From Letharia columbiana (Eukaryota; Ascomycota; Lecanoromycetes; Lecanorales; Parmeliaceae): a stretch of 64,000 bases of DNA. Position numbers and translations under genes: made by a program. Position 1 is the first letter of the stretch; the number at the start of each line of letters is the position of its first letter. Of the stretch, positions 1 to 64,000 are shown in pieces. The notes under the pieces are model-generated. The model saw only the letters and a list, made by a program, of their open reading frames with translations. It did not search any database and had not been told where the DNA came from. The stretch spans positions 175,001 to 239,000 of the forward strand of contig NW_023501100.1 in the NCBI RefSeq assembly GCF_014066305.1, written 5' to 3'.

Positions 1-898
1 AATGTGACCGAGTTTCCCTAGTGTCTATGTTACAGCGATTTTACGGCTATCTCAAAGGCGCCGACGAGTATATTCATGGGATACGTGTCGAATTGACACA
101 ACTACGAGACGATATACAAGACGTTGCCGTCGCAGCTGAGCCGTTGGATAACAGTATGGCGGCTGTGATGAAGAGCGCGAGCCAGGGCGAGGAGTAAAAC
201 ATGGCCAGTCAACTTGGAGCCGATCAGACGTGCTAACGAAAACCCTGACAATGATGCGCCGTCGGAGTACCGAGCAAGACTCCCAACCGCCAGACATCTG
301 CACGACGGTAAGGCTTACGCAAGCCAGAGTGGTTTAAAATGCATGCTTCTCACGACCGAGGTGAGCTGCTGCCTGATGCTGTTATGTCAACAGGCCTCTT
401 CCCAAAATCCTCTGGGATTTGTCCCTCAGGTATCGCAAGTTCTCAGCAGCATTACAATTTATCTACCACTTTACGTGTCTCGAATAGCAATCACGCTCGT
501 ATGAGTAATCGGTATGCTTACCCCACGACAGATAGGATGATACTTGTCGAGAATGGGGATATAATTTCGAGAAGTACAAGAATCATAGACCATAACGCTA
601 TTCTAGTGCTGATGTTAATCGTATAGTATAGCGGTTTCCAATAACGCTGTAAACGGTATTGGCCGAATCAGTCAAAGCACTCACTCCTTACGTTTTCGAT
701 GCGGACTGAGCCGAGGCCAAGTCTTCTTCCCATGAATTGGTGTGGCTTCAAGTGACCGTTTCTGACTTACTGGCGAGTAGCCATCAGAAGGAAAAAACGC
801 AGAAAATATACTGTTGGAGATTCCTCGTTTCCCTAACGGCATGTTCTTCTCCATGCAACCTGCAGTGCTTCCATTCAGTCTGATACAAGATCCTATAC
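1..898. other. Intergenic, no gene recognised
   Basis: I see no convincing gene. Three overlapping short open frames on both strands (83-96 residues) show no domain, signal peptide or recognisable composition and overlap one another, so they are probably chance frames. The right end is the 3' flank of the minus-strand reductase gene. Confidence 0.5.
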
Positions 899-2014
899 CT
901 AGTCCGTCAGGATGACAATCTTCGCAGCCGCAGTGCTCTCATCCATCTCCGTGTGCGCCTGAACGATCTCATCAAGCTTGAACGTCTTGATAGGAATCTG
1001 CATACTGCCATCCTTGATCGCGCGTGCCACGGTATTTATCGGCCCTGCGCTGAAAGGATCCGCAAAGCTCGCAAAAGTCGTCAAAAACACCCCACTTGGA
1101 ATGAGGAAATTCGGATCGAGCTCGGGAAGCACCCATTTATCCCCTAAGATACCGCACGAGCACACGATACCGTTCTTCTTCGTGGCCTTCAGCGAGTCCG
1201 CCAGCGTCGCCACGCCCACGAGCTCGAGCACCTTGTCGAATCCCTCGGGGAACCGCTTCCGCGCCTCTTCTGCGATGGTTCCGCTGTCGACAAGGACGTC
1301 ATCCGCGCCACTCCGAAGAAGCAGATCTGCTCTGCTCTCATTACGAGTGGTCGAGACGACAAAAGCGCCATGGTGCTTCCCAATGGCCGCGGCGGCCATG
1401 CCCACAGACGACGATCCCCCTCTCACCAGCAACTTCTCCCCTTTCTTCAACAGCAACGACGAGAATAGTGCTCCCCATGCTGTATGCACCATTTCCGGCA
1501 CCGCGCCCAAGATGTCCCAGCCGATTCCATCCGCATCCACCACCTGAACCTGCTTCGCAGACACACATGTGTATTCCGCATAGCCGCCATCGAAATTTCG
1601 CCCCATTCCCCCAACAATGGTGGCGACAATGTCACCTTCCTTGAACTCTCCTCCTGGCGCAGCGGCGACGATGCCAGTGGCTTCAATGCCGAGAATGCGG
1701 GGGAACGCTACTCCGGGGGAGGCGCCTTTGCGGGTGAACATTTCGGATCGGTTGAGGCCGAATGCTTTGACGCGGATTAGGACCCAGCCTTTATCGGGGG
1801 TGGGGATGGGACGGTCCTCGAGGATGAGGGCACTAGGTCCACCGGGCTTGTGGACGACCGCCGCGCGCATTGTCTTGGGGGTGGTTTGCGTCATGGTGAG
1901 TGCGGATGGAAAGGTGGAGGTGTTGAAAATTGTCGGAGAGATTGAGAGAAGTGGTTTGGCTTGATGCCTGAGTCGTGGAAGTATTTTGAGAATACTGTTG
2001 CCTCGGAAGAGCAT
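899..2014 (-). CDS. Zinc-less MDR quinone oxidoreductase-like protein
   Basis: A single-exon gene of 371 residues in the medium-chain dehydrogenase/reductase superfamily, quinone-oxidoreductase branch. These enzymes use NADPH to reduce quinones or enones. The GroES-like half begins at MRAAVVHKPGG and contains a GIEATGIV segment and an EGDIVATIVGG turn. The Rossmann half has the nucleotide-binding stretch LLVRGGSSSVGMAAAAIGK, followed by SGADDVLVDS and the FDKVLELVG strand. I see no cluster of structural-zinc cysteines, which fits the zinc-less branch. I chose the ATG at 2014. An in-frame ATG at 1894 (MTQTTPKTMRAAV) is also possible, but the extra 40 residues are rich in Arg, Ser and Leu and poor in acids, like a mitochondrial presequence. 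The exact substrate cannot be told. Confidence 0.85.
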   Translation of the reverse strand: MLFRGNSILKILPRLRHQAKPLLSISPTIFNTSTFPSALTMTQTTPKTMRAAVVHKPGGPSALILEDRPIPTPDKGWVLIRVKAFGLNRSEMFTRKGASPGVAFPRILGIEATGIVAAAPGGEFKEGDIVATIVGGMGRNFDGGYAEYTCVSAKQVQVVDADGIGWDILGAVPEMVHTAWGALFSSLLLKKGEKLLVRGGSSSVGMAAAAIGKHHGAFVVSTTRNESRADLLLRSGADDVLVDSGTIAEEARKRFPEGFDKVLELVGVATLADSLKATKKNGIVCSCGILGDKWVLPELDPNFLIPSGVFLTTFASFADPFSAGPINTVARAIKDGSMQIPIKTFKLDEIVQAHTEMDESTAAAKIVILTD

Positions 2015-3515
2015 GTACAAAATTGAGGATCTGGGATAGTAGGTTGAACATGGATAGGGTTCAGCTTTGATGGGAAAGCTTACAGAGCACGAAGCGAAGG
2101 ATCGTTATGCCTGCATCATGACGTGCATCGTACATGCAAAGTAAGTGGGGGCTGCGACCAATCAATGTACAGACTTATATGCCATCAATGTTCGAGCGGC
2201 CCATTCCAAACTCTTCGACCTACATCACTGCTTGTCCATCAATCAATCAGGGCGCCTGTCAGATGTCATGAGCTGAAGGCGTTGTTTTGCAATTCGGAGG
2301 TGCGGTGATGAAAGGACCGCAACTTTGCATCGGCGTGAGGGCTGAAGCATCCTGTCCTTCGCATGAGCGGATCAACGATGTATCTGACGATCTGTCACAT
2401 CTTGATGTCAGCATTGAGCTTTGACGTACAGTTCACGACCCTAGGCTTACGACGTGGTGCAACGTGAAGGTTGGGGTGCGGAAGAGACCAACGATTATTA
2501 GACTGAGCTCGAAGGCGGTGGCGCTGCTAACGGAGCTGTAGTTGAAGAAAACGATGGGTTTCCCTCCTGTTGGCATGCAATAGGGCGTTCCACAGGTACT
2601 TTCCGTCTTCGAGATAAAGACGATCGGCTGTCCAGCTTGGGACTCTTGTTTCACGTTTCTTTGTTCGTAGTTCCTGCCAGGATGGCATGTTGAGCTCTCG
2701 GGAAACATGGTCATACACTGGTGACTCCAAAGACTGGCTCGAAAGAGCACGATCAGATATAGATGATGTAACTGCATAGATCAATTATATGTTCATGTTA
2801 TTATTGCCACCTACCCGTGCGTATATTATACTTCGAATAACATCGTACGATAGGAGGATATTGCAGGGTATGAGAGTATGGTAGAGTGAATAATCATCGT
2901 AGGCTATGAGAGTACTGCAGGAGATGTCTACTCTGGCTTCCCTGGCTCACGAAGCACTGAACTGGAAGCTGGAAGCTGTGTGCTAGGCAAAGGGGCTTGT
3001 AAGCTTCTGGGCTCCGCGAGACCCTTTGTTTTTGAGGTCACGAATTTCAGTGATTCAGCCGCTACAGGCACTATCATTAAATGCGGACACGCCTTTTTTA
3101 CGAGCACATTTGGAGGAGCAAGTGTTCAAATCACATTATTGTCTGCTAGAAGAGTTTAGAATGTTTCAAAGAACGCTACATTCATTATCTGGCGGATTCG
3201 AAGTCGATGGCTTTCACCTCCGTGCAAAGCTTCGCTTTCAAGACTCGGGCTTGGATTGACGGACGGTGATGAGTATGAAGATATCTTGAAACGAGGACGG
3301 AGAGCTAATCCAGCCGAAAATGGGAACATCTAGTAGGAAACGACCGCTGCGTGGTAGCAAATGCGTATGAATGAATGTCCATCCTATTCTGTCCTTGTTG
3401 CGTTTCTCGAACTGCTCGACATTATTATGTAGCCCACTCAAATTCAGGAGACGGGAGTATGAAGCTGTTTACTTACCGGCCTCTTCCCCTCTCACTCAAC
3501 AGCGCCATGATTGAG
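2015..3515. other. Intergenic, no gene recognised
   Basis: About 1.5 kb between the reductase gene and the 3' end of the peptide-precursor gene. Only short frames without recognisable features occur (for example near 2433-2784 minus and 3026-3259 plus). It holds the shared 5' flank of the reductase gene and the 3' flank of the precursor gene. Confidence 0.45.
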
Positions 3516-4330
3516 CTAATGCTTGTCGGCCCCATAGCGACCGCTGATCTCGTCTTCACGCTTGACTTTGGGGTCCCCATAGCGACCGCTGATCTCGTCC
3601 TCACGCTTGATTTTGGGGTCCCCATAGCGACCACTGATCTCGTTCTCACGCTTGATTTTGGGGTCCCCATAGCGACCGCTGATCTCGTCTTCACGCTTGA
3701 TTTTGGGGTCCCCATAGCGACCACTGATCTCGTCCTCACGCTTGATTTTGGGGTCCCCATAGCGACCACTGATCTCGTCCTCACGCTTGATTTTGGGGTC
3801 CCCATAGCGACCGCTGATCTCGTCTTCACGCTTGATTTTGGGGTCCCCATAGCGACCACTGATCTCGTCCTCACGCTTGATTTTGGGGTCCCCATAGCGA
3901 CCGCTGATCTCGTCTTCACGCTTGATTTTGGGGTCCCCATAGCGACCACTGATCTCGTCCTCACGCTTGATTTTGGGGTCCCCATAGCGACACTGATCTC
4001 GTCTTCACGCTTGATTTTGGGGTCCCCATGCACCACTGATCTCGTCTCTTTTTTCCCCATAGCGACCGCTGATCTCGTCTTCACGCTTGATTTTGGGGTC
4101 CCCATAGCGACCGCTGATCTCGTCTTCACGCTTTTGTGGTGTCATGACTTTGTTGACTATTTGTGTGCTCAATCAGTCAATCTCTCCTCCAAGCAGTAAG
4201 TAGCCGAGACCAAGAGGGAAGACAAACTTAAGAACGTAAGAGCGTATAAGATCAACTTACTGGGGAGCAAATACGATGGTGCAGCAGACACCAATGCTAA
4301 GGCCAAAGCCATAACCAAAGCGATCTTCAT
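3516..4330 (-). CDS. Kex2-processed repeat peptide precursor (RiPP-like), frame interrupted
   Basis: Read on the minus strand. Exon 1 (4330-4261) encodes a clear signal peptide, MKIALVMALALALVSA-AP. An intron with donor GTAAGT and acceptor ATAG (4260-4157) follows, then exon 2 (4156-3516) ending at TAG 3518-3516. Exon 2 carries 14 copies of a 45-bp unit translated as KREDEISGRYGDPKI. Each copy starts with a Lys-Arg site for the Golgi protease Kex2 and has one Tyr in GRYGD. Differences between copies are mostly silent in this frame (GAA/GAG and AGC/AGT), with one Asp to Asn and one Ile to Val. Fungal ustiloxin, phomopsin and asperipin precursors share this plan, so I infer a ribosomal peptide precursor. 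The third and fourth units carry a 2-bp and a 1-bp deletion; a TGA at 4007-4005 lies between them. As read, only about 73 residues and two normal cores are made. The gene is either decaying or misassembled. The two UstYa genes downstream support the role. Confidence 0.78.
3531..4134. repeat. 45-bp coding minisatellite, 14 units
   Basis: A tandem array with a 45-bp period, each unit beginning cccatagcgacc on the plus strand. Thirteen units are close to full length or full length and one (about 4028-4057) is shortened. Two main variants often alternate (gctgatctcgtctt and actgatctcgtcct), suggesting that 90-bp pairs were duplicated. One unit near 3990 is 44 bp and the shortened one lacks a further 2 bp, which shifts the frame of the precursor gene. 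The array is the body of the peptide precursor rather than selfish satellite DNA. Confidence 0.92.
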
Positions 4331-5560
4331 AGCTGAGGACTAAAGATGTGAAGGAGCTACGAGGTAAGTGTAATGTTGAACTATGGACTTTGTTTGTTTG
4401 AAGTTTTAGTGGTAATTGAAAAAGATTTCTGGCAGATGGTGGCAGAAGATGACAAATCTTTGAAGATTCGAACGGACTTCAGGCGTGCTATATGTATTGC
4501 GATATGAGCAGGCGGTGTCAATGCAGATTCGACCGTTATCAGCTTCGCAGTGTAGTGCTTACCTGCTTCCACGTCAACTCGCTGCCTCCGAGATGCAGCC
4601 CACTACGTCAAAACAAGCAATGGACACTTAGCTTAGCAATCGCCTGGCTACTGAATCGTACTCAAGGAGTACCGATGAGGGAAACGAGTCATTAAGGAAG
4701 CTGGTAGGTCTTTTAGTGGCACGCTTTTCACTCACATGGGCGACCAGCGTCTCTTCACCGCTCCGGAGTCCTTGCAAGCTTCGAAAAGAGACGTGTAGAT
4801 CATGTTTCTCATGTGGTTGAGACTATCAGCTACCGACTTGACAGATTATTTCCGGGCGACTAATGACTACATCTTATCCGTGTACAACCCTTTCCGGTAT
4901 GTGCATGTTCCCCATACTGGCACGAAAGAACACACCCTTGGATCAGATTGGTGTCTGCGGGTTTAACTCAGCAACTTTAACGTCCATTAGATAAAACCTT
5001 TCATCTATTGGTGCAGTACCGGTTTTCTGCAGAATGGCCCCAAGATGCGACATGAGAATCCTTCACACATCCTTACTTATTGAAGCAGGTGGGTTCGTTC
5101 AAGATCCTTTACACATCACTCCTCATCGAAGTAGTCGAATCCACTTTCTGCAGGATTACCTCAAAGCACAGCAAGAAAAATCCCTCACACAAGCATAATG
5201 ATTAGGTAAGTGTAATATGACAATCGAGGCAATGTATGATACTTCTCCTCAGGGTATCAAGAGCTTATCAGCCAATGAAGCGAATGTATGATCGATATTC
5301 CCATCTCTTTCCAAGCGCGCATATATTACTCCGATAGCTCGCTCGAGCTGAAGGGGTGTATACGTATGAACTGAAGCAAGACACCGCCGAACGAATTTGG
5401 TACACGACATGAAGGTCCTCCACAATCTCACCAACTCTCCACTTTTAGCCGGCCAGACCTTCCTGTAATCAAAGGTAGGGTAAAGGTTGAAGCTCGTAGA
5501 GATGAAACAGAGCTCAAAATATGTACGCAAATCCAAGTCAGGGTTCCCATTCTCCGCTCC
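4331..5560. other. Intergenic, promoter side of the precursor gene
   Basis: This is the upstream region of the minus-strand precursor gene and the left flank of the AT-rich block. I see no gene. A minus-strand open frame at about 5249-5650 lacks a proper ATG and runs through the hairpin at 5562-5643, so it is not supported. No TATA box or binding site stands out. Confidence 0.4.
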
Positions 5561-5561
5561 C

Positions 5562-5643
5562 GAGGGTCGGGGACAAAAGTCTCTGCCGACTTTCTCCCGC
5601 AGCCCCCACCAAAAGTCGGCAGAGACTTTTGTCCTCGACCCTC
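5562..5643. repeat. Near-perfect 32-bp inverted repeat (hairpin)
   Basis: Arms at about 5562-5593 and 5612-5643 are reverse complements with a single mismatch, separated by an 18-bp loop. The core of the arm is gacaaaagtctctgccgac. It lies at the very edge of the AT-rich block but is itself GC-rich and untouched by mutation. It could be a small fold-back element or the end of the inserted transposon. Confidence 0.85.
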
Positions 5644-5683
5644 GTCCCACCTCAGGGACTTAATGCTTTGTCATATGGAATAT

Positions 5684-5775
5684 AAAATATAGTTAATAAG
5701 TATATAAAAGTAATAGACTATAGAATCTATCTATATAAATAATAAAGCTATATATTAAATCGATTAGAAAAACGT
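5684..5775. repeat. Left copy of border direct repeat
   Basis: This stretch matches 8944-9036 in the same orientation. Most differences are C/T or G/A transitions, with T or A in this copy, as expected if the left copy was more heavily hit by RIP. A shared core is tataaaagtaatag. Confidence 0.65.
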
Positions 5776-6177
5776 ATATTCGAGAAAAATAATTTATTCT
5801 AATACTTTTATTTAATAACAAATTTAGGTCTATAAATCAAATTTATAGAAAGTTATTAATTTTTAAATCTCATTTCGAAATTAAATTCGACTCTCGAAGA
5901 GTGAAAATATTTTAATTTAAGATTTACGTAGAACTATAAGCTCGAATTTAATAATTTCTAGATTATTTAAAAGCGTAATTTACGTTCTATAATTTCAAAA
6001 AAAGAGTTAAAAAATTCTAATAGAAATAAGAGAAGTTATATTAATAATAAGTTTATAGAGAGTTAATTAACTTTAGATTAATTTTATTTTTTTTAATAAG
6101 AAGTTAATTTTGATATCTATTATAGTTTATCTCTATTAATAATTCTTTTATTTTTATAATTTATAGAATTTTTATTA

Positions 6178-6252
6178 ATTTTACGAATTTTACGAATTTT
6201 ACGAATTTTACGAATTTTACGAATTTTACGATTTTACGATTTTACGATTTTT
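6178..6252. repeat. Short tandem repeat, ttttacgaa
   Basis: About six copies of the 9-bp unit ttttacgaa followed by about three copies of the 8-bp derivative ttttacga, ending at a small GC patch (ggcgaggg). It lies inside the AT-rich block. Confidence 0.85.
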
Positions 6253-6716
6253 TGGCGAGGGAGATTTATAGATTGAAATCGAGGACGTAGCGAAATAGTT
6301 TTAAATTTTATTAAAATTATTATTACTCGACTATTTAAGCTTATATAAAAGAGTATTCTTAATAAAGTAAATAAATTTTTAATAAACGATATTTAAATTC
6401 TCTATCTTTAAATATTTATAAGACTAAATTTAAAAACTCTATTTTTATTTGAAAGCTTATATTTTAAAATTAAATAATATATATCTAATTAGAAGCTTAA
6501 GACTATTCGGCTATCGAGCGAACTTTAATAAGTAATATTTAAATTTCTTACGCTTTAATAATTATAAGACTAAATTTAGAAATTCGTTTTTCTTCTAAAA
6601 GCTTATATTTCGTTCTATAATTTAAAGAAAATTTTAAAATTTTAATAGAAAATAATTTTTTTTATATGTTAATAATATATATAATTAAATTTATTTTTTT
6701 AATAAGAGAGCTTAAT

Positions 6717-7110
6717 AGAGCTAGTAAGTTAACTTAGTCGATTTAATTAAAAAGCGTAGCGAATTTAAATTTATAATTAGCTATATATATAAATTTAAGA
6801 TTTTATAATTTAGCTTTATCTTTTTCTATTATACGAGTAAAGATCTATAAATTAAATTTATAATCGTTTTTTTAATTAAGACTATCGAGTAAATTTAATA
6901 AGCGATCTTTAATAAGCGATATTTAAATATCTTATCTTTTAATAATTATAAGACTAAATTTCGAAATTCTTAAAGCGTTTAAAAGCGTAATCTACGCTCT
7001 ATAATTTAAAAAAAAATCTTAAAATTTTAATAGAAAATAGTAAAGTTATTAAAGGATTAAAAGTAGAGTAAGAGATTTTAATAATTACGAACGCTAATTT
7101 ATTTACTCGC
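6717..7110. repeat. Left arm of large inverted repeat in the AT-rich block
   Basis: Nearly 400 bp that match the reverse complement of about 7810-8240. Shared landmarks include atcgagtaaatttaataagc and aattacgaacgctaattta. The spacer of about 700 bp contains the less degraded island at 7340-7485. Similar units also recur further right (about 8241-8330 and 8600-8900), so this is a nest of related fragments rather than one clean pair. Confidence 0.7.
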
Positions 7111-7339
7111 GATAACTTAGTTAATTTAATTAAAAAGCGTAGTAATTCTAAATTTATAATTAGCTATATATATAAATTTAAGATTTTCTAACTTAATTCT
7201 ATCTTATTCTTTTATATATACTAATATATTAATTAAAAAATATATACTTATATTAGACTCGAAGAGCCTTAGAGTTATATAGTAATGTGAAATTAGAAAG
7301 ATAGATATATTCGTATATCGATCTGATAGTAAAACTAAT

Positions 7340-7485
7340 TCTTAAGGAAGCAAAGGAAACTCGGGGGGATCGCTTGCTTGAGCTTATCCGCCAAGACTCC
7401 GCCAAGACTTCGCTAAGCGTATATCAGGCGTACGTAAGTTAAGTAATCTAGGGTCCTCTCACTTAGAACTCTTAAGCCTCTTTTC
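7340..7485. other. GC-normal island inside the AT-rich block
   Basis: About 145 bp of ordinary base composition in the middle of the RIP-degraded sequence, with a small direct repeat (ccgccaagact twice). It encodes nothing recognisable. It may be a single-copy insertion that arrived after the mutation of its surroundings or was never repeated enough to be hit. Confidence 0.6.
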
Positions 7486-7809
7486 TAACAACTTATTTTT
7501 TAATTAAGATCGAGTAAATTTAATAAGTAAACTTTTAATAATAAATATTTGAATTCTTTGCCTTAAAACATTTATAGAATTAAATTTAATATTTATTTTT
7601 TCTCTAAAAGCCTATAATACGTTCTATAATTTAAAAAAAAATCTTAAAAATTTAATAGAAAATTAAAAACTTATTTTAAAATTAAGTAATATATATCTAT
7701 TTTTTAATTAGAATTATCGAGCGAACTTTAATAAGCGAACTTTAGTAAATAATATTTAAGCTCCTTGCTTCTTAATAATAATAAGATTAAAGTTTATAAT
7801 TCTTTTAAT

Positions 7810-8240
7810 TAGATATCGCGAGTAAATAAATTAGCGTTCGTAATTATTAAAATCTCTTTCTCTACTTTTAATTATTTAATAACTTTACTATCTTCTATTA
7901 AAATTTAGTAATTATTTTTTTAAATTATAGATTATAATTTGCACTTTTTAAATTAAAAAATTTAAAAATTTAGTCTTATAATTCTTTAAAGATAAGGAAT
8001 TCAAATATCGCTTATTAAAGATCGCTTATTAAATTTACTCGATAGCTCTAATTTAAAAAAAATAGATTATAAATTTAATTTATAGATCTAAACTCGTTAT
8101 ATATAAAAAAAAAATTAGTATATTAGTATATATATTAGAATAAGATAGAGCTAAGTTTAAAAATCTTAAATTTATATATATAGTTAATTATAAATCTAAG
8201 TTTATTACGCTCTTTAATTAGATCGACTAATTTATTATAA
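7810..8240. repeat. Right arm of large inverted repeat in the AT-rich block
   Basis: The partner of 6717-7110 in reverse orientation. A further direct copy of part of it starts near 8241, so parts of the unit occur at least three times in this block. Confidence 0.7.
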
Positions 8241-8943
8241 GTAAATAAATTAGTATTCGTAATTATTAAAAATCTCTTTCTCTACTTTTAATCCTTTAAT
8301 AACTTTACTATTTTCTATTAAAATTTTAAGATTTTTTTTTAAAATTATAGCCCGAAACTTACGTCTTTTAATAATTTTTTTTTTAAATTTAATTCTATAA
8401 TTATTAAAGCGTAAGAAATTTAAATATTACTTATTAAAGTTCGCTCGACAGCTCTAATTAAAAAATAGATGTATATTATTTAATTTTAAAATAACTTTTT
8501 TATTTTTTATTTAAATTTCGAGTTTTTTCTCTTAAATTATAGAATATAATATAAGCTTTTAAATAGAAAAAGAATTATTAAATTTAATCTTATAGATATT
8601 TAAAGATAGAAAATTTATAAATCGCTTATTAAAAGTTCGCTTATTAAAGTTCGCTCGATAGCTCTAATTAAAAAATAGATATATATTATTTAATTTTAGA
8701 ATAACTTTTTTATTTTCTATTAAAATTTTAAGATTTTTCTTTTAAATTATAGAACGTAATATAAGCTTTTAAATAAAAAAAGAATCTTAAAATTTAATCT
8801 TATAATTCTTTAAAGGTAAGGAATTCAAATATCGCTTATTAAAGATCGCTTATTAAAGATCGCTTATCAAATTTACTCGACAGCTCTAATTAAAAAAAAC
8901 GATTATGAATTTAATTTATAAATCTTTACTCGTATAATATAAT

Positions 8944-9036
8944 AAAGTATATAGTTAACAGCTATATAAAAGTAATAGATTATAGAATCTACTTAAATAG
9001 AACGGGAAGTTATGTACTAACTCGATTAGGCAAGCG
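8944..9036. repeat. Right copy of border direct repeat
   Basis: The partner of 5684-5775 in the same orientation. This copy keeps more C and G and continues into normal single-copy sequence on its right. Together the pair brackets the AT-rich block like terminal direct repeats or a duplicated border. Confidence 0.65.
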
Positions 9037-10048
9037 CTCACCTTAGGGTGATGGATCGTAGAGGAGGCCCGAATAGATTGATACTTTTTCATTTGAGTAG
9101 AAGCGCTTAAGAGCCTATCATCTCGGTCTAGGAATCCCGGCTGGAAGCCTGATATCTTTGCATTGTTTCGGCCATGATCAGCAAACGACCGAGACGTCTC
9201 GGATTCCATCCATGTTGAATATGCTGGAACTTTTGACCCTCGGACTTGCACAGAAAGCAGGGAAAGAAAAGTCCAGATACCTATGCGCTAGTCTAAGAGA
9301 CATGCAAGGTAGGCCATTATTTCCGGACGGATCGGTTAGCGCGAGGTTGCGGTGAAGATGTCGGTAAAGACATTTATCATCATTTCGCACACTCTGCTCA
9401 TGACCTGGCATGCTTGGATGAAGTCATGTTGCGACCCTCACTGTGTCCAGTATGCATGCATGCGTCCAAAACATGCAATGACAGCATCATCATCATCATT
9501 GTGCATTGCTACAACGGACATGGAAGATACCCCGCAAGGCTTTCATTAAATCTCTCATCTTTCATTACCGGCCCCAGCAAAGATGCATGGTGGCGCTACC
9601 TTTTTCTCAAGGACCCCGCAGCGAACTCAGTGCGCAGTGCTGCAAATGATATTGGAGACATCGAGCACGGTGCGAACTGGTACCCCATGGTAAAACAAGC
9701 TAATCAGCTACATCGACAGCTCGATCATTCCCTAGCTCCGGTAATGGACCGTAATGTAGACTTGGGTCAGAGTCCACACTAAAACTACATGTATGTATAA
9801 AGATGTTTATTGGAACAGATCATCGAAAGTTTTGAGTACGACTTTTGGTATCTGCGCCGCCTCATGATGGACCCTGCTCTTCTTCAATCTTGATGCACTG
9901 AGAAGTTGTGTGATTAAAGCCGACCATGCGGGACTGCGATTGTCTCTTCCTCCTTGCCATTTCACCCCCACCATCATTACAAAACTAGTGCTTTCTCATT
10001 TCAATAATCGACCTTGACTTCAAGTCTTGAGTTCATAATAATCGGACG
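9037..10048. other. Intergenic, upstream of the first UstYa gene
   Basis: No gene recognised. Short frames on both strands lack domains. A small (atc)n run lies near 9485-9500. The last 150 bp before the ATG at 10049 are pyrimidine-rich, as is usual for a fungal promoter and 5' leader. Confidence 0.4.
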
Positions 10049-11183
10049 ATGCCTTTGCAACCTGATGGGAAAAGCTTGGTCCGCGAAATGTCTGACTCCT
10101 CCTCCTCCTCATTTCCGCTTCTCAAGGCAAAGAGCACATCTGGAGACTCTGATTACAACGAGGAGACCTTGAATGATGCAGAAGCCAAAGCTCCCAGCCA
10201 AAGCCACTTCCGGTCTTGGGCCCGGCGGCATCAAGGTGGCTGGATTGTTTTGCATTTGTGCATCATCATGGCTTACACGACTTTCTATGTCCTGGCACTT
10301 TGTGGAGTACTTGCCTCAAGTGTGGATTGCGGCTTCAAGCATAGCGAAGTCGGTCCCCAGGATCTTTTACTCAGTCTGTAGCGACCCCCTCTTGACCCCT
10401 GTGCAGCTGCTGATATATGATCTAGCTCCAATGCACGAAGCTGTCAAGCACCAGGTGCGAACTGTCCGCAACTCAGTAAACGCAACCAGCAAATACAAGG
10501 GACCTCCCTCTCCTGAAGTGGATCGTGCCTGGCGCGATCTATTCAACAGTAAGTTTACATGATTTCCCATGTCCTCAAAGATGGTGAAAGGCAGAAGCTG
10601 AATGGCTAGACAACAATCTTCGAGTCAGCGCGGAGGACATGAAATTGTTGAATCGCACCTCAGTCATGTTCAATGATGGATCGGGAGACTTCTTAGCAAC
10701 TCCCGACGTGAGTAGATTTATCCATGGTGTTGTCCAATGCTCGCTAACGAGTGACAGACTTATCACCAACTACACTGCTTATGGTATATCTTTCAGAATG
10801 TACATTCAGAGTTCTACACGGTCAATCCGACTATCGTGTCGGTCAGTGATCATGTCGACCACTGTATCGACAGTATTCGAATAGTGAGTATCGTGTACTT
10901 TAAAGAGGCCAAACCGCGCCGATTGACTCGTCGTCCACAGTTCATTCAATGCCACGCAACTACGAGCGTTCAAACTTATTCGTGGATACCCAATATGCGT
11001 ATTCCTTTTCCTAATTTCGAGGTTCCAAATGTGTGTGTTGAATGGGGAACGTATGACAAATGGGTAAAACGCCACTCGGTCGATGAATATGAGCCGGGTC
11101 TGCTCATACACCCAACTCTCGGTCCATCTTTTCCAGATGGTAAACCAAAGCATGAGTTTCATCATGTTCCTCACTCAGAGTAA
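10049..11183 (+). CDS. UstYa-family (DUF3328) oxidative cyclase-like protein 1
   Basis: A five-exon gene reconstructed from frame and splice sites. The first intron is uncertain: 10320-10374 or 10307-10406 both keep frame. Introns two to four are clear: 10549-10594, 10708-10757 (CTAAC branch) and 10884-10940. The product is about 294-308 residues. One membrane helix lies near residues 64-88, after an acidic cytoplasmic tail. The family's conserved segment GPPSPEVDRAWRDLF follows. Two HxxHC motifs are present: HQLHC (10764-10778) and HVDHC (10851-10865). UstYa proteins are thought to bind copper and carry out oxidative cyclisation of ustiloxin-type ribosomal peptides in the secretory pathway. 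The second motif is slightly off consensus (IFIQCHATTS rather than YLRQxxMCxAD). Together with the second UstYa gene and the repeat precursor it suggests one peptide pathway. The exact reaction is unknown. Confidence 0.85.
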
Positions 11184-11844
11184 CGTGACAGACTATCGTG
11201 CTCTCAGAACCAAAGCACGGTTGCTTGGAGAGAATAGCGGAAGTTTGGCTCGATAACATGCGTTGATGTAGAGTACACAGTAATCTGTTCAGATGCTCCC
11301 GTCGGAGTAGAGAATCAATTCTGCTCAAAGATCGTCAGGTAGCTCTGGGCGACTTGCGTGACTTTGGAGTACATCATTACTGGCGATCGTCTGGTATCAA
11401 AGATCGCTTCAAGTGGCGCGCTTTACGCCACCGTGGATACCCAAGCTTCTGCTCCTTTAGCGTGCACAGGTCGCGGATCCGTCCCTTCCATTTGAACTGT
11501 TCCACCACCTGCCAATCCAGGAAAGCTCTGAAATCACTCACCGCCTTGGAATGCAGCATGACAATCATCGTAGAATCGTCAATGATAATCTGCAAGCTAA
11601 CGTAGCTTGGCGTCACTCTGCATACCGATTCCCAAAGAGGGGGCCCGCCTCCAGATCTGATGTCGGCAGAAGAAAGTCCCTACCCACCACGAGCTAACAC
11701 CCCCTACTCTCTGCCCACATCAGAAGGAGTATTGCTGCTGCAAGTCTCGACTGCCCCCTTTACACGGACCAACTCTTGGAATGAACACTCGAGTAAGTTT
11801 CTCGTCTTCCTAGGTGTTCGGTAGTAACCATTACGAAGTTGGAT
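11184..11844. other. Intergenic between the two UstYa genes
   Basis: About 660 bp separating two genes of the same family and strand. Short minus-strand frames (for example 11377-11616) have no recognised feature. It should hold the terminator of the first gene and the promoter of the second; no specific site is visible. Confidence 0.4.
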
Positions 11845-12641
11845 ATGTGGGCACCGTTTACCGATTGGTCTTACAGACCGATGAGCACTGGTTCAGACGA
11901 AGAGTTGAGCTCTGAGAAGCTTCCCGCACTCACACTCGTCGAGCGGACGCAGAAGCGAACCATTCTCGTCGCGCTCGCAAGCCTCCTGTTCACCACGCTC
12001 TTCGGCTTCGGCGTCGGTTTCGCAGCTGGGGCGTGGAAACCTGAAGGATCCTCACACGAGCATGGTCTCCTTCGTTGGTCCTCCCCAACCCTCAAGGTAG
12101 GATATGGCTAACACCTACAGAGCCACCGGGAACCGTGGTGAGGGAGTTCGTATACAACGAAACATTCACACACGGCTTCGATGATCCAGTAGCAGGACCA
12201 GCATGGCACGAATTGGATCCCAATGGCGGCAAGATCCTCCACCCGTCCTTGGCTAAGAATGAGACAGTCATTAGTGCATTTCACCAGGTATGCTAGCCGG
12301 AAGTTTCGATACAGTCTCTACGGTCAGATTCAGATGGATAGACTGATCGAGCTACTCAGATTCACTGCCTCTATGTCCTGCGCCTCGCCTTCTACCACGC
12401 CCTCGACGGCACCTTCGACTACGACAGTAAAAACTCAGGCGATTGGCATGCGGGACACTGTTTTGACTATCTTCGCCAATCCATCATGTGCGCTGCGGAC
12501 ACGAATTTGGAGCACTCGAATGCGGAGGGGCACCATATGTGGAACAGAACGCACTATTGTCGCGATTGGGAGTCCGTGATCGCCTTCGAGGTTGAATGGG
12601 CTCCCAATAGCCCACGCAATTCCAAGAGAACCGGCTTGTGA
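11845..12641 (+). CDS. UstYa-family (DUF3328) oxidative cyclase-like protein 2
   Basis: A three-exon gene giving about 222 residues. The first intron ends at 12120 after a CTAAC branch site at 12108-12112; its donor is uncertain (12065 or 12074, both phase 1). The second intron, 12288-12359, begins GTATGC and is certain. A single membrane helix spans about residues 39-62. Both UstYa signatures are canonical: HQIHC followed by LYVLR, split by the second intron, and HAGHC at 12447-12461 followed by FDYLRQSIMCAAD. The protein ends soon after a conserved HYCRDWESV segment, as is normal for the family. It probably works in the lumen of the secretory pathway on a Kex2-released peptide, alone or with the first UstYa protein. 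The ATG at 11845 was chosen; an in-frame ATG at 11881 is possible. Confidence 0.88.
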
Positions 12642-12812
12642 ATCTTCGAGTCACTGTTCCTCAGCGCTATGTATTCGTCTCGACATATTTCACTCAGTGG
12701 TTGCCCGACTCAGGCGAAGATGTAGCGCTTCGGCTCGAGCTCAGGTACATCATCGATGATTCTATCTGATCAATCGTACCAATCATGAACACATCCTGGA
12801 GTCTATAACCTG

Positions 12813-13974
12813 TCAACCAGTCCTGCCATTTCTCGTCTTCCTCGCAACCCTAACCATGTCGCCGCCCGTTGAAGACTTCTCCTTTCTCAGGGGGCAACAC
12901 TGCTCCAATGCCTCACAAGTCTCCTCTAGGTAAATCACAAGGAGGTGACATTCAAATTGTATGAACTGGCCAAAACCAGCGGTTGCTGATTGATCCGCAA
13001 CCATTCTCCCTCTACCAACCAACCCAATATCAACTTTAATCGTCATCCGTATCTCCCTCCAATTGTTGTCATCTGTGACCATAGCAATTGGAACATTTCC
13101 CAAGGCCCAAATAACAGCTTCAAATGTCAGCCAAGGGCATTGTCCGCGTAGTGGTGTCGCTGGATCAATAACCTGAAGCGAGATGTTGTAGTCACCCCTA
13201 TCGCTGAAGGTGCGTACGACCTGTCTCCTTGGGTATGGAGCCATTGCAACTAGGCTGTGAAGATGGTCATGAAAACGTCTGCTGAAGAGAGCGGTCGCCC
13301 AGCCATGTCGATTTCGGCTGTGAGACGACCGTTGTGGTAGATGGTGCTCAATGCTGAGCTGCTTGTGACATTTGTAGCTGGAATGCCTAGCAAGGTTGAA
13401 TGGGTGTTTGGTAGGGCAGTGAGTAGGCTGTTGGTGTCGGCGTTATTGTTATTGCTGCTGCTCAATATGGAATTATCTTTCTTGATGAAACGAATCTGAC
13501 CGACCACAGATCCTTCCGATGGAGTTTAAACGTCAATTCGCGGTAAAAGCTATTAGATAACATGTACCATGTTGCACTGTAGAGTCACCAAATTGCATAC
13601 TTGATAAGTATGTTGCTTTTCGGTTCCAAAGTCAGTCCGTCAATGAAAAGTGTGAACCAAGGATGATCGAAAGAACGAGGTACGGTCTCCGCGTCAAAAT
13701 CCTCCACTGCGAGGATATGAAGGCCTTGTAGCACTTTGAAGAGGACTTGAGTCTTTGCGAAGCCTTGATTAGGACCGAGTCGGGCCCCAGGGCTACTTGG
13801 TTGGATAGTGAAGCTGTTGGGGACAAATGCACCTAGGATAGTATTGTTGAGAGTGCTTCGGGAATCGGTGCTATCCGGAGAGCTGGTCAGATTCGCAAGG
13901 GAAGCTGAGCTTGCGGTAGCCCGCAAGATCAGTTGCGAGAGAAGTATCAAGAGACATTGAGAGGAAAGTTGCAT
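12813..13974 (-). pseudogene. Secreted protein of unknown function, frameshifted
   Basis: Read on the minus strand, the first exon starts at 13974 with a good signal peptide (MQLSSQCLLILLSQLILRATAS) and N-glycosylation sites (NLT, NNT). It continues to an intron just below 13587. The rest occurs in pieces in different frames: one ends in a segment like FKLHRKDL, the next begins VVGQIRFIKK, and the last begins LVAMAPYPRRQVV. Each change of frame fits loss of a single base, near 13508 and near 13251. The conserved-looking C-terminal part contains WREIRMTIKV and LTFEAVIWALGNVP, which I recall from uncharacterised secreted fungal proteins, but no function is known. It is probably a recent pseudogene, unless the assembly has base errors here. 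Confidence 0.6.
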
Positions 13975-14680
13975 GACGAACTTCTCCCATGAAAGGTTTT
14001 GCGAAGAAAGCGGGCTTTTGTTTCAAGACTTGAAAATCTAAGACTCATAATGGGGAACACACCCATAGATATTGGTGCGGAGCCGCTCGCGAATCGCCTC
14101 TTTCTTGTGCACCAGCGCAATTACGATGTAACAATTACTCTGCGCGTTGAATTTTTAGGGCAAAGCGCCAATATCGTACGAGCAGATACTCTTCTTGTAG
14201 AATATGTGTTGTAACGCACGGGTTACCGCTCATTGGGAGTGAAAAAAGATGCCGAACATGGTCTGTTGATGTCTAAGGATGTCTTGCTGTAGAGGCGATA
14301 CTCGTAGTGGCGTGTCAACATCCGGCTCCCACTTCTTCCAATCATCTTGTACTTTCAGTCATTCGAAGTATTAGTACTGTGTATCGTATGGGATCTCAGG
14401 GAAGTCTGAAGTAATCAATTCGTTCTGAAAATTCTCCATTCTGTTTGAGATACGACAAATCTCTTGTATCTTAATTATATTGATCAAGAGCACGAACGAG
14501 ATCGCAAACGAGAGTTGGATGTAGGCAGCATGAGAGAAAGGTGTTCATTATAATACATTCAGATGAGAATTCTCTGTTGACTTGTCTGGCGCCAAGCCAA
14601 CGCCACCAACGCCCACTCGCCTCACTCTCCCAAGCAGCCATCCACCATCACCTCCACCACCTTTCTCTCTACCGCTCAAC
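13975..14680. other. Intergenic, divergent promoter region
   Basis: About 700 bp between the start of the minus-strand secreted-protein relic and the start of SRP19. No gene is recognised. The segment just before 14681 is a C/T-rich leader (caccaccacc and ctctctct runs), typical of a fungal housekeeping gene. Confidence 0.45.
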
Positions 14681-15636
14681 ATGTCCCAACACGCACGAAT
14701 AGAGGAGCTCTCCGACTCCGACTCCGACTCCGACTCCGACCCCCCGGAGCAGGACCCAGACGACTTCACCGACACCCTCATACGCCCCGCCAGCATCCCC
14801 CCACCCTCTTCTCTCCACCCTCCGCAACGACAACAACCGCCCCTCCAATCCCGGCAACCTCAAACGCCATCCTTCAATTCCACCTCTCCACCAGAATACA
14901 AGCACTACCAATGCCTCTACCCGCTCTACTTCGACGCCAGCAAGACCCGCTCCCAAGGGCGCCGCGTGAGCGCCGAACAGGCCGTCAAAAACCCTCTGGC
15001 GAGGGAGATTGTCGACGCGGTACAATTGCTGGGATTGAAGACGGTGTTTGAGCCCGGGAAGACGCATCCGAGGGATTGGGCGAATCCGGGACGGGTGCGG
15101 GTGTTGGTGAAGGAGGGGGGAAGGGCGAGGAGTGCGAAGGTGAAGAATAGTATGCTCTTTATTCCCTACACACACCCCAAGTTACCGTGTCTACACGGAG
15201 TTTCTGGATATTTACTCGAGGGACTTAATGCACCGGCTGATACATTGATGGTCCAGAACACCACCTCTACACCCTAATCTCCCAGCACCTCAAAGTCCAC
15301 CCCACAACCGCCGAATCGCCACTCCGCCTAAGAATCCAAGGAATGCCCCCACCGCAACTTCCCATACCACCGCCCGCTGTACCGAAAGGGTGGATAATTA
15401 ATGACATACTACCGCTACATTCGCCGGCGCTGAGTGGAGGCGGGGTCAGCGAGAATATATTGAAGGACGTGATGCAAGAGATGCAGAACGCGCAGGGAGG
15501 AGGGGGCGGAGGAGGCGGTGGTGGACCAGGAGGACTGGCTGGGATGCTGGGAGGGATGGGAGGAGGGGGGCAGGGGAGTGTGGAGGGGGCGGCGGCTGGG
15601 GGAAAAAGGAGAAGAGAGGGAGGGAAGAAGAAATGA
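14681..15636 (+). CDS. SEC65: Signal recognition particle subunit SRP19/Sec65
   Basis: A two-exon gene (14681-15149 and 15257-15636; intron begins GTATGC and ends CCAG) encoding 282 residues. SRP19 binds helices 6 and 8 of the SRP RNA and prepares it for SRP54, so that ribosomes are targeted to the ER. The core fold runs from about residue 85: YQCLYPLYFDASKTR, GRRVSAEQAVKNPL, then DWANPGRVRVLVKE, and after the intron HHLYTLISQHLKVHPTT. Fungal features follow: a conserved GWIINDILPLHSPALSGGGVS segment, a Gly-rich stretch and a Lys/Arg-rich tail (KRRREGGKKK). The acidic N-terminus has a (Asp-Ser)n run encoded by a hexanucleotide repeat at about 14716-14741. The ATG at 14681 is the first in frame with the core. 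Confidence 0.93.
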
Positions 15637-15837
15637 GGATAGGCGGTCAGAAGGGAGGAATTGCATAGCTCTGGCGCTGGACTTCTCTTGTTCAACGCTC
15701 AATAATACACGGGAGCCCCTGGTATTGAGCTTGAACGACGGTTATTGGTATCGACGAAGGAGAAAGCCGCGGAAATATACGCGTACAATATTGCCACCAC
15801 GTCCCATCCACATACGCCAGCCTCAGCAGGATTTGAG

Positions 15838-17426
15838 CTAAAAGCGCCGCTTTCCAGGCCTCCTTGACGAAGCCCGACTTCTAGCCATCCTCAAAGGCAT
15901 AGCCTCATCCCACTCCTCGTCAATCTGGTCCCTGCTCTCCCTTCGCTTCTTCGGCCAGTTCCTACAAATGTCGATGTTGGCCCTTGGGAACACCATCTCC
16001 AGCAGCTGAAAGAGCAAGTAATCGATGATGACGCAAAGACAAAAGAGCTTGCCGGCCCAGATACCGCAGCCGTAGTATCTCTTCAAGCGATCAATCAACG
16101 CAAAGCTCTGCACACCCGCCCTACCTCGAGTGGCAGACCAGCCACCGCCTGAGACGTCGCCGTAGAATTCTTCTTCGCTAATCGCACCTGTGATGCCGTC
16201 GTAGACTCGTTCTGTTCGCTCTGCGACATTGGTCCAAGAGTACATTTTCTTGACTTGGTCGTGGAAGCCTTCGGTTCGGATCCTGTTAGCTCTCAAAGCT
16301 GAGATTGCTTTGCCTGTAGCAGCTACCAGATCGTCCTCCTCTGGCTTTGCGAAAGTAGTCATATGCGGAGGCAGTACTTCGGGTATGCCCCCTACACGAG
16401 TGCACACGACGTACAAGCCACAGCTAGCGGCTTCGACGATGACAGTACCAAAGGCTTCGGTTAGACTAGGATGCAGGTATATATGGCCTCGGACCATGAC
16501 ATCCCGAACCTCTTCATGACGAACAGGTCCGAGTAGCTCGACTCGATCTTGCAGCACTCGTCGTTCGAGCATCTGCTCTAGATCTATAGCTTTGGGTCCA
16601 GAACCAGCGATGATAAAGCGGACGTGAGAATCGGCTGCCAGGATTCGAGGAATGGCTGCGATGAGAAGATCAGTGCCTTTGTTGTAGAAGAGCCTAGAAA
16701 TCACGACGATCGTAATAGTATCCTCAGGACCAAGTCGTTGAGGCGGTGGTGGCGGAGGGCGAGCGTCAAGTTGCGAGATTGGCTGGTGGGTTTTCGCACG
16801 GTTCTGCAGAGCCAAAGGCTGAAAATTTTCTGCCACGACAGCGTTGGGGATCACTGAGACCATCAGCGGGTCCAATGAAGCTCGCAGGACTGTGTTTTCT
16901 TTGCTATCATAATCTCAGCACAAATTATTAAAAGTCCAGTCAATGTTACATACCAAGTGTGGCTGACTCCAATGACATGATCCACATCGCTCAAAGTAAA
17001 TTTCAGGAGCTTATTCGTCAAGATACTCGCAGCATCCGCGAACCCAAAAAGCGAATGATCGGTAAAGACCGTTCTCAGCCCCATAGTCCTGGCATGTAAA
17101 ATAGCCTCGTGACACAGACTGCTCAAGCTTGCATGCCCATGCACGATTTCGATCTGCTCTCTCAGGATGATATTCCTGAATATTGGGAAGAAGGAAAAAA
17201 CAGTCGGGAAAGTAGTTTCTCTATAGATGACAAAGAAAGGTACGTGGTAGACCTTGAGGCCATTCGTAAGATATCGAACACCACTTCGTCCTTCATATGC
17301 ATGGGTGATGATGACGACTTTATGGCCACGATCGATGAGCTTGGTCGAGAGTTGGTAGATGTGGCTTTCAACGCCGCCGGGTTGGGGGAAAAAGAAGTCG
17401 CTGACCATGGCGATATTGTACGTCAT
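15838..17426 (-). CDS. GPI3: GPI3/PIG-A, GlcNAc-PI synthesis catalytic subunit
   Basis: Two exons (17426-16954 and 16903-15838; 50-bp intron, GTATGT...TAG) give 512 residues. This GT4 glycosyltransferase is the catalytic subunit of the ER complex that moves GlcNAc from UDP-GlcNAc to phosphatidylinositol, the first step of GPI-anchor synthesis. The N-terminal domain begins [20 protein letters not shown] and includes [16 protein letters not shown]. The C-terminal domain has [22 protein letters not shown] and the nucleotide-sugar site [20 protein letters not shown], which contains the EX7E motif. A hydrophobic segment near the C-terminus ([20 protein letters not shown]) is the usual membrane anchor. 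The ATG at 17426 lies immediately before the conserved start. It shares a 234-bp divergent promoter with DBP6. Confidence 0.95.
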
Positions 17427-17660
17427 TTTGAAGGCTTCCAATATTCGGGATCCAATGGAAACTGGATTGAATATCGAAAAAATACATCATGAGCATTCGA
17501 TGGATTTTAATGTTTATGCTTGGTCCTTTACTTCGAGATCTGATATCGAAGGCGCTAGATTAGATACCGGCGCGTGGCGTTAGGCGCGGCTATCAAATCC
17601 GAGATCTTGATATTCAAATGGATATCCACTTTCAGCTAACTCATTCGCAAGCGATACCTC
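17427..17660. promoter_or_regulatory. Divergent promoter of GPI3 and DBP6
   Basis: These 234 bp separate the start codons of two head-to-head housekeeping genes, so both core promoters must lie here. No TATA box is evident. A palindromic ggcgctagattagataccggcgcg stretch is only suggestive. Confidence 0.55.
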
Positions 17661-19835
17661 ATGGCTTCGCCGTTCTACAACAGATATATCCCACCGCCGC
17701 CAAAAGCTTCTCATCATAGCGAGCCATCACGTCCCGCAAAAAAGCGGAAAAAGAGCAAGTCTGCTCCCACTATAATTTCCCAGCAAGCAAAGCCTCGGGA
17801 AGAGTCCCAGGAATCTGTCGCCTCGAATGATCACGGTGATGAGGAAGCGCATCTCGGATCTGCCGATACTGAGGGCGTTCATCATCAGATCGCCATACGT
17901 GATAGGCACAAGACCGTGTTGGACAAGTACGGTAAGGCCGCCAAAAGATCTGCTGAATTGACGGATGAGAAGACCGTCGCAGCGGAAGATGATGAAGGCG
18001 AGAGGCAGAAGGATGTAATGGACGTTGAGTTACACGGCTTGGAGCCATTACCGCAACCTGCACCCGTGAAGGAAGATCATCAAGTATCTGCATTCTCTGC
18101 TCTTCCCGAATGGCTTCAAACCCCAGTATTGGCTTCTTCTGCGAATACTGTACCTTTCAAAACCCTCGCACTCCATGGCGATATGCTTGCTTCACTGGAA
18201 AGAAGGGGTCACTTAGCCACCTTCGCAATCCAGTCTGCCGTTCTTCCGATGCTTCTTCCTGGACCACAGCAGCATACTGGGGACGTTTGCGTTTCCGCCG
18301 CTACTGGGTCCGGGAAGACGCTCGCTTATGTCCTACCAATAGTACAGGACCTACGTGACAAGCCAGTCACCAGATTGAGAGGTCTGATTGTTGTTCCTAC
18401 TAGGGAGCTTGTCAACCAAGTTAGAGAGTCTCTAGATCTCTGCAGTGCTGGCAGCGGGCTCAAGATTGCGACAGCAGTTGGGAGCAAGTCGCTGAAGGAA
18501 GAGCAGACAGTGCTCGTTGAAAAAGGTCAGAGGTACGACCCTGAAGCTTACAAAGCGGAGCAAGAGAAAGAGGTTGATGAGGCTGAGGAGCTAATGGACT
18601 GGGACTTGGACAAGAGGTTTGGGTCAAAGGATGACCTGGAACTGTTCTATAACCACGTTGTCGAATATAACTCAAAGGTTGATATACTCATCTGCACACC
18701 TGGTCGGCTAGTTGAACATATCCATTCCACGACTGGCTTTACTCTGGAGCACGTACGGTGGCTTGTCATTGATGAGGCCGATCGACTACTTAATGAAAGC
18801 TTCCAACAATGGGTCGATGTTGTGCTGCCTGGTCTGGAGTACTTGCCGCCGCCGGATGCCTTCCATCAGCCACGATCAAACATCTTTCATATATTTCGAC
18901 GAAGGGAGGTTCGCAAGATTATTCTGAGCGCAACGATGACAAGGGATATCAGCAAGTTGACGACACTTAAGCTCAGGCGACCTAAGTTGGTTGTTCTTGA
19001 AGGTCAAACCCAAAGAATGGCAATAGACGACGGGGACGCAGCCATTGGAGGTGAAAGAGGAAGGGTAGATATCCCGGAAAGTCTACAAGAGTACGGCGTT
19101 CCAATATCGGAACATAATATCCAGGATAAACCGCTGTATCTGATCGAGCTCCTCGAATCGGGCTCTGACCCGCTCATTGGCAAGAATCGCCGGTATTCAC
19201 CCGTCCCTTCGAAAAGCGCTGAAGAGAATGAGGGCAAGTCTTCTACGGACAGCGAGGATCTTTCCCAAGGATCTGATTCATCATCAAAGTCTAACGATCT
19301 CTCGAGTCAACTACTTGGGGCCGATAAACCCTTGAACCATGGCACTTTAGTTTTCACTGAAAGCAACGAACAGGCCATTCGACTGGCTCGACTCCTTGCA
19401 CTTCTCCGTCCATCATGGCAGATCGGTACCCTCACCAAGTCCACAGCTGGGGCATCCGGCCGCAAAACGCTGGCCGCTTTCCGGAAGCGAAAGCTCTCAG
19501 TACTGATAGCATCTGATCGGGCGTCGCGAGGTCTTGACATACCAGACCTTGCGCAGGTCATCAATTACGATATGCCGAAGAGTGCAACGAGCTACGTGCA
19601 TCGTGTTGGGCGCACTGCGAGGGCCGGAAAAGCGGGCCAAGCCACAACCCTAGTGTTGCATAACCAAGGAAAATGGTTCTGGAAGGACAAGTCCGGCATT
19701 GCAAAGTCAGAAATGCTGGTCAGAGGCCCAGACAAGCGAGTGATCCGGCGGAATTTGGCCATCGATGTGAACGAGGAGGCGAGGGAGGAGTACGAGAACG
19801 CCTTGCAAATGCTCGGGGAAGAAGCCAAAGGATAA
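17661..19835 (+). CDS. DBP6: DEAD-box RNA helicase Dbp6/DDX51-like
   Basis: An intronless gene of 724 residues. Dbp6 is a nucleolar ATP-dependent RNA helicase needed for early 60S ribosomal subunit assembly. All helicase motifs are visible in order: ATGSGKT (I), VVPTREL (Ia), TPGRL (Ib), the Walker B box DEAD in VIDEADRLLN (II), SAT in ILSATMTRD (III), TLVFTESNEQA (IV), SDRASRGLDIP (V) and HRVGRTARAGK (VI). A basic nuclear-localisation-like stretch (KKRKKSKSAP) lies near the N-terminus. An acidic and Ser-rich insert sits between motifs III and IV, as in Dbp6/DDX51. The GFTLEHVRWLVIDEADRLL context favours Dbp6 over other DEAD proteins. It is divergent from GPI3. Confidence 0.92.
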   Translation: MASPFYNRYIPPPPKASHHSEPSRPAKKRKKSKSAPTIISQQAKPREESQESVASNDHGDEEAHLGSADTEGVHHQIAIRDRHKTVLDKYGKAAKRSAELTDEKTVAAEDDEGERQKDVMDVELHGLEPLPQPAPVKEDHQVSAFSALPEWLQTPVLASSANTVPFKTLALHGDMLASLERRGHLATFAIQSAVLPMLLPGPQQHTGDVCVSAATGSGKTLAYVLPIVQDLRDKPVTRLRGLIVVPTRELVNQVRESLDLCSAGSGLKIATAVGSKSLKEEQTVLVEKGQRYDPEAYKAEQEKEVDEAEELMDWDLDKRFGSKDDLELFYNHVVEYNSKVDILICTPGRLVEHIHSTTGFTLEHVRWLVIDEADRLLNESFQQWVDVVLPGLEYLPPPDAFHQPRSNIFHIFRRREVRKIILSATMTRDISKLTTLKLRRPKLVVLEGQTQRMAIDDGDAAIGGERGRVDIPESLQEYGVPISEHNIQDKPLYLIELLESGSDPLIGKNRRYSPVPSKSAEENEGKSSTDSEDLSQGSDSSSKSNDLSSQLLGADKPLNHGTLVFTESNEQAIRLARLLALLRPSWQIGTLTKSTAGASGRKTLAAFRKRKLSVLIASDRASRGLDIPDLAQVINYDMPKSATSYVHRVGRTARAGKAGQATTLVLHNQGKWFWKDKSGIAKSEMLVRGPDKRVIRRNLAIDVNEEAREEYENALQMLGEEAKG

Positions 19836-20019
19836 CGCCATGGAACGGGGTAAATCCATGGCATTGGCGTTCACAGACAATCTTTATGTGCATAATGATA
19901 CCCAATCAAGCGACTTCAATGCGCATATGCACCGCTTGCGTAGCCATCCCTAGCCTTCTTATGCGCAACGTCCCCGATCTTCCCCTGTATACCAACTGGG
20001 TATCCCCTCCAACCCTTCC

Positions 20020-20682
20020 CTACCCTCTAACCTCCACCCTCCTCCACATCGCCACATGCCGAATCCCACACTCATCCCACCTCCCCATCCCCTCATCAGT
20101 CCGCCACCCCAAACCCGCATACCACTCCTCCCTGTCCGCCTGCGCGTGCGCCAACAACAACCCCCTCCACACCGCCCTCCTGCCCTCCCCATCCCGCCAA
20201 TCCCTCACCACCTCCCCCTCATGCCCCGCCGCCCACCGCAACGCCTCCTCCACCACCGCCCTCCCATACCCCCTCCCGCGAAACTCCTTCCGGGTCGCCA
20301 ACCTGCCGATCATCAAATACGGCTCCTGGCCATCCCACAGCCGACTGTCCTTGTAATTCGGCCCCGCGACCGCCGTCCCGTCGTCGGCGTGCGCTTGGGC
20401 CGGGATGAGACGGATGGTGGCGGCCGGGACGGCGTCCGCGTCGTAGAGGACCCAGTGCCAGGAGACGGGGTCATCGGCGTCGAGGTCTTCGTCGGCGGGG
20501 CAGTTTTGCTCGATGGTGAAGACGGCGTCGCGGATGGCGAGGGCGTCGTGGAAGGCGTGCGGGATGGATGGGTCGGTGGGGGAGACGGGGCGGTAGGGGG
20601 AGGAGGACCGGGGGATGGATAGGACGGCGGGGCCTGGGGGTGGGAGGAAGGTGATTGTGTAGGCAGGGTTCGGTGAGGACAT
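20020..20682 (-). CDS. GNAT-family N-acetyltransferase
   Basis: A single-exon gene of 220 residues. The acetyl-CoA site is clear: a beta strand YLMIGRLATRKEFRGRGYGRAVVEE, which contains motif A (R-x-x-G-R-G-Y-G). It is followed by a helix and by WYAGLGWRTDEG, the usual C-terminal strand. The family transfers acetyl groups to amines on proteins or small molecules, but the substrate cannot be read from the sequence. The gene is unusually GC-rich and C-rich compared with its neighbours. Its 3' end faces the 3' end of DBP6, 184 bp away. Confidence 0.88.
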   Translation of the reverse strand: MSSPNPAYTITFLPPPGPAVLSIPRSSSPYRPVSPTDPSIPHAFHDALAIRDAVFTIEQNCPADEDLDADDPVSWHWVLYDADAVPAATIRLIPAQAHADDGTAVAGPNYKDSRLWDGQEPYLMIGRLATRKEFRGRGYGRAVVEEALRWAAGHEGEVVRDWRDGEGRRAVWRGLLLAHAQADREEWYAGLGWRTDEGMGRWDECGIRHVAMWRRVEVRG

Positions 20683-21253
20683 GTTGGAGATGTGGTCGGT
20701 GTGGTGCAGACGATTGGAGGTTATGAGGGAGTAGTGTGGGTCCCGACGCTCCGGTCAAGGGCGAGGTATGAGAGATGCTGCAGAGGTTGCTCAAGCGGAG
20801 CGCGACTGGGCATTGCTATAAGGGAGAAGGAGGAATGGACTTCGTTATGGTGCTCCGTTTGTGCGAGTGACTCATTTGAGTGAGTCATCCGTCTTTAGAA
20901 AGATTGTGGAAGCGAGGAGAAGGATTGGCCAAGTCGGTGTCCTACGTCATAGTCGTATCGGTTCATGATTCTCATAGCGAACATGCGAAAATGCGTGTAA
21001 CATTCTTACGGATGAGGAAGGTTGAAGTTAGGAATACGGAGACTCGAAGATATAATTATGCTGTACGGAGATGGGCAACCAAATGTCCTGCACATGCCAA
21101 GACTCCTGCGCCAAGCCTCGGATAACACCCCGCCTGAAGGGCTCGCCTGAGGTTGAAAATGCGCTTAGAATTAAAGCTGCTTCGGAAAAGCGCCCGATCT
21201 GGCTTATTAATAGAGGTCCCCGAAGTTCAATGTATGCGCCCCCAGGAAAAACT
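20683..21253. other. Intergenic, no gene recognised
   Basis: The 5' flank of the acetyltransferase and the left flank of the MFS relic. No gene features seen. A normal MFS N-terminus with the first membrane helices should lie in the last few hundred bases here if the transporter were complete, but it cannot be found. Confidence 0.4.
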
Positions 21254-22706
21254 CGCCCATGTCCCCTAACCGCCGGGGCTGTCGCCGACGTTGTCGGCAG
21301 CCGGCCCCTATTCCTCACGGGATGTGTCTTCCTCGCCTGCTTCGTACTCGCGTGTGGCCTCGCTCGTACCGCTATCGAGTTGATCATGTTCCGCGCCATG
21401 CAAGGAATAGCAGTAGTGCTTTGTCTGCCCCCACCTCTCGGTGGGAATACTCACCAATGCCCTTCCCAGCGGCGAGACACGCAATGTTGGTTTCGCGTGT
21501 ATGGGTCTCGGGCGACCGCCTGGGTTCTCTTGACGACTCCTGCTGGGCGGTGTTCTTGTCGATATCATTGGCTGGAGAGCTGTGTGCGCTGAGTCGATCA
21601 TGGTTTGCCTTCTTGTTGGGACATGGGCCATCCCAGCGGACTCGCTGATGCAGCCCCCAACCCTGGAGAGGCTGAAAACCAATATTGATTGGACAGGAGC
21701 GATTTTTGCAACAGCATGCTTGGCTTTACTCGCTTATGTGCTGGTGTGAGCCAAACCCCCGTTTCCCACCTTTTCAAGTCACTGACGGTACTCTGATAGC
21801 ATTATCTCTACCAGCGCTTTATATGTTGGACATGCCAACGTCATTGCACCACTGACGGTCAGCCTATTACTGATCCCGGTCTTCGCTCTATGGGTTGGCA
21901 GGCAGGGAGGATTGCAGAAGCCAGCTTTGATACCGAATTCGTTGTGGCTAAATATACTATTTACTAGTATATGCCTCATGTCCTTCTCTCATACGCCGTT
22001 ATGCAAACTATGGAGCTCTTCTGCGGTCTCTTGTAAATTTACCGGCCCAATTTTCCTAAGGGGCCACGGGGCTCGCTGACGGCTAACGCAGCTGGCAACA
22101 AGTGAAATTGCTTTCCCCACTTCAAGCATCAAATCGCTTCGTGCCGAGCATGGTTCTGGCTGCGATCCTGAACCTCGTCACCGGCCTCGTCGTTGACAAA
22201 TTCCCGGTGGTCTACCTAGTCCTGATCTCGTCGGCTCTCGGTGCAGTGGCCCCCTTACTCATGGCTGTCAACTCTCCAAGCTGGCCGTACTGGTATGCGG
22301 CGTTTCCTGCGCAAATATTCGAGCCACTCAATCCCGATGGTGAGCTTAACTATAGTCCGAAGTCCAAGAAGCGTGGATATTTTGCTGATTGCTATTTCCC
22401 TTCGTGATATTCACGGTGGGTATCCTTCTCGTCTCGGGAGTATTTCTGGATCGGACACAAGCGCTTGCAGGTGCAGTCTCCAATCCCGTCGGTCAGTTTG
22501 GCCAAGCTATTGGACTTGCTCTCATTGGCGTCGTGTCGAATTCCGTGACACACAACTCGAAGTACGCCGACAAAACTTTACCTGATGCACTTTGGACTGG
22601 GTATCGTGCTGGCTTCTGGACGTGCATCGGATGGATTGTCCTTTCTTGCTTGATCAACGCACTCGGCCTTCGGAAAGGTGGTAGAGTTGGCCTGAAGAGG
22701 GATTGA
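21254..22706 (+). pseudogene. MFS drug:H+ antiporter relic (DHA1-like)
   Basis: Recognisable pieces of a 12-14-helix efflux pump appear in order: GAVADVVGSRPLFLTGCVF, VGILTNALPSGETRN, GGVLVDIIGWRAVCAE, LERLKTNIDWTGAIFATAC, then VSLLLIPVFALWVGRQ, PNSLWLNILFTSICLM, SYAVMQTMELFCG, LQASNRFVPSMVLAAILN and VFLDRTQALAGAVSNPVGQ. They do not form one reading frame. A TGA interrupts the segment after GFS near 21531, a one-base shift occurs near 21990, and the junction near 22345-22410 has a donor but no acceptor. Two introns are still intact (about 21748-21799 and 22034-22091, the latter with a CTAAC branch). The first helices are missing. It is therefore a decayed transporter gene whose former substrate is unknown. 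Confidence 0.8.
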
Positions 22707-23960
22707 GCAGTCTCCATGGCGAGAAGAAGATAGATCAGAAGCTGAGGCATACAAGATAGCAACAACCGAAACCGATAAAAGAGACGAGAATACCATCTAT
22801 AACATAACAACTACGAGTTACCCTTGCTTTCTTCATTCTTAAGAGACTAAGAAAGATCCTACGGTTTTGGTACCCTCTAGAATCAATAATCCAAATTCCT
22901 TATTCTTAAAGAACTTTATACCCACACTACTTTATATACTAGAAACTCTATAGTTTCTACCCAATATATTGAAGATTTAGAGATTAGAAGTTTGGGTTTA
23001 AATATATTAGAATCGTAAATAGAATAAGTCCACGGTGGTGTATAACCAGGAATAAATCAATGAGGAGATCTATGCTATGGACACGTGTGACGGTAGATAT
23101 ACCTAATGCCAACGGACCCTTCAGGCACGCTCGTACAGCTCACAACCTTCACAACCTCTGTCAGCAACCCGAGTTACCCCCAGGCTGAAAAGCCATGCCC
23201 GGGGGTGTCCGCACTTCACGCTGCACACACCCCTATCTGGGCCCTATATGAGGCCCCCGGAGGAATAATCCCTAACAACCTCTCCCCGTAAACGTTCCTC
23301 GTTCCCCGTTCCCAACGACTGGCACGCCCACATCGAGCAAACTGCCTCCCGCCGCCCTAACTCCACCCCGCGAAGGTGCGCCTGGAAAATTTGAGACAAG
23401 TGAGCCGAGAGCGTAGAGGGTAAAAATGAACATCACATGCTGTCGAGCCTTCATACTGAAGCCATATTGCATCCATGAGCCAATAGGTGGATACTGGGTA
23501 GATACTTACTCGTGGGATGCCTTCACCTCGAAGCGTTGCGTCTGAGTAGTACTCGTAGACCGCGCTTTGCTCATCCAAACCCGATTCGAAAAGTCCTATT
23601 TGGCGGAGTTGAGCTGGTCGCGACTCCCCGAGCATCGTATGCGGGGCGATGTCGGTCGATTCGCCCCGTTTAGACTATTAGTCCGTATCAGCCATGGTCG
23701 ACACAAGGCATTATTGTGGCGATTGCACGGTCGAGCTTTCTGTGTGGTCTATTCGTAGCTGTTCGATTGTTGCAGATGCAGAGATGGAGATCGTGTTTTA
23801 CAACATGAAGGACAAGAGGTCTCCAGCCCGATTAGAACTTCAGTTGAAGAAGGCGGTGTCCGCTAACTTGCTGCATTGTCGAACAAGGCTCAGCTTCGAC
23901 CTTTTGAAACGATTCCCGAGACCGCTACACGCTAGCTTAACCTGGGAAAATTTTGACCGC
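22707..23960. other. Intergenic with a palindromic repeat fragment
   Basis: No gene recognised. A locally AT-rich stretch at about 22830-23030 may be mildly RIP-affected. A GC-rich fragment at 23175-23275 is listed separately. The rest carries only short overlapping frames on both strands. Confidence 0.4.
23175..23275 (-). repeat. Dispersed copy of GC-rich palindromic sequence
   Basis: The reverse complement of this stretch aligns with about 30405-30485: both contain a gggggcc block, then ataggggtgt, then gacacccccgggca, with matching spacing. It is a fragment of the repeat family that forms the centre of the MITE-like element at 30.1-30.7 kb. Confidence 0.65.
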
Positions 23961-24848
23961 TCATCGCTGAAACACAGGATTCAAAACCGCAGCGACCTGC
24001 TCATAAACCGTAAACAAGATCCCACCGCTGAAGACCGTCCTCCCCAACCTCATCGTCGTTCCCCGCCAGAAACCTCTCACCCCATCATCCGCCAGCACGC
24101 TCCGGAAAGCCTCCACGGTACTCGCCCCCTTCGCGCTCTGCGACCTCGTCTTCAGCGTATCGAACGGCTGCGTAGCATACGTCGTGATGGTTCCGGCCAC
24201 CGCCCCGTTCGCAAAATTCGTCGCCGTACTCTGCGCAATGTGTTTGCTGTTCTCGTAGTCCTTCAGTACATTATACGACCCCATGCGGAAAGCGGTGGCG
24301 CCAGCCTGCTTGAGCGTAGTCCCCGCGAAGCCGCGATAGAGGCCCAAGAAACCGTGTTCGGCGTAAACGACCCTCACGGCATGCGGTGCCGAACGGAAGC
24401 GTTTGGCCGTCCGGGCATCATCGATCAGCGCCGTCTTGATCCGCTCGGTCGGCGTGACGGCGAAGACGCTCGCCACGATCCCGGCGCTCATCCCCGCCAA
24501 CAAGTTACGGAGGGGCGACAGCGCGCCCGTGTCGGGATCCTTGAAGGCGCTCTTGATCATGTCGAAGGAGAGGAAGCGGACGCCATCTTTGGCGACGGAC
24601 CCGACGATGAGCGAGGAGCAGCCTTTGTACAACGCCCTTGCACCCTCGTTGCGGAATACGTCGGCGACGACGAGGAACGGGTTGCGCGGCCGGGACGCGG
24701 AGCCTGCGTCGCGGAGCTGGACTCTGGTTTTGGCGAACTCGAACGGGTAGGTTACTGCTGCTTCGATTCCGCCCGCGATGCCGCCGGAAACAAGTGACAC
24801 GGCCGCAGGGGTCTTGGAATTGTCCGTCGCTCCTGATTTGGGGCTCAT
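23961..24848 (-). CDS. CTP1: Mitochondrial tricarboxylate (citrate) carrier-like
   Basis: A single-exon gene of 295 residues in the mitochondrial carrier family (SLC25). Three tandem repeats are present, each with the PX[DE]XX[KR]-type signature: PFEFAKTRVQL, PTERIKTALIDDA and PFDTLKTRSQ. The second signature, PTERIKTALIDD, and the start VSLVSGGIAGGIEAAVTYPFEF are typical of the citrate transporter (Ctp1/SLC25A1), which exchanges citrate for malate across the inner membrane and supplies cytosolic acetyl-CoA. The length matches the family. The coding sequence is GC-rich and intronless, unlike many fungal carriers. Confidence 0.9.
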   Translation of the reverse strand: MSPKSGATDNSKTPAAVSLVSGGIAGGIEAAVTYPFEFAKTRVQLRDAGSASRPRNPFLVVADVFRNEGARALYKGCSSLIVGSVAKDGVRFLSFDMIKSAFKDPDTGALSPLRNLLAGMSAGIVASVFAVTPTERIKTALIDDARTAKRFRSAPHAVRVVYAEHGFLGLYRGFAGTTLKQAGATAFRMGSYNVLKDYENSKHIAQSTATNFANGAVAGTITTYATQPFDTLKTRSQSAKGASTVEAFRSVLADDGVRGFWRGTTMRLGRTVFSGGILFTVYEQVAAVLNPVFQR

Positions 24849-25554
24849 TAGGGAGTTTGAAGCAAGCCTGAGTAGTCGGTAGCGTTGAATGCGTTAATTT
24901 AATAGCATGACAGGGCCAGCTCCGAAAGCTATGATTTAAAGCTGTGCCGTGTACATACAATTGTTGACAAAAGCAAGTGCACTGTTCAAGAAATGTCTTG
25001 GCGTTTCGTCATCAGATCGTGGTGTCATCTCATCTGGGCAGGTTTGCCGAGTCCTCGCCGTATGATACACGGCAGCTGCGATCATACAGTCAGTAGTCGT
25101 TGGTAATTAAGGAGTAAGAAGAGTCTGCTCCTGTCCTGATAGAATCTACCTCCGATGTGAAAGCCCGTCGAAATGACTATGGGAAATACGATTAAAGTCT
25201 CGGCCCAAAAATCCACAACTCGCCATAGTGGGACTGGGGGTCAGTAGGTCCCATGATATAGTCGCATATAGCGTACACTGTGCTCAATGCAGGAGATACG
25301 TGTCCATAGCGAGTAGCGTACATACTCGTCCTATACCAGCGTATGACTCTTTATTCGATTTTTCTCTGATAGAGCCATAGTGTTCTTTTACAGTCATAGC
25401 ATCCCTTTCATCACATGACATTCTTTCTACAGACACATATCACGAAAATAGCGGGGTGGTTTCCGCACCCTCTGGGAACATTAGTCGTGATTCGTGCCTG
25501 AGTGGCTAGCTACCTGGCAGGATATAGGTGCGACCTCCTAGCTAATGACCAGAT
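24849..25554. other. Intergenic with a dispersed repeat copy
   Basis: The 5' flank of the citrate carrier and the 3' flank of the HET gene. It contains the repeat at 25205-25400 described separately. No gene is recognised. Confidence 0.45.
25205..25400 (+). repeat. Diverged dispersed repeat, copy 1
   Basis: About 190 bp alignable with 30832-31045 in the same orientation. Shared landmarks in order are agtgggactg, a catag block, ggagac/ggagat, ccat(a/g)gcgagta, attcga and agagccat. The two copies are strongly diverged and have no coding capacity. Confidence 0.6.
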
Positions 25555-27898
25555 TTATACCAAGAGGATGACTCGCTCTTCTTGCTCCGCAGCCTCTTTG
25601 AACCAGCCAAAAGGGTCAATGCCCTCGCGAGTCGCGTTGTCATTCCAAGTACCGATTCGTTCAAATGTATCTGCATGGCCTTCTACCGGAACCAAAACCA
25701 AGCCCTTCAGCATGCAAGATTGAGGTGAGCGATGATCGCATTGGAGGACCGGCAATAGTACATTGTTCTTGGGTGACCATTGAACGGTATCATCGATCTG
25801 GCAATTGATCCAAGACTTTGAAGGATCACCCCCACGGGATCTCGTTATCTGAACAATCTTGCCTTTAGGGGAACTATGGAAGCTCAAGTCTTCAGTGCTG
25901 AGCAAGCGTCCGCGTAGTTTGATGTAACTGTCACTGACCTGTCCTGTGGTATCCTCGCCCAACGGAGTAGTCCTGGCCTCTAGGACTTGGCACAACTCGA
26001 CCCATCTCTCTTCTTCGGGATAGACTTCTGGGAAGATTTCGATTATGCCTTCAACAGAAGCCCAAGACCAGGATGGGGCGCGATATGTCCCCGGTCTGTA
26101 TGTGGGTTCACCGTTTGCTTGGAGACCGTTGCGAGTTGTCCACATCAGCCCAGATGGTAACTGCTTTCGCCAGAGGCCTGCAAGGTAATCATCGTCCCGG
26201 AGCGATTTGTAAATGTTGACGAGGCCTTGAATTGCAATCAGTTTGTCCTGCTCCTCGGTGAGGGTGCAGGTGGTATAAGTTTCGACCATTGCACGCCAAC
26301 TGAAAGAAAAAGTTTCCCTTCGATTGACAGTGTGTCTATGCGGATAAACTAGGCCTTTGTCCCATGGCTGAGAAGTCCGGCGTTGGGTCGGAAAGTTTCC
26401 ATCTTGATCAACCTTGGCTTCCCAGGAAGGAAATGCCTCGCATGCTTTGAGTTTGGTACACTCCCAAAAAACCTGATTAGAATGGAATGATATCTGACGT
26501 GGGGCAAGCCAGCGCTCCTGACAGACCCAGCCACGAGAATATAGCGGGCTACCATTTCCCCTATCAGACTTCGAATTGACATAGTCTTTGGTAAAGCAGA
26601 CGGTTGATCTATGTGACAGGCTCGAGGTTTGCTTCTCATCAAGAGTAAATATGCCAAGTCGTTGCGGATCTCTCCCGAAGAACAAACCTCCATCACAATT
26701 TATGGCCGCTTCCGCCATAATGTTGCACGCAGAATACCGATAGACCTTGTCCATGAGACGCGATTCTCGTCGCCAGTCCTCCATTGAATCTTGAATGATG
26801 CACAACGAATCGATCCACAAGTAGCTTACTCCCAAACTGCGTGCAACTTGGACGGCATCGTTGAAGCTACGCGGCAGAGCTTCGATGGGGATGCGGTTTC
26901 TCATTGAATCAACGTTGGCGTTTGTGAGCTTTGGAGGCCTTGGCCCGTCTCGCTCGCCCCAGCAATGACTCAAAGTCATGTATGATACCGGAGATAGTTC
27001 GTTGGACAGTTGTAGAAAGCACTTCTTTGATGCGTTCGATTGGCCAATATTGATCAGACGAGTGGGTATCCAACTGGCGTTTTCAAAAGCCGGTGTGAAT
27101 CTACCCGGAGAGCAATCTGGATGGCCTTCTACACAATTCCCATACCATTGCTTAATTTGAGCTATGGTATCTGGGGAACCCGTGCTGTCGCCCAACTCAT
27201 GGACCGCGCTTCCGTCACATACGGTGCAGGCGGATGTATGCCACCAATCTGTTATTTCCACATCATATTAGCTTCAGCCTGATCTAAACCCCAAACTTCC
27301 GCCGAGCTTTTCGCCTGATCGACATACCGAGATGTGGATGAAGCTCGAGAATGACGGCGCGATCGTCAGCGTCACCAAATTGGAAGAGTATGGTTGTAGC
27401 TTCGTTCCTGGCGAGTTGCTGAACGCGGTACAATGAAAATGTCTTTCGGTAACGCAACCACAAGGCAAAAGATCTAGCATTGCGCCAAAAATCGAGCCAC
27501 CAAAATCGCATTCCTGGTTTGGCTTGCATTCGGATGAACCCGCATATCGGTTGTTGGATTACAGATACAAAGGCTGATACGCGACGCTGCTCACTCTCGT
27601 CGAATTGTGCCCAATGCTCACACAGAACGAGGCATATCTGGCAGCCTTGGTCGGCCGCTGCCTGCATATCCTCTGACGAGGAATGATGGCGCCTCATATT
27701 ATTGACGCTGAAGTAATCCAGCTTCCCATACCATCTCACGGCGTCAAAAGCTACCTGGGTGCCAATGATGGGGGTATGCTGTGGTCGGTTCCAGATTTTG
27801 AACATGCCCTGACAGGCATCGCAGAGAACCGTTCCAGAACCTGGATCCGATCGAGTCTTGACATTCTCAAGCAGCGTCTGGATCGTGTGGTATACCAT
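25555..27898 (-). CDS. HET-domain (heterokaryon incompatibility) protein
   Basis: Two exons (27898-27328 and 27248-25555) joined by an intron with donor GTATGT and acceptor AACAG (79 bp), giving 754 residues. The HET domain lies in the middle: YMTLSHCWGE, LPRSFNDAVQVARSLG, VSYLWIDSLCIIQDS and YRYSACNIMAEAA are its conserved blocks. HET proteins trigger programmed cell death after fusion of incompatible strains, often with a partner protein. The N-terminal part has paired cysteines (CDACQGMF, CQICLVLCEHW), usual for this class and possibly metal-binding. The C-terminal half contains a conserved Trp-rich segment (PSWSWASVEG). The reading frame is intact, in contrast to the relics around it. The partner and trigger are unknown. 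Confidence 0.9.
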
Positions 27899-28771
27899 TG
27901 TCCGTGTATGGTGTTGTAAGAATCCAGTTTCTGCTAACCAATGATATACAATTTCTCTTAAAATCAGATCTCAAGCCTCAATCGACGGCAGAAGTGGACA
28001 GACTACGCCGCAGCTGGCCAGAAAGTCGGTAGCTTCCAGCACGATGTATGCTTGACCATTCCTACGACGCTCTTTTCGCACGCAACTGGAGCGAACGATG
28101 GTAACGATGTAGCCTTCCCAGATTCTCTATCAAGCAAGATGATAGGAGAGCCTGAAGGAAGAGCACGGAAAGACTGCACTGCCTGAAGCGTCTAAGCCTC
28201 AATCCTTCAAGCCCAGAAGCGGCTCGGATAATTCCGTGAAGTTCTTGGCGCGCATCGCTGGGTCAACAATTATGTGGCCGGCAGGAGGCCAAGTCATGGA
28301 GGACAATTTGTCTATACATACATTCTGCTTCGCATCAAGTCATGCCTTGATAGCCTTGATGTAGCAACAACGCCAGCGCGGTATAAAATATGTTGTAGAC
28401 GCCAATCGCGCCCGGCTGCAGGTAGAGTACCCTTGTCCATTTTGAAACCTGAAGTATCATTAGACCAAATACTTACACACCAAATACACACTTGCTCATA
28501 ACAATCAGACTCTTCTTCTTCCTCCTCTTCTCCTTCTTGCAGAGTCCTAAAAATATTTGCTTTATTGCGAGCGTCAGTTGAAAAGGTCTGTCTGATGAAG
28601 TATTGCATACTCCAGTACGAGCCTGCGTACTTTGAGGAACCATTGCTCGGCATGAGGGGTCCCGCATCCAGAGGTTGACATTCTTACACCACAGCCATCT
28701 CCTGCTGGGTCGTTAGGAACAAGTTATCACGTACTCAGGGATGCAAAATCCACAAATTAACCTTACAACCA
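27899..28771. other. Intergenic, no gene recognised
   Basis: The promoter side of the HET gene and the left flank of the hydrolase relic. A CT-rich microsatellite-like run lies at about 28510-28537. Short frames carry no recognised features. Confidence 0.4.
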
Positions 28772-29330
28772 TTGGTGACTCCGGAAAGCCTTTTCAATAC
28801 GACTAATCCACCTCAATCATTCTGCACTCGTCAGCCGGGCAAGACTCTATGGATACTTGTTGCAATAGTACACATTGCCATCCGCATGCTATTCTTCAGC
28901 ATCTACTTCATCCCGAAGTCGACACGTCAGCATCCCAAATGGACCTACCGCCAGGCATTGACAAACGAGCTGTTGAGAGTGTCCTTCCACCACGTGACTC
29001 TTACCAAGTCTATGTTGCCTCCAATGTTCATGCAGTGGCGCTGAAAAAGAACACTTCATTTTAATTAGGCCCCAGATAGGCATCTACGACGGAGTCTTAC
29101 AACACACAGCGGTGCAGCCAGCCGCCGTCAGAGGTGCCTGGTATCCCAAGCTCTTCCAGCCCGGTGATGAGCAGAGGACAGTTATCCTTCACTTCCACGG
29201 GGGATCGTTCCTCTGGGGCACTGGCCGAGAATCCGACTGTGGGGTTCCTGCATCAACGATCTTGAAGCGTACTCCCGCGACAGCCCTCTTCGTGCAGTAT
29301 CGCCTTGCTTCGGATCCCGCCTGCACTCCG
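28772..29330 (+). pseudogene. Alpha/beta hydrolase (esterase/lipase) 5' relic
   Basis: The N-terminal part begins with a membrane-like segment and QHPKWTYRQALTNELLRVSF, then is lost to a frameshift near 28990-29030. It resumes as AEKEHFILIRPQIGIYDG, VRGAWYPKLF and the oxyanion-hole motif HFHGGSFLWGTG, followed by ALFVQYRLAS. These blocks match the N-terminal half of fungal alpha/beta-hydrolase-3 (HGG) esterases. The catalytic serine, acid and histidine regions are absent because the sequence breaks off near 29330 and passes into an unrelated monooxygenase fragment. The gene is truncated and cannot be active as it stands. Confidence 0.7.
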
Positions 29331-29339
29331 AGGAAATCA

Positions 29340-30057
29340 AACATTCTTGTGGTCAGGAGAACACGCTATACATTGGAACTCAACTTTACAAAACCATGTA
29401 AGCCCACTATCAAGCACGTCAAATTTTCTCATAAACGCTAAAAGGTGCCATAGATACACAACACCCCAAGAAAAACGAACCCTCAAACCGGGAGAACGCA
29501 CACTGAACCTCGTCTGGTACTGCAACTGTGCCGAGAACGCACTCCCAGATACCTTGACGGACGTCGATGGTCACAAACATCGATATTCTCTTCCAACCGG
29601 CGAGATGAGAGACGAGGTGTGGAGCAAGCAGAGGGGCCCAGTTGCAGAGAAGATGCTGCCTCCCCCTTTCCCGGAGCTCATCAACAAGATCCAGCAACCA
29701 TTTGTCACGGTCATCAGCCACACTACAACACCAAAAGCCTCCTTCTTTGACGGCCAAGTCCTCCTCGTGGGGGATGCACTAACACCTTCTCGGCCCCGCA
29801 ATGCTCTCGGCCGCAACCAAGCGGCTTTTGGTTGTCTTCATCTGAAAAGAGCTCTACAGAGGCAAATCAGTCTTTCGGAATGCAAAATCCGGGTATCGCA
29901 GTATGCACACCTAAATCGGCTGCGAGCTATCTCTTGGGGAACTCGCTTCCAGGTCGGATGGCTTGCCTGTTTCACGAGCGAGATACATTTTTCCTTCAGA
30001 GTTGGTGCTTCAGTGGTTGACGAATCGCTGGAACGGACGCGAGATTTGAGCACGTGA
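29340..30057 (+). pseudogene. FAD-dependent monooxygenase C-terminal relic
   Basis: This open stretch contains the substrate-domain and C-terminal part of a class A flavoprotein monooxygenase, closest by eye to 2,6-dihydroxypyridine 3-monooxygenase-like proteins: PGERTLNLVWYCN, a DVDGHKHRYSLP block, RDEVWSKQRGPVAEKMLPP, and the FAD-contacting VLLVGDALTPSRP (GD motif) followed by NQAAFGCLHLKRAL. The N-terminal GxGxxG dinucleotide-binding domain is missing, replaced by the hydrolase fragment upstream. The reading after about 29850 no longer resembles the family. It is a 5'-truncated remnant. Confidence 0.65.
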
Positions 30058-30117
30058 GCAAGAATCTGCCGGGGACAGAAATGCTTCAACTCAGATGAGA
30101 TCAAAGTCAGTGACTTC

Positions 30118-30128
30118 ACTACATAGCA
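30118..30128. repeat. Left 11-bp target-site duplication
   Basis: The sequence actacatagca, repeated exactly at 30727-30737, flanks the MITE-like element. Confidence 0.65.
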
Positions 30129-30726
30129 GGGCTAATTACTAATTCTACCCCGAAACTTGATCCTTACCGAATCATACCTAATTACTGAATCATACCCCTA
30201 GGGGTTGTTCAGTAATTTATTACTGGGGTATGATTCGGTATTTGATTCATGATAAAAATCGCAAGGTGAAAATTCGCGACCTGGGCCATCCGACCATAGA
30301 AAGGGAAATATCTCCGACCGTATTCATGGGTGACCTACCAGCTTAAATACATCGACGAAGCCGAGTGGGTGTTGCGCGTCCCCACGGGGGCCCTGCGAGC
30401 CCTACGGGGGCCCTATTTGGTTCAATAGGGGTGTCTGGCTGTCAGCGCAGACACCCCCGGGCAGGATTTTTGGCTTGACAGCCAGACACCCCTATTTGGA
30501 CCTGGATAGGGCCCCCGTGGGGCTGCTAACAGTGGGCTAAATTTGGCCCCCAGCCTGTCTACACCCAGTCTGTGACTCTCACACAGTCTTCACTCCCAAT
30601 AGTCTACACAGCAGTTTGGTAATTACCGAATCTACCAGATTTTTACCGAATCACCCCAAGTTTCGGTGTGGGGTGTTCGGTAATTGGGGTTGATTCGGTA
30701 GGATTTGTTTCGGGGTTATTGTAATT
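30129..30726. mobile_element. MITE-like non-autonomous DNA transposon
   Basis: A 598-bp element bracketed by an exact 11-bp direct repeat. Its ends are imperfect inverted repeats of about 60 bp: the left end reads taattac...accccgaaac...taccgaatca, and the right end is its reverse complement with substitutions. Each end also folds back on itself (taccgaatcatacc with ggtatgattcggta near 30165-30240; taccgaatcacccc with its complement near 30650-30700). The centre is a GC-rich palindrome with a perfect 21-bp arm at 30424-30444 and 30476-30496. No coding capacity. The 11-bp duplication would fit a Mutator-type or similar transposase supplied in trans. Confidence 0.75.
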
Positions 30727-30737
30727 ACTACATAGCA
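30727..30737. repeat. Right 11-bp target-site duplication
   Basis: An exact copy of 30118-30128 (actacatagca). Confidence 0.65.
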
Positions 30738-30796
30738 CCTACTGGTTGATGGCCGCAACTCGTAGAGTCTCGCCAGGCAGATTGAGGTCGTTATAT

Positions 30797-30830
30797 TACG
30801 CCGCCAGTTCTATTACAGGTTTCCCGAAGC
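30797..30830 (+). repeat. 34-bp direct repeat, copy 1
   Basis: Identical over 34 bp to 31257-31290, starting tacgccgccagttctattac. The pair brackets the dispersed repeat copy at 30832-31045. Confidence 0.9.
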
Positions 30831-30831
30831 G

Positions 30832-31045
30832 GATCCACTCGCAACAGTGGGACTGTGGGTTAGTGGGTCCATTATGAGGCCATAGCGTTGGTGGTTGTCT
30901 GATCAACCCTTCCATCATTATGCGATATGCGATAGTAGGGAGACAGGTGGCCATGGCGAGTACTATTTGTATGGCCACTGCACCAGTAGTGGGCTCTTCA
31001 TTCGAATTAGGTATTCTCTTTCAGAGCCATATCATTGTTCTCCCT
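30832..31045 (+). repeat. Diverged dispersed repeat, copy 2
   Basis: Aligns with 25205-25400 in the same orientation (see that entry). It has no open reading frame of note. Confidence 0.6.
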
Positions 31046-31256
31046 CCCACCCACACCTATGTATAGCTTCATTTTCACTCCAGGGCATGTCGCTCAGACA
31101 TGGGAGTTTTTCTAGCGCTGGGGGGCCTTTTCTGGACCATTTGCATGTCCAGAAAGGTCTTAGCTGCCCCAGTGTTGGATATGCCCAATCATATATCTAC
31201 ATTATCTACTTGTGCATGCGTCATTTCTGTATGGCCTCATTGTTTGCGAGCACTAA

Positions 31257-31290
31257 TACGCCGCCAGTTCTATTACAGGTTTCCCGAAGC
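31257..31290 (+). repeat. 34-bp direct repeat, copy 2
   Basis: Identical to 30797-30830. The spacing between copy starts is 460 bp. Confidence 0.9.
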
Positions 31291-31821
31291 ACATCCACCA
31301 TAGATTAGTCACGACCTACAGAGACACAACAATCGGTTATCGGGGAATTTGATGCGTTGCACTTTAATGTAGCTTTCGCAATTGGATTTCTGCCGTGTCA
31401 ACGCACTATCCCTGTAAGGGTGATAGCGATACCTCATGCGTTAAGCTACTGGTACCCCTGTCCATGTTGGAATCTATCAATAGACCAAACACCGACCTCC
31501 TCAAAATTACCAGGCTCACGTTCTTCTTTCCCCTACCCAGACCTTTCTGCTCTTGATCTCTATGAAGACTTCATCCCTCAATCTGGTTGAATCCAGCGTC
31601 AAAGTGTTCTGGACGAGCCAGTAGTCTATCAGCACACAGTTTGACACAGCCTCGAACGAATTCCGAACTATCTGAAAGCATCCGTATTCGGCGTAAGGCA
31701 AAGTACTCAGTCTGCCGGTTTTACTCCCTCTTCCTGTTCTTTCTGTTCCAGTGCCTTGTGCGCTTAGATCCACATCAGCTGAGCAACACCTCCAGAATTA
31801 CAGTTGCCCTGGATCCTGAGC
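31291..31821. other. Intergenic, promoter of the F-box gene
   Basis: About 530 bp with no gene recognised. The final 150 bp are pyrimidine-rich and lead into the F-box gene start at 31822. Confidence 0.4.
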
Positions 31822-33267
31822 ATGGCGCGATTCCAAGATCTGTCAACTGAGCTTGTGCTTGGAATCCTGGAGAAGGTCTTGCCCGGAGACATCGAATCTG
31901 TATCTCTAGCTTCAAAAAGCATCTACTGGCTTGCCATTCCGCGGCTCGAAGAGCACCGCAGATTACGAGGGCAATACACTAATTTTCAAGACTTGGTCGA
32001 ATACAAACCTCCCAGATGGCGTGATGCTGGTGGGCATCTGGCGGATCTTTTATGCGAGATCATGAGTGATGCCAGAATTGGACACTATGTCAAGTTGATG
32101 GATTTGAATTTGCGGTACGCTAGCCCAAGGAAGGGTTGGAAACCTGATGCGGTCTACGAGAAGCGAATCACCAGGAGTAGAACACGGCTTCAGCAAGACT
32201 CGAAGACCAGCATGGAAATCATCGAAGAAGCTATCCGCGCCACTGAGCTCATACCCACAGAGGAAGTCGATGACTGGCTCGATCAAATTCGAAGTGGCAA
32301 TGAAGACCCACTCGCTGCGCTCCTGCTCCTACATGTGCCCAATCTCCACACGTTGAGATTTACGGACTCCAACACTTATTGGGCCGAGTCATCATACCTT
32401 CTCAAGATGATCCAGCGTGTCGGAGAGCAAGGGTCTGCCGTCAAACCATATCTATCGCAATTGAAAAATGTCTCGATAATTTACGACGAGCGGATCGAAA
32501 AGCTTGATCTTGTCAAGGCCTTCATGTCCCTACCCTTTCTTACTTCCATCAAAACAAATTGCCTCATTGTTGACGGTCGAGCGCATGAGGCGAATTCTGC
32601 GATACTACCACAGCCCTCGAACGTCAAGGAATTGTCTTTCCGGAGCGGTCTCGTGCCCGAACAGGCGCTTTCCGAGCTCCTGGGAGGAGTGAAGACTCTG
32701 AAATCGTTCGCCTACGACTTCACAACCTTGTGGCGTTATGAGAATGAGCCCACATTCGACTGCATCACTCTGATGAAATCTCTAGAGGCTAATGCCAGCC
32801 ACACTCTCGAGCATCTGAGATTGAGCGCCCTAGACATCGACCCGAGCGGACTCGCCCCTCTTCGAGGGTTTCATGCCTTGCGAGGAGTTGAATTCCACAC
32901 AGTTCGTTGTTTGGCTGTGGAGGCGAGCAACGGCGCAACCCTCATCGGCGCTTTACCCGCCTCCATCGAGAGTCTTGACATGCGCTGGGGCGACTTCACC
33001 TCTGACGAGAAACTGAAAGAAGCATTTGTGGGATTGGTGCGGGAGAGCAAGATTCAGCTGCCCCATTTGAGAACTCTGCGTGTGTCTCCTGCTCATCAAG
33101 AGCAATCAGATACTCTTTTCAATTGCTTAGCTTCCAATGAAACAGCGCAGCTTAACAAAATGTTGTCATTCGATATTCAAGGCCGTGACGGCGGCGGAGA
33201 GATTCCCGCATGGGTCGATAAAGTCTGTACCTGCGGTGAGGATTGCTTTGGGGATGACTCCCATTGA
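31822..33267 (+). CDS. F-box protein
   Basis: An intronless gene of 481 residues. The N-terminus is a typical fungal F-box: FQDLSTELVLGILEKVLPGDIESVSLASKSIYWLAIP, residues 3-40, with the Leu/Ile spacing that contacts Skp1. The rest is a series of leucine-spaced segments (LHTLRFTD, LTSIKTNCLIVDG, VKELSFRSG, LKSFAYDF, LEHLRLSALDI, LRTLRVS), suggesting a divergent leucine-rich-repeat substrate-binding region. F-box proteins bring targets to SCF ubiquitin ligases. Many fungal members of this class are rapidly evolving with unknown targets. The C-terminus has a Cys-containing tail (VCTCGEDCF). I used the ATG at 31822, just before the F-box. Confidence 0.8.
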   Translation: MARFQDLSTELVLGILEKVLPGDIESVSLASKSIYWLAIPRLEEHRRLRGQYTNFQDLVEYKPPRWRDAGGHLADLLCEIMSDARIGHYVKLMDLNLRYASPRKGWKPDAVYEKRITRSRTRLQQDSKTSMEIIEEAIRATELIPTEEVDDWLDQIRSGNEDPLAALLLLHVPNLHTLRFTDSNTYWAESSYLLKMIQRVGEQGSAVKPYLSQLKNVSIIYDERIEKLDLVKAFMSLPFLTSIKTNCLIVDGRAHEANSAILPQPSNVKELSFRSGLVPEQALSELLGGVKTLKSFAYDFTTLWRYENEPTFDCITLMKSLEANASHTLEHLRLSALDIDPSGLAPLRGFHALRGVEFHTVRCLAVEASNGATLIGALPASIESLDMRWGDFTSDEKLKEAFVGLVRESKIQLPHLRTLRVSPAHQEQSDTLFNCLASNETAQLNKMLSFDIQGRDGGGEIPAWVDKVCTCGEDCFGDDSH

Positions 33268-33993
33268 TTAGCCCAAAGTGTTGGCCGTCGGTTAAGCATA
33301 ACGTAAGCTACTGATGCACTGGGTGACATCTGTCTTTTTAGCTTCGAGGTACACTACTCCGTTGTTTACCAATCGATTGCAGTTCTGTCGCATATCAGAC
33401 ATTGCAATCACCATTCCTCCATGGACTTCCATGATCCATGAAGACGTGAGAAAGGCATCTTGTCTCAAAACCTGCGGTCTACCTTGGAGTTGAAGCGTTG
33501 AGGGAGCTTTGAAACTGCAGAGCTCTACGTTTTCAAAAGGACAACACAATTGCCTGCTATGTCGAAAGTTATAAATGTCCGATTTGAGCAATGCAGACGA
33601 CTACGGGAATCGCCTTGCTGACGGTAGCCCCTTTACATGTTAGGCGCCCTAGTCCCGACTGTGTCCCGGGTTGCAGGAAAGCAATGGTGCCACGAAGTCC
33701 CAAGATCAAGTAATACTAGTATTATTTTCTACAAAAACCTAGAGTCATCACAACCCTGGCACGTAGAGCTCGAAAGAATGTTATGTTTGTAACCTTCTGT
33801 TGCACGCTTCTTGAATACAGAGAAAACAATGAAAGAGAGGTTTTTCGCACGGGTAAACCTCGGGAGTTGGTCCACGCCAAGACTAGCGCAACTCCAACGA
33901 CAGCGACCTCACCTCCGCTCCACCAGCACAGCTACCAACCCACATCCACGCACCGCACTCCTCAACCTCCTCGCACTCCGCCCTCCCATCAAC
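33268..33993. other. Intergenic, no gene recognised
   Basis: No gene features. The segment from about 33880 to 33993 is C/A-rich and serves as the leader of the complex I gene. Confidence 0.4.
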
Positions 33994-34546
33994 ATGGCAG
34001 GCCACAACAACTGTACCACCCCCACATCCATTCAAAAGCCGCAAGCGCACCGCTAACAGTCCCCTCCGCAGCCCTGGCCATGGACCCCGCGCTGGTCAAA
34101 TACAACAGTAAGCCTCTCAACCCCCTCCGTTCAACAGCCTCTCAGTCGCGGCCCATGAACCTCCCTCCGACTCCCCCTACACCGCTTGGGAAGAAACGAC
34201 GACGATGAGGGAGCCCACTGATACGATTGCAGACATGTCGGCCAATCGGTGGAGATACTTCCGCTGGACGCCTCGCACGGCCTGGATCACCTTCGTCTAC
34301 GTCGTGGCCGTGCCGTCCGTGGTGGGATATGTGGGGTTTGTTACGGAGGTGAGTGGCCTGTTCCCGCCCCCCGCTCTGAGCAGCGATTTTGGGAGAATGC
34401 GTGGTGCGGAATTGTGGGAAAGAGAGAGAGGGCTCTGGGGGGAATGGATCACGTACTCTGGACGATTTGCTGATATCTTGGGTCGGTATCAGGGCAAGTA
34501 CGAGCTGAGGGGTAAAAGGAGGGGCGATATCATTCGGGAATTCTAG
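33994..34546 (+). CDS. Mitochondrial complex I B15/NDUFB4-type subunit
   Basis: A small four-exon gene encoding 74 residues: exons 33994-34012 (19 bp), 34072-34107 (36 bp), 34233-34348 and 34493-34546. All introns are GT...AG, the first with a CTAAC branch, and the phases fit throughout. The joined protein starts MAGHNNSLAMDPALVKYN, has the signature RWRYFRWTPRTAWI, one membrane helix (FVYVVAVPSVVGYVGFVTE) and ends RGKRRGDIIREF. This is the usual form of the accessory NADH:ubiquinone oxidoreductase B15 (NDUFB4-like) subunit, a single-span inner-membrane protein of the complex I membrane arm. The start was chosen because MAGHNN is characteristic. The first two exons are too short to be seen by frame length alone. 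Confidence 0.8.
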
Positions 34547-35126
34547 GCTTGGGGAAGATGGGAGAGCATTGTTGGGGCGTTTGGTCTGTGCGGACTATAT
34601 CCGGCATGGGCAATGTGGATGGTGATCGAGGGGAAGAGAGAGCGCGGTGTTTACCCTGCTGAATGCAGCAGCGGGTGTGCAGTGTTAGCCGGCTCCGGGA
34701 ACGGTGGGGTCGAGTGTCTCCGGCTCAACCTTTGTCCCCTGGCCTTTGAGGCTTACATGGTGAGAAAGAGGATTAAATAGTCCGCGAAAACAATCTTTCC
34801 AAAATCCCCGAGTACTTCTCCAGAATCTAGACAGCAATGCAGCACGAGATAGGCCGTTTCTTCCGCGCTGGGCTACGGCATTCCTTTTACAATACATTTT
34901 CCAGATTCAAAGCAATTTTGCTTTACCTCTGACATACTTCAATAACCCTTTCGTGATTGAGGACGGCGAAAAGACCGGCGAAACCGCCACCTTCAGAAGG
35001 GCCACGAGCGTTGGGTCTGAAATTGGCGCCGTACTCTACACCTTCAAAGTTTCCACCCGAGGAAACAGCCAGAGACGCACGGGACGCTCAATCGCTCATA
35101 CTACCACCGACGACCCGTCTCATCCC
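34547..35126. other. Intergenic, no gene recognised
   Basis: The 3' flank of the complex I gene. Nothing recognisable, although the right part adjoins the ankyrin relic and could include its lost 3' end. Confidence 0.35.
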
Positions 35127-35790
35127 TCAATCGCCCGGTTTCTCCCAGAGCCGCCCTACCCGAAAATCGAGTGGGGACCCCCCTGAGCGTTTACCTCCAG
35201 AAGTCCAAAAAGCGTATCGCCATCCCCGAGCAGCCCCAATGCGAGAGCGCGTTACTGGCAACGGTGGTCCTTGCGCCAGAATCTTCGCCGTCTCCGTATG
35301 CCCACAGCCCACCGCCGTGTCGAAAGGCAACTTCCCCAAAGGAATCTTACCCCGATCCGTGCGAGCGGCGCCACGGTCCAAGAGAAAACGTCACCGACTC
35401 GACGTTTCCTGCCGCACCCCCACTTGTGGAAAGGCGTTGCGGCAGCCCCGGCATTTGCCCGGTGCGCAAGTCCCGGTCGATGTTCCAACAGTGTGTCGTT
35501 GATAGGGACGCCGCGATCCGGCGAACATTGCAGAATTGGGTCGGGAGCACGATTCAGGGGTCGGCCGTTAGCGGTAGAGCCGCCACGCTCAAACAGCAGG
35601 TTGATTGTTTTGAGTGGTGCTTGCGCTCATAGCGCAAGAGAGCGGCGTAAAACCCCATTCTCCGGCTGGGAGCGTTGGGGTCGGCGCCGTGCGCAAGGAG
35701 CCAGCGGATAAGCGATTCGTCGCGGACGACTAGCCTTCGTGGGTCGGGTAAGCAAGAGGGTTCTATGGTCGGGGGAGGCATGCGGGTGAT
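35127..35790 (-). pseudogene. Ankyrin-repeat protein relic
   Basis: Three minus-strand frames together spell a fungal ankyrin protein in order: ESLIRWLLAHGADPNAPSR, then TINLLFERGGSTANGRPLNRA and PINDTLLEH with TPFHK, then FLLDRGAARTDRGKIPLG and LPFDTAVGCGHTETAKIL. Each is a normal ankyrin-type helix pair (LL.RGA.., LPFDTA...GH). The frame changes near 35620 and near 35400 without splice signals at those points. It is therefore a frameshifted remnant. Ankyrin repeats mediate protein binding; the former role is unknown. Confidence 0.6.
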
Positions 35791-37060
35791 GCGGAAAGCA
35801 CACTACGTATCCCAGGAATGGAGGCTCGCAATATGCTTCTGCTTTGTTGATATTCCATCCGTGGTCGAAAAGGCCTGGGACGCGTACCTGCGCACGGCGC
35901 TTTAAATGCCGTATTTTATTTTAGTTGGGGAGGCTGGTTGGTCATTGGTAGCAGCGCGATGGGCAGTAAAGTGTAAGTGGTCTTTGCAGACAACTCCTGG
36001 GCTGGAGCTGGTCGTTGCCTTGCGAACCAGGTAGAGCCTCGGGTGTGTGATCTGTCAAGGTCGCCGATCTAGTTGGCGTCTTCGAGGTCATGGAGCTCAT
36101 TACCTTCCTTCGTGGCGTTCATTATAGACAGTGACCCTCCTCTTAGGTCGGGCGCTATCGATGGGGGAAGATCCTCAGGACACATTATCGTAGTAAGGGA
36201 GTAGGGGATTCAATTTTGATAGCAGCGACAATTGCATGTTGGTTCGGAGCAGTCTCCGAGGATGAAAGAACCCTTCATTGACCAAGGGGGAAGATGGAGG
36301 ATGCAGAGGAGCCCCAGCTTCCAATATTACCGCGCCTGTATTCCGATACTTAGATATGAACGCCAAGTAGATCCCTGTTATTCTTTCTAGCTTAGAGCCG
36401 AACATATTTTGATTTTTCGTGTTATTGCAATTGATCAACGGGTGAAGTGGCACATAACGTGTATAGAAATTTTGAATTAGCTTGGCAACAGAGATGTGCT
36501 CCGAGGTACCCACGTTGGTGATGCAACACCTGATCTGGGTGATGAGCACTCAACGCTGATGCCTCCGCTCACCTAATCTCCAAGCTGGGCCAATCAAGAG
36601 CGCAGTCTGTCGCATAGATTCTTATCGACTCGCGGCTTGATCCTTGCGCCGACGAAGAATGGGTGAAATATATCTAGATTCTTGTCAAGACTTTTGGGCA
36701 GATAGCGAATCGGAAGGTTAGGTTTTCGAGTTTTCTCTCGGCTCTGTGCGGGAAGTTGCGAGGTGACGTGCGTCTGAAGAAAGCGGATGAAATTCCTATA
36801 TGTAATCAAGTTGAGATGCTGCTACAATTTAGCTGAGCCCTTTCTTTTGTTCCAGGGACGAGTCATCTCCTAGTCCAGTATATAGCGCAACTGAAACGGT
36901 ATATCGATGGACTCAGTCATCGACGGTAGATTTCTGTCTTGCAGATTGTAGACGACTTACTCCATCAGCGGATTCTGGCTCAAGCTAAGGGCAGACCCGT
37001 GCCCCGGTTCATCGCGTTTTCCAGCATCTTCAAACGCGTACTTGACTAGTATTGTATATC
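35791..37060. other. Intergenic, no gene recognised
   Basis: About 1.3 kb with only short frames on either strand. It may contain further remnants of the ankyrin and caspase-like relics but nothing I can name. Confidence 0.35.
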
Positions 37061-37889
37061 TCACTCGATATCCCCGAACTCCAATACACGGCTGCTGCCC
37101 AACATATTTTGCTCGAGTATCATCGGACAGTTCACCCTTGCAAATTCTCCTGCCGAGATAACCTGGGTCGAATCTGGGCTAGTATTTCGTCCTAGAAAGT
37201 ACCTTGTTCTGCAAGAGCGCCGCAGAGAGCGATGGACCTGCACGGCAGTATCGCAATTTGTCGATGAGACTCCGGGTGAAAGTATGTTCACTGACACCCG
37301 GAGGCCAGGTCTCAAAGCCACAGGCGGCTACTAACTCAGTTACCCCATTGCCAGTCTCGGCGGTCGAGCTAGCTGCAACACAGCAGTCAAGCAGTATCAG
37401 GACATCACAGTCGGCTTCCTCTAGCATGTTCTGAAGCCCAGCCCATTTTACTGCTGGTTATTCGAGCGCATTAGTGCTATGTAAGGATCGTGAGCCGCTG
37501 CATTGTCTAAATGCTGCGTAAAGGATTTTCCACACTAACCACGACCAAAACACATTGTCTGTCTCCATTCATACCGCCATGCCCTCCATAGTATATTGCC
37601 GAAAGGGTTTCTTTGCATTCGTGCGTCTCAAGAAAAGCACTGAGACACCGTGCAAGTGACTTGTGCGATCGTCGAGTTGGAATTTTGAACTATGCCGCCG
37701 TATAATCATAGGATATCTCGAAATATATTTGAACTCAACGATGTGTCTGTTCGCTCCCAGATTGTAACTGAGTAGCAGCACATGAACCTCCTTAGAACGT
37801 GACCTTTCATCCCTGGGAAAGGTAGCTGAGGCTGCGTTGGTCAGCGTTTGACCGAACGACTGAAGATATTTCACATGGTAGTCGACCAA
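37061..37889 (-). pseudogene. Caspase-like (peptidase C14) protein relic
   Basis: The minus strand encodes a family I recognise from fungal genomes as caspase-like and often linked to HET/NLR proteins. Blocks in order: VHVLLLSYNL; FKIPTRRSHKSLARCLSAFL; the histidine loop IYYGGHGGMNGDRQC (37576-37596); and the cysteine block DVLILLDCCVAASS (LDCC at 37380-37391), then GVTELVAACGFE and HTFTRSLIDKL. Both catalytic residues are kept, but a frameshift lies between the first and second blocks, a TAG at 37692-37690 interrupts the second, and an intron separates histidine from cysteine. It is most likely a pseudogene. Confidence 0.65.
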
Positions 37890-38699
37890 GATATATCGTG
37901 GGTCCTTCCTACGATCTGATTGATGTTGGTAATAAACGATTCCAAGGCGACAAGGCTAATGGAGTAGATCTCAAAAGAAGAAGGCTCAGCAGAGAGGAGT
38001 GGACAGTATCAAGTAGTCGCCGCACAGCGTTGCAAGGTGAGGACTGCTCAATGAGGCAGCGGATTAATGATTTCTCAATGCTGAACCCTCACCCTTTTTA
38101 TTTAGATGGAGTAGCGCGACATAGCCTTGCAGGCAGACTTGGGCAGCCGGCGCTGATGCTACAGCAGTTCAGCTAACCAACAGCACATAAACTTCGCAAA
38201 CTCTCAAATATAGACACATGACATTTTGTAATTAGATGCAAGAAACCTTTACATCTGAAATTCTCAGGCCGCGATGAGCCCAGTCGGGGTAGGTTGGGGC
38301 AGAGTTATTCAGGATGGTAAACTATGAAAACTTTTGCAATACAAGGTCAAACCTAACAACCTGAACGCAATCTGATATCTTGATTCAAAGCTATGAAACA
38401 ACTTTTGAATTACCATTCACTTTGGTCGAGGCGAGCTATCAGAGGGCGCCATCTTCTCAATGCCAAGAATCCCAGACCTTTCTGCACACGCTAAGAAAAG
38501 CGTCTTCTTCACCCGCCAAGACAAAAAGCCATTGACAGCTCCCAAAATCTCCCTTTCAATCCCACAATCTCTTCTCAAAATCTCTAGCATCAATACCCAT
38601 TCCCCAACCCCATCCCGCACACCTTAGCAAACAACAATGAAACGGTGACACACACCCCCAAACCAACAAAACCATTCAACCCCCCATCAACCACCCACA
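37890..38699. other. Intergenic, promoter of SAP18
   Basis: About 800 bp without a recognised gene. The C/A-rich stretch at 38650-38699 is a typical leader before the SAP18 start. Confidence 0.4.
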
Positions 38700-39643
38700 A
38701 TGGCCATGCAAACCGGCCCCGGTGGAAAAGTCGACCGCCAAACCACCACCCCCTTCCACCTCAAGCTCTTCTACCGCACCGGCTCCTTCCACAGGTAAAT
38801 CTCCCTCCCCCCCCCCCCCAACCCCCCCCCCCAAACTAAACACCCCCACCACGCAGCCTAACCGACTTCCCCACCGCCACCCCCACCGGCCTGCCCCCGC
38901 TGCCCCCCCACCTCCAAATCTACACCTGGCCCACCTGCACCCTGCGCGAACTGTCCCACCTGCTCGTCACCGCGCTGCCCACCCTGCTCCCGTCGCCCGC
39001 GATCGGCACCCGCCTCGCCTACCGGCTCGTGTACCCGGACACGCACAACAACAGCAACAACAACAACAACGCGACGACGACGACGACGATGGCGCCGGGG
39101 CGGTATCTGAGCAAAGAGCTCGGGGACGTGGTGGTGGGGGATGAAGGCGCGGAAGAAGGGCCAGGGCGGGGAAGGAGGGAGGAAGAAAGAGAAGGAGGAG
39201 GAGGAGGAGGGGGAGAAGGGGGGGAGAAAGTGGTACGGGAGGGCGTGATGGCCGGACGACTGGGCGGGGAGCCGGACAAGACGCTGCAGGAGGCGCGGTT
39301 CGTGATTGGGGATTTCATCTCGTGCGCCATCTTCCCGCCGGGCGCGGACGGGAGCGTGGCGCCGGGCCACAACAGCGCGGGGCGGGGCCGGGGGGGCCGG
39401 GGGGAGTTTGGGGGAGAGGGGGCGGGGAGTTTCGGGGGAGGGGGAGGGGGGGTTCGGCGGGGCGGGGAGGGTGGGGGATGGCGGGTTGCCGCAGGGGGAG
39501 TGGAGGAGGGGGGAGAGGGTGCCGGAGGGGAGGGGGGGGTATGGGAGGGGGAGGGGGAGGGGGGGGTATTGATTGAGTGTGCAGGGGTTTTGTGCGGGAG
39601 GGTGGAGAACGGTGTTGTTGTGCAGACTTCTCGGCTGCGGTGA
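38700..39643 (+). CDS. SAP18: SAP18-family histone deacetylase complex subunit
   Basis: Two exons (38700-38794 and 38857-39643; intron GTAAAT...GCAG within a poly-C tract) give 293 residues. SAP18 is a ubiquitin-fold protein of the Sin3-HDAC complex and the exon-junction ASAP complex. Conserved blocks: TTPFHLKLFYRTGSFH, LPPHLQIYTWPTCTLRELSHLL, GTRLAYRLVYPD, GRYLSKELGDVVVG and DKTLQEARFVIGDFISCAIFPP. Two inserts are unusual: an Asn/Thr repeat with a Gly/Glu-rich loop in the middle, and a Gly-rich C-terminal tail of about 80 residues. The G-rich coding strand is extremely purine-biased there. The ATG lies just before MAMQTGPGGKVDRQ. Confidence 0.9.
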
Positions 39644-39714
39644 GATGATGGCTACGTCTTTCACATGCAGAGGCCAGGTTCGAAGAGATGTGGATATCGT
39701 ACAGGCGGTCGATG

Positions 39715-40807
39715 TTATTCCAGATTAGGTCTCTGCAACACGGGCAGAGCCTCCGTGATCATCATCGCGTCCGGCCCAACCTCCTTCTCCTGCTCGCCCC
39801 TCACGATCCTCTCCACCGTCGTCTCCAAATCCTCATCCACCGGCAAGCCCAGCAGCTCGTTGTCCAGTTCCCTGCCCCGGGCGAAATCGTATCTCCCCCC
39901 ACCGTAACTCGCCCCCATGATCGCGTGCCCGACGCCACTCCAATCGCCCTTCTCCATCTTCTCCCTGCCAGTCTTACTCTCCTCTTCACACGTCGTATGC
40001 TTCACGTTCCATTTCTGATGCGTGACTGTTTGTAGGGCGGAGAGGATCTCGTTCTGGGTGGTGCGGAAGGAGTTGATGAAGACGTATCTGTTTGCTGTTT
40101 CGGCGGGTTTGTCAAGGATGGCGGCGGTGGCGAGGCCGGTGGTGGCTAGGAGGGTGAAATTTGTAGGGGTGGTCCCGGCGTCGGATATAGTGGCAGTTTT
40201 GGACTTGAGGTCGAAGCCTATGAAACCGTCCTCGAGGCCCCTATACAGTTCATGTCAGGAAATATGAAAGCCGTCAAGAGGGATTTAACATACCAGTCAA
40301 AGAACGCCCCAACCACCAACCCCGTCCACGTCAGCCCGTGTCCCTCTTTACTCTCCATGTACTTCCTAATCTCCACCTTCCCCCTATAAATCTCCGCCAG
40401 CGGCTCCGTCGTCTGCAACTCGGGCACGTTCGTGCCAAACTCACTCAATACGATCCGCTTCACCCCCGCCTGTATCGCCGCATCGATTATTGTCTTATGC
40501 GTAGCGACTTCGGTGATGGGGGCCATATCGACGATGGCATCTTGGTCTTTGAAAGCCGCGACGAGCTCGTCGAAAGGATAGGAGTCGGAGACGCGGTGGA
40601 TTTTGATGTGGGGTGGGAAAGTGGTTTTGGAGGAGGAGCGGGAGAGGACTTCGATGTCGCCGGCGAAGCGGGGATTGGAGTCAAGGGCGGAGAGGATGGA
40701 GGGACCGAGGTTGCCGGAGGCCTACACCGGTGTCAGAGATTGTCAATTAGGGATGAGGTGCCGCTGTTCACCCCGATAACGATGATGTTCTTGAGAATTG
40801 ATGCCAT
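39715..40807 (-). CDS. NmrA/isoflavone reductase-like NAD(P)H-binding protein
   Basis: Three exons (40807-40772, 40721-40294, 40240-39715) separated by 50- and 53-bp introns, 329 residues. It is an atypical short-chain dehydrogenase of the NmrA/isoflavone-reductase group. The N-terminal strand KNIIVIG joins ASGNLGPSILSALD across the first intron to form the Gly-rich dinucleotide loop. Other conserved blocks are GDIEVLSRSSS, DQDAIVDMAPITEV, DAAIQAGVKRIVLSEFG and GLTWTGLVVGAFFDW. Fungal members include reductases of secondary metabolism and redox-sensing regulators, so the reaction is not predictable. The phases of all joins are consistent. Confidence 0.87.
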
Positions 40808-42259
40808 TGCTGGTGCTTGGAGTGACTGGCCGCGCTGAATGTGAAGTGAGAATTGTTAAGAACCCTCAAGGCCCTCGAGTCGCGAGAATGAAAGAATGGG
40901 AATGCGATGGCGCGGGTAAATGGAAAACAGAGGAGATGGCTCAATCTGCTTGCATAAGATTGAGGACGGAGATGAATTACACAGGCGCTTCAGCAAAGAA
41001 CATGTGTAGAGAGACATTGGAAACAGCAGGGTCAGTCACAGTGGGTCAGTGTGGAAAGGTTGCATCGTATCCAACCTTGAGTCACTAAAGTACTAAGGTA
41101 GTAGCCACACGGCGAGACGGGACACTTTTAGTCCAAAGTGTCTTTGTGATAGTGTGGGATATCTGGCGAAAGTGGCAACATAGCAGGCGCCAGCAGCAGT
41201 TTCCAACCTTTGACATTCTCAGACTCTCGATAACATGTCACCAAATTATTGTTAATGATCATCCTGACCAAAGGCGATGTGACGGAAAGGCACAGTAATT
41301 GTGGACGAGGGGAGAAAGGGCCGAACCGTGGATTGCAGTTTCACTGCTGCCTTTTGATTCGATCGCGAAGCGCGACAGCCGACTCAGCTGGTATCGAATG
41401 AGCCGGAAGAAATGGAATTGTTGACATGAAGTCTACTTACCTTATGCCATCGGGCCTTGCATCACTTGTCAGCTTCGCCTTCTGACTTCCTAGCTACCAT
41501 CCGAACATGAAATGTAAACTCAACGCAATTTCACATCTGCGACTCCGACATTTGAGAGTGTGTATAAAGCATAGTATGAACATCGAGAACGGAGGTGTCA
41601 AGTCTGTCTTGATTCTATGCGCATCCCACTCACAGACATCCGTCCTTGCACCTAGCACCTCTCTGGCCACTCCCCTAAAGCCTACCTTACCATTCAGCGC
41701 TATAGCTCCTGGCGCAGCCGAATCACAAACTGTATTACTGAGCTCCTATCTCGCAATTGGCATCACAGTCTACCTCCACGATAGTAGAGCCGGGTATGTA
41801 GGCCTGGAGTGTCAGATACCTAGCGAGATCTGTAACATACGCCTCTACAAGCGCCCATGAATTCCATCTACCTAGCTGTTGTGGCAGCTGCAGAAAACAC
41901 GTCATGATTCTGGACGCCGATGGCAGTTTGAGAATGAGTGCAGTTCCAGACGTAAGCGAAGGGTAATAATGAGCTGCGTCGACGACACAATCTGCGTTGT
42001 AGGAAGCAGAGATATGTTCCGCGGAAGTCGGAAAGAGAGTCCGCTCATTGCGACCATGTGGGCATACCAGGGTTTGTTGCATCAGATGGCAGACATCTCC
42101 TCCCTGTATTGGAACGAGCAGTATCAGCACTCAGCAGCCTACGTGACATCGGGACCATCAAAAGCCAGCCATAGCCAATGCATTTCATTATCACCTAGCA
42201 TCTATCGATCGAGCAATTTCTCGTCCATGCTCGATATCATACTAATTTCATCTCCCAAA
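40808..42259. other. Intergenic, no gene recognised
   Basis: About 1.45 kb. A plus-strand frame at 41507-41860 and a minus frame at 41735-42130 overlap each other and resemble nothing known. No repeats stand out. Confidence 0.4.
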
Positions 42260-42901
42260 CTACAAGCTCTCAGCACTCTCAGGCTCCCTATTCTGCGCCG
42301 GCGGCTGAGGGTAATCCTCCCCCTTATCTCCCCTCGTCCCTGCAAACTTCCCCTCTTCCTTCTCGATGGCCCTCTCTTTTGGCTGCGTGTCCTTATCGAC
42401 CATTTGGTTGCTGCTCCCCACACTCGCTCCCACGCCCGCCAGCCCACCTCCATGTTTCTTGTTCGTGTGTTCTCCGTCGTGCCTCAGCTCATTGCTCGTC
42501 TGTCCTTGTCCGGGGTGACCCATGCCCGTGTGCACATCACCGGAGGTAGCTCCGCCGAGGGTCGAGGATGCAGTCGTCTTGGTGGATTCTTTACCGTGAT
42601 CACGCTCGACCGATGAGTTGTCGGCCTGGCCTGGCACTTCGGATGTAGGGTTGGGTTTGAAGGTGCGGTCGGCGGGGGCAGAGCCTGGAGGAAGGGTTTT
42701 GGCGCTGAACTCTGGAGCGGCGTCGTTGCCGACTAGGACGCCAGGCTTGTGCTGCAGAGGTTGTCAGAGATGAGGCAAACGATTAGGATGAGATCAGGAT
42801 TTTCAGACCTTTGGTTCACGCATGGGCTCATCGCGTTCGATGTGAGAGCCGAATTGACCCGGCTGGTTGCTGACTGCATCGGCGTTGCGTGAGGCGGACA
42901 T
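42260..42901 (-). CDS. Hydrophilic, LEA-like conserved fungal protein
   Basis: Two exons (42901-42809 and 42751-42260, intron of 57 bp) encode 194 residues. The joined start MSASRNADAVSNQPGQFGSH, followed by HKPGVLVGNDAAPEFSAKTLPPG and ADRTFKPNPTSEVPGQ, is a set of blocks I recall from conserved uncharacterised proteins of filamentous ascomycetes. The second half contains TLGGATSGDVHTGMGHPGQGQT. The whole protein is hydrophilic, rich in Gly, Lys, Glu and Ser, with no membrane helix and few large hydrophobic residues, as in LEA-type stress-protection proteins. The function is not established. The intron donor is GTCTGA, which is uncommon. Confidence 0.75.
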
Positions 42902-45900
42902 GGTTGCCGATTAGTAGGTAGGGGAGAATGGGGTATTAAGTATCTCTTTGAGGCCCTATAGCGTGGTTTGGGTCGGAAAAGGGTATATGTCGATGGATTG
43001 GTTGGTGAAGAGGTTATGAGTTGTGAAAGTTGAATGTGAGGGAAATTTGATGTGGTGTGATTGTTTGCTCTCACACGTCATACTCACTCCTTTCGAAAAA
43101 CACTACATTACATCATCGACAAGGATGACGCTAAGCGAGCCCTACGAGTAAAGTAAATTCAGCCTTGTATTCAGGAACAAATCCCATCCTTCGACCGCGA
43201 GTTTACTAAATTTATCTCTCCTCTTCCATCTTTCATCTTTCATCTTTCATCTTTCCCGTCCATATATATTTCTTTCGCAATTTCTCTTACAACTCTCGCA
43301 AATCGCAATCGTCATGTAAATTAGAAAGTCCTATTGCCGTGATTCGGCCCATTGCTGCATCTTGCATATTTCGCTGACCCGGCCACGCTGTCTCGCGCAG
43401 CCATTTCGCATCAGTTCTACGTCTCCGTTTCAGATCCTTGGATCAGATCTTCTAACGCCAGGGACCCGAAAGATTGGCCGTCTCGAAACAGGTAGATATC
43501 CAAAGTTCGCCCATTCAATCGGCTATCTTACTGTGTGCAGAAGCTTCGAATGATCAAGCATCGCTTGGCGCTTGGCCCCTGGTCGCGTAATGTCGCGTTG
43601 CCCACGCCTGTCGCATTGTTTCAGAAGCTAACCGCTTGCATCATGATATTATCGCTTGGTTGTCTCAGAGATAAGCGTATGCGATGCTCGTGTTCGATAC
43701 ATAAATGATGCGTTTCCAGCTGCCAGATGAAAGAGAAAACGAGAACCAGCAGTCATCAAGCAACAAAAAAATTTAAGCCATTGAATAGTCACCCTCAGCG
43801 CTACAACACGACAATAGCACTTCAATACCATCGCTTTTCTCAACTTCCCCATGCCTAAAATTTTATTCCAAGAGCCATCCTACGACATCCGAGCCCCGCG
43901 TTCAGCCCGTCGAAAGTCCCACGACTGGGAACGAGAAGTGCGGCGGCAGAACCTCATGGGTTCCTTCTCCAGCTGGCTCAAACAGCACACCGCTCCGAAA
44001 AGGTCGAAGAGGAGATCATCGGCCGCCCGACGAGACCTCGTACATTTCTGCCACGAATTCTAGACGGACGTCGACACTTGCGTGCGATGGATGTATCGAC
44101 TGGTCAGTGAGTGAGGGATTTGGTCGGATCGAGGGAACTTTTTTCATGACCGGTGCTGGACGCTGGGTGGATGCCGACACAATTGTTCGAGCCGGTCTCG
44201 AAAACGGTCCGCTGTTGGGCGGGCTGAGTATGCGAGTATGGGGATGATGAAACCAAAGCGACGGATCTTGGGCTATCGCTCGTATGCGACCGTCGCACAA
44301 CTCATGGACAAAACCGGACGGGACAATGATACGACCGAGTGACATGATAATTGGAGGTGGGGGGGGTAGAGGAAGGGGATCGGAAGGAACCGAAACAGAT
44401 CCTATCAGCAGGGTGGACATTCGAGTGGGTCGCTTGGATAGACGAGACGGGAATTGATGTGCTGGTGATGAAATAAATGTATCATATCCTGTACCATCAG
44501 ATAAGAGCACGAAAAACATTCTTAGAGAAATCGCACTGGCTGTCCCACCCGATCTGACCGAAACCCTCCCCCCCCCCTCTCCTGTAACAAGATATCGCAC
44601 AAGCGCCCGAACCGACACCTCCATCCAACCATCCCAAACAACCCCGTCACAACTCCAGCACCCGCAGCGCCAGCTCCAGACACTCCGTCCCGTACCGTGC
44701 CCGAAGCACACAGCATTTCTCTACCCGTCCTCTCTGACCCACCACCTTGATCTGCTCCGTCGCACCACTCTTGTGGTCGTAACAAGGCACCGAACTCATA
44801 CGACTGCCAGGGCTCCCGAAGGAGCCAATCCAGTCCATTCGGCACCGATGGGACATTTCTAGTGACCCCGCCATCCGGGGTCGGTCTTCGATTTGTGGAC
44901 GGCAGCTCGTAGCGCCCCAATCGGCAGCACGAACCTGTATAGACGGCTCGGCATGACCGGTCGATCGAGTTTCTGAGCGTCTGTCCAAGGTTGAGTGTTC
45001 GATTTCATTTCATTCATGCCATGCCGATTCCGATGCCGAGTCGGCCCGGACGTCCATTGCGGTCCCAGGTATGGGAATCTGTTGCGCGAGGGACGCTCCG
45101 TGCCCAGATGACGGGAGGCTGGTGGAAGGACGGGGACTTACGGGTACTGGGCAGCACTTACGAGGAGGGACTGGCACGGGAGACCCGTTCATGGGTTGTT
45201 CTGCGGGCTCTGGCCCTGCTGGCAGAAGTGTCGAGGGGGTGGGGAGGCAGATGTCTTCCTTACGGTACGTAGTAAGTTCATGCCCTGTTCCTGTGCACGG
45301 CAGATCTTGGCCAGGGGAGCCATGGTGGGAGATAGCGAGGTTCGTGGGAAAGGGGATTCCCGTGTTGGATCCAAAATCTGAGATGCTTTCGTGCTTTCTG
45401 GAGAGCTGATGCAGATGGCCGCGGTGAAGTAGGCTTTCTGAACGGATTGTTTTCCCCCGGGCAGAGGCTTGACATCGACCTCTGAACACTTAGAAAGCCG
45501 TATTGGAAATGTATAATTTATATGTCTGGTAGAACTTGATACGTAAGGAGACAGTTGATCTGAGATGCACGCGTCCTTGCACGTTGGCTGATCCTCTCGG
45601 ATCGCTGGACACTGCACAAGAAAGAACATGAAACACGAGAACAGACGGGAGGCACTTCGCAGACTTGTCCTGACTTGAGATGACCAACGAGCGGAAGGTC
45701 ATTTCGGCTCTTCATATAACCCAAGAGTGAGAGTTTTAGAGACGAAAAAGTGCCATCTTAACGACTGGCTGGAATTCCAATCCTTGGTGGTAACACATTA
45801 GCTCAGGTCCATATGCAAAGATCACTATTCTGTTGAGTTGATAGATTGCGCTTGGATCTCTGGACTATTGCAAGTACCTATTGAGGTTCTGGTGTTGGTT

Positions 45901-46295
45901 CTGCGATCTTGGAGGGATGTAACATTAATGGTAGAAGAGCCTCTAGAGGCAAGACTCGGAGAGCCCCTAGGATCCCTGGTTCCCATCCCCACCTAACACG
46001 CCTCAAGTGGGACGATGCCACAGAACAGCACAGTCTATGAAGTGGACGTCCAGCTTGATCGGCGCACGTAATTTGTCTATTCGGTACACTTAGCCAACTC
46101 CACTGCCCTCAAATTCTGCTGTAGCCGACCTGAGAAGCAGATACAACAGATCGATTGGATGGTCTGTTGGAATGTCGCATACAAGGCGTGTACTTGCTGG
46201 ATTTGGAGAAGCGCGAGGACAAAGAGCGCACCGTCTGCAGACATCTGATAGAATGATGCCTGAGACGACGCAGCAAGACTCATCTCTTGGTTGCC
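42902..46295. other. Long intergenic stretch, one possible small gene
   Basis: About 3.4 kb with no recognised gene apart from the small frame at 43850-44063 listed separately. A TTTCATC tandem run lies at 43227-43256. Several overlapping minus-strand frames at 44016-45489 are GC-rich; one ending at 44647 (GTECLELALRVLEL) could be a real C-terminal exon but is unsupported. Confidence 0.35.
43851..44063 (+). CDS. Possible small basic protein, unknown
   Basis: A 70-residue frame starting MPKILFQEPSYDIRAP and ending DLVHFCHEF. It is strongly basic (RRKSHDWEREVRRQ, KRSKRRSSAARR) with no signal peptide or membrane helix. The reason for listing it is its upstream sequence, a pyrimidine-rich stretch ending ccccATGcc, similar to the leaders of real genes in this window. 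I do not recognise the protein, and it may be a chance frame. Confidence 0.3.
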   Translation: MPKILFQEPSYDIRAPRSARRKSHDWEREVRRQNLMGSFSSWLKQHTAPKRSKRRSSAARRDLVHFCHEF

Positions 46296-48014
46296 TTAAG
46301 GGGCACTGCTACTATCGCTGAAGCCTTCCCACTCCTGATCTATCAGCTGGTCCGTTCCGGGACTTTCAACCTGTCTCACAAATCCCGCAACGAAGAACCC
46401 TTGGGTACCCTCTTTGGTGCCTTTCTCACAACGAATACAGGCTTCGGCGATCTCTGCCATGTCAATCTCCTCATCCATAGCAATGTCAATGCATGCCTCT
46501 ACCTTGCCCCTCATCTTCCACATCTTCATTCCACAAATCTGTTCCTCTCTTCGTAATATTTGCCAGCCTCGTTCTTGGGCAATTGAGGAGCGTAGTGCCT
46601 TCATTACCACATGCTCATTCTCTTCTGCGTAGAGGGAGCAGGTGGAATACGTGATCCTGCGAGCTTTTGGAAAGTGGAAGGCGTGCAGGAGGAGCTTAAG
46701 CTGGAACGTTGATAATGCAGTAAGTCGACCTGAGAGCTGGTCTGACGGCTTGTCTTCTCGAATTGGAATCTCTTCTGATACGTCGTGGACATTCAGGGTT
46801 GTGTCGACGGTGGGTTTCCTCTTCCGCTTCTTGGATTGCACGGGAAGTAAACCGCTAGTCTCCTTGCTAGGGAGGAGGACATTCAAAGTTTCGTCGCGCC
46901 CTACGATCCCACTACCTGAGCAGCTCGGGTCAAGTAGAAGTGTACCAATGCTGTCCCAGGGGGTCTTCGCCGGATCAGTCCTCAAAAAGTCTTGCCCTAC
47001 CTTTGCTATTACATGGTCCTGAGCGCCAGCCGTTTGAAGGAGCGTCAATAAGGTTGAAGCCCGACCCTTATCCCGCTCGTAAGCGTAAATGTTGGGTATT
47101 GCTGCAGCTCGACCTCCATCATGTAGGATGGCAGCAAGATGCGTAGTCTTGTTTCCCGGAGCAGCACAAGCGTCCAAGCAACCACCATCTTCAAATTTAG
47201 GGCAGAGTAGATAGGCAGGGAAGCATGAGGCTTTGTCTTGTAGTATGATGTGTCCGTTGAGGTAGGCAGGGGTCTTGGATAGGTCTGTAGCAGGCGGCAA
47301 AGCGAGTAGGTTTGGTACATGCTTGTCGACATGTATGAGCTTCTCCGCGGAAGACGGGTGATATCTCAGCAGTTCTTCCAGAGACTGAACGGTCTTGTAG
47401 CCGGCGAATGTAGTTTTAAGTTGCTCATCCAAGTCGGACTTGATCGTATTGACTCGCACCCATCGAGGATGAGGCCACTCCCCAAACCCAGCTTCGCTTT
47501 CAAGCCCAGTGGCCACAGCGCTTCCGTTGTATGCCCGCTTTTCTCCGCCGTCCTTTGCCTCTATCCGTTCCCGCAGAACCTCGATAGACGAAAGTCCCTT
47601 TCTCAGCCTGGCTTTGGTGAGCTCTGCATGGAGCCGAGCCTTGTGTCTCTCAACGGCAAGCCGTAGGGGGTGCGATGATGGAGCAGAGATACCCCGCTTA
47701 GCAAGAAGGAGGTCATGGACCAGTAGTAGAGCAAGGTTTGGAGTCAGCTACAGGATAAATGCCTCCTTGTCAGTTAGTACCTTCCCAGCTGAAGACAATT
47801 TGCTTGTACGTACCTTTCGTTCGAACTGCAGGAGCCGAGATTTTTCAATAACCTCGGATAGTACTGGGCTCCATTTTGATGCCTCGGTCACCAGAGCGAA
47901 GATCTGCTTTGGGGGTGACTTGTGGCCTTTGGAGTTGAAGACGCGGGATTTCAATGAGCCTGCTTGATCTGAGTTGGGCAGCAGTAGAGGTGCTGCATCG
48001 TAGTACAGTGACAT
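46296..48014 (-). CDS. RCM1: 25S rRNA m5C methyltransferase Rcm1/NSUN5-like
   Basis: Two exons (48014-47814 and 47747-46296; 66-bp intron GTACGT...TAG) give 550 residues. It is an RsmB/NOP2/Sun-family enzyme using S-adenosylmethionine. Conserved blocks: WVRVNTIKSD, the SAM motif LDACAAPGNKTTHLA, TLLLDPSCSGSGIVG, which contains the catalytic motif IV cysteine, and ITYSTCSLYAEENE, which holds the motif VI cysteine. The N-terminal block YDAAPLLLPNSDQAGSLKSRVF is typical of the Rcm1/NSUN5 branch, which methylates one cytosine of the large rRNA (C2278 in yeast). The protein likely works in the nucleolus. The insertion with KKRKRKP between the two cysteine motifs is a lineage feature. Confidence 0.92.
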
Positions 48015-49043
48015 AGTTTCGTTGAAAGTATGGCGACTTCATCGACGGGGAGAATAATTCTGAAGGAATCGCAGGAGTGAGCTCCTGAAGCAGGAACTTT
48101 CAAAGTGAAGACCCCTCGGACGTCGATTCTCTTGAAGCCTCTCGGCAAACCTTCCCAAGCTGTACGAGTACGAGTAAGCGGCCGACGCTGGACGACGAGA
48201 TTTGGCCTCAGTTTATCAATTCCACTTAGAAGTTAGAACCCTCATCATGAACCTGTGACCAAGGGGGCCGTGAAGTGACCCGAAAGTCTAGTCCATCGTG
48301 TCTCTCAGTATTGTTTGCGTAGTGCAGAGACTGCCATTCTACATTCAACATCTTACATTGCTCTCGGTCTTGCCTGAACAGCAGAGTGGGCTGCTCAGAC
48401 TTTCGACATGGAGCGGTCTTATGTTCGGTATTCGGTGTTTCTATGGGGAGCATGCATGGCTATCGATGCCTGCTACAACGCATTGTCCTGCCCTTCGTGA
48501 AACTAAGCATGCTGGCTGGCCCGTATGGCGAGTTGTTGCACCTACTTGGAGATGAAGCAGGCAGCCTATTCGCGTGGGCCAGAATTGAGGGGAGGTGGGT
48601 AATCAGATGGGACGTTGTAAGGCCAAAAGAGCTTTCCATATGTTTGCTTAGATGATGTGAACCTGCTATGCTTTATCTCATTCTAGATGCAAGATGTGTA
48701 ATATTCAGGTAAAGCAATCGCTTGTAAATCTGCGCTGATGGTGAAAAATAAGGCCGAAGATGGAAAAACTGTAGATGTTGCCACCATTTGCAAAGTGAGG
48801 TTTGGCAATGTTTTCACCCCAAATCTAACCAACTTTCATCAACAGCACGCTGCAACATCAGGCTCACAGCCCCTACACTGCACCAGTCGCCCCTGTATTC
48901 ATTACAAGATGATTATGATGATAATTGACACACCCTGAACAAATTTACGTGATCGCACAGCCTGCAAACAATTAAATCGCATCTGACGCGTTAAGATCAG
49001 TCCAGCTCCATCTTTCAAGCTCATCAATCCCTCACATTCAACA
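48015..49043. other. Divergent promoter region of RCM1 and the helicase gene
   Basis: About 1 kb between two head-to-head genes. No further gene is recognised. Confidence 0.45.
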
Positions 49044-52000
49044 ATGATGGCAAGCCTATCAGCCAAAGACATGGGAAAGGATCAAGTGCTGGATGGCTGG
49101 TGCCGCAAGATCCCCAAATCTGGGGGTGGGCCTCCTCTGAGCCGCAAACGAGTCACAGAATTTTATCAGACATGCCATCAACTCATCCAGCTTCAAGAAG
49201 CACCAATTACCCATGAGGTCATCACTAAACTTGCCTCTGAAGGAGGCCTTACCCGCGTTGCAGAGCTTGTCAAGCTCGCTGAGCTATCATCAACGTACGT
49301 CCCTTTCTGAGCAATGGCATCACCTTGGGTGTCCAGTTTGGGTCTCTGTGGATGATGGGAGACTCCGCCCTTCTCCTTCAATTCCCAACTGCCTTGCTAG
49401 TTGGTGTCTCACCATGAGGAGCGTTGCTGACCCTTACGTCTGCATAGGCCTAGGGAGACGAACGACATCTTACTGACCATCCTGATACCGTTCCTTGAGG
49501 CCATTACCCACAAAGATGTCTTATACTCCATGATGCTCGAGCAGATGGTGGCCAATATATATGTCTTCTTGTATGGAATAGGCGGCCGTCGAGCCACAGC
49601 GCTCTTCGGCTTTATAGCAGAGGCCCTCCAAGCCGAGCTAAACACGGGCCCTACGAATGCACTTTACTCGCGCACTCTCACCGTCCTTGCCGCACTTCTC
49701 CGAGTCCTGGAGTGCAATCATACTGCGTCTCCCTTAGAAGACCTCCGCTTCGTCGTTGACACCCTTCAAGCCTGCCTCGACGCACTATCGAACACTTTCC
49801 AGGGCACTTTGATGGAACAGGCCGCTTCACACCAAATGACGAAGGTGCGGCGTCATCTGGACTATGGAGTGAGCTTGGTACCCTTCCAGCAAACCAACCC
49901 ACCCGTTCCAAACCTTGCAGCCGCCTTCGAGATTGCGCTAGATGGCCCTGGTGCCCTGTCTTTAGCGGGGCCTAGGCATGACAACGACCATAGCATGATT
50001 GAAGATGTCAGAATACTACCAACTCCTCAGGAGATTTACTCACTTCGTACGGAATATCTCCCAACAAAGGACCCCAGCAGGTGGCATCTTCCCGGCATCA
50101 AAGGGCTGCTGGACCAGCAATTTCGTCTGTTGCGCGAGGACACTGTGGGTCAGCTCAGAGACTGCGTTCGAACGGTAATGGAGAGCCTGAAGCCTCTCAA
50201 GACCAGAGATTTGACGGATACTGACGATGAGATCGGCCTTCGCATTCACAAATACTCCAAAGTTGTCCTTTCCACTGTCGACTACCACAATAGAGCACAG
50301 CTTCGGGTTATGGCCCAGTTTCAACAGCCAGAGCATATGAGCAGACGAACTGCCGCAGACCGTAGGCTATGGTGGGACAGATGCAAGCAACTACAAATTG
50401 ATGCTCTCGTGTGTCTTGTGGATTCTGAAGGCCATTGCCTTTTCTTCTCCGTTTACGATCGAAAGGGTTTCGGCCAAGCTGGGCAGCTAATCACCACAGA
50501 AGCCCGTGGCATTGAAGGCAAATCGCGTGAAGATGAGACGAAAGTACCAAATCTCTGGCATAGTCCCCGGCGTGGAACGGTCACGCTTCGCTTAATTGAT
50601 ATGGGCAACCAAGACTTCAAGCAAATGTTGGGCAGAGATGTTCAGTCGTCGAACGTGGAACAAGTGATCGTCGAATTTCCAGGAGTGCTTCTTCCATCAT
50701 TTCAGCCCACGCTCGAGGCCTTACAGCGCATGAGCAGAGATGTCGAAATTCCATTTTCCGACATGCTTCTTCCCAATCAAGAACAAAGCCCAACTCAGAC
50801 ATCTTGGCCCACCTACGCTACTCAACCTGGTTTTTCTTTCGATTTAAGTCCGATAGTCGCTGCAGGAAAGCCTTTATACTTGCAACAGAACGATAAATTC
50901 GACTTCGACAGCCTGAAAGAACGATCTACACTGGACGATGCTCAATGCAAGGCATTGGTGGGGGCACTTTCCAGGAACCTTGCCCTCGTACAAGGCCCAC
51001 CAGGGACCGGAAAATCGTACATCGCTGTACAGGCCGTCAAAGTACTGTTGGAATGCCGCGAAGAAGCGGAGATAAACCCTATTATTTGCGTGTAAGTGCG
51101 GCCGTTTACTATGATGGTTCCTTCTTGTCAAGCTAAAACGCCACCAGATGCTACACCAATCACGCGTTGGACCAATTTCTCGAGCATCTCGTAGAGGGCG
51201 GCACTAAGCAAATTGTTCGTATAGGCTCCAGATCCAATTCTACAATACTCAAGCCTTTCACTCTACGTGAGATCACCACTAAGATGGAGAGAACGAAGAC
51301 TGAAAATCTCGAAGTCAAGCGTTCCCGGGGAAAATTAGAGAAAGAGGGTAGGCACATTGTGGACTTGTTCCACAAGCTGAAGCATGTGTGCACGTTGGGG
51401 GGGGTATTGCAGTACCTGGAGGTGGAGAATGCTGACCACTACGACCAACTCAAGGGTACCGAGGATCCAGACGGATTTCACATTGTTGGACATCAACGTG
51501 GTGACCGACTTAAGCAGTGGCTTGAATCTCCAGCTGCTCCTTCGTACGCGGGGCAGCAGCTTCGTTCTCTAGAAGAGCTCGAGGACATCAGTATAACGGA
51601 TATGAGCAACAATGAGCGCAAATCTATCTACGAGCATTGGGTTTCGGATTCTCGGCAAGATCTCACGGAGCAGCTTGACGACAAAATTGGTAGATATGTC
51701 AAGATCGACAAGAACTTACAGAAGTGTATTCAAGAAGTGGATTTGAGATGCTTGAAACAATCCCACGTGATTGGGGTCACAACTTCCGGGCTGGCCCGTA
51801 ATGTTGACCTGCTTCGACGACTGAAACCCAAAATTCTGATCTGCGAAGAGGCAGGAGAGATACTCGAGGCTCATACTCTTACCGCGTTCCTCCCTTCGAT
51901 TGAGCATGCGATCCTGATTGGAGACCATGAGCAACTTCGTCCAGGTGTGCAGAATTACGACTTGTCACTCGAAAATCCGCGCGGTGAGAAGTACTCGCTA

Positions 52001-55000
52001 GATATGTCCACCTTCGAGCGCCTGATTACGAATCCTGACTTGGAGGTCCCTTATGATACCCTCCAGACCCAACGGCGTATGGACCCGTCGATCAGCGACC
52101 TGATTCGGAAAACTCTATACCCGTCGTTGAAAGACCACGACTCAGTCCTAGCATATCCTCCTGTGACAGGAATTCGAAAACGCCTCTACTGGCTTGATCA
52201 TCGAGAGCCCGAGACTAGAGAAGACCCCACCCAAGTGCTGCAAAACTCACAATCAAACATGTACGAAGTGGATCTAGTCCAAGCATTAGCAACACATTTT
52301 GTCCGTCAAGGTGTCTACAAGAGCAACGAGATTGTGATTCTTACTCCCTATGTGCGCCAGCTACTCGAGCTTCGGGACATGCTGTCAAATACCTTCGAGA
52401 TTGTCATCGGAGATAAAGACCAAGATGAAATTGCCAAAGAAGGCCTTGATGCATCCGACACGAGGCCTATTGTCAGGCATAAAGCCATGCTAAAGCAGAT
52501 GATGCGGATCTCGACGGTCGACAATTTCCAAGGAGAGGAGTCCAAGATTGTCATCGTATCGCTCGTCCGAAGCAATCGAGAGAAGCGATGTGGATTTCTG
52601 CGAACCAGTAATCGAATCAATGTCTTGTTGAGGTGAGTCTCCTAAATCAAGGATCGGATTTGCGGCTGATAATCTTCGAAGCCGTGCCAAATACGGAATG
52701 TACATCATTGGAAACTCGGAGACTTATACCCAAATCCCAATGTGGTCAAAAGTGATCAAGCTACTAAAGGGTGCCGGCAACATGGGTCCCAGCCTTCCAC
52801 TTTGCTGTCCCCAGCATCCAGATACATCTATTAGTGTCTCAACGCCGGATGATTTCCTACGCAAAGCGCCGGAGGGAGGCTGTGCCGTCCAGTGCGGTCT
52901 CCAGCTCGACTGTGGCCACCTCTGCACATATAAATGTCATTCCGAAACCCGACATCAATCTGTCATCTGCCGCGAGCCTTGTGAGCGCCTTCATGGTGAC
53001 TGCGGTCACCTTTGCACCAGGTATGTACATTTTCGAGGACTATCCTCCTTGTCTGTACGCAGTTGTGAGTCGCTTGACGGGGTTTGGGAAGGGAAAAAGC
53101 CTTCCAGATCCCAAGTCTGCCCTAAAGCTCAAAATCCTTCTCGAAGAATTTACGCTGATTGTGAAATCCTTCTGCAGAGCATGTGGTGTCGATTGCGACG
53201 ATTGCCTTGCACTCGTTGAGGATGTACAATTGAACTGCGGTCATACTGCAAGTGAAGTGCCCTGTCATCATATGTCGGACCTTTCCTCAGTTGAATGCCA
53301 ATTCTATATCGAAAAGGTTTTGCCTAGCTGTGGGCACAAGAACTTCGTCAGGTGTGGTCAGAAAATTTCGAATACACCTACTAAATGCGAAACGCAGTGT
53401 GGCGTGGATCTTGCTTGTGGGCACCAATGCTGCAAGCCATGCGGCGTTTGTCATTTGAAGGGCACTGGTCTTGGTATTCATGGCAGCTGCAATGCCCCGT
53501 GCGGGCGAGTCAGATTAACCTGCGTTCACCTTTGTGAAGCCAGTTGTCATGGAGACTCGCCGTGTCCACCATGCAATTTGCCCTGCTCTATAAGCTGCTC
53601 GCATTCGACATGTACGAAGCGGTGCTGCGAGCCATGCGCGCCATGCGCTCAATCTTGCACCGCAGGATGCTACCACCAAGGGTACTGCCAAATGCCATGC
53701 GCCGTACCTTGCGACATCTTGCCTTGTTCTCTTCGCTGTGAGGAGGATTTAGCTTGCGGACATCAATGCCCTTCGGTATGCGGAGAGTCATGCCCCAGTA
53801 CCGAATTTTGCCAGCAGTGTGCATCTACCACCGTCAAGCAAACACATGTCGACTTTGGAAGCTTAGGAACTCTGACATATCAAGGGATCGACTTGGACGC
53901 GACACCCGTCATTGTGCCGGCTTGTGGCCATTTCATCCTAATGACTACGATGGATCAACGCATGGGTGTTTCTGATCATTATGAGGTGTCTAGTAGCGGA
54001 GTGCCGGTCGCTTTTCGCTCGGAGTCTCTACCTCTAGCGGTCATCGAATCGAAAAGCTGTCCTCCATGCCAAGGCCCACTGCGCGATCTCAACCGCTACA
54101 ATCGTCTCGTTAAACGGCCCAAACTCGATGAAAGCACCAAGAAGTTTATTGTTCATTCAAACAAGGTTTTAGTCCCCTTGGCTACCAGACTTCAACAAGA
54201 GGAGACTCGCCTCGCCAAGACCAAATCGACGATGAGCGCCGGTACGACAGTTGTTCAATCCAAATGTACCTCTATCGTGCCAACGCTCGTACGGCTTGGC
54301 GGTCCCAGAGGTGTGTTGTTCCACAACATCAGCGAGCTATCCGGTCTCGGCTCTCGATGCGGGCCTCTGCTTGCATTGCACCATGAGATACTCACGTTCT
54401 TGGGGCGAGTCAGAGAAGATGAGCAGCCCTTCGCAGAGATCCAATGGACGGTAGCTCAACGACCCCGTGCGATGCATAGAGCTACAGTACTTCAGACAAC
54501 AAGCAGCCTGCTTATAAAGGGTCTTCTACTACGTTGCGAATACGATATCCTAACCGAGATCATCAAGATTCATAGGGAACAAACCCCTAGGATGGCGACA
54601 CAGCATCATTGGCTCACGTTAAAGCTGTGTCTTGACCTGGACTTCAACCGTCGGGATTGTCGCGATTTGATCAACGAAGCAATTGAGAAAAGCCATCCCA
54701 TCATAGACATCGAGGCTCGTCTGCTCTTTGCTAAGTTCGTCGCTTTGGAGAGAATAGCGTCAATTGATCCGGACAGAATCGAGGGTCTACTCCCTCAAGC
54801 TCGTCGACAGATGGAGATAGCCAAGCATATAGCGAAAAATTCGCCCATCCTCGAACAACCAGATTCACCGGATCTGGAAGTAGAGAACCAAAGACTGGAA
54901 ATGGAACTACAGAAATACAGCATGCGGGAGGGTGAAACAAATATGAGATGTAAAGTACTAGATTGCACCAAGCTTTTCGCCGGAGCGGTCTTCTGGCGGA

Positions 55001-55392
55001 AGCATGTTGAGAAGTGTCACCCCCAGTGGTACGAAAAAATGAAAGCGAGCGTAAGCTCCAGTGCTTCCAGCTTACTTGCGGAGGTTGAAGAGGTGGAGAA
55101 GATGTTGCAGGAGGTTACGGTTTCTATGATTGTGACTAGTGCAGAGAAACAGGCGATGTATCTCGTAATGGCTCAGGACTACGAAGGTGCGGGAAGATGG
55201 TATCATTGCTCCAATATGCATGCCGTGAGGATAATCTTCCAAGTCGCAACGCGCAAGCTAACAGTCACTCAGTTCACGATAGAAAATCGCGAGGCGCGCG
55301 TGGGCACATTGAAGTGCCCGCAATGTGGGGAACTTGTAGCTGGGCCGTCTCAGGAAGTGGTCGAGGAAGTGCCGAACGCTGTCGATGTTTGA
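49044..55392 (+). CDS. NFX1-type zinc-finger SF1 helicase (ZNFX1/Hrr1/SAD-3-like)
   Basis: Five exons (49044-49294, 49448-51091, 51148-52632, 52682-53020, 53178-55392) joined in consistent phase give 1977 residues. The helicase core has Walker A QGPPGTGKSYIA, then VCYTNHALDQFL, the DEAG-like Walker B ILICEEAGEILEAHTL, GDHEQLRP, a QRRMDPSISDLIR block, VDNFQGEESKIVIVSLVRS and the joined NRINVLLSRAKYGMYIIGN. The C-terminal third is a string of Cys/His NFX1-type zinc repeats (CGHLC, CGHQCCKPCG, CGHTASEVPC) and a C-terminal zinc segment. This order matches human ZNFX1, fission-yeast Hrr1 and Neurospora SAD-3, helicases of RNA silencing and meiotic silencing. The last intron (53021-53177, 157 bp) is the least certain join. 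Confidence 0.9.
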
Positions 55393-57416
55393 ACACCGGT
55401 CCAGGGATATGATACTGTCGGCGCAATTTGAGCTGCTGGAAATGGGAATGTGGTGAGCATGGCTCGGATAGGTTTATATCGGTCTGGAAGGGAGGTCATC
55501 CGTGTGCTCGGCTGAGTACCTTGAGTCAGCTTACAATGTTGGTTGCTCGTGTCACTAAATCACGTGCTGTCGAATGTAATAATGGTGTGCAGTCAATTTG
55601 CCCAAAAATTAGTAACGAAAAAAGATTTCACTTGTCAAATGACTCAAGCGATCTGTTCCGTGTACCAGAGAGCCTGTGCTGCAGACGACTAAGATTTGAG
55701 TGATGAGCGTGATTCAAGTGCCGTTTAGACAGTCGATAGGGCTGCCCTTGCTGGGGTGTCTTCGATGAGGCCCGGATACTGCAACAGGGCCATTAGAGCA
55801 CTCCTGGCCAGCACTCGAGAATGGAGCCGTGGGGGAAGTGTGTGTACGGGGTGGTGGAGCAGACTCCAGGATGGGACAGGCGGATCACCAACTCACATCT
55901 ACACAACCAAATGGGCAACACCGCTCAGCCTTTGCTCGGATGCATCAAGTTGCACTGGGCAAGGGGCTGGGAAGGCTCCAGTCTTTGAGGAGGGTGGATG
56001 TTCGAAGTCGGACACGGGGAAGATCTTTCGGTTCTTCGCACTTTTGCAAGGATAGTTTCGTGGACTTTTGTTCATATACAGGCTCTTCTCGTTTGAAAGA
56101 AAAATTCTCTGAGGCCTGACAAGCCACTGCTTCCAAAAACGACATCAAGCTGGGCTCGGGGGTATCGATAGAGAACTCAACAAGGGTAAGCTCGATGACA
56201 GAGGTTCCAATGTACGAGCTGTGTTTTAATTGAGAATCTGTACAGCTCCTCAGCCAGAACTTGAGTGTACGCTGATGCGCTGATGAGGTATTAGGCATTT
56301 CTGGTTGTGGTCGTAAATTCAATTAACAGCTTTTACTTCCTGCTTTGTTGGAGCGCACGCGTAGACAGACAGGGGATTCACTTACGCTGAAGCTGTTTCA
56401 TTGCAAGCATTTTGATTCTTGTCGTGGATTCAAAATACATACAAATGACTTGGAGACTTAGCTAGAAAGCCTACTGGTAGCGAAGTTTCGTGACGACGAG
56501 TAGAGAACCAGTGAGGGTATACAGTATGTTGAAAATGATATTGACGGTGAACTCAATGACGCTGTAAAGTTGGGGCATCAGCGCCCATGTATATAGTATG
56601 ATATTATACGACCGAGTAGGTGGCTTTCTTTAGCAAGTGGGCTGTCCGCAGGTACCTGCCTGTAGGCGCCGCCTGTTCCAAATCTCCCGCGCATTCCTCC
56701 GCGTCGAAACACAATGGTAGGCCCGCGCCCATTCCGAAAGCCAGCTGTAGAGGATTGATGAACAGGACCAACAGGCACCAGATTATTTGATCGACTCCAT
56801 GATGGCAATGTTCTTGGAGATTAAATACGGGAGAGAAGATTCCCGGAATATTATGAAGGTCCTTGAGTGAAAGGAGAGGGCAATGCTTCTATGCAGCATT
56901 TTGTTCATCGGAAAGCAGATCTCGACGACTACGAGCCAAAAAAAAGGTAGTACGCCCACCTCCACAAGCCATCGAACCCAATGCGACACTGTTCAGTGCG
57001 ACCGTGACGGAAAAAATCGCGAGACCTCTTCAGATGCGAGTGGTTCACTCGCACTTCTTGAAATTGGTGTTGGGAAGAAGGAAAACTTCGAATATCGCCC
57101 TAGACGAATTCTTCACATTGGCACCGCCATAGTCATAGTCTCATGAAGGGAAGCGCACACTCTGTTCCAGGGAGCTAGGTCATTGTCTGGGCCGAGGTGT
57201 TCAGGTCCAACCATGACTGAAAGTTTTGCACGACGTGGACTCCTCTCGTCTTGCCTAGAAGATAATTTTTGTGGGTGTCTCTGGGAACCAGAACAGGAAG
57301 TCTCACAGGCGCATGTTTCGATCTTATCGGGGTACTTCAAGCTCTTGTGGATGTTCCTCGGCACTTCGCTCTTGCATGGTCCGTATTTTACCCTCTCCCT
57401 CTTCTGCCGACATCTC
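55393..57416. other. Intergenic, no gene recognised
   Basis: About 2 kb downstream of the helicase gene. Many short frames on both strands but no motif, repeat or splice-consistent gene that I can support. Confidence 0.4.
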
Positions 57417-57885
57417 CTACCTTTCTCGTGCGCTTGCTACTTCATATCTTCTCTCTCGAGCCTCCACTTCATATTTCCGACTTTTTTTAGCTTCTAACTC
57501 GGCCTTTTGTAGAAGATAAGGTTGCGTGTCTTCCCAGGACTGGCCGTCTTTTCGTGACGTTGTAGTCTTGTCATTTACCGATTTTTGACCTTTCCGGCGT
57601 CTATACCACAAAAAGGAGCCAGCTAGGAAAAGAGCAAGAACAACAACCGGAACTACGACTACCAATGGCCACCTTGGTGTACGTTGGTAAGCTAGGGGAA
57701 GATAGTGGCGTGGGGTTTGCCGTTGGTAGTGATGACATTGGCGATGGCGATGATTTCGATGTTGAAGACGTGTTTATTGACCGAAGGCTCGCTACGATTG
57801 CTGGAGCCGCAATGTCAATAATCTTTGCGCCTTCGGCAGTCGTCAAAAATACGTCGCAGCTATCGAAACCTAAGAGATTTTTCAT
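57417..57885 (-). pseudogene. Single-pass membrane protein, probably frameshifted
   Basis: Upstream on the minus strand lies a Ser/Thr/Pro-rich, luminal-type region (INTSSTSKSSPSPMSSLPT and PTPLSSPSLPTYTKVAIG). Immediately after, but in a different frame, comes a strong membrane helix (VVVVPVVVLALFLAGSFLWY) followed by RRRKGQK and a charged tail ending ERRYEVASARER. This order is typical of fungal wall-sensor-like proteins with a short cytoplasmic tail. The two parts meet at about 57662-57668 with no splice signals, so loss or gain of one or two bases is the simplest reading. More upstream exons may lie at 57882-58127. The function is unknown. Confidence 0.45.
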
Positions 57886-59714
57886 TTGTGATGCAGCGGT
57901 TCAATGAAAGGAGATCGGATTGGCCGTAGCTGTTTCCATGATCGAGTACTGCGGTGAGATCGAGATAGAAGAGCCCGAAGTCGTGACGCATATGTCATTC
58001 GATATGAATGCTGACAATATTGAATACGCCGTGAAGAGTATACAGACATTCGGCTTCGTCTCTGTTCAATCTTGTCAGTGGAGAGTGCGCTGCGAGGATA
58101 TATAGACTCACTACATACTGGTGTCATCTACTAGAACTTCAGTGTAGGCTGGACTAGAGTGCAGCCATCGCCTGTGATCCGTGTGTCAGAATTAGTAGCA
58201 TGTGTTTCATGAAATGATTGTCAATGCACACCACAGCAGCGGCGTCATCGATTGGCCAGTATCAAGCCCGGCTAATAAAAGGTATCTGCAGTATCAAGCG
58301 CGAAGTCGTCACGGATAATGATAAACGGAATTCAGACTGAGAGAGCAACGATTTTCTTGCGACTCCAAGACTTGAGATAGAAGCTCTTGAAGCGTCGTGG
58401 TGGGGACCAACGAGGGACTGGAGTGATTGTATCCTGGTTCCACGCTATAGATTTCATTCACTAGCTTGCATCCATGGTGCTGGCAGCTAGGGGAGCCTGC
58501 GTTGATTTTCGCTTACGAAGAAGGCCTAGCGCGAATCCTTCGCAGAAGAAGAAGGACCAGCAGTTCTACTGAGAAGGCCACGGTACGGGGCGTATTTAGC
58601 GGGTGTTCTGGGTTGCAGACGTCGTTCGCCCGGATATGACTTCTTCGGTCCAAGGATGGTCGGATCTTCTCGCTCTTTCCGTTGCTATCCTAGCCTAGGC
58701 TCTTGCATGCCCTATATCTTGTTCCATCTTCCGTGTTCTGCTGCCTTTTAAGCTCTTCACGTACCGTCTCGATGTCCTACCTCCTATCTTCCGTCGTTAG
58801 TGCTCCTCGCCCTCTAAGTCAGCTTAATTTGATGTTGTGCTTCTTCCGATCAACAGCCAACGCTTTACATTTTTTCTCGATGCAATATCGACCAAGGCCT
58901 TCTTGGCATCTTTGGCCAATGAAAACGGAAAGTTCGTTTCAGATTTTGACCTAAAAAAAGGGGGAGACAATTTCACACCATATTCCCGCTTCGAACGATA
59001 TTTAAGTCAAGATTCCTTTTCTCTTTGCACGCAATGACAAAGATGAAGACTACTTCATCCTATCGTAGCGAGATGATCGCTGTCTCATACAGGGAGAAAA
59101 TACAATCTTCGCACGGCTCATGTGGTGATACCCCTACTCTTTCAACCCGTGGAACCGATCTGACCTTCCACATGCCACTCACTGGTGGTCGCCTAATCGA
59201 GGAACCAAGTCACCAAATACTTAAGGACAAATATTGAGAAAGCGAGAAGCATGTATTCTGCACGCAGAGCGAAGACACTCGAAGCGTAAGACTGCGCTCG
59301 ATCCGTAGCGATCTTGTGCATGTGAAGAAGTCAATCCATGCAGGTCCAAAATGGAATTTTGCGCCAAGACAGATGGGTCCTTTCCGAAAGTCCTGCCCGA
59401 ACAAATTGCCCTGCACCTGCCGAAACTATGAGTATCAGACGCGTTAAAGAAATCACCCCCACTGATATCACATGCAACACACGAATTCCAGCAGATGCGT
59501 TTGAGCCAGTTGACCTCAAAATCGAAGGTTCATGAGCCATTAACACAATACTCTACTGCTAAGTACTTCCTCGTCGACTAGAATATTCCTTTCTTCAACA
59601 CACTTACCAGCACGACTCATTGACCCCTGACTTTTCCAATTATAATTTCCTCCTTTTCGCGAGTACTAGTGCGGAATGATGAATACTACGCCGCTCTGAT
59701 CCGTCACAACTAAT
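57886..59714. other. Intergenic, no gene recognised
   Basis: About 1.8 kb. Possible 5' parts of the membrane-protein relic lie up to 58127. The rest has short unassigned frames only. Confidence 0.4.
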
Positions 59715-61178
59715 ATGTCACATGCTCTACACATGTCGCCACTGGCACTTTACATCGAGCAAGTCTCCGGTCAGCAGCCAGTGTGTCCATGTCCGGATCC
59801 AAGAGTGACTACATATCCACCTTCGCCTCCAAAGAATCTAATATTTGACTCGCTTCACTCCACACCGATGCTCGACAATACCCGAACAAATCGGATTCTA
59901 GTCTACCCCGGATCCTTCAACCCACCCCATCGAGGCCATCTCCACCTCCTCAAGCATGTGTTCCTACGTGGCGTCCATGATCTCAACATCATAGCCGCCA
60001 TCATTCACCCCGGAAGCGACAGGTGCGTGTCTAAAAAGGTCCAAGCAGCAGATGGGAAATTCATGTTCGGTAGAGATGAGAGATGCCTTTTATGGAAGCA
60101 AGATCTGTGTTTCCCATCATGGGCGTGGGTGTACGAAAGCAGTACGACCCCATTTACGACCTTCTTGGAGCGACTCATTCTAGCGACCAAGAAAGACGGT
60201 TTTTCACTTGAGTTCGTGCCTTTATACGGCGCCGGTATGGGATCGCCTAGCAGCCCCCCTGGCCCCGTGTACGGTTGTAAGACAGTCATCTTGAGTGATG
60301 CGGCAAGAGCGGCTGACTTTCAACGCTCCTCGGGCCGCCTGAGAGATTTCTTCGGATGCACCAAGTGGAGAAGGATCCGTGTCGACCAGGATGAACTTCG
60401 GCGTCATGCGAGGGCAATGGCACGCTATGCGTTGGAGTACATGAAGACGGTTAACAGAGGAGAAGCCTTGGGTATGTTGAACGATGGTATGTACGAGAAA
60501 CGATCCATTCACATTGGCTGTTCAACGCTGAGATATCCCGGCACAGGTCCTGGTTACGTGGAAAAAGCCACAGAGAAAATTGTTGCCAAAGCAACAGAGG
60601 AACTGAAAGCCGTCATAACATGCCGACGAGAAGTGGGAGGCCGGACACTTACTCTGCGCTTTGTGAAATGCGAAGACGTTGACTCCAGGGCGGAATACAA
60701 CGACATCAGCTCAACGATCTTGCGTAAGGCTATGAGAGAGAAAAAGGGGGTCAAGCTGAAAGAAGCGCTGGATTGGATGGCCCTCAGCCCGCACCTTCTC
60801 TGGCGGTACCAAGCTCCTTGGATTGACAAAGCCAGGCTCGGGACGGGCTGTTGCACCAGTTTCCAAGCGTTGACTGAAGAATTCCGGGTGCCTGAAGAAT
60901 CTACGTTCTTTGAAAAACCGCCGTCGCTTGAGGAGCTCGGGCTAGTTGAAGCGGTTCCTTCGTCACTTGAGAAGCCTCCACCGCTTGAAGACACTACGTC
61001 GCATGATCTATCTCCATCTTTCGAGGAAACCCAGTCACTTGATGATTCCCTTTTGCGAAAGGAGCCTTCGGGTATGACTAATAAGAAGAGGCGTTTTTCA
61101 GAGACTGAGCTCGAAACTTGGCGGTGTATGAATAGTCTTTGCCGAGGACGGGGAGGTTTTTTGAGAGTCACTCGGTGA
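59715..61178 (+). CDS. NMNAT/cytidylyltransferase-like nucleotidyltransferase
   Basis: An intronless gene of 487 residues. The nucleotidyltransferase signature is clear: ILVYPGSFNPPHRGHLHLLKH contains the GSFNPPHxGH motif (HxGH) that binds ATP in NMN/nicotinate mononucleotide adenylyltransferases and their relatives. A C-terminal ISSTILRKAM block, the second conserved site, appears near residue 337, after EYND. The distance between the two sites, about 270 residues, is much longer than in true NMN adenylyltransferases, and the tail is a Pro/Glu/Ser-rich extension (EKPPSLEELG, EKPPPLEDTT, SLEETQSLDD-like pattern). It may act on a different substrate. The start at 59715 gives a 60-residue leader before the domain; ATG 59868 is an alternative. 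Confidence 0.75.
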   Translation: MSHALHMSPLALYIEQVSGQQPVCPCPDPRVTTYPPSPPKNLIFDSLHSTPMLDNTRTNRILVYPGSFNPPHRGHLHLLKHVFLRGVHDLNIIAAIIHPGSDRCVSKKVQAADGKFMFGRDERCLLWKQDLCFPSWAWVYESSTTPFTTFLERLILATKKDGFSLEFVPLYGAGMGSPSSPPGPVYGCKTVILSDAARAADFQRSSGRLRDFFGCTKWRRIRVDQDELRRHARAMARYALEYMKTVNRGEALGMLNDGMYEKRSIHIGCSTLRYPGTGPGYVEKATEKIVAKATEELKAVITCRREVGGRTLTLRFVKCEDVDSRAEYNDISSTILRKAMREKKGVKLKEALDWMALSPHLLWRYQAPWIDKARLGTGCCTSFQALTEEFRVPEESTFFEKPPSLEELGLVEAVPSSLEKPPPLEDTTSHDLSPSFEETQSLDDSLLRKEPSGMTNKKRRFSETELETWRCMNSLCRGRGGFLRVTR

Positions 61179-62278
61179 CATTTGTTGATCGTCGGCTGCT
61201 CGGAACACAGATCCACCAACAAAGCCTCTCACGATTATCATCTCAGAGGCCGTCACCATTTGCTTGGTCATTTTATGATAGGGGCGAGAGCGCCACGCGT
61301 CTTGCGGAACGTCTGAATCAGACGATGTATGCTTCCTAGGACTTTTCACATGCACAGCTTGATGCACGGCGAACTCAGAGGCCTGGTTTTAGTAATAGAG
61401 AGACCTCACACTTGCTCGAAGATCCACATATCCTGAGATAGGGAGTCCAACGCGCAATGAAGCGTGTCGCAAGCGCCGGAACGAGGCGAGTCTGTGAGAT
61501 CTTCTGTTTCGCTCGCCCTCTGTCCATATCTCAGCACCAGTTCTATCACATGCTATGGCACAAAATTTATTCGCGCCTCTACCCAATTCGCGGAGGCTCA
61601 CTGCAAGTGTGGCCGGCGTAATCGTAATTCAAGGTGTTACGATGCAAAAATCGACTGATGGAGGTGACAGTACGGCGATAGTTGTCTTTGCATTTTCAAC
61701 ACGTGATAATTTCGCATAGGGGGGCGCGCTTCATGGAGAGAGACGCGACGGTGGTCGGAGCCATATTGTGTGTCTGTGTTTGTAGTATTGCTACCCGTAG
61801 GCACAGAGGGTTGATCCCGGGACGAATATGCCGCATGGGCTCTGAGTAGATAGGATTTACTGTTCGGTGAACTCGTGTAGAATGGAGGGGGGGGAGGAAG
61901 AAGAAGAAGAGGAGAAGGGTCCTGCATGCGTAGTAGCTGCTGCTATGCTGTAGACACTGTGATGGTTTTCATTGCGTTGATGATTGATGCTGTTGTTATT
62001 CCTGTGATTGATTCCCCACTGATTGTTCCTCCATAGTCCCACGATCGCATGGAGAGTGAGAAGCTTGATCTGTACCCACAACAGGAGGGTTTCTCACTTG
62101 TCATTCTTGTGACACACGTTGTCCGCTCACTCCTTGGAAGAAGAGACGATGCTCTCTTTTCAACCAGATTTGATTGGTCGAAACCGACACCTAAGACATG
62201 AGAAAACAGAATAACCGCAGCCCAATGATAGAAAATGTCCAGTACCGAAAATAATGTCCCTCCAGTATCATTCATACC
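61179..62278. other. Intergenic, no gene recognised
   Basis: About 1.1 kb. It contains a GGA/AAG purine run at about 61880-61918. No gene recognised. Confidence 0.4.
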
Positions 62279-63725
62279 TTAGCCCTCATTACTTTTTGTC
62301 GATTGCACAGTCACATCGGTCCGCACCTCAATCCCATCCCTAGCCCGTCGGCTCGCCGTCTGCATCTCAATGTCTTCTTGGTCATTTATTTTGCGTCCCC
62401 GTGAGTCTGTACCAGCGATTCCATGAAGTTGCTGTATACCCGAGAAGCCGTATGCCGCATCAGACAAAGACATGAAATTGCGCTGACTGTCGCTGGGGCT
62501 TGTTGGCTGTCCAAGGGGCTGAAAAATTGCTGACGGCTGACCTCGTGTCCAAGATCTGCCATAGGCTTTGCCTCTGGAGCCCCGTACAGGGGGGTCTGGC
62601 TCACCCGAGATAATAAGGGATAGAATTGGTCGAAGAGAGGGGAGACAAGCTGTGACGCTGTTTAGCTCCATCGTTTGTAGCGCGGACATGAACGCCATAC
62701 CAGCGACGATTGCCATATTGCTCTCGGCAAGACTCCAACTAACCAAACTTGCGGAGTTGTAGTCTACGTCCAGGGAAATGGTATCCAATTTGACGATAAT
62801 TGTAAGGCGAACAATCGAGATCACTGTAACACTGATTTTGGGTTAGGAAAATGACTGCCAAAGTTATACGGTATGGGAATCTCACGACTTACAAGCCACC
62901 AAGCATGAACGTACCCGCCAATACTATCTTTTGCGAGGTTGTCGCGTGTAAGCGCCAGATGTACGGAACCGGCAGTAAAAGCAGTGCAAGATCCGTCACG
63001 ATGTTGGGGACCGAGTTGCCGAGAAAAAAATACTTTGTGTTGAGGCACTTTGCGTGTATACCTTTATTCCAAAATCCCGAGATCGGAGTACATTGAAGCA
63101 CGGTAATCAGTAGCTTGTGAGTCTTGGGTCAGCGAATACCATTCGAACGGATGAAGGCACTTACAACGGCGATCTCCCAGCATATCGTGACAGCTCCCAG
63201 TATACAGCACGGAACACGAATTGAGGCTCTGAAGAGCCTCCAATAAAATGCCAAAATGGAACATTTGACGACGCCGATAGTTAGAAAGTAGAGAATTTCT
63301 CCTGTGAAAAAGTTCTTGCCGAACGTGGTTAAATAATCCTTTGGAAGAATTTCGAAGTGGTGCCCAAACCCTTGGTGGAGCCCTATTGTATGCTTCTTTA
63401 GTAATCTGTCAAGACCCCATTGACGAAGACTTTGGCAATCATACAGACGATTACAACGGTGAAGAAACCAGTAGCGAGCAACTGTCAGAAGAGTCAGCGC
63501 CTGGAGGAAGATTGGGTCTGTGTGCCTATTGTGATCTCTCACTAATGCCACAACTGCAGTCCAATCATCCACCCAGATTTCGGCTTTCATCAGCCTTCTC
63601 GCCCACAATCGCAACGCTACAGCTACCGCCGCCATGACGTATGTGGTTATGGCGGCTGCATAGCATTGGGGTGCTTCGCTCGCGTATTTGCCCACGACCG
63701 TGGGGACAGGGGAAATGGAAGACAT
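62279..63725 (-). CDS. Fungal rhodopsin-domain integral membrane protein (SAT4/Pth11-like)
   Basis: Five exons with consistent phase: 63725-63543, 63481-63445 (37 bp), 63382-63165, 63113-62893, 62831-62279, giving 403 residues. All introns are GT...AG (51-62 bp); the third exon starts after a TTACTAA branch. Seven hydrophobic segments are visible, with the family blocks DDWTAVVAL, LHQGFGHHFEILP, FTGEILYFLTIGVVKCSILAFYWRLF, CTPISGFWN, PNIVTDLALLLLPVPYIWRL and GGFVTVISIVRL. The hydrophilic C-terminal tail of about 120 residues is variable, as usual. This family resembles Pth11-type receptors and SAT4; roles are mostly unknown. Confidence 0.88.
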
Positions 63726-64000
63726 CGCAAAACAAGAAATGAATGACAAGTCGAATTGAAGGAAAAGCAGGAAGGAAAGGAAGGCTGGACATGGTTAGAG
63801 AGTCGTCATCGATGAATTCGACTGCAGACTCGTGGCACGTACACATAGCAGGCAAGTAAGATTGTCAAGCTGAATGCAAAGGTGGCATTGACGGCTCGGA
63901 GACAATTCCCTCTAAATTATGGAAGAATCGCAACTAGAAGATGGTAGAGGTGGGTGACCATTTTTCAGGTGGGTTGCCGTTTCTACCTAGGTGGCTGACC
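63726..64000. other. Upstream flank of the rhodopsin-domain gene
   Basis: The last 275 bp of the window hold the promoter side of the membrane-protein gene. No other feature is seen. Confidence 0.4.

What the first reader, a model, noticed from the sequence alone, without database searches (positions are those of the whole stretch)
3516..4330. Unrecognised Kex2-type repeat precursor for a ribosomal peptide
The minus strand has a clean signal peptide, one intron, and 14 copies of a unit starting with Lys-Arg and carrying one Tyr (KREDEISGRYGDPKI). The copy-to-copy differences are GAA/GAG and AGC/AGT, silent only in this frame. They change residues in the two other overlapping frames, so selection acts on this peptide. 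This plan matches dikaritin-type precursors, but I do not know this core.
Basis: partly seen in the sequence, partly recalled or inferred. Interest (0 to 1): 0.92.

Follow-up and report, generated by a model that had tools for sequence, protein, structure and literature searches.

The report
Broken-frame repeat precursor of fungal peptide
In an unnamed fungus, a gene beside two peptide-modifying enzyme genes encodes repeats of a short tyrosine-containing peptide, a known kind of fungal peptide precursor with a new sequence, but its reading frame is interrupted after the third repeat in this assembly.

Summary
The array is real. On the minus strand a leader exon (4330-4261), a good 104-nt intron and 14 tandem units of mostly 45 nt lead into KREDEISGRYGDPKI. 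(1) The 14 units are not one reading frame: units 2, 3 and 4 are 33, 43 and 44 nt, and the leader's frame ends at TGA 4007-4005 after unit 3; units 5-14 are open again in that frame. (2) The copy differences do not show selection: of four variable sites in ten compared copies, two are silent and two change residues in the KR frame, and the split is also 2:2 in both other open frames. I read it as a dikaritin-like Kex2-processed repeat precursor with a probably undescribed core, either misassembled or truncated in this strain. It is a new member of a large known kind.

The parts
4261..4330 (-). exon 1: start codon and signal-peptide-like leader MKIALVMALALALVSAAPSYLLP
   Evidence: no signal-peptide predictor was at hand, judged by eye
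4157..4260 (-). 104-nt intron, GTAAGT...ACAAATAG, brings the leader into the KR frame
   Evidence: no transcript of this gene was seen
4056..4133 (-). units 1 and 2 in the leader's frame; unit 2 is shortened to 33 nt
3969..4055 (-). units 3 and 4, 43 and 44 nt: frame broken, in-frame TGA at 4007-4005
3519..3968 (-). units 5-14, open in the leader's frame, ending GRYGADKH; stop 3518-3516
5701..9000 (.). AT-rich block with RIP-type dinucleotide ratios between the precursor and the UstYa pair (edges from 100-base steps)
   Evidence: 5600-8950 has 19% GC, TA/AT 1.21, (CA+TG)/(AC+GT) 0.27; the five other window stretches measured give 0.60-0.69 and 1.21-1.29
10049..11183 (+). UstYa gene 1, five exons, 304 aa, HQLHC and HVDHC motifs
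   Evidence: PF11807 E 8.6e-39; 298 of 304 columns identical to P0001, against which the intron ends were set
11845..12641 (+). UstYa gene 2, three exons, 225 aa, HQIHC and GHCFDYLRQ motifs
   Evidence: PF11807 E 1.1e-18 (C-terminal half); 222 of 225 identical to P0007, against which one intron end was set
899..2014 (-). zinc-binding dehydrogenase; possible but unproven cluster member
   Evidence: PF00107, PF08240

Best explanation
This is the precursor gene of a small dikaritin-like peptide cluster. The leader sends the protein into the secretory pathway; the kexin (Kex2) cuts after each Lys-Arg, releasing copies of EDEISGRYGDPKI; the acidic EDEIS part is probably a spacer and the Tyr-bearing part (within RYGDPKI) the core; the two UstYa proteins probably oxidise or crosslink it at the Tyr. 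Shown here: leader frame, intron sequence, KR spacing, two intact UstYa genes, a kexin-type P-domain in the genome. Inferred: transcription, cleavage, crosslinking, which residues form the core, and bioactivity. As assembled the frame stops after three units, so this copy would release about one full-length and one shortened peptide. I think an assembly error in a 600-bp array of near-identical units is somewhat more likely than a real truncation, but neither is shown.
For: Leader plus strong intron joins the KR frame. Two UstYa genes in the window, Pfam E 8.6e-39 and 1.1e-18, 98-99% identical to P0001 and P0007, which sit on 1,110- and 3,024-nt contigs and lack the introns, so they look like cDNA of a close relative (inference). 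Of about 17 UstYa loci in this genome (my grouping of 35 exon matches, 34 over the cut-off; 18 stretches fetched around the others), at least 4 have a KR-repeat array in the stretch held: C17 KRQDSDAV[HY]DH.., C33 KREEPDGDLYEYK, C70 KRADADEAWGGGTE, and this one. Each has a leader-like start in another frame upstream, and an acidic run after KR followed by Tyr or Trp (His in one C17 unit). Kexin P-domain: 1 match on C4.
Against: The KR frame is the only one of the three open frames that the odd units close: the sense +1 frame (210 aa) and the antisense frame (274 aa) run through. Codon usage does not separate the KR frame (0.24-0.28 bits per codon) from the antisense frame (0.30-0.31). Copy variation shows no preference for the KR frame. 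No homologue of units 5-14 among about 5.8 billion proteins, though only proteins of about 82-262 aa sharing exact words could be found; no second copy in the genome. No tyrosinase or S41 peptidase match on this contig: 3 tyrosinase matches on C38 and C62, 1 weak S41 match on C130. The start codon lies 5.7 kb from UstYa 1, whereas the three other arrays lie 0.8-2.1 kb from the nearest UstYa exon match. Leader-to-repeat introns at the three other loci are weaker than this one, so they are weak support for the shared gene plan.
Confidence: 0.78

Rival explanations
1. The frame break is real: in this strain the precursor is truncated or a decaying pseudogene, in a cluster already split by an AT-rich block. 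(This concerns the state of the gene and can hold together with the best explanation of its kind.)
For: Three length-variant units side by side and an in-frame TGA; AT-rich RIP-type block between precursor and enzymes; the three other KR arrays found in this genome each read open in one frame, so the assembly does not always break such arrays; the five hypothetical extra introns of 30-200 nt that would bypass the break all have poor splice words.
Against: Both UstYa genes are intact and 98-99% like P0001 and P0007; units 5-14 are all back in the same frame and nearly identical; a 600-bp near-identical array is a common place for assembly error (general knowledge).
Confidence: 0.4
2. Linear secreted repeat peptide (hormone or pheromone type), not modified by the UstYa proteins, which serve another pathway.
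For: 78% of the listed repeat precursors have no UstYa neighbour (from the 22% in PMC7329392, abstract); UstYa proteins also occur in non-RiPP clusters (PMC12048977, section 22).
Against: Two UstYa genes within 8 kb and one Tyr in nearly every unit; in PMC7329392 (section 7) 65.6% of repeated sequences with UstYa neighbours hold Tyr against 38.2% without, and with three exceptions the pheromone-type precursors lack UstYa neighbours (abstract).
Confidence: 0.1
3. A non-coding minisatellite, or a gene read in one of the two other open frames.
For: With a 45-nt unit, any frame without a stop in the unit stays open, here three of six; the other two survive the odd units; codon usage and copy variation do not decide.
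Against: Only the KR frame is joined to a leader by a strong intron and only it resembles the three sister arrays beside UstYa genes.
Confidence: 0.1

Closest known systems
Dikaritins: ustiloxin (UstA), phomopsin (PhomA), asperipin-2a (AprA)
   Same: leader peptide, KR-flanked tandem repeats with Tyr, DUF3328/UstYa genes nearby; the asperipin-2a cluster is given as four genes with one UstYa homologue and no tyrosinase among them (PMC6514808, passages seen)
   Different: core differs (YAIG and FYYTGY in those passages; here within RYGDPKI); no tyrosinase or S41 peptidase match on the contig; frame interrupted in this assembly; no product known
Kex2-processed repeat proteins (KEPs) as surveyed in PMC7329392 (abstract, sections 7 and 13, and part 1 of 2 of section 6 seen) and PMC6339444 (abstract and section 16 seen)
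   Same: signal-like leader and repeats of 13 aa between KR sites; 22% of surveyed KEPs have DUF3328 neighbours
   Different: as assembled, the leader's frame holds only two KR-to-KR segments
Venturia inaequalis dikaritin clusters (PMC9632046, passages seen)
   Same: nine clusters in one genome, recognised there too by pairing a leader-plus-repeat precursor with a DUF3328 gene; here about 17 UstYa loci, at least 4 with arrays
   Different: precursor expression during infection is reported there; species, expression and lifestyle are unknown here

Membership tests
KEP (definition of PMC7329392, section 13) | signal peptide | tested here: inconclusive
   leader looks right by eye; SignalP not available
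KEP (definition of PMC7329392, section 13) | at least 3 tandem repeats of at least 8 aa between Kex2 sites, none over 100 aa | tested here: inconclusive
   DNA array of 14 units; units 5-14 meet it; the leader's frame as assembled holds 2 such segments plus an unflanked tail
Dikaritin | UstYa/DUF3328 gene(s) in the cluster | tested here: met
   two
Dikaritin | Tyr in the repeated unit | tested here: met
   one Tyr in 13 of 14 units read around the anchor; unit 3 reads GAWG in the leader's frame
Dikaritin (ustiloxin/phomopsin branch) | tyrosinase in the cluster | tested here: not met
   3 matches in the genome, none on C65; 5,000 of 10,000 bases of one flank stretch read N. PMC7329392 section 7: 341 tyrosinase genes near 7,878 KEPs, so its absence is common
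Dikaritin (ustiloxin/phomopsin branch) | S41 peptidase in the cluster | tested here: not met
   1 weak match in the genome, on C130; same caveat on N
Dikaritin | ether-crosslinked cyclic product | not testable with these tools
   needs mass spectrometry
Kex2 processing | kexin in the genome | tested here: met
   P_proprotein, 1 match covering 58 of 86 positions, E 1.6e-16

The most novel reading that the evidence does not exclude
An undescribed cyclic peptide with a core inside RYGDPKI (for example a YGDPKI ring closed from Tyr onto a later residue), made by a pair of UstYa proteins without a clustered tyrosinase or S41 peptidase, from an array whose neighbouring units differ in length between strains so that copy number and frame set the yield.
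Probability: 0.25. Interest if true: 0.5.

Novelty: new member of a known kind. Interest (0 to 1): 0.28.

Why it matters
If expressed, it names the sequence and the two candidate enzymes for an undescribed ribosomal peptide, and a two-UstYa set without a clustered tyrosinase would help to show what UstYa proteins do alone. As a gene type it adds one to thousands. The correction matters more: silent-site arguments on tandem arrays must use all variable sites and account for copies made by duplication.

Tried and rejected
Rejected: selection shown by silent sites (2 of 4 in each of three open frames). Rejected as weak: a hidden second intron rescuing the frame (introns of 30-200 nt between 4110 and 3940; five combinations, donors GTGAAG twice, GTCGCT, GTGGTG, GTGCAT, acceptors GACGAG four times and GATCAG once). 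Undecided: codon usage (7 of 8 genes entered the codon table, the eighth was set in the wrong frame and left out of the table, though its stop-free pieces entered the printed quantiles). Led nowhere: protein search of units 5-14; solved structures for UstYa 1 (0 matches); paper search for four core strings (0 papers). The script asks for at least three KR and two similar flanking words in an open stretch of 40 aa or more, so arrays of another form would be missed. The first gene models of UstYa 1 and 2 had wrong intron ends; they were the queries and were corrected. One search printed those alignments and then stopped with an error (wrong file name); its composition part was run again.

Full report
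Setting. The window is part of a 52.2-Mb genome in 161 contigs (C65:175001-239000). It is fungal: the UstYa 1 query found 6 proteins, four of them named (Neodothiora, Mollisia, Bisporella, Cladonia), the UstYa 2 query 38, the named ones ascomycetes such as Xylaria, Hypoxylon, Nemania and Echria, and the window holds HET and fungal rhodopsin domains. The species was not determined.

The observation. The minus strand has the leader exon, a GTAAGT...TAG intron and 14 units as described, and the array is the highest-scoring tandem repeat in the window. But units 2, 3 and 4 measure 33, 43 and 44 nt. The leader's frame reads two units, a third altered unit, and then TGA at 4007-4005: a 73-aa product with three KR sites. 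Units 5-14 are open in the same frame as units 1-2. 8 of 14 units read exactly as quoted.

The selection argument. I compared ten full-length copies (1, 5-13; units 2, 3, 4 and 14 dropped). There are four variable sites, all transitions. In the KR frame two are silent (GAA/GAG, AGC/AGT) and two are not (D>N, I>V). In the sense +1 frame and in the open antisense frame the same four sites split two and two the other way round. The silent fraction of all possible transitions is 0.31 to 0.40 over the six frames. The two frequent sites travel together in 9 of 10 copies, as expected from duplication of longer blocks. So the array says nothing about which frame is selected. Codon usage does not separate the KR frame from the antisense frame, and the broken units close only the KR frame of the three.

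Why I still favour the KR frame. It alone is joined to a leader by a strong intron. Two UstYa genes lie at 10049-11183 and 11845-12641. Several of their intron ends were reset to fit P0001 and P0007, after which they match end to end (298 of 304 and 222 of 225 columns). Because those proteins lack the introns and come from contigs of 1,110 and 3,024 nt, I infer cDNA from a close relative, so the enzymes are probably transcribed there. Across the genome, 35 UstYa exon matches (34 over the cut-off) fall in about 17 loci by my grouping. I held 18 stretches around the others plus the window. A script for repeated KR-flanked words listed arrays at three others: C17 (L007), C33 (L015) and C70 (L023), 0.8, 2.1 and 1.9 kb from the nearest UstYa exon match, each with a leader-like start in a different frame upstream, though their candidate introns are weaker than the one here. 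All four share an acidic run after KR followed by Tyr or Trp in nearly every unit. By the published average of 5.25 such genes per ascomycete strain (PMC7329392, abstract), four in under 0.3 Mb of 52 Mb would be a strong enrichment; that is a rough inference, since that survey worked on annotated proteins with SignalP.

Surroundings. Between precursor and UstYa genes lies an AT-rich block, about 5701-9000, with RIP-type ratios; without it the distance would be about 2.4 kb, near the sister loci. To the right, SRP19, a glycosyltransferase and a DEAD-box helicase mark ordinary genes from 14.5 kb on; two ORFs between (12813-13442 and 13585-14022, minus) have no Pfam match. To the left is a dehydrogenase at 899-2014. 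No tyrosinase or S41 peptidase match is on this contig, but 5,000 bases of one flank stretch read N, so missing cluster genes cannot be excluded.

What it is. A Kex2-processed repeat precursor with UstYa partners is the dikaritin plan. PMC7329392 lists 7,878 such precursors, 1,758 with DUF3328 neighbours, 2,560 without homologues (abstract and section 7), so a precursor without relatives is common. The four core strings tried are in no paper of the 5.39 million searched, and units 5-14 found no homologue in the protein collection within its length limits, so the core is probably undescribed; the surveys' supplementary tables could not be read. I therefore call it a new member of a known kind, with an unsettled frame.

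The break. An assembly error is plausible in a 600-bp array of near-identical units; a real truncation is plausible too, since the three sister arrays read open. No evidence here decides, and I have put no base back.

Noticed in passing
L007:5344-5880 (+), C17: KR-repeat array KRQDSDAV[HY]DHDHGERLDSDAIYDHA beside UstYa genes, open in one frame, leader-like MHFQKLLLVLPALAASGILAAP upstream.
   Followed up: partly
L015:7571-8011 (+), C33: KR-repeat array with unit KREEPDGDLYEYK, two Tyr per unit, 2.1 kb from a UstYa exon match.
   Followed up: partly
L023:2318-2884 (-), C70: KR-repeat array with unit KRADADEAWGGGTE, Trp and no Tyr, 1.9 kb from a UstYa exon match.
   Followed up: partly
G000:C62:42204-47719: Tyrosinase matches within about 5 kb of a UstYa gene, a possible ustiloxin-type cluster; the script listed no KR array in the stretches held.
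   Followed up: no
window 3375-4199 (+): A 274-aa antisense ORF spans the array and is not broken by the odd units; probably a by-product of the 45-nt period.
   Followed up: partly
P0008: A 146-aa fragment 82% identical to part of UstYa 2 sits on a 32,044-nt contig of another source, perhaps genomic; its neighbourhood could show a related precursor.
   Followed up: no
L003:1001-5000: The left flank is AT-rich too (GC 0.36 falling to 0.20 per kb), so the cluster lies between two such stretches.
   Followed up: no
window 38808-39569: C-rich and G-rich simple repeats.
   Followed up: no
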